Assembly (NCBI RefSeq): GCF_900496995.4
Contig: NC_044009.1
Span: 35,735,505-35,799,504 of the forward strand
DNA length: 64,000 nucleotides
From: Aquila chrysaetos chrysaetos
Taxonomy: Eukaryota; Chordata; Aves; Accipitriformes; Accipitridae
Direction: 5' to 3'
Shown here: positions 1 to 64,000 of the stretch, piece after piece
Layout of the letters: the number at the start of each line of letters is the position of its first letter
How positions within the stretch are numbered: the stretch's first letter is position 1
The notes under the pieces: model-generated
The model's database searches: none
The model's input: only the letters and a program-made list of their open reading frames with translations
Told to the model about the DNA's origin: nothing
Program-made: the position numbers and the translations under genes

Positions 1-3000
1 GACACCACCTTCGAGTACCAGGTAGGACCCCATGGGATGCGGGACCCTGCGGGATGCGGCACTGCTGCGCCAGCGTCGCTCAGGGTGCGCAGGGCTGCCC
101 TGCGGCGGTGCTGTGCCCAAGGGACAGGGCTCTTCGTGGGGTTCCCCAGGAGCTGTGCCGCCAGCACATGGCTGCCAAGTCTCTCTTTGGCCGTGCTGAG
201 GCACCAGCGGCACCGGCAGAGACCTCACGGGTCAGCAGCGTCTCGTCCCAGTTCAGCGATGCCCCGCAGCCCAGCCCCAGCTCCCACAGCAGCACGCCCT
301 CCTGGTGCGAGGAGCCCGTCCAGTCCAACATGGACATCTCCACTGGGCACATGATCCTGGTGAGCTGGCCTGGTGGGGTGGCAGTCCCCCTCCCTGGCCC
401 CCCATGTACCCCCCGGGCTGCTGGGCTGACCCCCACCCCTCTGCCCTAGGCCTATATGGAGGACCACCTCCGCAACCGGGACCGACTAGCCAAGGAGTGG
501 CAGGCTCTCTGTGCCTACCAGGCTGAGCCCAGCGTCTGCTCCATTGCCCAGAGTGAAGCCAACCTGAAGAAGAACCGCAACCCCGACTATGTGCCCTGTG
601 AGCATCCCAGCCGCCCTGCCCCAGGGACCGGCTCCCAGGGCCGTGGCAGGAGGGCGGTGTGGGGCACGGGGATGCTTGCGGCCACAGCAGGCTGCGGCAC
701 GGGTTTGCCCGCAGCTCCCCTGGGCACTCGCCACATCCCCTGGCCTCCGTTTCCCCAGATGACCACGTGCGGATCAAGCTGAAAGCCGAGAGCAACCCGT
801 CCCGCAGTGACTTCATCAATGCCAGTCCGATCGTGAGTGATCACTGGGGGCTCCTGCCCACCCACCCCGCTCTGTGATGTGCTCAGCCCAGGCAAGGCTC
901 CCCCTCTGGGATGGAGCTGGACTGAGCTCACATCCCTGCGGGCTACAGATGTGAGCAATGTGCCTGCCCCATTGCTCAGACATGGTTAAAACCCATTTCC
1001 CTCCTGGCTGTGGCACCCAAAGCTCTCTCCCCAGCCTTCCCATCACCCCTGGAGTATCCCCCCGCTCCTCCCAGTGTCACTGACCCCTGGCCAAGGAGCG
1101 TGCGGTCTGACATTCCCTTTCCCGCTCCAGATCGAGCATGACCCACGGATGCCAGCATACATCGCCACGCAGGGGCCGCTGTCCCACACTATCGCCGACT
1201 TCTGGCAGGTGAGCATCACCCAGCTGTGCCAGCCCATCGGGGTCCCTCTGGGTGCTGCCAACCAGATGGGTCACCGCGGCTTGGCCGCCCTCCCGCCTGG
1301 GCTGTCACCCAGCAAGTGACACCCCACATGCCTTGCCTGCAGATGGTGTGGGAGCATGGCTGCACCGTTATCGTCATGCTGAGCCCGCTGGCCGAGGACA
1401 GCGTCAAGCAGTGTGACCGCTACTGGCCAGACGAAGGCTCCTCTCTCTACCACATCTATGAGGCAAGTGTGACCGGTAGCCTGTGGCAAGGAGCATCCTC
1501 CAGCTGCTGTCCCGCCGAGTGAGTGCAGCCCCCCTGCCTGGCGCTGACGCCCACCGGCTGCTTCTCTCGGGCAGGTGAACCTGGTGTCGGAGCACATCTG
1601 GTGCGAGGATTTCCTGGTGCGCAGCTTCTACCTGAAGAACGTGCAGTCGCAGGAGACCCGCACCCTGACGCAGTTCCACTTCCTTAGCTGGCCGGCCGAG
1701 GGCATCCCCGCCACCACCCGGCCCCTCCTCGACTTCCGCAGGTGAGTGCCCACCTGGTGCCATGCCAGCCCCCGGGAAGCCGGCGGTGTTCCCGACCTCA
1801 GGGGGACTGATGGGCGAGGACATCGCTGCCGGTGTGATGAGGGTCAGGGACGTGGCATGGACTGGCTGGGGGAGACGGGGGGCTGCCGTGCATGGGGAGG
1901 AGCAGAAGAACCAGATTCTGGCCAGCTTGGGATGAGGCTCAGCGGAGCTTGGTGGGCAAGAGCCCTGCAGGCTGAGGTTGCCAGGGCTCTCCAGCCTTCA
2001 TGGGGAGGGTGGAAAAGTGCTCTTCCCCAGAGCTGGCATGGGGGACAGTACTGGCTGGCACCCTCCTCAGCTGTGGGTACGAGAAGAAACCCCCGGAGCC
2101 AGCCTTGAACAGCTGTGACCCATTGCTCCCCATGCCCTACAGCCAGCGGCAGATCCCCAGCTGGCCTGGGGAGAGGGCTGCGGGGCTGGGACTGCTCCCA
2201 AGAGGGCTGCGGGCAGCACCCGCTGGGGTCTCGGGGTCCCTGGGTGGTGGTGGGCTCTTGCAGGGGGTTGACCGGTCACTGTCCCCAGGTTGCGTGGGGC
2301 CAGGGACCCTGCTTAGAGCAGTGGGGGGTCCCTGAGCACATTGCCCTCCTCTCCACCCTGCTCATGCTCTCTCTGTCTCTCTGTCTGTCTCTGTCTCTCT
2401 CTCGCAGCTGCCAGTGTCATTTTTGTGATTTGCAGCTAGTAATCTGGCTCCAGTTGCATAGTCACAAAAGTGATCGTTGGCAGCCGTGCCTGCTGCATGG
2501 AGCATGCCGGGAGCCCCACCGGCGCCTGGCCCCCAGCTTCGCGCCCCACCGGACCAGAGCTGCTCCCTTGGGGGTCCTGTCACTGCTCCCCTCCCTGGGC
2601 TGGGCACCCGAGGAGCCAGGCTCCTCTCCCTGCCGTGGCCTCTTTCCAGCCATGGCCCCCATGCCGTGCCCAGCACCGCTGGGGAGGCAGGAGGAGCCAT
2701 GTGCTGGACCGACCCCCAGGGCCACATCATCGGGTGTCCGCTGCCCTCCCCCGGCTTGGCCCAGCGAGGAGCACCTAGTGCGACCTTGTCCCTGGCATGG
2801 CAGGGCACTGACCTGCTCCCTCTTGTCCTTGTAGGAAGGTGAACAAGTGCTACCGGGGTCGCTCCTGCCCTATTATCGTGCACTGCAGGTACTGCTGGGG
2901 AGGGTACGGGCTGGGGGGTGGCTGCAAGGCTGGGACCTGCTAGCCAGCACCAGTCAGTCCCTGGAGCCCATCCACCTGGTCCAAGTGTCTCTGTCTTGCA

Positions 3001-3416
3001 GTGATGGTGCAGGCAGGACTGGGACGTACATCCTCGTCGACATGGTCCTGAACCGAATGGCCAAAGGTAGGTGCAGGGCAGCACTGCTTCTGCCCTGTCC
3101 GGAGGGTGCGGGGCCATCTGCTTGACCTGTGGACCCCCCTCCTAACACCCTTTTTCCCCCTCTGCCCCAGGTGTAAAGGAGATAGACATAGCTGCTACGC
3201 TGGAGCACATCAGAGACCAGCGGCCCCGGCATGGTGCAGACCAAGGTACCCCCCAAACTGGGGCTCCCCTCCCTCCCTGAGCACACACAGCCCCTGGGGC
3301 TGAGCTGGTGAGGACCCTTATGCCCCCCCGCTTTGCTCCCCCAGGACCAGTTTGAGTTCGCGCTGACAGCCGTGGCCGAGGAAGTGAATGCCATCCTGAA
3401 GGCACTGCCACAGTGA
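1..3416 (+). CDS. PTPRN: PTPRN (IA-2), 3' part: receptor-type pseudophosphatase
   Basis: This is the cytoplasmic part of the dense-core-granule protein IA-2, cut at its 5' end by the window edge. Exons: 1-21, 150-359, 450-597, 759-832, 1131-1208, 1343-1462, 1575-1741, 2835-2888, 3002-3066, 3171-3245, 3345-3416. They encode the Ser-rich juxtamembrane stretch ([10 protein letters not shown]), then the whole PTP domain, ending NAILKALPQ-stop. The two substitutions that make IA-2 catalytically dead are visible: the WPD loop reads WPAEG and the P-loop reads [10 protein letters not shown]. Family knowledge: IA-2 is a membrane protein of neuroendocrine secretory granules. Two oddities: intron 1463-1574 starts with GC, and exon 3171-3245 is one base too long for the frame (CGGCCCC at 3221-3227), so the reading frame to the conserved C-terminus is only restored if one C is dropped. 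Identity is certain; whether the extra base is real is not. Confidence 0.96.
2366..2405 (+). repeat. TC-rich simple repeat before mir-153
   Basis: An almost pure pyrimidine stretch of TCTC and TCTG units ends in CGCAG at 2403-2407, immediately before the miR-153 stem. It mimics a polypyrimidine tract with a 3' splice site, but nothing downstream reads as an exon. Confidence 0.8.
2408..2483 (+). ncRNA. MIR153: mir-153 hairpin in PTPRN intron
   Basis: The 3' arm at 2454-2475 begins TTGCATAGTCACAAAAGTGA and matches mature miR-153-3p as I remember it. The 5' arm at about 2417-2437 (TCATTTTTGTGA then TTGCAGCT) pairs with it around a loop near 2438-2453, and the base of the stem is closed by CTGCCAG at 2408 with the Tgg-CAG side at 2477-2483. 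The hairpin is in the sense orientation within the 1.1 kb intron 1742-2834, which is where mammalian mir-153-1 sits in PTPRN. It is therefore expected to be co-transcribed with its host gene in neuroendocrine cells. A TC-rich tract directly precedes it. Confidence 0.95.
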
Positions 3417-3938
3417 TGGCGAGGAGCCCTCCCCTCTTGTCTTCCCCCATGCCCCCCTGGCTTTGCGCGCTCTCCTCGCCCTGCCCGTGGGGCTGCTCTC
3501 CCTGTAAAGTGCTGTCTGTGCTGCTGGCTCTGTTTCCCCCCTCCCTCCCCAGGCCCCCCTGCCCTCCCTCCCCAGGGCTGCAGGGCTCAGCCCCTCTGCG
3601 TGCAGGGCACAGAACCCTATTGCACCCCATGCCGCCGCAGAGGGGACTGGGCTCATGTCCCCTGCAGAGGAGGGGACCAGGTGATGCTGCTGGGAGTTGG
3701 CTGTGGGCCCCCCCCCCCCTCCATCCACTCTCCTGCACCCCAAGCTGGTGGTCCTGTGTCAGCTCCCTCCCTGTGCCCATGTGGGGGGCAGGAGTCGGCA
3801 GGGGCTACCCCACGGTTGGGGAGAGCACTGGGTGCAGGGGGGCCTGGCCCAGCCCTAGGTCCCCTCCATGTTCTCCCTGCCTTGTCACTCGAGCAGAAGA
3901 AAAATTTCTAGAGAAATATAATTTTGTATCTTGATGTG

Positions 3939-3944
3939 AATAAA
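3939..3944 (+). terminator. PTPRN poly(A) signal
   Basis: AATAAA 523 bases after the PTPRN stop codon, followed by a GT-rich stretch (GTTCTCGTGTCGCGTTCGTG). It gives a 3' UTR of about 0.55 kb. The signal of the convergent gene lies only about 230 bases further on. Confidence 0.85.
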
Positions 3945-4174
3945 GTTCTCGTGTCGCGTTCGTGCAGCTGCAGCCAGGCCTGGCCTCTGACTGTGTGTGT
4001 ATGGGGGGGGCACAGGGAAGCCCCCATCCCTGCAGGAGAACAGCCTGCACCCTGCAACCACCAAAGTGCAGTTGGGCCTGGGTCCCCCCTGCCTGCAGGC
4101 AAGGATGGTGGGGGGAACGGTCCTGCAGTCCCCAGCCCAGAGACACCCCGCAGGCAGCAGCTACTGCAAACAGG

Positions 4175-4180
4175 TTTATT
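4175..4180 (-). terminator. DNAJB2 poly(A) signal
   Basis: TTTATT on the plus strand is AATAAA for the minus-strand gene. It implies a 3' UTR of about 1.25 kb (4155-5432) for DNAJB2. That UTR is GC-rich, contains a run of 16 G at 4830-4845, and shows no recognisable coding exon. Confidence 0.75.
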
Positions 4181-4829
4181 GACGGCTGTCAGCAGAAGGG
4201 GGTCAAGGAGGGGGGGCTACAGCGAGGAGGGGGGCAGAGCCCAGCCCCGCTGGCTGAGCCCAGCCATGCTGCCCCTCGCTGCTTCCCACCAGCACTCCCC
4301 TAGCAGCCTAATCTACAGCAACCCCCCCTCCAGCCCCCTCCCCTCCAGCCACCCATCACCACCCTCCCCACCACCTTGTGGTGCCCGGGGCATCTCCCCC
4401 CCCCAGCCCCAGGTATTGCTCGGCTATAAGCCCTGTCGTGCCCCCCACCCCCCCACCACCACCGCGTCCCACGGAGCCAGAGGGTGCTGGGGGAAGGGGG
4501 TGGCAGGGGGTGGCCGTGCAGGGACAAAGCGGAGTCCTGGCTGGGAGAGCCTCCGTGGGCGAGCGGGCGTGCGCGGTCCCCGGGCGCAGCAGCCTCAGAA
4601 CACACCTGGGGAGACAAGCGGAGGGGGGGACACAACAGCACCCGTGAAACCCTCCTCGGCCCAGGGCTGGGGAGGGGCAGGGAGGGAGGGAGGGAGGAAG
4701 GTCGCAGGAGGAGGAGGAGAGCCAAGGCAGGACCACGGGCAACAGTGAGGGTGGGAACGCCTCTGAGCATCACTGAGGGTCACTGCTGCTGCGGGAAGCA
4801 GGGAGGGACAGTAACCCCAGGCCAAGGCC

Positions 4830-4845
4830 GGGGGGGGGGGGGGGG
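4830..4845 (+). repeat. G16 homopolymer in DNAJB2 3' UTR
   Basis: Sixteen consecutive G on the plus strand (C on the DNAJB2 transcript). The exact length is likely to be uncertain in any assembly. Confidence 0.8.
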
Positions 4846-5432
4846 TGACAGTGCCCTGCAGGGCGTGCAAGGCATAGGGAAGGGGGTGACCAGGCAGGGT
4901 CTGCGATGGGGAGGACAGAGGAGGAGGAAGGGGTACAGGCAGGAGCGACAGCATCCAGAGGGGAGAGACAGACACAAGGCACCAAGCAGAGCCCACGTGC
5001 ACACACCTCCTTGCAAGGAGGGAGAGCCCGATCCAGTACTCCCCAGCCCGGGCAGGGGCAGGCAGCAGCCAGGGAGGCACCAGCTGGAGCCCCTGCCCAT
5101 CTGCAGGGCAGGCAGGGAGACGGGAGCAGGCAGAGCTGGGGCATGCCTGCCCGCGGGCACCCCACGCTTCCAGCAGCCGGGGCAGGGAACTGCCCCTCTT
5201 CCCGGGACCCCACCAAGGGCCCCTCTTCCAGCCACAACCCTCAACTCTGGCAGCCCCCCACCCCGGGGTGCCACCAGCCGCCCACCCACCTGAGCAGCAG
5301 CAAGGAGGCAGGGCAGGAAAGACCCCCTCCCTTGCTGGGGGAGGCAGGAGCTAAGCCCCAGGCAGCGAGACCCCACCCCTCCTTTCCTCTCCCTGTCCCT
5401 CGGTGGGGGGGGGCACAACCCCAGCCCCACGC

Positions 5433-8400
5433 TCAGAGCAGGGGGCAGTGCCACTGCTTCGCTTTGGGGACAGGTTCGTGCCCCGCTGTGGCGGGGCTGC
5501 CGGCCCCCGGCGGTTCCCGCTCTGGGCCCCCCCGGGGACCGTGGGCTCTGCGGGCAGAGGACGGGGTGCCGGGGCTGCCCCCCGGCACCGGCAGGGCGCC
5601 GGGGCCGTGCCCACCTGCTCGGTGGTGCCCCGCAGCCTCCATCTCGGAGAGGCTGTAGGCCATGGCCAGCTGCAAGTCCTCGTCCTCGTCCTCGCTGTCC
5701 GTGTAGAGGCAGACGGGCGAGGAGCTCGGGGGCCGGTGCGGGGCGGGCGGTGGGGGCGAGGGGGGCCGTGGGCTGGGGAAGGCTTGCTGCTCCCGCCGGC
5801 TCAGCTCCAGCCCCAGCGCCATGTCGTCAGGGACGCCTGTGGGGACAGGGGCAGGGGATGGGGGTTGTGTCCGCTCCAGCTCCCCAGAGCTCGCACCGGG
5901 CCCCAGCAACTCCTGCCCACCCCACCAATCCTTCACGGCAGAGCCCCAAACCGGGGCCGACCAGGGCTCAGACCAAAACCAAGCCTGGATGCAGCACCCC
6001 CCTGCCACCCCAAAGGAGGAGAAGGGTCCCCAGAGGGAAAGGGCGCTGGGAGGTGGCACTGCCAGACCCCACCAAGGCGGTCTGCGGTGCTGCTTCTCAC
6101 CATCGATGTGGATTGACTTCAGCTCCCCGTCCTCCTCCACTTCCACCCGCTCCCGCCCGTTCTCGATAATCCTGCAGACAGACAGACAGACAGATGGATG
6201 GATGGACGGTCAAGGGCCAGGCAGCCAGAGCATCGCAGAGGCAAGCTGCAGGGTCCGAGGCCCGCCGATGAGGGGGTCCGCAGAGGCGAGGTGGGCCGGC
6301 ACTGCCCTCACCGCTTGGTGGTGATGCGCCTGCCATTAACGAAGGTGGTAGAGGTGGAGACGGAGCGGAAGCCCAGCCCCGCGTCGGCGCCGGAGCTGAA
6401 TGACGAGGCGAAGAAATCTGGAGAAAGGAGTGACAAGGTCGGTGCCAGGGTGGGGGGCAAGGGGAAGGCAGGGGACAGACCCTGCGCAGGGGGACACGGT
6501 GTCCCGCGATGCCCCTGACGGGCGGGGGCTGGCAGCGTCTCCTACCTGAGGATCCTGGGAAGGAGGAAAAGAAGTGGCCTCCCCCGTGGTGCCGGGGACC
6601 AGGTCCTCGCAGCTCGGAGAAGGGCAGCATCTCATCTGGAAGGCAGGGCCTTCCCCATCAGCATTGGTCCCGTGGCTGGGCGAGCCAGGAGCAGGGCACT
6701 GCCGTGGGGACCCCTCGCCGGGGCCAGCCGTACACCCTGTTCCCAAGCCCAGCGGCTGCCCTGGGGCCAGAGAGGTGTCCCAGAGGCGGTCGCCGGCCCC
6801 CCCCCCACCCCGCACACACCAAAAAAGTCAGCGAAGGGGTCTCGCCCGCCGAAGAACTCCCGGAAGACGTCGTGAGCACTGCGGAAGGTGAAGGTGAATT
6901 CGGGGGCCCCGGCATCGGCCCTGGAGCCCCCCGGTCCTGCCAGAGGGAAGAAGCTCGGAGTTAAGTGGAGCCCTGGGTGGGAACACCCTGAAGGGCAGGG
7001 AGCCCCGGGGGGGGCACAGACCCACACCAGGTCTTCAGACAGGGCTGTATCCAGACCTGCACTAACCCCCCGTGGCCCTGCTCACCCACTCACCTGCCCC
7101 CATGAGTCCGTCCTTGCCGTAACGGTCATAGACATCGCGCTTCTGCTCTGGAAGGAGAAGAAAGGGGGCTGCGGGGAAACCGGCTGCCAGGCATGGGCAG
7201 GAGGACTGATGCTTCCCCCAGCCAAGGAAGGTGCAGAACAGCAGGGAGCAAGAGGAGGGGGGTGGCATGAGCCCCCATCGCACCGGCATTGCTCCCAAAC
7301 CCAAGTCGGGGCATCAGGCGACGGTGCGCAAGCCTCAGCCCCACTGGTGAGACCTCATCCCGGAGGTCAGCACCCCAGCATCTTTCCCAAGAGCTGTTTG
7401 GGGAATGTATGAGGAGGTAACTAAGCCCCACAAGCCAAGCTAAAGCTGGAGGGACACGCTGCCTCCCAGGGATATCCAGAGATGACACCTGGGTGAGCCC
7501 AGCAGCAGGACACCCCAGGGCGAGCAGCCCCAAGGGCAGGGGACACACACAAGACAGCACCGTGGCCTCTTACTGTCCGACAGCACTTCGTACGCCTCGG
7601 CGATCTCCTTGAACCTTTGCTCGGCGTACTCCTTGTTGTCTGGGTTTTTATCCGGGTGCCATTTCAGCGCGGCCTTCCTGTACCTGCACAGATGGGCAGT
7701 GATGGGCACGCAGCAGCCCTCGGGCGGTGGGGGCTCCTGTGCCAGGGACCCCGCTCTGAGCGCATGCCTCCAACTCTGTGGGCAGGGGCACCCCGAGCCC
7801 GCTTCACCCAGCGCCCTACAGCCTCAGGCATCAAACGGGAGCTTCCTGGACTGGTTCTGCCTCCCGAGCAAATATTTGCGGCATGACCCCAGCGGTGCAG
7901 CCTGTGCTCACCTCAGCTGCCTGTGGCAGCAGCCCCAGACCATGCTCACAGGTTTGCTCCGGAGCCTTCCCAGGCTCCACCGTGGGCGTGCAAGGACCAG
8001 AGGTCGCTGGGGGGCTCCTGGGGCCAGATGAGCACAAGCAGCCCTTTCCTCCTGCCTGCAGGTAGCTGGGGTTAACCCAGGCTGCCCAGCTTCTCTCACC
8101 CACTCTTAGGAAGCCCCCCCCCAGGAGAGGCCTCTGCCCCCCAGCCAGGCAAGCCACCAGTCCGCCCCTATCGCCCCCGGGTGATGCCTCTCCCCAGTGA
8201 GAGCAGCAAGACCTCGGCAGGGTGCCAGGCAGGAGCTGCAGGAGGCTCTGTCCACCCCCAGGGCTCCCCTGCAGCGCCTGGGGTGCAGCACACGACCTGC
8301 CAACGGGGCCGGTCCGGTGCCGGGCGACACGCTGCTCCCTCCTCTCCCCTCGAGCTCCAGCCCCTTGACCCTGACGCCAGCAGAGCCCCCACGCCGCAGC

Positions 8401-8801
8401 TCTCTGCCATCCCCACACCCTCTGGCAGAGAGAGGGGACGCCTCCAAACACCAGCGGGACCCACCTCCTGCCTCCAGCCCCAGTTCTGGGCTGAGAGCCT
8501 GGACAAAGGGACCAAACCCCACCAAGAGATGCCTTTGTGCGGCAGTGAAGCCCAGCCCCGCTCTGGCCTCCGCACAAAGGAAACAAAGGCTGGATTGTCA
8601 CCTCTGGAGCTGGGCCCTGTCCCCACTGGCCCCGCAGGGAGCCCCCGCCTTGCTGGCGCCCGGGGAGGGGGGGGGGGCCGAGGGTGGCTTGGGCTGTTCT
8701 ACCCGGTGGGCAGGATCACGCCCGCCACACACTTACGCTTTCTTGATGTCGTCGGCGGTGGCATTGCGGCTCACCCCCAGCGCTTCGTAGTAGTCCACCA
8801 T
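5433..8801 (-). CDS. DNAJB2: DNAJB2 (HSJ1) co-chaperone
   Basis: Exons in transcript order: 8801-8737, 7683-7574, 7147-7094, 6936-6820, 6635-6546, 6417-6312, 6171-6101, 5836-5433; all phases close, giving 338 residues (human long form 324). The J domain starts [20 protein letters not shown] and carries the HPD triad in [13 protein letters not shown], the site that stimulates HSP70 ATPase. A Gly/Phe-rich middle (FTFTFRS, REFFGG) follows, then two ubiquitin-interacting motifs in the last exon ([16 protein letters not shown] and [17 protein letters not shown]). Known role: delivers ubiquitylated clients to HSP70 and the proteasome, mainly in neurons. The C-terminus is QWHCPLL-stop, a possible prenylation box equivalent to the CLIL of the mammalian long isoform. 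A noncoding first exon probably ends at 9818 and splices to 8826. The exon 6171-6101 acceptor uses a tetranucleotide repeat as its pyrimidine tract. Confidence 0.95.
6174..6212 (+). repeat. (CAGA)n-(GATG)n microsatellite at splice acceptor
   Basis: CAGA units (about 6174-6193) followed by GATG units (about 6193-6210). Read on the minus strand this is CATC then GTCT repeats ending in GCAG at 6172-6175, so it forms the polypyrimidine tract of the DNAJB2 exon 6171-6101. Confidence 0.85.
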
Positions 8802-9199
8802 GACGTGTGGCTGTCCCGCGGGGTCACTGCGGGAGGGAAAGGCAACATCAGGGGGTCCGCAGGCACAGCCTGGCAGCGCCGGGTGTGAGGGACCAAGGGC
8901 GGGCTGCCCTGCCCTCCCCAGGCACCCCGGCCACCCCGCAGGTCCCCCCGAGAGCGGCTCAGTAGCAACCCCACACACAGCTCCCCAGCACCCTGCCTGC
9001 ACCTCGGCCACCTGGATGCAGGCACAGCCCCAGCCGGGGACCCATTACTGCTGCCGCGCCGCCGACCCACCTGCATCACCCCAACTTGCCCAAGCAAGGG
9101 GACAGGGATCCTCGCTGCCGGCCCCGCTGGGCTGCCCTGCTCCCCTCCAGCTGCCCCAGCTCCCCTCCGGTCCCCCCCGGGGGGCTCTATCCTGGGGCG

Positions 9200-10500
9200 G
9201 GGAGGGGGGGGGGAGGCAGCAGTAGCAGCCCGCTAAGGTGCTTAGCGGCTGGAGCGGATTAAGGGCTCAGCGGGGACCCTCCCCATCCCCGGGCACCCCG
9301 GGGCACTTCAACCGGCCGACCCGCTCCGGATCGGGGACGGGAGCGGGATGCCGCCGCTCCAGCCCCCCGCGAGCCCGGGGTACCGACCCCCCCGCCCCAT
9401 ACTCGCCCCCCGCCCGCGCTGCCCGGGCGCATCAGCTGACGGGGAGGCCGACGCTGGCACCGGCACCAGTACGGCACTGGGAGCGCGGCGGGGCGGTGCC
9501 GCCGGGGACCGCCCCCCCCCGGCCCGGCTGTAAACACGGCGCTCCCGGGGCTGCCCGGCCCGGCACTGCTGCTGGAAGTTTCCGTCCCCCCCCCCCCCGC
9601 CGCCCTCGCCGCCACCGGCGGGCAGCCCTGGGCTGCGGCCAGCGGATCTAGGCCAGCGGGAGGGGCGGGGGCGGCAGCACGGGAAGGGAACGCACCGGAC
9701 CGGCTCCGCTCCCCCCCCGCCGCCGTCCGCCGCTCCCCCGGTGCCCCCGCTGCCCCCTCGCGCCCCGCTCCCCCCGCACGCCCCCCCCCCTCCACGTCCC
9801 CCCGATCCGGTGCCCACCTGAGTGCCGCAGCCGAGCCCTCCCCGCCCGCCCCGGGCCGCCCGCGGCCGGCGTCGCGCGTCCCCCCCCCTCCCGGGCCGCC
9901 GCGGGGCCTGGAGGCGGGCTCCGCTGGCCGACGAGCGGCGGCTGCAGCCAACCGTGGCGCCGCCGCTTCGTGACGTCACGCGCTCGCCTTTCAGGCGGGT
10001 GAGGTCATAGGGAGGCGTGCTTGAGCGCGGAGCGGGGCTTCGCCGCTGCCCGGCCCCCTTTCCCGATCCCCGTCCCCGCAGCCCGGGAGGGACCTGGCCG
10101 GGGGCTCCTGCGCCCCGCCACCCCCCAGCCCAGCCCCGCCGTGCGCCGGCCGGGCATCCCCTGGGCAAGCCCCCCCCGCCGTGCGGCGGGGGGAAGCGGG
10201 GCCGGGTTGCGTGGGACCCTCGAGGGCGGTGCGGGAAAACCAGGCGGCGGTGGGAGCGCCCGGCAGGGTCTGCCTGCCTCTGGCTGCGCTCTGGGCCCCC
10301 CAGCTCCGCTCCCGCCCTCCCGCCTCCAGGGGCTGCGTGTGTGCCCGGGGCAGCACCGGCAAGGGGGGCGGAGGGGGGGGAGCACTGACCTCGCTCGCTG
10401 GCCCCGGTGGTGCAGGCAGTGCTGCGAGCACACCGGGGCACGGCCACCGCCCCGGGGCAGCCCCCCCGGGCTCCGCTTGCCGCTGGCCTCCTGCCGAGTC
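9200..10500. promoter_or_regulatory. CpG island promoter of DNAJB2
   Basis: Dense CpG sequence covers the presumed first noncoding exon of DNAJB2 (donor GTGGGC read from 9817 on the minus strand). It also extends upstream past 10000. No TATA box is seen near the presumed start. Confidence 0.6.
9971..9978. promoter_or_regulatory. Perfect cAMP response element
   Basis: The palindrome TGACGTCA lies at the upstream edge of the presumed DNAJB2 first exon, with a degenerate TGAGGTCA at 10000-10007. The full palindrome inside a CpG island is the typical setting for a functional CREB/ATF site; use here is inferred. Confidence 0.6.
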
Positions 10501-10928
10501 AGCTGCCCGACTGGTTCCTGCAGGAAAGGCCAGCGGGAGGGGACAGCCGGGGTGACTCAGCGCTTTGCCCAGGCCGTCCCGCCGCGGGGGGGGGGGGGGT
10601 GCGACGACATGAAGGGGTGCAGCCTGCCAGGCTGGCAGCACAGGTGCCTGCCAGGAGCCGGAGCTGCCTGGCAGCACTATGGCCCCGGCAAAGCATCACC
10701 AGCCTTGCGCCCTCCCCAGCCCTGCTCAGGCAGAGAGGGGCCGGCGACGATGAGCCACCCCGAGCACCAGGGTGCCCAGGCACCCGGAGCACCGGGGCTC
10801 AGGGGACGGCCACGCACCGGGAGCTTTGATGTGGACTTTCCCTCTGCACGGCCCCTGCCCGGGCAGCCGCTGTGGAGGGGCTGTTCTCACCCATCGTCAG
10901 GGTCGTGGGCAGTCTTAAGGCCGCTCAC

Positions 10929-11437
10929 CGACACCCGTGAACCGGTCCTGGCCATAGAGATCATACTGTTCCCCCTTGCTGTCTGGATGGGAGAAGGAGG
11001 GAGCCTGGTCCCTCTGCAGGGCCAGAGCCTTTTGGACCCCCGCCACCCCTGCGCCGCAGCTGGGATATCTTCCTTACCTCCTGTAAATCCCTAGCTGGGA
11101 AGCCTGGCAAACTTTCCCAGTGCCACTTTACCCGGCAGGCTGGGGAGACCTGGGTGTTGAAACAGGCCATTCCCAGTGCTCCTCAGGGACCGGTTTCAGG
11201 ACAGCCATCCCCGAGAAGAGCCTTCCCCAGCCATGAGCAGTGGGCCTGGGTGAGCACTGGGACGGGTGAAATGCCAAGGACGTTTCCTCTGCCAAGGAGC
11301 ATCTCCTCTCCAAGGGACGGCTCACCCGTCCCCTGCTGTCAGACAGCACTTGATGATTTCCTTGAGTGACTGCTTGGAGTATTCCCTACTGTTGGGGATT
11401 TTTTCCTGGATGCCATTGCAGTGCTGCCCTCCTATAC
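10929..11437 (-). pseudogene. Decayed DNAJB2-like gene copy (two J-domain exons)
   Basis: Two stretches on the minus strand match DNAJB2 exons 2 and 3 in order. The block 11437-11337 reads YRRAALQWHPGKNP before an in-frame TAG. Against DNAJB2 it has a net loss of nine bases (one gained, ten lost), the HPD triad is HPG, and the donor is GC rather than GT. The block 10982-10929 is 54 bases, exactly the length of DNAJB2 exon 3, with a CAG acceptor, a GTGAG donor and an open frame ending EQYDLYGQDRFTGVG. The intron between them is about 354 bases. No equivalents of exon 1 or exons 4 to 8 were found. I infer an old tandem duplicate of DNAJB2, or of a related DNAJB gene, now dead. Confidence 0.8.
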
Positions 11438-11439
11438 CT

Positions 11440-14400
11440 GCCTGCAGGGAGCGGGCTCTCTGGGGTGGCTTCCTCTGGCCAGGGTGCCCTCGCTGGCTGC
11501 CAGGGGCTCTGATTCGGCCCATCTGCCCAGCAATGGGTGCAGGGCTGGCCCGGGCCGGGCTGGCACGGGCACTAGATGGAGCCACAGGCTGCTTCACAGG
11601 GACCCCATCCTGCTGGCTGGGAAGCCGAGGAGATGCCACCAGGACCTAGCCCTGTCTCGGCACGTTGCTTTCCTTTCCCTGGCTTTTGCAGCAGATGTGG
11701 GGACAAGGAGGCTCCAGAGCTGCCAGGTCTCAGCCCACTCTGTGCCCAGTGGACGGGGAGGCCTCCGTGCTGGGAAAGGAGAGGAACCCACGTGCTGGTC
11801 GCGACTCTGGAGCCAGGGCAACACAGCGCTGCTGCCTTTATGGCATGTGTGTCACTCATCCATGAGATAAGGATATGCAGTGAGAAGGACTTACACCTCC
11901 CTCATGTCCTCATGGGAGGCTGTGCGGAGTTGGGCAGTAGCCCGCCACAGCGCTAGTAGCAGAGAGGACGTGGTGCCAACCACACCTCGCCCCAGAGCTC
12001 CCACAATCACTCCCCTACTCAAACCAGTAAAGCCAGCCACCTTGCAGCAGCTGAAGAGAGGCAGCCCATCACCTCGCTGGTGCCTCGCATGGCACGCGCC
12101 TTCAGCCACAGCACCCTGCCCTCTTTTCCCTGCCCTTTCCTCCTAGGTCTGCCCGAAGTCCTGTTGCACCTACGTGCCAGCCTGGCTCACACCAGCTTCA
12201 AAACCAGCACAGGCATCTTGAATGTGTCTCAAGAAGACCCTTATTTCTTTACAAATTTTGGGGATCGCTGTGTTATGACCCTGTTTTTAGCTTTCCAGGG
12301 TCACAAAAATGCTCATGAAATACTCTCAAGGCTTTCTGAGAAAAGAGCTTTTGGGTGAGTGAAGCAGGACCCCAAAGGACCAATTTTTTTTGTCCTGGTT
12401 ACCCAATCTCTTAGGAAGCCAACTGAATTGCATCATAAACTCGTGCTATATTATTATGCAAACCACATATTAAGAGAGATATTTTTTTCAGTGCTGCTCA
12501 ACGTTTCATCTTTTGATTTCCTCCAGAGAACACAAACCCTGTCACAGCCTCCCCAAAACAGGCAATTACGTACTGCAAAATCATATTCTTGGCGATTTTT
12601 GAACTGTGGAGTGATGTGCTCGGCGAGTCACGTGCCCACTGCTCCCCTCGTCGTACCCAGCTGTCTCCCCTCCTCTTCTCCCTGCTCCCCAAGGGAAGGT
12701 CCCCACTCTGGGGCAGCCGTGTGGAGATGCAGCAGGGAGGGAGCAGGAGCTAAAGCCAGTGGGACAAGATGAGAAGTGGTTGAGCAGAGCGAGGTAGGCT
12801 CCCGGGTGCCATTTCTGTGCCACCTTCATCTGCCTGCCCACTCCCAAGAGAGACAATGGCAGCGGCCATGGCTATGCTCCCCATCTCCGGGCACGGCCAC
12901 AGGGTCAGTGCAGCCCCCAGAAAAGGGATCAGTGGGAGCAGTGTGTTTGTTCACCTCTGGAAGGGCTGCACCAGGGTGGGGACCCCCGAGCACTGGGGGC
13001 TGGTGAAGGCTGGGGACATCACTTGAGAGGGGCATCCATTTTAAAGGTCTGTATTCATTCCTTTACCCCCACTCCTGCTGTCTCCTCCGAACAGCCCTGC
13101 CCAGCTCCCCTGACTTCCCTGCACACCCAATTTCTCCACACCCTCGTGTTTTTGATGCTCTTCATGCTTGTCTCGATGGCCGTGCTCTCAGCCTCCTACC
13201 CAAGCTGCTCTGTTCTCATCCCAGCTGGCTTTTCTAGAATTGCACCTTCTAGGAGCTGGGGAGTATCCAGAGAGGCAAAGTCATCTGGCTGCTTTTAGTC
13301 AGTGTAGCAGGACAGAGAAGTGAGAAACAGCAAAGTCGGGGTGACTTTCGTTCAAGCAGGGCAATGACTTTGGGCCGGATTCACAGACACAGGCTGTGCA
13401 TCCCAGGCACCGCCCCACGGGAGTGCTCGCCCGTGCTGATGCCGGGGCTGCTGCCCCAGCCAAAACCCAGGCAAAAGCAAGGTGCTTGCAGATTTTAAAT
13501 CAACAGAGTCAGAGGCTGGTGGAGGTGGCAGAAGCCCGTGACTAAACAGGTTATGCGCAACAAGCACACGCACGGGCCCAGGCAGCAGCTGATTTTCACA
13601 GCAGCAAGGGGCTTCACCCCATCCCTGGCACGTGGCTGGGAACAGGGTGGGCTGCAGAGCCTGGACAATCCTGTGATGTTCGGGAGCAGGGCACCCACAC
13701 CCACCCGTGTGGATCTGACCCCAAGGGAAGGGAGATCGGGGGCGATGAAAAGACTGATACTGCACACCCCTCCTGCAAATGTTGGGGGGCCCTTCAGCCA
13801 CGGAGGGGAGCAAAAGCTGCAGCTGACATAGGACAGGAAGGGATTTTGTTGCAAAGCAAAACCTGATTTCACTCATGCACACCAACACACCCATGCCCAC
13901 GGGCTCCCAAGCACCAAGACCCTTGTATCCAGCTGGCTTGGCCAAGATTTCCTGCAGTGCCTGGTAGGACTGGGGTCACCGTCTGTCTGGTCCTCACCAT
14001 GCCCTCCAGCTACGTGCCCGACCTTGACCTTGGCCTGTTGCCTTCATGCTAGGCATGGCTCAAAGGCAAAAAACGAGCCAAGCAGGGTGAAATGAAAAAG
14101 GAGATGGGGCGACTGCATTTGCATTAGAACAAAACAAGAAAAAACACAAAAGAATGCCAGTAAGCAACCTTCTGCTGTTTTCCATAGCCATTGGTGCCTA
14201 AATACCAGTGCAATGCTGTGGATGCAATGGAGAAGGCTGTAATTTGGGTGCTATCTGTAACAAACCAGCATGTAAAGCATCACCTGCTAAAATTGATATT
14301 TTCAATTCATCAGGCCTACACTGGGAATATTAATGGTCCTGAGGGTCTTACTGAGCCACTAATGGTAATTTTTAACAGAGCCAAAGCACTGAAGGACAGA

Positions 14401-17400
14401 AATCACTCCAATTGTTAAGAGAATAAACTGGTTGACCCAGAAAACTCTAGATTACTGATAATACCAGAAAAAAATAACAGAAGAATTAATTTTGATTCTG
14501 TCAGCAAAGAACTAAAGACCTTAAAATACATGTAATACTGATCAGACTTGTGTCAGGGAAGGCAGGTATTGCTATGCAAACTTGTCATCACTTTTCAGCA
14601 CGATTACATGTCTGGCTGATTCAGATCAACACCGCTGGCATGACATCCTTACTTGGAAACTGGCAGGAGATAATGATAACAGCATTCGCATAAATCACGA
14701 TACTGCTGCAGAGAGGGATGGAATAATCTGTTTTCCACATCAACAGAAGAAGGAGGCACATAGTTCCTGCCGCAGGTCTTTCCAGATCTACTTTTTGTGT
14801 TGTCCCAGAATATTTACCTCAGCATGCCAAGTCAGCCTGCTTATATTCCTGCATTGCTAAGGACACACCAAATGCATCAATAGCAAACGTGTGCTTGTCA
14901 GCAGGAGCAATACTGCTGGGGGCCTTTGTAGTAGGGATCCCCAGGCATGGGTGCAAGGTCCACAGTGATAAGAAGTGTTTACTAGAAAAATTGGGGATAA
15001 TGCTAAGCTAGTAGTGTTAGTGATTAGTTACATTAGTTAGTGATTAGTCACAGTAGCTAGTGAGGGGGACAATTAACTAGTAGGGATGGTTTAGAATTGT
15101 CCAATTAAAAGGCCCCGTTGCAGCAAAATTTGCTTTAATGCAGCAAAATTTGCTTTAATACAGTGAAATGCAAAGTAATTCATTTGGGAAGTTGGAGGAA
15201 GCGGCAACCTTGTCACCTATTACTCTGCAAATCCACTTGTCACCCTCAAACTTTATCAGTGGTAATTCAGGATTCATTTCAAGACCATTGATTAAAGCGC
15301 CGAAGCCAGCGGTGCCTGGCAGGGATCCCTGCAGCAGCCCGGCAGCCCTTTGCTGATGATTCACCATTGCCATCCAGCACTTGGGTACCCCAGCCTGCCT
15401 TGCCAGGCACCGCACCGACACTGCTGCTCGTTACCCGGGACCCCCTCTGCACTACAAGCCGGTTACATCTCTGCGTTTGCCCTGAGCAAACCTGTCATCT
15501 CAAGAATCGAAACCAGGCTTGTTTGGTGAGGTGGGTTTTCCATGGTTAATTGACACCTGGTAAGGATGCTGAGGGTCCCCCAAAACGTGCAGAAGCCCTC
15601 GGTACCCGACTCTTGCCAGACTCTGCATCCCTCTGCCTGGGAGGTGGTAAAGCCCTCCTGGCTGTGTCCAGTGCAGGGCTATTAAATGGCAGAGTGAGAG
15701 CCATACCGTCCCAGGGAAGGGCACAGCCGCCCCGGTGTGCACAGGGCACCTGGGGATGGCTCGTCCTAATGACGAGGGCCACGTTAGGCATGGGAGCTCA
15801 GCAAACCGGGGCTCCTGAGCCTTTACAACAGGGAAATCCTGCAGAATAACTGTTGTTTTACATGCACAGCCCCTCACCATCTGAGTTAACTCTGCTACGG
15901 AGCTCTCAGGGATGTGTTCAAGCCAGGCATCCTCAGGATGGCTGTCGAACGCAAGGTCTCAGCCCAGTGACCCAAAGCCACCAGCTCCCGGAGCCCGGGG
16001 CTCTGGGAGGAGCGGGGAGCCCAGCCCTGGTTTCACATACCACACTCTCTCCACACACAAACAGCTCCAGGCAGGAGCACCCTGGGAGCCATTGCCCAGC
16101 TGGGTTATTAAATGCATCTTTTATCTCATTAGCTGTTTCCCTCTGACGTCCACCAGCGCTTGGCCAGCCGCCAGCACCTCCTTTCCGCTTTTAATGACTC
16201 TACAGCAATCCCCGAGACTCTGGCCTAGTTTGTCCAGGCCCAGCTCTGCTCTCAGCGTGCCCTTGGGCCAGCAAGCTGTTTGCATTACGTACAACCCACT
16301 TCCACCTGCAAAACCCCCACCTCGCACACATCTGTCCAGCCATCGGAGGCTCAACTGCTCCCCACAGACAGGAGCAGAGAAGAGCCATTGGCGAGATGCT
16401 CCTGCACCAGGAATTGCTTGCTTTCCCAGGGGATGTCGGACTTGCCTGCCTGGCAGTGGTTTATCTACCTCAAAGGAGTGGGTGCATCTGCAGAGCCACC
16501 CAGCGTGAATCTGCCGTGTCCCCTCTGCTGCCCAGGGGCTGGGGGCTCAGCCACAGTGGCGCAGACGAGGCGTGCGCTCCTGGGAGCGGGGGAAGCGGTC
16601 GCTGCCTCTTGCCCCATCACTGCCAGCTCACACAAGCACGCTCTGCAGCATTGCAACAGAGCTGACCACAGCCTTGTTGCAGTTCCTGAGAACTTGTAAG
16701 ACAGGAAGGCCTAAAAGGCCAGGGATGGAGACTGACTCATCACCGTGCCTACGGTCCCGCCTGGGGCATGCAGAGTCCCTCCAGCCTGATGGGGTAACCC
16801 GTGCCCCTCCAGGAGCTCCTACCAACACCCAGCTGTGCAGAATTCATTGCACTTCTGCTTCCAGCTATTCCTACACCGCCTCTGCCACTGCCAGCTCCAA
16901 GAGCTGCTGGAGAAGAGGAAAAGCAGCACTGGTCCTTCCACACAGCCCACCAGCGCTGCACACCGGCATCCCTTGAGAGCATGAGGACACCTCACCAGGC
17001 TCAGCTCCTCCACCACGGGCCTGGAAGCAGCTTGTTCACACCAGGCATGCTCAGAGCCCTGACATGAAGTCACTGCAATTAGACAGCTGCAGTTTTATTT
17101 TGCTCCCGTGGGTGTGTAGCTGCCTTTCCCAGGACGTGAAGAAAGGCGGATGACACTGGCAGCCAGGGAGGCTGACTCTGAGCCAGAAAGGCTGCTCACC
17201 CAGCGCTGCTGTGCCTGGAAAAGAGCTAGTCCCAACTCGTCTGCCGGTCCCTTTTAGTCCTGCACGTTAGGGCTCAGCATGCATGTGGGGCTGCCTGCGT
17301 CCCTGGGAGTGCCTCCCTACTCTTGCCCAGTGATTCAGGGCTTAGGACCGTAGTGAGATCTGGAATTAGCTTTATTGTTCCTGTAACGCGGCACACGCTC

Positions 17401-20400
17401 CAGGCAATGCAGCAGGCGTTGCACAATTGACTTCATTTTATCTGAACCAGCAATTACGCTGTTGTTGCTCAGCTCCAGCAGAGAGGACTTCTGTCAGATC
17501 ACTACCATGCTCTGCATCCCAGCAGGTCTTCAGGAGTAAATGCCACACATGGGTTATTGAAGTTGTCCACTGATGAAGATCCCTTGATCCTGAGACAATC
17601 ATGCTTCACTACCCTTACTGCTAGCAAGCCTTAAACTTGCATCTTATTGCCCTGAACATGCAGAAGAGTTAATCCCCTTCCTATCTGCATATATTTTAAG
17701 GCCTTTATTGAGTCTCTGCTTGGTCTTCTAGATAGTCCCCATTCTTTCAGCCTCCACTGCAGCCCATGGCCTCTAGCCTTCCAGTCACCCTCATTTCTCA
17801 TCTCAGATCATCTCTATCTACTCCAGACAAAAGATGAGGTGCTCCGAGGGCCCTTTCTGACCTTAACAAGGCGTGAATATTTTAAGGAATGGCAAAGGGA
17901 GCATTTTCTGCCCATCTCCACGCTGTGCTAGAACATTTCAGGGTGGCAAAGTATGTCCCAAATGCCGTCATGCTAGAACTGCAGCAGCAATCAGATATAC
18001 GATGCCGGGCCCATCACCAGGAGCAAGCTTTAGAGTGCTTTAGGGACCCTACACAATGGCTCGCTGGGATACTACTGGAGCAGTTAGCATCACAAGGGAC
18101 TTGCTTGAACTCACAATGTCTGCAAGATGCAGTCAAGGCCCGTGCTTTCAACAGACTCATTAGTTTCACCAGCCAATGTTGTCCGCCCTGCGTTAACCCA
18201 GAGGTGCCTTTCTGCTTTGAGAAGGTTGTCATCACGGCTCACCCTGCAGCAGAGCATCGTTGGCTCTCTGGGCTTACGAGCCCAGCAGCTGGGCTTGCTG
18301 CTGGTATCCTCGGCCAAGCAGTAGGCAGTGCTTGGCCGTGTGGGGCTCTGGGAGCTGTTGAACCGAAAGAGCTCCTTCCTGCCTGGTTGCTCCTGGACTC
18401 AGGCTCCTGCCATATCATCCAGTGCAGCCACTGCTGGAGAGCAAACTGCACAGGGCACTGATGGGCTGGAGGCATATCCCGGCTCCTCCACCTCCCCGCT
18501 GAACCACGCTGCTAAGAGGATTATGGGCAGAGCAACTGTGCAAGGATGGAGTGAGGGGTAAGCAGAGCAGGCACAGATGCAACCCCTTTGGGAAGCTCCT
18601 GGCTGAGGTTAAAGATGCGGACAGGAGCCCATGTTCCTGAAGCACCCCTTGTCATCTGGTGCTTGCCTTGTGCCCCCCTCCAAGCTAGGCTTAAAGTGGA
18701 GCACACTGGGCTTCCTCCCCAAACCCATAGCACAGCTGTGGTCTCTTCTACCTTCCCAAGACAGCCGTGACCCCAAACTGCTCTGTGACACTGCTTGCTC
18801 TGCCTGGAACAGCCTGGGAGGAGCTGAGGTCTGAAAAGTGGGAGCAATAGTTTGGGGAACTGGGGTGTGGATGGGATGTACCAGGCTGGGCTCTGAACGG
18901 GTCATCTCCTCCCCAGTTTCAGCTCTGGGTGCTTTTAGGTGTGGCAGACTTTAACATGCTTCTTCTGGAAGAGAGCTGTTTGAGAGGCTTTGTTTGGGTA
19001 ACTGCAAGCAGTGGTTCCTGTACCAGCAGGTACCTGTCCGAGAGCTGGCTGATCTCCTGGGCCCCGTGGGCAGCAGCAAGCAGGGGTTTCCTCTGCAGCA
19101 TGCAGGGCTCTGCCCCTGGAGTATCTTCAATCTGTTTTTCCCATTCTTCTGTCAAGAGATGGTTGAATTCTGACTCACTAGCCTAAAATCTGCCTTGCTT
19201 TTTGTACCTGTCTGGGCACTGGTGCAGGGTCTAACTTTATTCTGAGCAATGATGAAAATGTTTCCCGAGCAATTCTTGTAACCTTGTGATTTCTGATGTG
19301 GTCTGAAAACATTTGCAGGGTCTTCTTAGGCATGTGGGTAACATCTCTGTGAGAGAGGGGTCGCCTCGGGACGAATCTTCTTCCAGCCAGGGTGAGCTCA
19401 GCCTCCGCTGTGTGCTTGCAGGCTGCTGCTACCAGCATCTGCCAGGCTGTTGAGCAGTCAGCCACTGACAAGATGCAGCCGATTGGTGCTCCCTGGATTT
19501 AGCCAGCTGTTCTTAAGCATTTCAAAAAAGCTTAGACATCTGTTTGGGCTTTTCAGATCAGAGGTACATGGAGATGCGTAGCTCCGAATGACTCATGGCT
19601 CTCTTGTCAGTCATTGCTGCCCTGCTTGTTCAACATAACAGCATCTTGAGTGGTTATTTTCACTGTGAACATCCATTTGCAGCAATGATGAATGAGGGAC
19701 ATTTCACTCTCAGCTCTCTACCAGAATGGTATATAAACAGATCCAGGCATCTCCTGGAGAAGTATCACATCATTTTACACCCCGAGGTGCCACCAGATTG
19801 TCATACAAATCATCCGAAATTGGGTGAACCCCACAAACCTTGTGTGGCCACCTGAAATGCTGCTCACTGCCTAGCTCCAATGCTTGTGCTTCCAACCACT
19901 GCTGCAAAGCATTCATGCTATAAACACCCCAGAATTAATTTTCACTGTGGAAGTAAGGAGGGTGCTAGGAGATACCCAGTCAAAAGTGACACCTTGGCAT
20001 CCAGCACACATTTCAGTGAGCCCCTTGGCAAAGATTTTCATGGGGAAAGATGATCCCATTGCTCCTTTTCACACAATTTAACTTCTGAGGCTCAAATTTT
20101 GATGCCTCAGTGCTACCAATTACTCTCTCATTCTCATGGACTGTCTGCATCAGCATGGTCTGTGTTATCTAGTGATCTCTGAGGTCACTCAAAGGACATT
20201 TATACCACGGGGAGGAGTTTAGGGATTTCCAGAGTTATTTTCCAGAGTCACCACAGCATCCTGTCCAGGTTCAGCAGCACTCACAACCTGAGGCATCTCT
20301 GTGGAAAAAAAAAATTTCCCACCAGCTTGATTAAATCCACTCTGATTGTTTGGCTCAGCCATTTCTGCAGGTCTCAAAAATGTGTTGCTTAGACACCAGC

Positions 20401-20890
20401 ACAGTCTTCACAGCAGTACTGCTGCTTTCAGTCACTTTACACGTGTTCATCAGTGAAGGTGACACTTTCCAGGTGACTCAGGCACAAAGAAAGGCTATTG
20501 TGGGTGGATAATTTAGGTCCAGCTTCCAACTTTCAGAGCGAGCTGAGAGATGACAGTGCCTTTCAGCAAAAACTCATTAAGTCAGAGGGCTCAGGCAGAG
20601 GCAGGGCTGGTTCTGCACTGCAGTGGATGCTGCGAGCATTTTGGAGGGGGGAGGAAAGGATGGACACATTATTCATCGTAGCAAAGCCAGACATCAGTGA
20701 AGTCACTGCAAAGAGACCCCCTTTGAGGTGCTCCAAGCTCTCCTCATCCCCAGTCATTTCATAAAGCTTTGTGAAATCAGATCAAAACCAGGAGGTAAAG
20801 CAGAGTCAGGCTGGAGAAGGAGGAGCCCATCGGCAGGCAGGGCTTTCAGACACAGTGCTGGGGCACAACCGTCCTTAAGGGGCTTGCGGC
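11440..20890. other. Gene-poor intergenic block, no gene found
   Basis: About 9.4 kb between the DNAJ copy and the first tubulin promoter. Base composition drops, with AT-rich stretches at about 12200-12600 and 14050-14900. Open frames are short and resemble no family I know; the longest, 190 codons at 17889-18461, has no recognisable domain. The AT-rich parts could be conserved noncoding elements or old repeat remains; I cannot tell which. Confidence 0.5.
15120..15159 (+). repeat. 20-base perfect tandem duplication
   Basis: GCAGCAAAATTTGCTTTAAT occurs twice head-to-tail (15120-15139 and 15140-15159). It is preceded by an irregular repeat of TTAGTGATTAGT units around 15017-15065. Each 20-mer contains the near-palindrome GCAAAATTTGC. 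Confidence 0.85.
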
Positions 20891-21376
20891 AAAGAACAGA
20901 ATGGAGTTTTCCTGCTTTCTCCTCACCGATCTCCACAGAGGCTGGGAAAGCTTGTGCTTGTCTCTGAAGTGTTTCTCCCGGGTGTTGCTCAGGGACCTTG
21001 AGCGGCTGGCAGAGACCCAGCTCTGTGCTCACCCAGGGATCACATCAGCACCTACACCCACCAGGAGGGAAGACCTGAGCCAGGTTCTTTGCTGCTTTTC
21101 CTTCCTCAGCTCCCAAAGCCTCTGCCGGTTAATGCCTGGATGGTGCCTCGCACCAGCAGGACACCCACCAAGAAGGTGCCATCTCTGCCCCTCATCTCTG
21201 CCAAGACCGGCAAGCATAGTAAGACCAACCCTTATGCCCCCATGCCCGTCCCCCGAGGGAACTCCCGGGTCTCCCGTGGCCCCTGCGAGGCAGGGAGCGG
21301 GGGTCCGGGGGGGGTGCTGCTCCTCGGTGACTCCACCAATGCACCCAGCCGGCTGCCGGACAGCAAAGCCGCATCT

Positions 21377-21423
21377 ATGCAAAAGTATGCAAATACGCGC
21401 AATGCACGCAAATTTATGCAAAC
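21377..21423 (+). promoter_or_regulatory. Cluster of four octamer-like motifs
   Basis: ATGCAAAA at 21377, the exact octamer ATGCAAAT at 21387, ACGCAAAT at 21406 and ATGCAAAC at 21416 lie on the same strand. They form two pairs with an internal spacing of 10 bases, about one helical turn. The cluster ends 57 bases before the TATA box of the first tubulin gene. ATGCAAAT is the POU/Oct consensus. Confidence 0.65.
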
Positions 21424-21479
21424 GCACGGAACCGTCTCGGGCGGGGCGGCCCGCCCCAGAGCGCCGGTGCCGCCCCCGG

Positions 21480-21486
21480 TATAAGG
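21480..21486 (+). promoter_or_regulatory. TATA box of first alpha-tubulin gene
   Basis: TATAAGG, 86 bases upstream of the ATG at 21566, inside a GC-rich stretch. Position fits a start of transcription near 21510. Confidence 0.75.
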
Positions 21487-21565
21487 CGGCGGCGGCGCGG
21501 CCGTCCCGGCCGTGCGGAGCTGCTGCAGCCCGGGGAGAGGCAGGTCGTGCGGCGGCGGCGGCATC

Positions 21566-25358
<3,793 letters not shown>

Positions 25359-25418
25359 AGAAGGCCCTGGCAAAAAGGACCGTGCTCCTTCCCCATGTTA
25401 CCTGCAGAAACCCTTTGC

Positions 25419-25424
25419 AATAAA
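25419..25424 (+). terminator. Poly(A) signal, first tubulin gene
   Basis: AATAAA 61 bases after the stop. It lies within the tract identical to the second tubulin gene. Confidence 0.85.
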
Positions 25425-25589
25425 CCATTTCAGAGCCTCTGTGTCTCCCACTAACCCCCCAGCTGTATCGGTTTCTTGCCAGGTCAGGTGTGTGGTGAGT
25501 GCTTCAGCTCTGCTGCTGGTGCTGCTATGCTTCCTCCCAGTGCTCTGCTCCAGCTCCGGCTTGCTCCCCACATAGGTAAGAGCCCCGTA

Positions 25590-27240
25590 CCTGGGGGTTA
25601 TGGCCAGGACACATGGCGTGCTCTGGGAAAGTGTCCAAGCACATCCATCAAAGGGACCTGAGGAGTGCTGATGATGTGATGGGAGAAGCACCTAGCTCAG
25701 GCATATGGTCCTCTGTCTGGGAGCACCTCTGCCCACTCCCTGCCTGGCTCTGCCAGTGCTCTGCCATCACCCTGGGACACATTGCCCCACTCTGCCTGCC
25801 CCAGCTTGTCTTCTGCATTGTCCCTGTGCTGAGCCCTCTCCCTGCCCTGCCTGGCAGTGAGAAGTCTGAACACCAGCTCCTGGCTCCAGCTGCAGACTGG
25901 AGATTTCTGTTACCCATTATCCAGCACGCTGGGTCCAGAGATTAATTTTCCCTGCTTATCACTAATGCCTCAGCTACATTGACCCACAGGGGCTGTCCTC
26001 CCCTGCCCTCCTCCTCCCGGCATGCACCCGTGTCAGCTGGAGGGGAAAGTGTGAGCCAGCCCCGGGCTGCATGGATTGCTGGAGCGCAGCCAGGCACTCG
26101 TCCCACTGTGCAGGGCTGCTGGCACTGTTCCCCATGCCCGTGACCAGAGTGCTGGGCTCAGACTGAGTGGTGCCTGCTGCTATGCCAGGGCAGGAGTTGC
26201 TGCCCCTCATGCTGGGCACTGCTCTGATCCGCTCCTTACTGAGGTCTGAGTGTGGGGCAAGGAAGGACCCTGCTCCTCCAGGGTAATCCCATTGCAGAGA
26301 CACCTTCTCCCTGTGTCTTCAGAGACCTGACTCTGCTGCTGGAAGCATGTAGGAGTTGGAATTGTGCCCTATTACTTTTTTTCTAAAGGTTATCCTGCGC
26401 CTCTGATCTGGACCCTACTGCAGAGGGACACAGCAGTGTCTCCTGGCATGCTACTGAGCAGCAGAGCCCCCATCCCCGTGGGCAGGGAAAGCTGTGTGAG
26501 CCCGTGCCCTGGCAGCAAGGACAGAGCCCTCTCCCTGCTGCACGTAGCGTGCGAGGCCGGGGTGCTGGGATCTGCCTTTCACCCAGCCGGCAGCCAGGCT
26601 GGTGGTCCCACATTCTTAGCAGCAGGATCAGCCCTGGCCCCAGCAGGGGAGGCTGTGCTAGCCGGGGCTCAAACGGAGCTGCTTCTCTGAGTGTAGTTAC
26701 AAGTCATTAACAGCAAACGGGCTGCAATGACCCTTTTTTTGCAGCTGGGCTAGCCCCCCAGCCCAGATTTGTCGTGCTGATCTGCAGTCTCACAGAGGTG
26801 TGCGTCACTGCCTGCCTGTCCCCGCCGGGAAAGAAGGGCAGCCCTTGGCCAGAGGTTCCCTAAGTACTGATGGCAAAGTGAGGTTTGGGGGCACCCTGGG
26901 CTCCAGAGCCTGACACGTTTCTCCTCCTTTCTCCTGGTCTAGAGACCCAGGTGGTCTCGGGGTGTCCCTAAATCCCAGGGAGCCTGCAGTGCGGGGGAGC
27001 TGGTGGCAGAGCAGGGTAGGGGCTGCTGTACCTGCTCCGGCCCCCGTCCTGGTGGCTGAGCACCGCCTGTAACCCCTGAGGGCTGGAGCCCTGACCTGCC
27101 CGCAGCCTGGCTGGATGCCCCTCGCTTCCCTCCCGGCAGAGGAGGCAAAGCGATCCCGATCCCTACACCTTGGGGGTTCTCGCAGCCGGGAGGGACCCAG
27201 GCAGGCTCCCGCTCCCCTTGAAGTGAGTACTCCCGCCCCG
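25590..27240. other. Intergenic spacer between the tubulin genes
   Basis: No coding exon seen. It contains one stretch (about 25890-26040) that is repeated downstream of the second tubulin gene, including a shared ATTAATTTTCCCTGCTTA. Confidence 0.6.
25925..25958 (+). repeat. Duplicated 3'-flank element, copy 1
   Basis: CACGCTGGG, then TCCAGAG, then ATTAATTTTCCCTGCTTA; matched by about 32083-32115 downstream of the second tubulin gene. Weaker similarity continues on both sides (an upstream CTCCAGCTGCAGA, a downstream GGGGCTGTCC). Confidence 0.7.
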
Positions 27241-27241
27241 C

Positions 27242-27249
27242 ATGCAAAT
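27242..27249 (+). promoter_or_regulatory. Octamer ATGCAAAT, second tubulin promoter
   Basis: An exact octamer 45 bases upstream of the TATA box. It is followed at 27254 by CCAAATAAAGG, which resembles a serum response (CArG) element but has seven A/T bases instead of six. Confidence 0.6.
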
Positions 27250-27293
27250 GTACCCAAATAAAGGGGGCGTGGTGGCACCAAGCCCCTCCCACC

Positions 27294-27300
27294 TATAAGA
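27294..27300 (+). promoter_or_regulatory. TATA box of second alpha-tubulin gene
   Basis: TATAAGA, 113 bases upstream of the ATG at 27407. It places the transcription start near 27325. Confidence 0.75.
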
Positions 27301-27406
27301 GGGCGCTGCGGCGGGGATTGCAGCAGCCGCAGCTCCGTGCCGAGCCCCGCCGCGCCGAGCCCCGCCGCACCGAGCCGCCGGGAGAGCCCGGACCCCCAGC
27401 CGCAGC

Positions 27407-31082
<3,676 letters not shown>

Positions 31083-31142
31083 AGAAGGCCCTGGCAAAAA
31101 GGACCGTGCTCCTTCCCCATGTTACCTGCAGAAACCCTTTGC

Positions 31143-31148
31143 AATAAA
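31143..31148 (+). terminator. Poly(A) signal, second tubulin gene
   Basis: AATAAA 61 bases after the stop, the same spacing and context as in the first tubulin gene. Confidence 0.85.
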
Positions 31149-31310
31149 CCATTTCAGAGCCTCTGTGTCTCCCACTAACCCCCCAGCTGTATCGGTTTCT
31201 TGCCAGGTCAGGTGTGTGGTGAGTGCTTCAGCTCTGCTGCTGGTGCTGCTATGCTTCCTCCCAGTGCTCTGCTCCAGTTCTGGCTTGCTCCCCACATAGG
31301 TAAGAGCCCC

Positions 31311-32280
31311 TAGGTCCGCTCCCTGGGGCTGTGGCACACATCCCGCCCACTCGCTGCTCCAGCCAGGGATGGGTACCGCTTCCTCGTGTGGTATATGGCC
31401 CCACATTGTATCCTGGAGCTCAGGGGAGCAGATTTGGCCTAAGCAGGAAAAGATCAGCGGCTGCTGGGGCTTCTCCCCCTGTGCAGCCTGAGGGTGGGTG
31501 GGCTCATCTGGAAGGATAGTGGCTGAAGTAGTGGGAGCAGTCTGGCACCCCTGTCCCTGTGGCCACAGTGTGGGACAAGGGGCATGCCCAGCTCTGCGGT
31601 GCAGCGGGTGCACCTCGAAAGGGCATCCAGTGCGGCATGAACCCCCGCGGCCGCTTTACTGCTGTGTTGTGGTGAGAGGATTAAAGGAGGGGAATGCTCC
31701 CTGTGAAACTGCTTGTCTGCATCTCTTTTTTTATCCCCCCTCTGTGGGCAGCCCAACTGCTGCATGTCCCAGTGAGCCCATCCAGCCAAGGGTGCCAGCC
31801 GGGCTTGGGGGTGTCCCCAGTGCTGGGATGGTTGTGCTGTCCCCAGGCTCTGCTCGCCCCCACTGGAGCTGGGCTGCTACCCCTACCTCCCAAGCTCTGG
31901 CAGCTCCCCAGCCTGGGCACCCACCTCCCTCTCCTTGGGCAGCTAAGAAGCTCTGCCTGTACCCCTGCCACTGCCTGCCTGCCTGCGCTGTGTTGAGCCC
32001 CTTCCCGCAGTGCCCAGCCCTGGAGGCTCTGACAGCGGTGCCTGACTCCAGCTGCAGAGTTGTCTGAACTCCCATCAGGAGCACGCTGGGGCCAGGGATT
32101 AATTTTCCCTGCTTACTGCTCATGCTCCGGCTGTGCCGCCCCACCGGGGCTGTCCCCCGCTGCCCTTCCCCTCCAGCAACGCTTGGCCGCTCAACCCCGA
32201 CAGCGTGCCCCTTCCTCGTGCCCCTGGTGGGACCCCCTCCCTGCAGACAGAGACACGCGAAGCACACCTCTGCAAGAACA
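31311..32280. other. Spacer between second tubulin and STK16
   Basis: No exon seen. It holds the second copy of the tubulin 3'-flank element near 32083-32115. Confidence 0.6.
32083..32115 (+). repeat. Duplicated 3'-flank element, copy 2
   Basis: CACGCTGGGGCCAGGG followed by ATTAATTTTCCCTGCTTA, matching 25925-25958. The element lies about 1.0 kb past the stop codon here and about 0.6 kb past it in the first gene. Confidence 0.7.
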
Positions 32281-32283
32281 TCT

Positions 32284-32289
32284 TTTATT
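32284..32289 (-). terminator. STK16 poly(A) signal
   Basis: TTTATT on the plus strand, AATAAA for STK16; 3' UTR of about 0.46 kb. Confidence 0.8.
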
Positions 32290-32740
32290 CCAAACACAAG
32301 GCAACGTTGGCGCTGAGAGCAGCAGCGGAGCGGGCGCTGGGTGCCCCCACCTTGCTCCAGCACCACACCGGGACCCGGACCGCAGCTCTGCCCTTGGTCA
32401 GGAGCGATCCTCCTGGGGTGCAGAGCTGTGGGGCCATGGCTGCCATCACCTGGGAGATCCCACAGCATCCTCCTCTGCAACCCCTGGGGGGAGGCAGCGG
32501 CCGGTGAGGGCCCTGTGTTTAGCAGCAGGTCACACGTCCACAGTTCTGGGGCACAGACCAAGTCCCAGGAAGCAGCATCCAGGGCACAGAACACTCCAAA
32601 TCCAACACACCTCCGGCACAGAGCAGCAGCTCTCCCCCGAGTGCAGCAATCCCCTCTGCAACGGCTCCGCAGGGACGAGGGCAGCTGCTTTTACCCTGGC
32701 TTGTCCTCGGGGCGCATCGCCACCGCGGGGTGGGACAGGC

Positions 32741-35222
32741 TCAGATCTGCGTGGTGTCCTGTCCCGCTGGCGCTGGTTGCAGCCCATCCAGCTGGTGGAG
32801 GATGTCACTTATGCTGGGTCGCTCCTGGGGGTTCAACGTCATCATGGAGGAGAGCAGGCGCTGCAAGGCAGCCGAGTACCTGGAGAAAAGATGGCGGGGG
32901 AGATGTTTCACGAGGCATACAGCACAGGGGCCTGCTCGGGAGCAGGGTCACCCTCCCCAGGCCCTTACCTGGTCGTGGGGGGCACGACAATGGGGTTCTG
33001 CACCGCCAAAGCCACACTGTCACCCTTCTGGAAGATGGCGTCGTAAGGGCCCTCTCCAAACATCATGCAGTACAGCACGCAGCCTAGGGACTGGAGCATG
33101 GTGGGGTCAGGGCAGCCCAGTGGCAGGGGGCCGGGGAGCAGGGGGCTGGATCCTTACCCAGATATCTGTGCGCTCGTCTATGACGCACTGGCTTGGCACC
33201 GTGAAGAGCTCGGGGGCACGGTAGGAGATGGTGCAGCGCTGGGCAGCCCAGTCCTGCAGAGAGGAGGGTGAGGATGAAGGCCTCGGGGCAGTGACAGGCT
33301 GGTGGGCTGATGTCTCAGGGCACCCACCTGCACAGCCATGGCCTCCTGAGAGCTGTTGACTTCGATGCGAGCTCGGTTCATGGAGCCCAGGTCCATCAGC
33401 ACGGGCCGGTCATCCTCATCCAGCAGCACGTTGGTGGGCTTGAGGTCCCTGCAGGGATGGATGTCACTGATCGCCCACTGGGCCCCCTGCCAACCCCCCT
33501 GGCTGGGGCTGCTGGCCTCCCACCTGTGTGCATAGCCCTTGCCATGGATGGCTTGCAGCCCGCTGCAGATGCCATGGAGGATAAGGAGGATCCGCTGCTC
33601 TGGCATGAAGGTCCCTTTCTCTCGCAGTGCTTCCACCTCGCGCCACAGGGTCCCTCCCTGGAAAACGCAAGCAGCTGGTCGCCACTGCCGCTCCTGGTGG
33701 CAAGGGGTTGGGGGCGGCCAGGGGAGCCCCCCTCACCTTCACATAGGGCAGGAGGAGCCAAGCCTCATGCTTGGCACCCTTCTCCACCATGCAGTGGGCC
33801 ACCAGGCGCAGGATGTTGGGGTGGTCAAAGAGGCCATGCATCTCCACCTCATGCAGGGCAGCCTGGCGGTCCTCCTTGTCATGGCACAGGATGCGCTTCA
33901 GGGCATAAAAACGACCGTCCCGCAGCCCCTCCACCAGGTCCACATAGCTGAAGCCCCTGCGAGGAGCCAAGCGTGGCGTGGGCTGGGTATCACACTGCTG
34001 CAGCACCCACATCAGGGCCCTGTGCCCAGCCTCAACTGTGAGGACCCAGGGGAGGGGGACAGAGGGCAGCGGGTGCCTGCACGCCTCTCCATCAAAACCC
34101 CCCAGGCATGTACATTCCCCCCACTTTGGGGGCACCTGCCAGGCACCCAAAGCATTCCCCCCTCTGCATGAACAACCCCACTGGCCCAATCACCCTCACT
34201 CCCGTGGGTCCAAGCACCCACTCCTGGGCATGACCAACCCCTGCCACCCAGCATGAGACTCCTCCTCCATGCACATGCTCAGGCATCTCCCTGCTATGCT
34301 TAAGCATCTCCCCCCACTATGCCCAAGTATCTCCCCCATGTCCAAACACCGCCTGTGCTCAAGCATCTCCCCACCATGCCTGAGCATCCCACACACACAC
34401 TCAAGCACACCCCCCATGCCTGAGCATCACCCCAATGCCTGAGCATCCCCCTGTGCCCAAACATCCCCTATACCTGAGCATCACTTCCATGCCCGAGCAT
34501 CACCTCCACCCCCGAGCCTAAACATCCCCTATGCCCAAGCATCCCCCCATGCCTCAGCATTACCTCCATGCCCGAGCATCCCCTGCATGCACATGCACCC
34601 CCCATGCCCGAGCACCCCCCCCAGGCACAAGCAACCCCCATGCCTGAGCACCCTCTGCATGCATAAGCACTCCCCCATGCCTGAGCATCCCCCGCACGCA
34701 CAAGCAGTCCCCAAGCCCGAGCACCCCCCCCAGGCACAAGCACCTCCCATGCCCGAGCATCCCCCCGTGCCCGAACATCCCCTATACCTGAGCATCACCC
34801 CCGTGCCCGAGCATCACCTCTACTCCCGAGCCCAAACATCCCCTATGCCCGAGCATCCCCCCCATGCCTGAGCATCCCCCCCATGCACAAGCATCCCCCC
34901 ATGCCCGAGCAACCCCCATCCACAAGCACCCCCCCAAGCCCGAGCATCCCCCCATGCCCGAGCACCCCCCCCATCCACAAGTACCCCGCCCCGCCCCAGC
35001 ACCCCCCCATCCACAAGCATCCCCCCGCCCGAGCATCCCCCCCCGTGCCCGAGCACCCCCTTATGCCCAAGCATCCCCCCGTGCCCGTGGACCCCCCCCC
35101 GCCCGAGCCCCCCCGCGCCCCAGCCCCCCTGCGGACCCCTCTGCCAAGCGGTGGAGCACGAGGTACCGCGCTCCCCCCAGGCTGACGGTGCCGCGGGAGC
35201 AGACGCACAGCGCCTGCCCCAT
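32741..35222 (-). CDS. STK16: STK16 (PKL12/MPSK1) acylated Ser/Thr kinase
   Basis: Exons in transcript order: 35222-35137, 33956-33737, 33657-33524, 33448-33328, 33253-33158, 33090-32969, 32879-32741; 305 residues, the same as human. The start MGQALCVCSRG gives Gly2 for myristoylation and Cys6/Cys8 for palmitoylation, which target the kinase to Golgi membranes. Kinase landmarks: FYALKRIL with the ATP-binding Lys, catalytic HRDLKPTN, metal-binding DLG (the family's variant of DFG), YRAPELF, and the C-terminus PAGQDTTQI. The exon 1 donor is weak (GAGGG then GTCCGC) but lies at the phase and residue where the human gene splits. Intron 1 is largely a minisatellite that begins within about 25 bases of that donor. 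The gene is head-to-head with GLB1L and convergent with the tubulin gene. Confidence 0.95.
34255..35112. repeat. Minisatellite filling STK16 intron 1
   Basis: Degenerate units of about 15 to 20 bases, consensus near CCCATGCCCGAGCATCC on the plus strand, run for about 0.86 kb. A larger block is itself duplicated: about 34450-34560 recurs at about 34764-34870, offset 314 bases. Minus-strand frames give Gly/His/Met-rich repeats such as GHGGMLGHGG. These are by-products and not proteins. Confidence 0.9.
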
Positions 35223-35560
35223 CGCCCCCCCCGCGTCATCGCCCGCCGCCGCGCGTCACCCATTGCGTCACCAGCCGCGTCACCCACCGGGCGGGGCGCT
35301 GCAGCCTCTGCCGGTCCCCGGTGCCGCCGCGGCGGGGATCCTACGCTCCCTCCTGCGGAGCGGGCGGGCTGCGGGCGGGGGGGGGGGGCAGCGCCGAGCC
35401 CCGGGCTCGTCCCTCATTGTGACCGGGGTGGAACGCGGGTGACCCCGGCGGCGAGGCACCCCCCGGTCCCCGGCAGCGAGCGGTGACGGTGGTAGCGGCA
35501 GCCGGCAGCCCCGCCGCTCCCCGGAGCTGGCCCCGGTGAGCCAAACCCCTCGCCCGGGCG
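35110..35560. promoter_or_regulatory. CpG island, probable STK16/GLB1L bidirectional promoter
   Basis: A CpG-dense stretch covers STK16 exon 1 and extends toward GLB1L. A plausible GLB1L noncoding exon ends at 35535 (CCCG then GTGAG) and could splice to CTGTGCTGCTG at 36085; this is inferred only. STK16 and GLB1L are also head-to-head in mammals. Confidence 0.55.
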
Positions 35561-36219
35561 GGCAGGTCGGGGGTGCAGGGGACTGAGATAGCGAGGCTAC
35601 TCCCCAGCAGGGCTCGTCCCCGAGGGCATCGCTCGCTCGCCCTGGCCTGCGGCACTTCCCCGACACCCTTGTCACCAGCTCCGCTTGTCACCAGCTCCGC
35701 TTGTCACCAGCTCTGTCACCAGGCTCCGGCCCTCGGGCCAGGGTCGTTTTCCTTTCCTTCAGACCGCAGCAGCATCCCCCCCACCTCGGAGCTATAACCG
35801 GGGTGTCCCATCACCACCCCCCTGGTGAAACAAGCAGGCTGAGCTCCCTCGAAGGCATTTGGTCTGGTGGTGACACTTTTATGAGGCTCCTTGTCCCCCT
35901 GCTTGTGTCACCCACCACCCCGGGGGGCACCGGGGATGTGTCCGCCGGCTGGAGCTGGCTCAGGTGGTGGTAGCGCTGCCTGCACCCCGGGCAGGGTGGG
36001 CTTTGAGGGGGGTGATGCGCAGCTGGCCCAGGCACGGGGGGCCAGAGCTGCTCACCCCCTATCCCACGTTTCCCTCCCCACCAGCTGTGCTGCTGTTCCA
36101 GCTGCCTGCACTTAGGACCTGGAGGAAGCGCCTGGCCCTGGTGGAGAAGGATCATGTGATGGTGGTGTCCACGTCCCCCTTCATCCCCAATCCCGGGCTT
36201 GCCGAGCACCCAGAGAAGG

Positions 36220-39200
36220 ATGGGGCTGCCCGCTCTCGCCCTGGTACTGGTGGCAGGGCTCCTACACACACAGGTTGGTTAGCAAACACGGGTGGAAAGT
36301 TTGGGAGAAGCGTGCGGGGCTGAGTTACGAAGGGTCTGCTGGGACAGCTCCGGGATCCGCCTTGCTTTCCTCCTCTGTCTCCCTGCTCTTCCTGCTATGG
36401 CTCCCTTCTGCTGCAGCCCATGTCCTGCGCCAGTGTTCCACTTGCACTCCCAGCTCCCTGCCTGCCCTCCCAGCACCCATCCCCAGCAGCACCCGCCCCC
36501 CCAAAATGCGTCCAGCTCAGCCGCAGGGTGTTTGATGAGTGAGGGGGGCCATCAGGCGGTGCAAATGGCTGCCCTGCTTGTCCCTCCTGCTCTCCCGGGA
36601 CAGCATGGTACCTGCCTTGTCCCCGCACAGAGGATGGGGAGGGTCCCCCCCAGGAACCAGTCCCCATCAGTCCCTGTCCCAGGAAGCGTGGGAGGGGGTG
36701 GTTGGGCTTGGGGAGGGTCTGCAGCCAACCCAGCACTGCCCCCTCCTGCAGGCCTCCCCCCCGGCACGCTCCTTCCAGCTGGATTACGAGGAAGACTGCT
36801 TCCGCAAGGATGGTTCCCCTTTCCGCTACATCTCGGGCAGCATCCACTACGCCCGCGTCCCGCGCCCCGCCTGGAGGGACCGGCTCCTCAAGATGTACAT
36901 GAGCGGGCTCAGCGCCGTGCAGGTGTAAGCGATGGGGACAGCCCTGACGGCGCACAGCCCACAGCTGCCGCGGCCCCTCAGGGTCTCTGGGGTCCCCAGA
37001 GTAGGGACAGAGGCAAGGGTGTTGTATGATCACAGGGTGCAGGGACCAGCCCTTGCCCTGGGCTGACTGGGACGCCTAGGATGCCCCTGTGGGCACAAGC
37101 ATGAGCCTGGGCTAGTCCCAGTCCAGTCCCAGTTGCCATCCTCGTCTCGGGCTGGAGGTCAGTTCCCAGGAGCAAAGGGACCAGCCTGTGGGATGGTTGC
37201 CCGTCATGCCGGGGTGCCCTTAGGCCCCACGTGCTGATCTCCCCTCTCGCCCCAGCTACATCCCCTGGAACTACCATGAGCCGCTGCCAGGGGTTTATGA
37301 CTTTGCTGGGGACCGGGACGTGGAAGCCTTCCTGGACCTGACAGCCGAGCTGGGGCTTCTGGTGATCCTGCGGCCAGGACCCTACATCTGTGCGGAGTGG
37401 GAGATGGTGAGCCCCAGCCTGGCACAGAGGGGTGACGGGTGGTCTGGGAAGGGCACAGCGGGGTTGGCCCTTCTGGCTGGCACACTGACTGTGGTGCCAT
37501 GCCAGCCATGCCCAGGCTGCCGCCCCGCGGGGCACGCGCTGCTCCAGTGCCGAGCATTAGCATTGTGCTGGCTGGGTTTCGGCTGTGTGCCAGCCCGGGC
37601 TGCTGAGTGGTTTCTCTGCCTCCCTCTCTGCTGTGTGTTTTTCTCCAGGGCGGCCTACCCGCCTGGCTGCTGTGGAAACCAGACATCATCCTGCGCTCCT
37701 CTGACCCCGGTGAGCCTCATCACAGGGCTCTGGCCACCATGTCCTTACAGCCTGGTGCCAGTCCCAGCACGCCTGTCTCTCTCCATGCACCTACCAGCCC
37801 TGCATGCAGGGTCTCTCCCATCCTCTTCTCCATCTTTTGGGAGCCCCATAGCTTGTCCTCCACCTCTGCTTCCCCATCACGCTCAGCCCTGCCCTGTCTG
37901 CTCCATCCTCCTCTTAGCAGGGCTGGCTATGGGTGGGCTGGGATGGATGCTGCAGCCAGGCTGAGCTGCCCTCTGTCCACCCAGCCTACCTGGCAGCCGT
38001 GGACTCCTGGCTCCATGTCCTGCTTCCCAAGATCAAGCCACGGCTATACCAGCACGGAGGGAACATCATCAGTGTGCAGGTAGGGTGCTGTGGGACGCAG
38101 CCCCCTGCTCTGCTCTGGGTCATCTTCGGATGTGCCCCAAAAAGCCACCTGTACCCTGTACGCGATGATCTCATCTGGCACAGCTCTTAGATAAATCCCT
38201 CCTGACCTCTGGACCTGGGTTTAAATCCAAGGGCTGGAACTCTGGGGTACCCATCACCACCCCAGTTGTGGTTTGAGGGACACTGGCAGAGCTGGGCATC
38301 GTGGGCGGGCTGGAAGGTCATTCTCAGGACCCACCTGGGGGCTGTCATGACATCTGATGATGTTGGGAGGGAAGGGGGGAGCTGGGTGCTCGTCCCAGTG
38401 GGCGGTGGGACCTGGCTGCAGCCCTGCCATGTTCATGCTGGGTGCTGGCCCCTGCCCTGCTCGCAGGTGGAGAACGAATATGGGAGCTACTACGCCTGTG
38501 ACTATGGGTACCTGCGGCACCTGTTGGGCTCCTTTCGGGCGCTGCTAGGAAGCGAGGTGCTGCTCTTCACCACCGATGGCACACGGGCAGAGGAGCTGCG
38601 CTGCGGCACGCTGCAGGGGCTCTACGCCACCGTCGACTTTGGGCCAGGTACCCCTATGGGGGAGGAGGAGGAGAGGGCATGGGGGTCGCTGCTCCATCCT
38701 GCTCCAACGTCCCTCCCTTGCTCCACCTCCGCAGGCTCCAATGTGACAGAGGCATTTGGCGCCCAGCGCCAGGTCGAGCCGAAGGGGCCCCTGGTGAGCT
38801 TGGCACAGGGACCATGGGGGGGGATGACCCTCAATGGCTTTGGGGAGGCAGATGGGTTGGGGGGGGGGGTGAGGCAAAGAGGGGTGCTGGGGCCAGGCTG
38901 CAGGAGAGCAGGGGGGGATGTGGCTCACAGAGGGGTGCCAGGAGCCCCAGCTCCGGGCAGGTGACTGTCTCTTGTTCCCCCAGGTGAACTCCGAGTACTA
39001 CACGGGCTGGCTGGACTACTGGGGAGAAGCGCATGCCAGCACCAGCTCTGTGCGGGTGGCCCGGGGGCTGGAGGACATGCTGCAGCTGGGAGCCAGCGTC
39101 AACATGCAAGTAGTCAGCTGGCAGGGGACACAGCCTTGAGGGCGGCGATGCCCTCCCCTCTGCCAGCATCGGAGCAGGCATCACTGCTCGCCTAAGTCCT

Positions 39201-41735
39201 GCAGGGCTTGGGCAGGGGGAGGCAGGCAGGGCTGGGACTGCGGGTGCAGCAGGGAGGGGGCAGTGACTGGTGAGCCCCTGCTGGGTCTGTGGGGTGCTGA
39301 CAGGGCTCCCTGGGGTGTCCCGTAGGTACATGTTCCATGGGGGGACGAACTTCGCCTACTGGAGCGGTGAGTAGGGCCCTGCCCTAGGGAGAGGGGGCAC
39401 ATTGCGGGGATAGGGGGCTTTCCTTGGCCATCCCTGAGGAGCCTGCTTCAGGCTCCTGTTCTGTCCCTGGGGACAGCATGGGCTGACACATACCCAAGGG
39501 CCCCTGCGCCCAAGCTTGTCTCCCCCTGGGGACTCCTTTTGTCCCCCAGCAGGGGCTTCCAGTTCTGGGTCATACCCCTCCCATTGCATTGCAGCCAGCC
39601 TGGTGCTGGGTTCCATGCCCTGGGCTCTGCCAGAGCCCCTTCCTCCAGCTCCCATCACTTCCCTGGCCAGGTGCTGACTTCAAGGACCAGTACAAACCAG
39701 TGACCACCAGCTACGACTACGATGCCCCCCTCTCGGAGGCAGGAGACCCCACTGAGAAGCTGTTTGCCATCCGCATGGTCATCAGCAAGGTGCTGAGTCT
39801 GGCAGGAAGAGGGGGACAGCACTGGGCATCGCTGCCTGTGCCAGGGAAGTGGGGACACAGAGGGGACCTGGCAGGGCAGGGGACATCTCCCTGCTCACCC
39901 TGGGGGGCAGCTGACAGTTTGCTGTTCAGTTCCAGCCCCTGCCAGTCGGTCCGATGCCACCTGCCACCCCCAAGTATGCCTATGGCTGGGTGGCCCTGCG
40001 GAAGGTGAGTGCCTGCCCCGAGGGCTGTGCTGTCCCTGCCCGGCACTGCCTGGCTGCCCAGCGCCCATCCCTCTCTTTGCAGTATGCCGACCTCCTGGAT
40101 GTCTTGGATGTGCTGTGCCCCTCTGGGCCCATCCAGAGCCAGTTCCCCCTCACCTTTGAGGCCATAAAGCAGGTGAGGGGCTGGGTGCAGTGCTGGGGGA
40201 GATGTTCCTAGGCTTGCCTGCCCTGCCCTGGCTCCGGAGTGGAGGAGCAGGGCTTGTCTCCAAGCCCATTCCCCTTTCTGTGCCACTCTGCTGTGTCCTG
40301 CAGGTCCATGGCTTTGTGCTGTACCGCACACAGCTGCCCCGGGACGTCCTGGACCCAGCCACACTGGGCGCTCCTCCCCACAGCATCTGTGACCGCGGCT
40401 ACGTGATGCTGCAGAAGGTGAGGCTGTGGGGGCACAGCCGTCCCTGGCCTGGCCTCTTGGTGGGCTGTAGGATCTAGTGGCAGCGGGGCCATGCCCTGCC
40501 AGGGTCTCGGGGACAGCCAGGGTGCTGAGAGCCACACTGAGCCCTTGTGGGGTAGCCCTCTGGCCTGAACTTGTCCCCTCTGGGGGCAGAGGGCAGCCCT
40601 GGGCTGGTTCTGGGAGAGCAGGCACCAAGATGCAATGCTGGCAGGCTGCCAGCAGCAACTGGGGCAGTGGGATCCAGGGACAGGGCAGCAGTGCTGACGC
40701 TGTGGCTGCAGGAGTACCAGGGGACGCTGGAGCGGGATGGGCAGACAGCACTGCACGTGACGGGCAGTACTGGGGACACTCTGGATGTGCTCCTGGAGAA
40801 CATGGGCAGGATCAGCTTCGGGGCCAACATCAGTGACTTCAAGGTGAGGGGAGAGGGGGCCCTGGGACTCTGGAGGGGATGGCCTGGGCACCTGTGTGGC
40901 CAAACACCCCCTCTCCTGCTACCCGCGACAGACCCCAGCCACCATGCAGCCACCCCCAGACCTGCTCCCTGGTTAATCTCACACCATCCCCTCCCCTCGT
41001 GCTGGCAAACCCACCAGGACCACAATAAGACTGTGAGATTAACTGAGACGGGCACCCGTCTCAGTTACACTGCCATGGCAGCCAGGGCCGGGCAGCCTCT
41101 CTGAGGGGATCCCATCCTACCACCACCGCTGTGACGGGAATGTGCCCTGGGGAAGCCAAGCATCCTCTTGCCTGTGGCAGACGCTGCTACCTCATTTTGC
41201 CTGCTGCTCCATCTCAGGGCTTGCTGGGGAACCTCTCCTTGGACTCCAGCCCTCTCAGGAACTGGCTGATCTATCCCCTGGCCATAGACACTGCCATCCA
41301 GCAGGGCTGGCCCCACGCTGCCCTGCCAAAATCAAGCAGTGGGGGCAGAGCAGGGCCAGCCTTCTACACTGGGACCTTTGAGACCCCTGGCATCGCCTGG
41401 GACACCTTCGTGAAGTTCCCAGGTTGGAGCAAGGTACGGCGGTGCATAGCTGGGAGAGGGAGTGAGGGTGAAGAGTGGCACAGCTCAGTCCCATCTGTCC
41501 AATCTTCCTCTTCCAGGGCCAGCTGTGGATAAACGGCTTCAACCTGGGCCGGTACTGGCCTCTCCGCGGGCCCCAGCAGACCCTCTTTGTGCCCGGCTCA
41601 GTGCTGCACATTGGCCGCCCCAACAACATCACAGTGCTGGAGCTGGAAGGGGCACCCTCTACCCCTCTCTTGCTCTTCCTTGACCGACCCCTTTTCAACA
41701 GGACCCTCAGCCGCAGCACTGCGGCCACAGAATAA
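36220..41735 (+). CDS. GLB1L: GLB1L beta-galactosidase-1-like protein (GH35)
   Basis: Sixteen coding exons: 36220-36273, 36752-36924, 37256-37406, 37649-37709, 37985-38079, 38467-38647, 38735-38793, 38984-39105, 39326-39366, 39671-39789, 39930-40004, 40083-40172, 40304-40417, 40712-40843, 41218-41433, 41517-41735; 633 residues against 654 in human. The first exon is a signal peptide ([18 protein letters not shown]). The GH35 barrel has the acid/base Glu in [13 protein letters not shown] and the nucleophile Glu in [13 protein letters not shown], so the active site looks intact. A beta-sandwich tail ([11 protein letters not shown]) follows. Enzymatic activity of the family member is poorly established; hydrolysis of beta-galactosides is inferred from GH35. 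Intron 39106-39325 begins with GC. The TAA stop lies inside an AATAAA. Confidence 0.95.
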
Positions 41736-41736
41736 A
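41731..41736 (+). terminator. GLB1L poly(A) signal overlapping the stop codon
   Basis: AATAAA whose internal TAA (41733-41735) is the GLB1L stop. No other AATAAA or ATTAAA is seen on this strand before the convergent ANKZF1 transcript. The 3' UTR would be only some 15 to 30 bases. Confidence 0.65.
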
Positions 41737-42022
41737 CGCAGGGCTGCCAGGCACCGGCATCGCCTCTCGCTGGGGATGCAGAGACGGCAGGGGGCTGGTG
41801 AAGCACAGGGGCAAGCGGAGGGTCTGCAGGGCCCTAGGAAAGCAGCACATGTCCTGGCATGGACATCCAGAGCTCCTGCCCTCCTCTGGGGCCAGGCAGG
41901 GTCTGTGCTAAGGACAAAGGGGCCCAGGATTGAGCTTGTTTTGCATATTAATCCCACACTCGTCCCAAACAGTTCCAGTGCTCATGCTGACTCTCCCCCC
42001 ACCTAGGGGGTCAAGGCACCTC

Positions 42023-42028
42023 TTTATT
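42023..42028 (-). terminator. ANKZF1 poly(A) signal
   Basis: TTTATT on the plus strand, AATAAA for ANKZF1, giving a 3' UTR of about 0.46 kb. Confidence 0.8.
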
Positions 42029-42482
42029 GACAATGCAGGCAGAGGAGGTAGTTGCTAACATGATACAGCTGAGACACTGATGGCATCAAGGAGAGGGCAA
42101 AGCACAGCCTAGAGGGTGCCCACAGGCGTGGCTGCAGGTAGCTCAGAGCTGCAGGGGCCGGTTATGTCAGGATCTGTCCCACTGCCACGGGCAGCAGCCT
42201 ACAAGGTAGCCATGAGAAAAGCTCGCAGCAGGACCCCTGGCTGGAGCCAGGCCACAAAACAGTCCTGGCACCTCACCCACTAGCACATGGGAACCTCTCA
42301 GTTGTAATGTCCCCAGAGTGACATTCTTGCCCAGAGCCTTGCCAGAGTTGCCCCGGAGAGCAACATGGCCAGCTCAGTCCCTCTCACCAGTGCTGCTCCA
42401 CAGGCTCTCCCTCGCTGCACAGCCAGTGCTCAGCCATGTCTCCACCACACTGGTCCTTGGCAGGTGGTAGCAGTCCCCAGCC

Positions 42483-45400
42483 TTACGTGTGGCCAGCCCG
42501 GGCCCGGCGGTGGGTTTGCAGGCAGGCCGTGGAGCAGAAGGAGAAGTCGAGGTAATGGAAAGGGATTCGGCCCAGCAGGGACTCTCCACAATGCCAGCAG
42601 CGGCTGCAGGAAAGAGCAGAGGTGGCCCTGAGCGAAGGGGACACTTGCAAGAGGGTTAGAGGATTCACTGCCTGGGCTATGACACAAGACACCAGAAGCA
42701 TGGGGGAGCTGGTGCTCCTCTGGTCCTATAGGGCTGACGTGATCACCCAGCAGCCCGGCAAGGACGTGCTCCCTGGAAGCGATGCTGCCTGGGAGCGTGG
42801 TGTGAGGCACGTTGAGGCAGGCTGAACATGGGGGAATTTGGTCCCGTATGGGGTTGTAAAGCCCCTGCCCAGAGCAGCACAGGTAGGGCTGGCTGCCCAC
42901 AAGCCTGTGGGGTGGCATAGGGAAGGGACATGGGATGTGGGTTCAGGGACAGGGGCACAGGAGTGGCTGGGGGTTGGCTTGCTGTAGATCTGGCTGCAAG
43001 TACGACCAAGTTGTTCTTTGCAAAATATTTCAGGGCGGCAGGGCAAGAGAGGGAGAAAACTTCTACACAGGCACTACTGGGAATCGAGCGGACAGGAATA
43101 GCTTTAGACTGGAAATGAGAACTAGAGCAAGAAGGGCAGGGAACAGCTGTGCTTATGTGGGAGAGTTTGTCTGCGGAGCCGTGCTGCCGGGGCTATTACC
43201 TGATGTTGGCAAGAGTTGTGCCAGTGTCCTCCCGCTGCGCAGCCAGCCTCTGCTCGGCAGCCAGCGCCCTCTGGGGAACAGAGAGACAGCTTAGCCCCCC
43301 CAGCTCCTGGGAGCTGCTGTGCCCAGAGCCCACCACATCGGCACTGCCCCAGCGAGGCTGGATCCCCTTCCCCATGCACGGCCTCACCTTCTCCCCGTCA
43401 GACAGGGCTGCGAACCGCTGCTTCTCTTCCTGCTCCTGTTCCCAGCGCTGCCTCTCCTCCCGCTGCGCCTGCTCCCGCTGCTTCCGCTGGGCTTTCTGTG
43501 CCCTCTTCTTCTCCAGCTTTTTGGCCTCCATCTCCTGCGTCAAGGGCCCTGGCACCTGGGGGCAGAGGGCAGTCAGCATCTCCCACTGAGCCAAGGGCAA
43601 TGGCACGAGTGGGCGAGGGGTGCTTTGCTCTGGGGTCCCCCAGCCCCTGGAAGGCGAGGGCAGAGGGCAGGCACCCACCTTGGCACGGCTGTAGTCGTAC
43701 TTGTCTGGATGGTCCACCATGAACTTGCGGAAGGCGTTGCGGGTTGGTTTGTCAGCAGAGACGCAGTAGGGGGTTCTGTCCTGCCTGTCTCTACAAGACA
43801 AGGATGACCAGCTCACCCTGCTGTCTTACTGCCTACATCCCACTGGGCTGTGAGCCCAGCAACTTCCCAGGGATGTCCAATGGGTATTGCAGGCCAGGGT
43901 ATCGCAGCCAAGGAGGGGAAAGTTGCTTATCCCTACACCAGAATCCCCCAAATTCTCCCCTTCTTGCATCTCAAATGCCCTGCAAAGGGTGGTCTCATCC
44001 CTAACCTCTGAAATGTCTACCAATAAACCTGGGAGCACTTTGGGGCAGTGCCTGCCTGCTGCTGTGCCAGACCAGGCAGGCAGAGAGAATGGTGGTTCAG
44101 CTCTTAGGCCTCCCGTAACAAACCCAGACATCTTGGCTGGGAGAGACCAACCCTGGCTGTCCCAGGACAAAGCTGGCACCAGTCTCCCATGGCTGAGACA
44201 GGAGGGAGCTGCTGGGCTCCTACAGCAGGGGCTGTGCTTGTCAACCGCTGGGCACCCTGTGGCCATACCTGAGGGCAGGGTCCGCCCCTGCCTCCAGCAG
44301 CAAGCGCACAGCCTCAGCCTTCCCTGCCTGTGCTGCCACATGAAGCAGGGTGCAGCCACGCTCATCCATGGGCTGGTTGAGCAGGGAGCAGGGCATATCC
44401 AGGGGCTGTGTGCCCTCCCCATCCTTGCTGTCCTCTGGCAGGCCCCCACTCTCTGGCACACCCAGGAGGTGCCGCAGCATTCCCACATCCCCCGTTTTGC
44501 AGGCAGTGAACAGGGCATCGCGGAGCTGGGTCTGAGGGTCTCCTGTGGGAAGAACAGGAGGGGAGTCTGACGGCTCTCTGGGCAGAGCGGTGCTCTGGTC
44601 TGACTATGAAACACATACAGCGCAGTTAAAGTATTGTCCTGCTAGCTGGATTTGAGCACTGCAGGATCTCCAGCACCGTCAGAGTCTGTGACAACATGCC
44701 ATGGCATTGCTGGGCACTGCTGGCAGCAGCCAAGCCCTCTCCCGAGATGAGACCCACTCCAATCTCCCCAACACACCTGGCTTAGCCAGGTGCTGCCTGC
44801 CCCCCAGTTCAGAGCTACTGCTCTGAACACACAGCTCCCTTGAAGGCATGTGCCTGCACTACAGCCATCCCACACCCAGCTGCTCTGGGCACCTGTGTGA
44901 CAACGTGCTCTTCACCCCGCTGCAAAGCCACCAGCAAATGGGGCAGGCATCCACCCGTCCCAGCTCTGGACTCCACTTACTATTGCCCCAGGGAAGGGGC
45001 TCAGTCCCAGCTTCCTCCTGCAGCTCCGTCACCAGCTTCAGGCCAGGCTGCCCACACTGGGTACCATGGCATCCTGTCTCTTCTGCACAGGGCCCTGCAC
45101 AGGGAACACATGGTGAGGAAGAGGGCCAGGGTCAGCCTGCACCCCAGCCGTGGCAGTCCCTTCCCCAGTGCCTTCCTACACTGTCCCCGGCCAGTTCTTC
45201 CCCTTCACCTTTCTCCACCTTCTTGTCCCGCTTCTTCCTCCTTTTGCGGTTTCGCTTGGGCATCACTTCAAACTCCCGGAGGTCCAAGGTCCCCAGTGTC
45301 ACTTCCACAGTCTCCAGTTCCTCTGCAGGGCTTTCCTCTTCTTCTTCCTCCTCCTCTGGTGCTGAGGGGGGTGATAAGACAGGGGCTGAGGCCCCACACA

Positions 45401-48400
45401 CAGCACAAATCACTCGGGGCTCTCAGCCAAGCACACCCTGCCCTTCTCCTGCCCAGCACAAGGCCACACGCTGCAGATCCCCACTGTGGTGCCAGACCCT
45501 ATCACGGGGCTGTAAATCTGGTCCTGTGCCATAACATCAGCCCCCCCTGCTTGCTCCATGGCTCAACTCACCACTTGCGTCCTCCTGCGGGGGATCTACC
45601 TCTGCTTTCTGCCGCCTCTTCTGCCAGCCCTTCCAGGGGGACCCAATGATGTCCTCCAGCGGCGTGTCCTTCCCTGGGCAGCAAGGGTGCTCTTGTCATT
45701 GCCTGGGGACAGGGAGCGCCCCATGTCTCCAGGAATTGAGGGTCGGAGAGCCGGCACCTCAACCCCATAGGGCAGCATCCCCTAACACACATGGGATTAC
45801 ACGAGGGACCATGTCACCCCACCTGCTCTGACCCACAGGCACTGGGTCACCAGGGCTGGGCCGACTCACCATACACCTGCAGGCTGGCCAGTGTGGCGTG
45901 GACTCGCAGCACCTCCTGCAGGGTGGCCCTGCGGGTGCTGAGAGGGATATGGCAGATGCGAGGGTCGCCCCGGGTGAGGGCCGGGTTCCTGCCGCCGAAG
46001 AGCAGAGCACGGTTGTGGCGTGGGGCCCGGAGAAATATGCGCTGAGCTTCCTTCAGGTGCTGGGCCCAGGCTGCCAGCAGGTCCCGAATATCCTGGGGAG
46101 GAAGGGGAGGCACCACAGGGTCCTGAGCACACCATGTGGGCACAGGCAGGTCTGGAGCAGGGACAGACCCAAAACAGAGCAGCCTCAATTGGGCCCTGAC
46201 CCCCTTCCAGAGCTCACACCCTACCCATGCCCTTCAGCAGTGGTGCAGTACCGCCCCACAGAGCCAGCCACGACCACATCTCCCTGCCGAGAGCCCAGTG
46301 CTGTGGTGCATCCTCACCTTGAGCAGCGCGGCCTCGTTATAACGCCGCAGGGAGGCTCCAGCTGACCTGGGTGCTGACCCTGGGGTCTTGGCGTCCCGTA
46401 GGCCCTGGGCTGTGCCCTGCCGGGCTCGCACCGTGTAGTGGTGGAAGGTCTTGTGCTCCTGCACCTGGGGGCTGCAGAGAGGGGCAGATATGAGCAACGA
46501 GGCCCCATGCATGGAGAGGTGGAGAGCTGATGCTCCTGGGACCCCGGAGGTCTTGTGGCTTGCCCCTGGAGCCCTAAAGATTAATACTTCTCTTGCAGCG
46601 CAACTGGGCTTAACCGACTCTCAAGCAAAGGCTAGGAGCTGCGGATGCCCAGGGTGTGGTAAGCACTGCGATCGAGGAGTAGGGAGGGGATGGCCATCCA
46701 ATGCCTAGCTCCACTTGTCCTTGCCCAGAGAGGCAACCCCAGGTCTGTCCCCCTGTACTCACCCACGAAACACAGCTCCTGCGAAGTGCCCGCCGCCCAT
46801 CATCAGCACAACCCAGCATGTGCTCGCACCAAGGCTCTGCAGCGATGCCGTCAGGTTCGCTGGCTCCTCACTGCCACCCTGGGACAGAGACACCCCTGCT
46901 AGCACCCACAGGATCACCTTGTTACCTCTTGCTGTTCCCTGGGACAGAGACCAGCCCCTCTGCTGGCAACAGAAGCAGGTTTCTGGGAGCACCCTGGAGC
47001 CAAAAAACAGGCCACCAGCAAGCCTGGGGAGCTGACCTGGTATCAGAGACCACCCCTCCCACCATGGGACGCGAGGGACTGTCAGGCAGACGTCTCCACA
47101 CCAGTGCCTTCTCTGAGGTTTCTCTCCCAACAGGTTGGGCTGTGACTTGCCTTTCCAATGCCCAGCACGCAGCGGTAGGCGGAGATGAGCTGGCCCTTCG
47201 CATTGCGGAGTAGCACCTTGTGGGAGCGGGGAACCAGAGGGGTTATGGGGCTGTCGCTGGTAGAGGGCAGCAACTCCGATTCACTGCTTGCATCGGAGCT
47301 CTCTGAGTCAGACCCTGAGATGCTGGAAACATCACCTGCAAGAGAAAGAAAATGGAGCAGAGCAAACATTAACCAACAGCTTCCTCAAAACTTTGCAGGT
47401 GGCTCCAAGGGCCAGCTCACAACCCCAGAAATGTCCTGTCTGATACCCTACATATCACACAGGGGCTGTGGGCTGGGAGATAGGCATTTGGGGCCTGGAT
47501 CCCCAGGTATGCATAGGCATGGCTCAGCTAGAACACTCCTTTCTCCCCATAATAAGCCAGCAGAGCTCAGAAGCAGTGCTGAACCCCAGGAGACCCCCCA
47601 CGGGCAGAATAAAGGGACCCTGAGCAGCAGGGACAGTCAGGGGCTTTATCCTTGGACAGAACAGACCCATCAAGACAGCTGATGGCCTCTGGGCTCTGCT
47701 GGGGGTCACCCCATTCCTCACCTGCATGGGTCTTCTCCTCAAACACTTCTACTGGCAGTATCTGGCGCCCCAGGAGTCGCTGCTTCAAGTTGAAGCGGTG
47801 CCAGTCGAGATGGTAGTGCTCAGTCTGTGGAGGAAAGAGGTACGAGCTGGCAGGCTCTTGGTGGTCCATGGAAACCCCCGCCACCAAAGGCCCCAAGCTG
47901 ACAGACCCCAAAGGCTAAACTGATGCTGGGACCCTGCAGTGATCCTGACTGGAAGACTGCGATACATTAAGGAGTTAGCTATGTAACAGTTAACCTGAAC
48001 AGGCACAGGCCTGTGCTGCAGGTACCATTTACCTCCAATAAATGACATTTTAAGTGATAAAAGGCAGGGTCTGAGTGCCAGATCCCAACAGGATGTGGGC
48101 AGCAGAGCTCTGGAAAGCAGCCAGTGCTGGGCTGCACCGCAGCAGGACCCCGCCAGCCATACCAGCCCCACTCCTACCTCACGCTGGCTGCTCGGCCCCA
48201 CTCACCTGCTCCTCCCGGCTGCCGAACACCTGCCCGCAGGTCGAGCAGCACATCCGCTCCGGCACCTCGGGGACCCCATGGGCCTTCTCCTTGCCACTGG
48301 CACCTGTGGGTTTCTCTGGAAGAAGAAGGGAGGGCTGTGCACAGGCGGCTCCCCAGGCTACACTGCAAGGAGCGGGGCCTATTCTCAGTCACCCAAAGAG

Positions 48401-48742
48401 CCCTGTGGCTGTAAAAGGAGCTTCGGGGACATTGGGGTGACTCTGAGGAAAGCCCATTTACCCACCCGCCAGGCAGCTCACGTGGCCAAGCTCCAGGGCG
48501 GCCACCCAAGCTGTGTTGGGGACAGAGCTCCTCCTTCGTGGCTTGGGGCTGGCAGACATGAGCTTGGCCAAATACTACCCGCCCCCCCCCGCTGCCCCCG
48601 CAGAGCCCCACGCACCGTGGCTCACTGGTGCCGGCTCGGCGGCCCACCCATCCGCAGCAGCTCCGGTGACGAGGGTCAGCCCGTGCAGAAGGACGCGGTC
48701 CTGGGCGGCCTCGAAAACCGACCTGCTCTCCGGGGCCGGCAT
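42483..48742 (-). CDS. ANKZF1: ANKZF1 (Vms1 homologue), ribosome quality-control hydrolase
   Basis: Fifteen exons in transcript order: 48742-48616, 48315-48206, 47824-47722, 47335-47151, 46878-46763, 46471-46318, 46092-45870, 45673-45572, 45361-45209, 45094-44981, 44542-44269, 43790-43679, 43555-43388, 43270-43200, 42603-42483; 710 residues (human 726). In order: a C2H2 finger (CCSTCGQVF, then HYHLDWH), the VLRF1 release-factor-like domain with the catalytic Gln in [12 protein letters not shown], an acidic/basic linker, an ankyrin segment ([20 protein letters not shown]), a charged coiled coil, and a Cys-rich C-terminal finger (CWHCGE, CSTACL). Family role: cleaves peptidyl-tRNA on stalled 60S subunits and works with p97/VCP. 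The intron 47150-46879 begins with GC. The gene shares its promoter region with ATG9A. Confidence 0.95.
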
Positions 48743-49238
48743 CGCTCCTGCTCCCAGCGGAAGGGACAGTGCCTGAGCGACGGGCCCGGCCGCGGGTGAC
48801 CGGACGGGCCCCCGCCCCTCCCCGAGGTCCCTCTCCCCGCCTGCCCCGGGAGCCGCCGGGGTTCCCGCCCCCCTCCCCCCGTCCGACCCCTCCCGCGGCC
48901 GCTGCCCCCGTGATGCCCTCCCCGTCCAGCCGTTACCCCCGCCCCTCGCCGGTAACGGGGGGCGCACGCCCCGTCACTCACGTGTGGCCGCTGCCGTCCC
49001 GACCCGGAAGCGCCCCTCAGCTCCCACACATCACATCCTCCCTCCCTACGGACCGCCGCTAGGCTCAGCCCAGCCTCCCGCCCTTCCGCCTTCCCATTGG
49101 CCGTCTCCCGTCCCGCCCCGCGACTGCCATTGGGCGTCGCCGCCGCCAGTCGCGGGGCGGGCGGGGCAGGGGCTGAGCGGGCCGGGCCGGGCCGGGCCGG
49201 GGCCGGCGGCGGCGGCGGCGGCGGCGCGGGTCCCCGCC
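48743..49238. promoter_or_regulatory. Bidirectional CpG promoter of ANKZF1 and ATG9A
   Basis: The two start codons are 496 bases apart on opposite strands. The interval is CpG-dense and lacks a TATA box. It includes repeated CCGTTACCCCCGCCCC-type GC boxes and CCATTGGCCG / CCATTGGGCG CCAAT motifs near 49094-49137 on the plus strand. Confidence 0.75.
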
Positions 49239-52200
49239 ATGGCCCACTTCGAGACGCAGTACCAGCGCCTGGAGAGCTCCTCCACCGAGTCTCCCCCCGG
49301 TGGCGGCGACCTGCTCGTCCACGTCCCCGAGGGCGCCAAGTGTGAGCGGCGGCACCGGCACCGGGGGTTGGGGCCTGGCCGGCGGCGGCGGCGGCGGGGC
49401 GGCGGCCTGAATCTGCGCCTGAGGGGAGCTGGGAAGCGGGGTGGCGGAGGAGGCCTTGGGGACCAGGGGTGTCCGGGCTGCGGGAGGCAGATCCGAGCTG
49501 GTCCAGGTGGCCGGGGATGGGGGGGAGCAGCCAGGGACCGAGGGGAGAGGCTGGGCACCGAGGGGAACCGGGGATGGGGGCTGCGGGGCCGGTTTGGGGC
49601 CTCGGGGGGCCCGGGACAGGACGCGAAGAGGTGGGGTTGTGCCTGTCGCAGCAGCAAGGCTGGGTGTGCTGGAGGGTCCCTCACCCTGCGCTGCTTCTTC
49701 CTTCAGCTCCGTGGCATCACATCGAGAACCTGGACCTCTTCTTCTCTCGCATATCCTTTCACAAGGCAGGGTTCAGGTGGGATGTACCCCGCCGCCTCCT
49801 GGGCTCCCTGTACTGGTGGAAACACTGGGTTTGGTGTAACTCGGAGCTGGGGCAGCGTCTGCCCCTTCCCGGAGAACACCACAGGGCTCCAGAGGGGCTG
49901 GGGGATGGCAGAAACCCCATGCCTGTGGGGTGCTGTCACTCAACACTGAGGGAACACACAGGTTCTTTCAGGGGTCCTTGGCAGAGTGATGACGGTACTG
50001 AGTTGTGGTTACAATTAAAGCTTTATTTTCTTCACGGGATTTTATTATTAGGGTAGTGTAGCATTTATAATCAGAGTAGCACAGGATTTCTGTAAGCAGA
50101 ATCAGTGTAGTACAATTTTATAAGTAGCATAGTACAGAATTTTATAGCACCGCTTAGCTTATGGTTTCTAATCAACTGGACTCTCTGCAGGTTGGGTCAT
50201 ATCTTAATACATGGTTTGCTGTATCAGTATAACAATCATAATCTAGACCCAAAAATCATATAAAAGAATACAAGTCACTTGCTCAGTCCTTGGAGGAAGC
50301 AGACCATGGTGGGAGTATCCCTGGCTACTGGGGTGTCCTGGGTCTCACTGTCCAGCAGCAGTTCTGGTCCGAGTTCCCACTTAGGACTTGTAACGCCTTG
50401 ATTTTGTCGACAGTGCTCGGGTGCTGTTACACTGCCCTGTTCTGTGACAGGGTCATCGCTGCCATCGGGTTGGCCAGGTGCATGGGACCTTCAAGGCTGA
50501 CACAGAAAGGAGTAATCAGCCTTGTGCCCAGGAATCTTGAGGCCGCTAGGGAAGAGAAGAAGAAATCTGTTTGGTTTGTCTGCTTGGCTCACAGGACCTT
50601 CAGGGCTTGATAATGAGGGAAGGCAAACTAATAGGTGACGCAGACAGTCACAGAGAATGGCTGCCTGCCTTATACAATGGCATTAGTTATGCTAACCACA
50701 TTACCAGTGGTCAGGAGCAGGGGGTACCAGTCACAGGTGCTAGGGGTATTAAATGCATTTTTGCCTGTCTCTGTGTTGTCCTGCCCTGCCCACCCTTGTG
50801 CGGCCTGAGGGCAGGCTGAGTTTCTGTTCTGTGCTGGGACAGAGCCCCCTCTGGGTGTTGGGTAGGGGAAGAAAGGAGCTTGAATTGAGCCAAGTCCACT
50901 TACCCCAGCTGTGCTTTACCTGGGCAGAGCGTGTTTCCCTGCAGTGGAGAACCAGCTTGTTGATGAGTAGGGGTGGGAGGGGTTTTCCATTGGTGGTGGA
51001 GGGAGACTTGGCTGGGGAGCTATGAATGCTGGTGGGACAAAAGCCTCACCATCCTCTGTCAGAGAGGAGTCTCCAGACAGTTCTCCTTGACTGTAGCTTT
51101 CACGTCTATAACCTGCATCAGAAAAATGGCTTCACCTGCATGCTCATTGGAGAGATCTTTGAGCTCATGTAAGTACAGGTTCCCCCTCTGCTGTGGCTGT
51201 GACAGCTGCTGGTGAGCAGCCACAGGAGTCGACTCAGTGCCCTGCAGCTGGGTGGGCAGGAGGGTTCCCAGTTGTCTTGTCTCCCCTTTGTTAGGATTTG
51301 CAGTGCCCCAAACCTGCATTCCACTCTGAAGAACTGGTGCCCTTGAGCTTTCCTGCTGCCATGACTGTGGGAATGCATCTCCATGACACATGACCCTGCC
51401 TGGTTCACGTTTTGGGGAGCAGAAGGATGGTTCCCTCACGCTTGCTCCCTTTTTTCACAGGCAGTTCATCTTTGTGGTGGCATTCACCACCTTTCTTATC
51501 AGCTGTGTTGATTATGACATCCTCTTTGCCAACAAAGCAGTAAATCACAGCCAGCATCCCAGTGAGCCCATTAAGGTGACTCTGCCAGATGCCTTCCTGC
51601 CTCCAAATGTCTGCAGTGCAAGGTAAGGGCAGTGGAGGGCATGTTAGCCACCTCTCTTGCTTTCTCAGGTACTCAGGGTACCTGCCTGGGCCTGTCTCCC
51701 ACTACTTGCTGCTTCTTGCTTGCAGAATCCAGGCAAACAGCTTCCTCATCTGCATCCTGGTGATAGCTGGGGTTTTCTGGATCCATCGACTCGTCAAATT
51801 TATCTACAACATTTGCTGCTACTGGGAGATTCACTCTTTCTACATCAATGCCCTCAAAATCCCGATGGTAAGTAGCCAGGCCAAGGGCCATGTGCAGGGC
51901 CGCTAAGGGATGCAGGAGGCATTTGCTGAGTGGTGAGAAGCAGCTCACCTTCACTCCTCTTTGGAGCCATCTTCTCCGGGAGATCTGTACCTAGCGCTCT
52001 TCCCTCTGCTCCATCAGGATAGATCTCCTTTCAGCCTCTTCTCCAGCAGCCAACTTATTCTGTGTTAACCCCTCCCTGCCCAGCCTGCCTCTCTGCCTGC
52101 TGGCACACACCTCTGCCATCTGCCACCCAATATGTTTAGTCTGTGATGGCCTTTTCTGTGATACCTTTCAACAGAGAAGCCATAAGCGAGGATATCCTCC

Positions 52201-55200
52201 TACCTCCCTGGGTTGTGGACAACGTCATCTTCCTTGTTTACTGGGGGGGGAAACTGAGGCATGGAGGTACCTAGTTGGCAAAGACCACACTGGAGATCAG
52301 TGTGTCAAAGATGGGGTTTGAGGCTTGCACGTATATCCTAGTCCAGAGTCCTTGCTCTGATGGACAACATCAAAAGGTGTGTGCGCATCCTTTGAGGAGA
52401 GACCGTGTCTTGAGAGGTGGGGTGAGCCAGGACGCTTGGTTTGTCCTCAGCTTTTCCACAGGCTCCCTCTGGGACACTGCTTAAGTCCCTTCCCCTGTTT
52501 GTGTCTCCCTACTGACTCCAAATGGCAGCTCTGGGAGGACCTATGGGAGCCTGGAGCTGTGTTCGTGCCTCCAAGGCAGCTGGCATGTGAGTGGCTGGGA
52601 AATAGTCATCTGCGCTAATCTAGGGATAAAGGGCACTGGGGCAAGGTATGGGTTTTGCTTGCTGCAGGCTGAAGTGGTGCAGGGAGGTGCCTCGTGTCCT
52701 GGTGTTCCATGTGCTTAGTCAGCACCCTGAGGCATGTGCGGGGCCCTGCTGTTTGAGTGGGCTCAGCCCAGCTTCTGCCCCTTGACGCATCCTGCCCCTA
52801 ACCTTGCTGCTTGCCCTCTTGCAGTCCACCCTGCCATACTACACCTGGCAGGAGGTGCAGGCCCGCATTGTGCAGATCCAGAAGGAGCACCAGATCTGCA
52901 TCCACAAGAAGGAGCTGACGGAGCTGGACATCTACCACCGCATCCTCCGCTTCAAGAACTACATGGTGGCCATGGTGAACAAGTCGCTGCTGCCTATCCG
53001 TTTCCGCCTGCCCCTGCTGGGAGACACCGTCTTCTACACACGTGGGCTCAAGTACAACTTTGAGCTCATCTTCTTCTGGGGGCCTGGCTCCCTCTTTGAG
53101 AATGAGTGGAGCCTGAAGGCTGAGTACAAGCGGGCCGGGAACCGCCTGGAGCTGGCTGAGAAGCTCAGCACTCGCATCCTCTGGATTGGCATTGCTAACT
53201 TCCTCCTCTGCCCCCTCATCCTCATCTGGCAGATCCTCTACGCCTTCTTCAGCTACACAGAGATCCTGAAACGGGAGCCAGGCAGCCTGGGTGCCCGCTG
53301 CTGGTCTCTCTACGGCCGCTGTTACCTCCGTCACTTCAATGAGCTGGACCACGAACTGCACTCACGCCTCAGCAAGGGGTACAAGCCAGCTTCCAAGTAC
53401 ATGAACTGCTTTATCTCCCCGCTCCTCACCATCGTGGCCAAGAACGTGGCCTTCTTTGCTGGCTCCATCCTGGCTGTGCTCATCGCTCTCACCATCTATG
53501 ATGAGGATGTGCTGGCGGTCGAGCATGTCCTGACCACGGTCACCCTGCTCGGGGTGGGCATCACGGTGTGCAGGTGAGGTGGGTCTGTGCTGCCCCTGTG
53601 CTCCTGGCAGCGCTGTGGGGAGCAGTGGGGCTGACAACCATCCATGCAAGCATGCTCTTTGGTTGCAAGTGGATGTGAATCTGCCTGAGTGAAGGGCACA
53701 GCTGGGTAGAGTCAGGGGCCCGCAGAAGAAGGGGTGGTCTTGGGTGCAGTGGTTGTATGATATGAGTGGTGTTGCTGGAGCTATACAGCAACACCCCAGG
53801 TCTCGGCTGGCAGGAGGGTTTGGCTTAGGTGTGAAGGCTACAGGCGGAGCTGTGATACGGCCGGTCACCCCGCCCTCCCAGGATGAGATCGCCCAGGAAC
53901 TGAGGTGTGATGCTGTGATGTTTCCCTGTCCTGTCCTACAGGTCTTTCATCCCCGACCAGCACCTGGTGTTTTGCCCAGAGCAACTGCTGCGCGTCATCC
54001 TGGCGCACATCCACTACATGCCTGACCACTGGCAGGGCAATGCCCACCGCTACGAGACCAGGGACGAGTTTGCCCAGCTCTTCCAGTACAAAGCGGTGAG
54101 CTTGGCTTGCATGGGGCTGGGATGGGGACTCGCCCCCATCCCTGCAGGAAGGAGAAGCTGCCAGAGAGCTGAGCAGCTACTGGCCTGGCAGAGGAACAAG
54201 GCAGCTTTCTCAGAGACACCCTTCTCGAGAAGATGGAGGGCTGGAGCTGGGGGCTGGCTTTGGGATTGCAGGTTTTTTGACACCCTCAAGCTTGTGCTGA
54301 GCCTGTCATCTCTGTGCTCAGGTCTTCATCCTGGAGGAGCTCCTGAGTCCCATCATCACGCCCCTGATCCTCATCGTCTGCCTGCGGCCCAAGTCCTTGG
54401 ACATCGTTGACTTCTTCCGCAACTTCACCGTGGAGGTGGTGGGTGTGGGCGACACCTGCTCCTTTGCCCAGATGGACGTGCGCCAGCATGGCCACCCAGC
54501 GGTAGGTCCTGTGGGTGGCGGAAGAGCAGCCTGGGCTCCCCACCAGCATGTCTGGTCCTTCAGATCCATGAGAGGCTGTAACTCATCACTCCTGGCAGCC
54601 CACAGCCCAGCCCAGCCACCTGCCTCTCTGCTGGGTGTCTGGGGCTGCCAACACAGGTCACCAGCCCCAGAAGGCTCTTGTGGCCCAGCTGTTATTATTA
54701 ACCTGGTATTTTGTGAACCAGGCTTTGTCATTTCATTATTTGATCTCCTTGCCTGTCTTCACAACCAAGAGTTCTGTGTCCTCAGGAAAGAGGAATGGGG
54801 ATATTTGGACATTTAGAAAGCATCACCACTAAGAACTGACTTAAAGAAGCTGGGCTGCTTGTGCCCAGGAGAGGGGTAGCCTCGGGGAGATGGGAGGCAT
54901 TTTCCATTATGTAAAATCTAGTGTGGAGGGAGAGGGGATCCATATATTCCCTGTGCCTGGGAATTTAGGTTATTTGTCACAAAAGATTCCCTAGTGACAG
55001 AGCCATGAGCTAGGGAGGGGGTGGACTCACTGTGGCAGGAAGCTTTTAAGAACATTCATTTGCTGACTGTAGTCGCTCCTGCTGCGAGCTGGAGAGTGCA
55101 GGATGAGGCTTTCAGCTCGGTATTTTGTGACTAGTCCCTGTCTCCAGTTCCTTGCAGCGATGCACATTCTGGGGTGGAGGTGGAAGACGGTGTGCTTGCT

Positions 55201-57473
55201 GCTTCTTCCCCAGGCTGTGAGGGCTGCACTATTATGGGGCTTTTGGTGTAGCGCCTGCTACACGTGGAGCCGCAGCCCAGCTTATGCTGGGTGTTGCGTG
55301 CTTTGCCCAGACTGATGGCAGGATTGCCAGGCCTTGTAGGGGTGTAAAGCAGATCCTGTTACTCATTACCTGTCTGTGCTTTGCAGTGGATGTCAGCAGG
55401 AAAGACGGAGGCCTCCATTTACCAGCAGGCCGAGGACGGCAAGACGGAGCTGTCCCTCATGCACTTTGCCATCACCAACCCCAAGTGGCAGCCGCCCCGC
55501 GAGAGCACGGCCTTCATCGGCTTCCTGAAAGAGCGGGTGCACCGGGACAGCAGCGTGGCGCTGGCTCAGCAGGCTGTGCTCCCTGAAAACGCCCTATTTA
55601 GCTCCATCCAGTCCCTGCAGTCGGAGTCGGAGGTGCCCAGGCTGGGGGGCATGCGGGGTGTTCTTGGGGTGCTTGCTGGGTGCTGGCAAACTGATAACCA
55701 GGCCCTCTGGGCAATTTTGCCCTTGCCTGGGCTGTATCTGGAGCTGCAAGTGTAATACATCAGCACTAGTTCGGGTGCTTCTGGGTTTCTGGAGAAGGCA
55801 GCAGGCTGTCCTGGGGCCCTGTGAGCTGGGAGAGGGGCTGAGAGAGCTGAGGTGCCTTAGTTCTCTGTCGCTGGTGGGGATCAGGCCTCCAAGCCTGCAC
55901 AGGACAGTGATTCTCTCCCTTTCAACTCTGCAGCCTCACAGCCTGATTGCCAATGTGATAGCGGGCTCCTCGGCACTGGGCTTCCACATGGGCCGGGACG
56001 GACAGGTCTCTCGCCATCTCTCCGAAGTGGCCTCGGCCCTGCGCTCCTTCTCCCCGCTCCAGTCTGCCCAGCAGCCTCCCAGTGGCTTCCAGACGGTGGG
56101 AAGAGATGGAGAGGGAGCCCAGCCTCGTGGTGCCAGTGCCATGACAGCTTCTGGGTAAGCTGCAGGCTGGAGAGGGGCGGTCGGACACCTTGCAAATTCC
56201 TTAAACCCTTGTCCGATTGCCATCCTGTTCTCCTAGGTGCATGGTGGCATTTGTCTCTGCAGCCTGGGACAGCAAGGGACACGTTCATAAGCAGAGTTAG
56301 GCCCAGGTGCTTAGGCTGGCCCCAAAGGACAGTGTGGGGTTCTGGTGTTCTGTAGGTACCACTGTGGTGAGAAACCCCTGGCAGGGAAGAGGCAGTGTCA
56401 TAGCAGGGCTGGTCACCTTGTGCATCTGGGGAGATGCTACAGAGGGCCTGTTCCTACCCATCCAGGAGTCGATCTCTGCAAGCCTGACATTAGAGCGGAT
56501 TGGGGCTGGGCGGTGTGGGGGACACCTGGGCAGCAAACACCACTTGTGTGTCCCATGGCAGTGCCGATGCGAGGACCGTGAGCTCGGGGAGCAGCGCCTG
56601 GGAGGGTCAGCTACAGAGCATGATCCTGTCGGAGTACGCCTCCACTGAGATGAGTCTCCATGCACTCTACATGCACGAGGTGAGCAGCCTGGAGGTGGGC
56701 CAGCCAGAGGGGTGTGGGGTCAGGGCAGGCAGGACTGGGGTATCCTGTCTAGAGTGACTGGGATACCAGTGTGAGTGTGAGCTGAGACCAGGGTGTGTAC
56801 AGTGCTGTGGAGAGGGTGTGTTTGGGCATCTGGACTCTCGCACGCAGCTGACTCATTCGTGTTTTGGCCTGCAGTTGCACAAGCAGCACGCCCAGCTGGA
56901 GCCTGAGCGGCACACTTGGCACCGTCGAGAGAGTGACGAGAGCGGGGAGAGTGCCCATGAGGAGCTGGACGCTCAGCGGGGTGCCCCCGTCCCCATCCCT
57001 CGCTCTGCCAGCTACCCCTTCTCCTCGCCACGGCAGCCTGCCGAGGAGACAGCCACGCTGCAGACCGGCTTCCAGCGGCGATATGGTGGCATCACAGGTA
57101 CAGGAGCCAGGGCAGAGGTCTGAGCTCCGGGTCAAAGCCCCATATCCGATGCCCTGTATGGACTGGCACGAGCAGCCTGCCTGCCCCTGAAGACTGACAG
57201 TCTCCCAAGCAGCTAATCTTCCTCCTTGCCTCTCCTGCAGACCCGGGCACAGTGCACAGAGCCCCATCACACTTCTCTCGCCTCCCTCTGGGAGGCTGGG
57301 CTGAGGACGGGCAGTCAGCGAGACACCCAGAGCCCGTGCCAGAGGAGAGCTCAGAAGATGAGCTTCCACCACAGATCCACAAGGTAGGGGTGAAGGCTGT
57401 GGCTGAGAGGGGAAACGTGTACTCAGGATGGTCCCGATAGGTGCCGCATCCCCTCTCTGTCTTGCAGGTATAG
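49239..57473 (+). CDS. ATG9A: ATG9A autophagy lipid scramblase
   Basis: Fourteen coding exons: 49239-49341, 49707-49750, 51104-51168, 51461-51622, 51726-51867, 52825-53573, 53942-54095, 54322-54501, 55387-55632, 55934-56154, 56562-56679, 56875-57097, 57241-57383, 57468-57473; 851 residues (human 839). The N-terminus has the sorting motif YQRLE. The core has the family's membrane segments (for example FIFVVAFTTFLISCVDYDI, FLICILVIAGVFWI, the ILWIGIANFLLCPL region, and FFAGSILAVLIALTIYDED). The tail is Ser-rich and ends PPQIHKV. ATG9A vesicles seed autophagosomes, and the protein scrambles phospholipids beside ATG2. Intron 49751-51103 starts ATATCCTTT and ends AC, a U12-type intron. The last coding exon adds a single Val codon before the stop. 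Confidence 0.96.
49751..51103 (+). other. U12-type AT-AC intron of ATG9A
   Basis: The exon ends TTCTCTCGC at 49750 and the intron begins ATATCCTTT, the full minor-spliceosome donor consensus. The 3' end has a branch-site match TCCTTGACT at 51084-51092 (branch A 51090), then AC at 51102-51103, 13 bases on. Splicing here is in phase and gives FFSR-VYNLHQKNG, the conserved ATG9A sequence. No GT-AG alternative restores that sequence. Confidence 0.93.
49990..50760 (-). mobile_element. AT-rich insertion, possible solo LTR fossil
   Basis: An AT-rich island inside the GC-rich U12 intron. On the minus strand it carries a TATA-like signal (near 50145), irregular short repeats and AATAAA-type signals (near 50045 and 50025), in the order expected of a solo LTR. 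No internal genes, target-site duplication or clear TG...CA ends could be fixed. Family and age are unknown, and an ordinary AT-rich intron segment is an alternative. Confidence 0.25.
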
Positions 57474-59774
57474 CCTTGTAGACTGGGGATCTTGTGGGGG
57501 TTGCAGACTGGGAGCCGCCTGGGCAGCAGGATGTGGCATCAGCCTGATTCTTCTCCCGTCCTGAGTGGACAGGATAGTCCTGGGCTCCATTTTGTTGCCA
57601 TCAATTGCCGAAGAGACAAAACTGCCAGGCCAGCGGCTTTGCGGTGGCACCTTGTGTCCAGCCGTGTGTCAAGTCAACGCCACTCTGACTCTTGTGGGGT
57701 GAATGCGTGTGTGAGTACATACATGTGTCTGTGTTCACATCTGTGTCGTCCGTGTTGGAGGATCGCTGCAGAGCCTGCGAAAGCTGACGTGACAGGACTA
57801 GCAGTGGGGAGCTGTGGACTGGCTTGGAGGTGGCGGCAGCAGCTGCTGTTCGAAGGGATGTGAGATGGCACCAGCTCCAGATGTCCGCCCGGAGCTGGGA
57901 TCTGCCTCCAAAACAAAGGCAGGAGCTGTTGAGGGGGGTCTAGCTCAGCCTGTAGCACCACACCTGCCCTGCCTGCAGCGCTGAGGAGGTGCCTAGGACC
58001 ATGGTTACCCTCCCGGAGAGGACCAATGTTGTGCCCCTCAGCCTGGAGGACAGCAGTGGGCAGTCACCCACCCCTCTGCCCAAGCGCCCTGCAGAGGGAT
58101 GGACCCCGGCTCCTGCTGGTGTGGGTAGGGGTGGGATCTAGAGCTGGTGGGAACAGCTCTGGCCAGGATCCAGGGATGCTGCAGCTCTTCCCTGACTCTC
58201 ACGACAGCTGGCCCTTCCCCTGCACACAAGGAAGAGTCAGTGGGGTGAAAGTCCTGGGTCCCTGACATCCCGCCCAGCTGGCAGCCTCTGTGCTGTACCT
58301 CTGGGCTCGCGCAGCATCCTCCCCACTGCGCAGCACCAGTGGGATGCGGGCTGCTAGCGAGCCCTCCTGCAGTGCCAAAGAGACTCCAGCGTGGGGTAAC
58401 CCGGCGTCTCCCGGGAGTGCTCGCAGCCCCCTCGGAGCCCACCCTGAAGGTCTTGTGCTCTGTGTATTGGTTCCCTTCCCCCAGGCATGATAAAGGCTGT
58501 GGTGCATTGGGTCTGTCCTGATGCAGCCGTTTCTGTGGTATCGGGCCTTTCCTGTTCCCCAAGCAAAGGCTTCAGTGTGTCTCGCATCTCACCCAGGGGC
58601 TCCCAGCTCCTCCTTCTCTCCTGAAACCATCCTTTTGCTTGCAGCATGGCTTCAGCTGCTGTGGAGACCATATACCACGTAGCTGGCTCGTGCCTGGTGG
58701 GGCAAGGAGGGGTGCCCTGAACCCAGAAGGGAGAGGCAGGCCCCAGCCCAGCCTTCGGGTGGTGGTGGTAGATTAGGATCCCAGCTGTGCAGCCTGGCCT
58801 CAGACCAGACATTCTCACCATCATTTCGGTTTCCCTCTCTTCTCTTCCAGCGGCAGCTTGTGAGGATCTGCATCCTGGCTAACCCCCGCCAGGGTTTCTT
58901 TCCCCTCCCTCCCTTCCTCCCCTTCCCTCTGGCAGGGGCTGCTTGCTTTTGCCATGACCTCTGTGAGCACCGCAGGCCCTCCTCTGCTGTCCCTGGAGTC
59001 CAGGGCTGCCTCTCTTCCTCTGCCAGGGTTATCACCCTCTGCCCTTTGAGCCTGGGCTGGGTGCATGCTGGGCCACCTGCTCCCAGGGGTACATGCACCC
59101 AGGGCGTGAGCAGGGTTGGGGTGCTCTCGCAGGGGCAGGCCCTTTTGGGGTGGTGGGCTCCCTGCTGCGATGGGGAGGGATGGTCCAGAGCTGCGACTGC
59201 TTTGGGGTCTGTAAGAGACCAAACAGAGCATGCTAAAGCAGAGCTTGGAATGGGGATCAGCTCTTCACTGCTGGGGCCAGGACTGAGCTGGGCAGGGGGT
59301 CTGTGGACCTGGGTGCTGCTGGGGTCCTCCCAAGGAAGAGCAACTGCAACGACTGTGCAGCAGCTCTGGCTCTTGGGGCTGTCATGGCACGTGAAAGGAA
59401 ACTGAAAGCAAATCTCCCAGAAACCCAAGCTTTCCAGTAGCTTTCCCTGCCACTCCGGCTGCCGCTGTGCGCAGGGGTGAGCCTCCCTGTGGCTGTGGGA
59501 TGCTGTGTCTGGGCTTCCCAGCGGACTTGCTGCTGATAGCTAAGCTGGGGCAGGGGGAAAGTCTGGACCTTTCCCTGGGCTGGCAGGGGGGAGAGGCCGG
59601 GCAAGAGCAGGCCCGAGTCCTTGCCGCATGTTGTGCTTGTGTCGTCGGTGTCCCATGTGCATGGCGAGCCACTCTTCCTCATCTCCTCCCAGGGCGTGCG
59701 GGCACGGGGGTCCCTGGGGAGCGCGGTATCGCACACACCCCCCGTGCCCTCGCTGTACAGCTGCATAGCCGTCT
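57474..59774 (+). other. ATG9A 3' UTR
   Basis: About 2.3 kb between the ATG9A stop and the next AATAAA on the strand. It contains no conserved coding sequence. It could also contain unrecognised earlier poly(A) sites with variant signals. Confidence 0.5.
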
Positions 59775-59780
59775 AATAAA
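59775..59780 (+). terminator. Probable ATG9A poly(A) signal
   Basis: AATAAA is the first canonical signal after the ATG9A stop, and the ABCB6 CpG island begins right after it. Confidence 0.6.
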
Positions 59781-59809
59781 GATGGGCTGTATCATCCCTG
59801 CCCGCGTCC

Positions 59810-60700
59810 GAGTCTCCCTTCACCCCGCGGTGCCGAACAGCCCGCCTGGACCCGGCCACGGCGCCGGGGACCGAGGAGGCCGGACGAGCTGGTGCCTGCG
59901 ATGGCGGCCGGAGGCTGCGAGATGCCTGCCGGCTGCTCCTGCTGGGCTGGCGGCTCCACGGAACTCAGTCCCGGCCGGCGGGGGGCCGCGGGGGGGGGAA
60001 GGCAGGAGCTATATTTATCCCTGGGACGGCCGCACCCCGTCCTGCCTGACCTCTGCGGCAGGCAGGGTTCTCGCTGGGGCGGCAGGGGCTATCTGGCACG
60101 GCAGGGCCGGGCCGCCGGCGGCGATAAGCGGGAGCGGGGCACCTCGCCTCGGCTTCGGGGACTCTTCCCCCCACCTTGGCCCCCGGCCCGGGAGTTCGTC
60201 CCGCACCACCGACACCTCCCCATCCCCGGCTCTGCAGGGGGGACGCTTGGGGGGGGGGGGACGCAGGTCCGTGCAGCCTGGGGCTGGGCACCGGGGCCCG
60301 GGGTGGGGGGACGACGACACACACCGGGGGGATGCAGTCCCGGGGTGCGGGCGGAGGTGCAGTCCCAGCTCGGGGAAGGGCGCGGTGCCGGCGCGGGGGC
60401 GGGGAGCGGGGCGGAGCGGCGCCGGGGCCCGGCTGGCGGCGGCTGGCGGCGGTGCGGGGGCCCGGAGCGGGCCGGGGCCGGCGGGCCCGGAGCAGGTGAG
60501 AGGGCGCGGGGCCCCCGGGTGGCGCGGCCGGGGCAGGGCGGCGGGGCCGGCACGGCGGCTGCGCGGGCGGCGGGGCCGCCCCGGGGCCGCCCGTCCCGGG
60601 GCCGAGCGGCGCCGGCACCGCCCGGGCATTGCCCCGGCACGGCCCCCGCCTCGCCCCGGGGTGTCCCTCGCCCTGCCCCAGTGTTACACCGTGCAGGTCC
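59810..60700. promoter_or_regulatory. CpG island promoter of ABCB6
   Basis: Very CpG-rich sequence without TATA box. A noncoding first exon may end at 60495 (GAGCAG then GTGAGA) and splice to CCGGTGACC at 61191, which leads into the ABCB6 ATG; this is inferred from splice consensus only. Confidence 0.55.
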
Positions 60701-61206
60701 CCTGCCTTTGCCCTTGCGTTTCCCCTGCGTGCATCCTCTTGCATCATCCCCCCGCCCCGCCCTGCTGCTCCGTTGCCCCTTGTGCCCCCCCATCCCCCGC
60801 TCAAAACTGGTCCCAGCGCCCCACTGCCTTCCTATCCCTGCGGCTGTCGCTGCCCTCTCATGTCCGAGTGCATCCCCAAGGGGCCGGGTGGCGCGGGGGG
60901 GGGGGGGGGCAGTGCAGCGTTACCCTCGGTCCAGGGCATTGCCAGGGGCCACGAGTGGATCCTGGTGTGGTGCTCACGTCCATCCCCATGCAAAGCTGGC
61001 CCTACTTGCGTGCAGGGCTGCGTGTGTGTTGCATGCAGCGTGTCCCGCGTGTCCGTGTCCGGCGGTGCTTGCCCCGTCCCCGTGCGTGCCCCCCTCTGCT
61101 TGGCTGTGCCATCCTGCCGAGGGTCCCTTTTCGCAGCCGTACCCAACAGCCCATCCTGAGACCTTGCTCCAGCCCCTCTTCTCTCCGCAGCCGGTGACCT
61201 GCCAGG

Positions 61207-64000
61207 ATGGCGGTGCTGGGGGGTTACTGTGAGGGCAACAGCTCCATCGCCCAGGCCTGGGTGCAGCAGGGCTTCCAGCCCTGCTTCTTCTTCACGCTGG
61301 TGCCGGCCGTGCTGCTGAGCGTCTGCCTGCTGCTGGGCGCCCTGCAGTACGCCTGCTACGTCCGCTTCGGCCGCGCCATGGAGCCCAAGTACATCCCCCG
61401 CTCCCGCCTCTACCTCAGCCAGGTCCTGCTGTCCCTGCTGCTGGCCCTGCAGCCCTTCGGCGGGCTGCTGTGGCAAGTGGGGGGGGCCGGGACAGCTCTA
61501 CGGGTACATGTTGCTGCACGCCTGCCTCTGGGCCCTCAGCTGGGGCTGCGCCGTCGCCCTCCTGCAGCTGGAGCATACGCGGGTGCTGGTGCACGACCGG
61601 ACGCGGGGCCATGGCACCGTCCTCCTCCTCTTCTGGGCGCTGGCCTTCGCCGCCGAGAACCTGACCCTGGTGTGCTGGAGGAGCCCGCTGTGGTGGTGGG
61701 CGCTGAAGGACACCAACCAGAAGGTGGGCTGGGGGCTGTGGGCAGGGAAGGGGGGCTTTGCCAAGGGGGGAGGGGTGGGCTGTGGCATCACGGTGCTGGG
61801 GTGGGATGTGCACGCCGTGCCCTGCCATGCCCAGGGTGTGCACGCTCCCGGGTTGCACCCACGTATCTGCCGCATGTCTTGGCCCCGAGCCCAGCTGTCG
61901 CACACATCTCCGTGCCCCCATCCGGCTCAGCTCCCGCTTCTGCCTGGCCCAGCCCCAGGTGCAGAGGCAGGGGGTGTCTGCCTGCTCCCCACAGCCCTTT
62001 ACCCCCTTGCTCCCCCCGCGGGGTAGGGACACCCCAAGCCAGAGGGCACAGAGCGAGATGTGGCAGGGAGGAAGGAAGGGGTCGGGGTGCTTCCTGAGGT
62101 GCTGTGCTCAGCCAGGGGCATCCCGCTGAGCTGCGTGGGGTGTCCCCTCTCCCCTATCTGCAGTGCACCCCATCCCTGTGCCCCGATCCTTGCCTCTCTC
62201 AGCTCATACCCATCGCATGCCTGGCCGGGCTGTGCCAAGGGCCAGCTGCGGCGCTGACCCCCTGCTCTCCGTCCAGGTGCAGTTTGGCTTCTGGCTGCTG
62301 CGTTACATCTGCACGTTCATGCTCTTCATCCTGGGCATGAAGGCCCCGGGGCTACCCCGCAAGCCCTACATGCTGCTGGTCAATGAGGAGGAGCGGGATG
62401 TGGAGAACAGCCAGGTGAGTCCCAGGGCTGGAGCAGTTTGGGGACATGGTGAGGGAGGAGCTGGGGACAAAATGGAAATACAGCTGCCCTGGGATCAGCA
62501 TCTTCAGGAGACCAGGGAGGAGCAAGGGTTAGGGCTGCCCAAGCTCCCCGCCTGCTGTTAGCAGCCTGCGGCCCTGCTGGGAGGATGGAGTGGGGACCCT
62601 GAGAGGACGGGGCTGGGTTTCTTGGTGGGGTGTTCCCTGGGGCCATTGCCAGCTGGACTGGGGTGCCGGGGGAGTGACGCCTTGCTCTGCTGTCCCCTAG
62701 CCGCTCCTGCCTGACGCCAGCAGGACCACCTCCACCTGGAAGGATTTCCGGAGGAAGCTGCGGCTGCTGGTGCCATACTTGTGGCCGAAGGGCAACCACC
62801 TGCTGCAGGGGCTGGTGCTGTTCTGCATGGCGCTCATGGGGCTGGAGCGCGCCATCAACGTCTTCGTCCCCATCTACTACAAGAACATTGGTGAGGGGCC
62901 TGGAGCTCGGCGTGTGAGGCTGCCCACGGCCTCACCAAGTGCTGGGGGGTGTTGCGAGTGACCTGGGGGGCTGCAGGGACCTGGTAGGAGCAGGGTCCGG
63001 GGGGGTCAGGGAGCAGTGCTGGGTGCTGCAGCTGGTTCCCGGGGGGCACCCATCGATGCTCCCTGACCCTCCACCCTGACCCTTGCCACCCTCTCCCCAG
63101 TGAACGAGCTGACGGAGGGTGCTCCCTGGCACACCCTGGCCTGGACTGTCTGCATTTACGTGGGGCTGAAGTTCCTGCAGGGTGGAGGTGCTGGTAAGGA
63201 CTGCTGGGAAGGACGGGGCACTGGGGAGAGACAGCATGGGGCACATCATGCCGGGGCTGGGGTGGCCGGGGATGCCCTTATGTCCCCATCACTGCTGCTC
63301 TCTCTTGGGAGCAGCAACCAGGGCTGGTCCGGTTTGGAGATAGCAGGGGGGTCCCATCCCAAATCCCTCTTTCCCAGCTGGGCTTTCTGAGCTAGCTCCA
63401 TGCCCCCGTGGCGCCGGTCCCCGCTGACCATCCTGTGGTGCCCCGCAGGCTCCACCGGCTTCGTGAGCAACTTGCGCACCTTCCTGTGGGTGTGGGTGCA
63501 GCAGTTCACCAACCGGCAGGTGCAGGTGCAGCTCTTCGCCCACCTGCACGGGCTGTCCCTGCGCTGGCACCTGGGGCGTCGCACCGGTGAGGTTCTGCGC
63601 AGCGTGGACCGGGGCACCAGCAGCATCAACAGCCTGCTCAGGTCAGAGCGTGCCCACAGCGGCTGGTGGGTGGCCGGGCAGCCCCACTGGGCCAGGCTGA
63701 TGCGCCATCCCCTTTCCCGCCCCACAGCTACATCGTCTTCAGCATCATCCCCACCATTGCAGACATCGTCATCAGCATCGTTTACTTCACCTCGGTCTTC
63801 AGCGCCTGGTTTGGCCTCATCATCTTCGTGTGTATGAGCCTCTACCTGAGTGAGTGGGGGGGTCGGGGTGCAGGGGTGTCGTGCCAGGCTGTGGGGCAGC
63901 GGGCGCCTGCCAACACAGCCCCCTCCTGCCCGCAGCTTTGACCATCTTCATCACTGAGTGGAGGACCAAGTACCGACGGGACATGAACACGCGGGACAAT
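61207..64000 (+). CDS. ABCB6: ABCB6 half-transporter, 5' part
   Basis: Exons: 61207-61723, 62277-62414, 62701-62890, 63101-63193, 63449-63641, 63728-63849, 63936-64000 (runs off the edge before the nucleotide-binding domain). The N-terminus [13 protein letters not shown] keeps the Cys8/Cys26 pair and an N-glycosylation site that are features of mammalian ABCB6. A TMD0 with several membrane helices follows, then the ABC transmembrane domain ([47 protein letters not shown]). Family role: ATP-driven export linked to porphyrins in lysosome-related organelles, plasma membrane and mitochondria. The first exon has one base too many for the frame, in a run of eight G at 61479-61486; without it the frame continues [14 protein letters not shown]. 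The ATG has a good context (AGGATGG). Confidence 0.94.

Follow-up and report, generated by a model that had tools for sequence, protein, structure and literature searches.

The question raised by this locus is whether an intron with AT and AC at its ends lies between two coding exons of ATG9A, and which spliceosome would remove it. We have addressed it in the whole stretch of DNA analysed, 64,000 bases long (hereafter the window), for which a first-pass annotation had proposed a U12-type AT-AC intron in this gene.

ATG9A gene model

An intact ATG9A gene lies on the + strand of the window, with an 851-residue reading frame that runs from ATG through stop (Table 1). The exon boundaries of the 14-exon model were placed by hand. 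The alignment of the full product with the solved ATG9A 6wr4 (839 residues), which we take to be the human protein, runs from one end to the other and scores 1618 bits; that with the solved ATG9B 8poe scores 684 bits. Residues 1-637 of the spliced product matched the Pfam family ATG9 (9.4e-176). With the ATG9A match standing above that of ATG9B, the predicted protein is an ATG9A orthologue, which agrees with the gene name given by the first-pass annotation.

In the hand-made model, 12 of the 13 introns have GT-AG ends and one, intron 2, has AT-AC ends. Since the 12 remaining introns are GT-AG, the splice sites of this stretch are not generally odd. The donor of intron 9 (GAG/GTGCCC, 55633-55638, + strand) looks weak as a U2-type site; its score of 2.76 on an approximate U2 donor matrix was the lowest among nine correctly placed ATG9A donors scored, a set that excludes the donors at 56155, 57098 and 57384.

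Table 1. Coordinates of the ATG9A features around intron 2 (window positions; a slash marks the cut)
Feature	Position	Strand	Remarks
ATG9A coding region	49239..57473	+	14 coding exons, 13 introns, 851 aa ATG to stop
Exon 2	49707..49750	+	closes with CGC, the R of FFSR; phase 0
Intron 2, AT-AC, U12-type signals	49751..51103	+	1,353 nt, phase 0
U12-type 5' splice site ATATCCTTT	49751..49759	+	sole exact match in window
Possible GT-AG intron inside the AT-AC intron	49777..51096	+	1,320 nt; donor CAG/GTGGGA, acceptor GTAG/CTTT
U12-type branch site TCCTTGACT	51084..51092	+	candidate branch A at 51090
Terminal AC of intron 2	51102..51103	+	intron closes ...CTGTAGCTTTCAC
Exon 3	51104..51168	+	opens GTC TAT AAC (VYN)

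The exon 2/3 junction

In the model, exon 2 ends with FFSR at 49750 and exon 3 opens with VYNLH at 51104, and the spliced protein aligned to solved ATG9A without any gap at this junction. We have then scanned 188 positions for the end of exon 2 against 160 positions for the start of exon 3, that is, 30,080 donor/acceptor pairs. The reference peptide was reproduced by two of them, 49750/51104 (AT-AC) and 49749/51103 (CA-CA), the second being a one-base slide of the first because a C stands on both sides. None of the 30,080 boundary pairs with GT-AG or GC-AG ends yielded the reference peptide. Near the junction, 60 pairs with such ends were open and in frame, and these were rejected because all of them altered the peptide.

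This supported the intron coordinates that had been proposed, 49751 to 51103. The accompanying claim that only this splice restores the protein stood with respect to GT-AG and GC-AG pairs, none of which does so, but fell short with respect to the CA-CA slide, which does. The terminal AT and AC are thus present at a junction fixed by homology, where protein sequence cannot separate the AT-AC cut from its CA-CA slide.

Within intron 2, a block at 50001-50300 (+ strand) is AT-rich, with a GC fraction of 0.347 compared with 0.52-0.59 in the remaining 300-base steps from 49701 to 51200. The block is possibly an inserted repeat.

U12-type signals and their chance level

The consensus of the U12-type AT-AC 5' splice site is ATATCCTTT, and that of the U12-type branch site is TTCCTTRAY. 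Over both strands of the window the donor consensus has one exact copy, at 49751-49759; shuffled sequence contained a mean of 0.04 copies, with at least one copy in 4 of 100 shuffles. At the other end of the intron, CTCCTTGAC (51083-51091) matches the branch-site consensus at 8 of 9 positions, the first T being the one missing. The candidate branch A, at 51090, lies 13 nt ahead of the final base of the intron (51103). The optimum distance between branch site and 3' splice site is given as 11-13 nt in section 4 of PMC3584512, and the spacing found here fits that range, although the counting convention of that section may differ from ours. The donor, branch site, spacing and terminal AC named by the first-pass annotation were therefore all recovered, the donor ATATCCTTT being exact and TCCTTGACT standing at a 13-nt spacing.

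We have also asked how often such motifs pair by chance. The strict patterns for the donor and the 3' motif were composed after the site had been seen, and pairs were counted within a distance of 10 kb. Strict pairs turned up in 2 of the 100 shuffles and loose pairs in 48; the window itself has five loose pairs, both strands counted together, where the shuffles average 2.25. One further strict pair lies on the minus strand of the window (donor at 11869-11876, branch motif at 4202). It was considered as a second U12 intron and rejected: by eye there is no coding junction at its donor, and the motif at 4202 lies just upstream of an AATAAA, so that the pair was taken as chance. The U12 motifs by themselves are weak evidence, modestly rare. 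The U12 call carries weight because they coincide exactly with the junction that homology fixes.

Taken with the homology, these signals point to a conserved U12-type AT-AC intron between ATG9A coding exons 2 and 3, a reading to which we give a probability of about 0.96. Judging from its splice signals, intron 2 is most likely removed by the minor spliceosome. As established for this class, the U11 and U12 snRNPs would recognise the donor and the branch site, U4atac/U6atac.U5 would join next and U6atac would take the place of U11 at the donor. The minor spliceosome would then excise intron 2 and join FFSR to VYNLH.

A nested GT-AG pair and alternative pathways

Inside the AT-AC intron there is an in-frame GT-AG pair, absent from the first-pass annotation, whose use would give ATG9A plus 11 residues. 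Its donor lies 26 nt in from the AT-AC donor and its acceptor 7 nt in from the intron end; splicing at these sites would keep the frame and add ISFHKAGFSFH. The pair is probably there by chance.

Two readings would give the pair a function. According to the first, the AT-AC intron and the nested GT-AG pair would form a twintron-like choice, such that a limiting minor spliceosome would leave the major one to make ATG9A with 11 extra residues in its N-terminal region. If true, the outcome would be this longer ATG9A rather than loss of the message. We consider such a choice very unlikely.

According to the second, the major spliceosome would use the nested pair (49777-51096) and ATG9A with the 11 extra residues ISFHKAGFSFH would be the main form. 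The pair keeps an open reading frame, and its donor scores 8.3 on the approximate U2 donor matrix, above four of the nine correctly placed ATG9A GT donors scored. The extra residues, however, have no counterpart in any of four distinct solved sequences (three of ATG9A, one of ATG9B); a fifth sequence, that of the more distantly related Atg9 7d0i, is uninformative there, as its alignment begins within the insert. The insert would also interrupt FFSRVYNLHQKNGFTCML, a block identical in solved ATG9A. Moreover, as 60 open in-frame GT/GC-AG pairs exist in the stretch scanned, finding one such pair is unremarkable, and splicing at it would leave the U12 motifs unexplained. Taken together, these points make the longer protein highly improbable as the main form.

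That the intron has AT-AC ends and is nevertheless removed by the major (U2) spliceosome, like human SCN4A intron 21, is compatible with the statement that terminal dinucleotides do not fix the splicing pathway (Background section of PMC2831892), but it is highly improbable, since the donor ATATCCTTT and the branch site TCCTTGACT are U12-type and, by eye, no long pyrimidine tract precedes the intron end (C or T at 9 of the last 13 bases, broken up).

Conservation and genomic context

The preferred reading, a conserved U12-type AT-AC intron, agrees with what has been published for this gene family. According to the text available from Sukseree and Eckhart (Genes, June 2026, PMC13299143), an AT-AC intron is flanked by exons 2 and 3 of ATG9B, and the homologous intron of ATG9A is of the same AT-AC type and of ancient origin. 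Because the type is shared with the homologous ATG9B intron, the intron described here would be ancient and no novelty of this lineage. On the evidence of that text, the AT-AC intron of ATG9A is already known, and the present case is one example of what has been published. The first-pass annotation had placed the AT-AC intron "in this species"; it is indeed present here, but that wording is too narrow for an ancient type that ATG9A and ATG9B share (PMC13299143).

Calling AT-AC introns a "small subset" of U12-type introns was fair but mild: they make up 18% of the U12-type introns of chicken in Table 2 of PMC7367187. The U12DB clusters reported in PMC2831892 include 204 AT-AC and 565 GT-AG clusters, and the same source reports that, when human is compared with other vertebrates, U12-type introns are conserved in 90% or more of the comparisons. 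An Atg9a splicing event is listed for mouse cells in PMC5063418.

If the minor spliceosome does remove intron 2, a core autophagy protein would be tied to it, and defects of this spliceosome could lower ATG9A through retention of the intron. The text of PMC13299143 also reports errors in the annotation of exon borders at the homologous ATG9B junction, so the exon 2/3 junction of ATG9A deserves care in annotation. ATG9B itself is described there as absent from turtles and crocodilians, and a figure legend gives ANKZF1 and ABCB6 as the neighbours of ATG9A.

In the window, a mitochondrial ABC-transporter N-terminal domain at 61207 (+ strand) fits ABCB6. The minus-strand gene upstream of ATG9A is presumably ANKZF1; the one ORF compared with Pfam from its region (minus strand, 43196-43816) returned no family. 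With its start codon read by eye, this gene lies head to head with ATG9A, their starts separated by about 500 bases (48743-49238), and a shared promoter in this interval is possible.

Elsewhere in the window, a mir-153 microRNA precursor at 2410-2481 (+ strand, 89.2 bits) was the sole Rfam match at the gathering threshold. Two neighbouring alpha-tubulin-like genes lie in the same orientation (24228-25358 and 29452-31082, + strand). The Pfam tubulin family was found in both ORFs compared, 24228-25358 and 29452-30039. By eye, the C-terminal protein sequence of the ORF at 30093-31082 looks near-identical to that of 24228-25358.

Comparison with known AT-AC introns

In Drosophila prospero, U2-type sites are nested in a U12-type AT-AC intron. 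The ATG9A intron resembles this layout in having U2-type sites within a U12-type AT-AC intron, a likeness that bears on the twintron-like reading only; unlike those of a listed twintron, the nested sites of ATG9A are putative. A table of PMC2831892 lists prospero among the AT-AC twintrons.

The closest relatives are the ATG9B and ATG9A introns of PMC13299143, with which intron 2 shares the gene family, the exon pair 2/3 and the AT-AC type. For ATG9A this is a likeness of type and position, the text of that article, as available, giving no splice-site letters for the ATG9A intron. Set against U12-type AT-AC introns generally (U12DB, IAOD), intron 2 has the same donor, the same branch site, the same spacing from branch to intron end and the same terminal AC, with no difference among the features tested.
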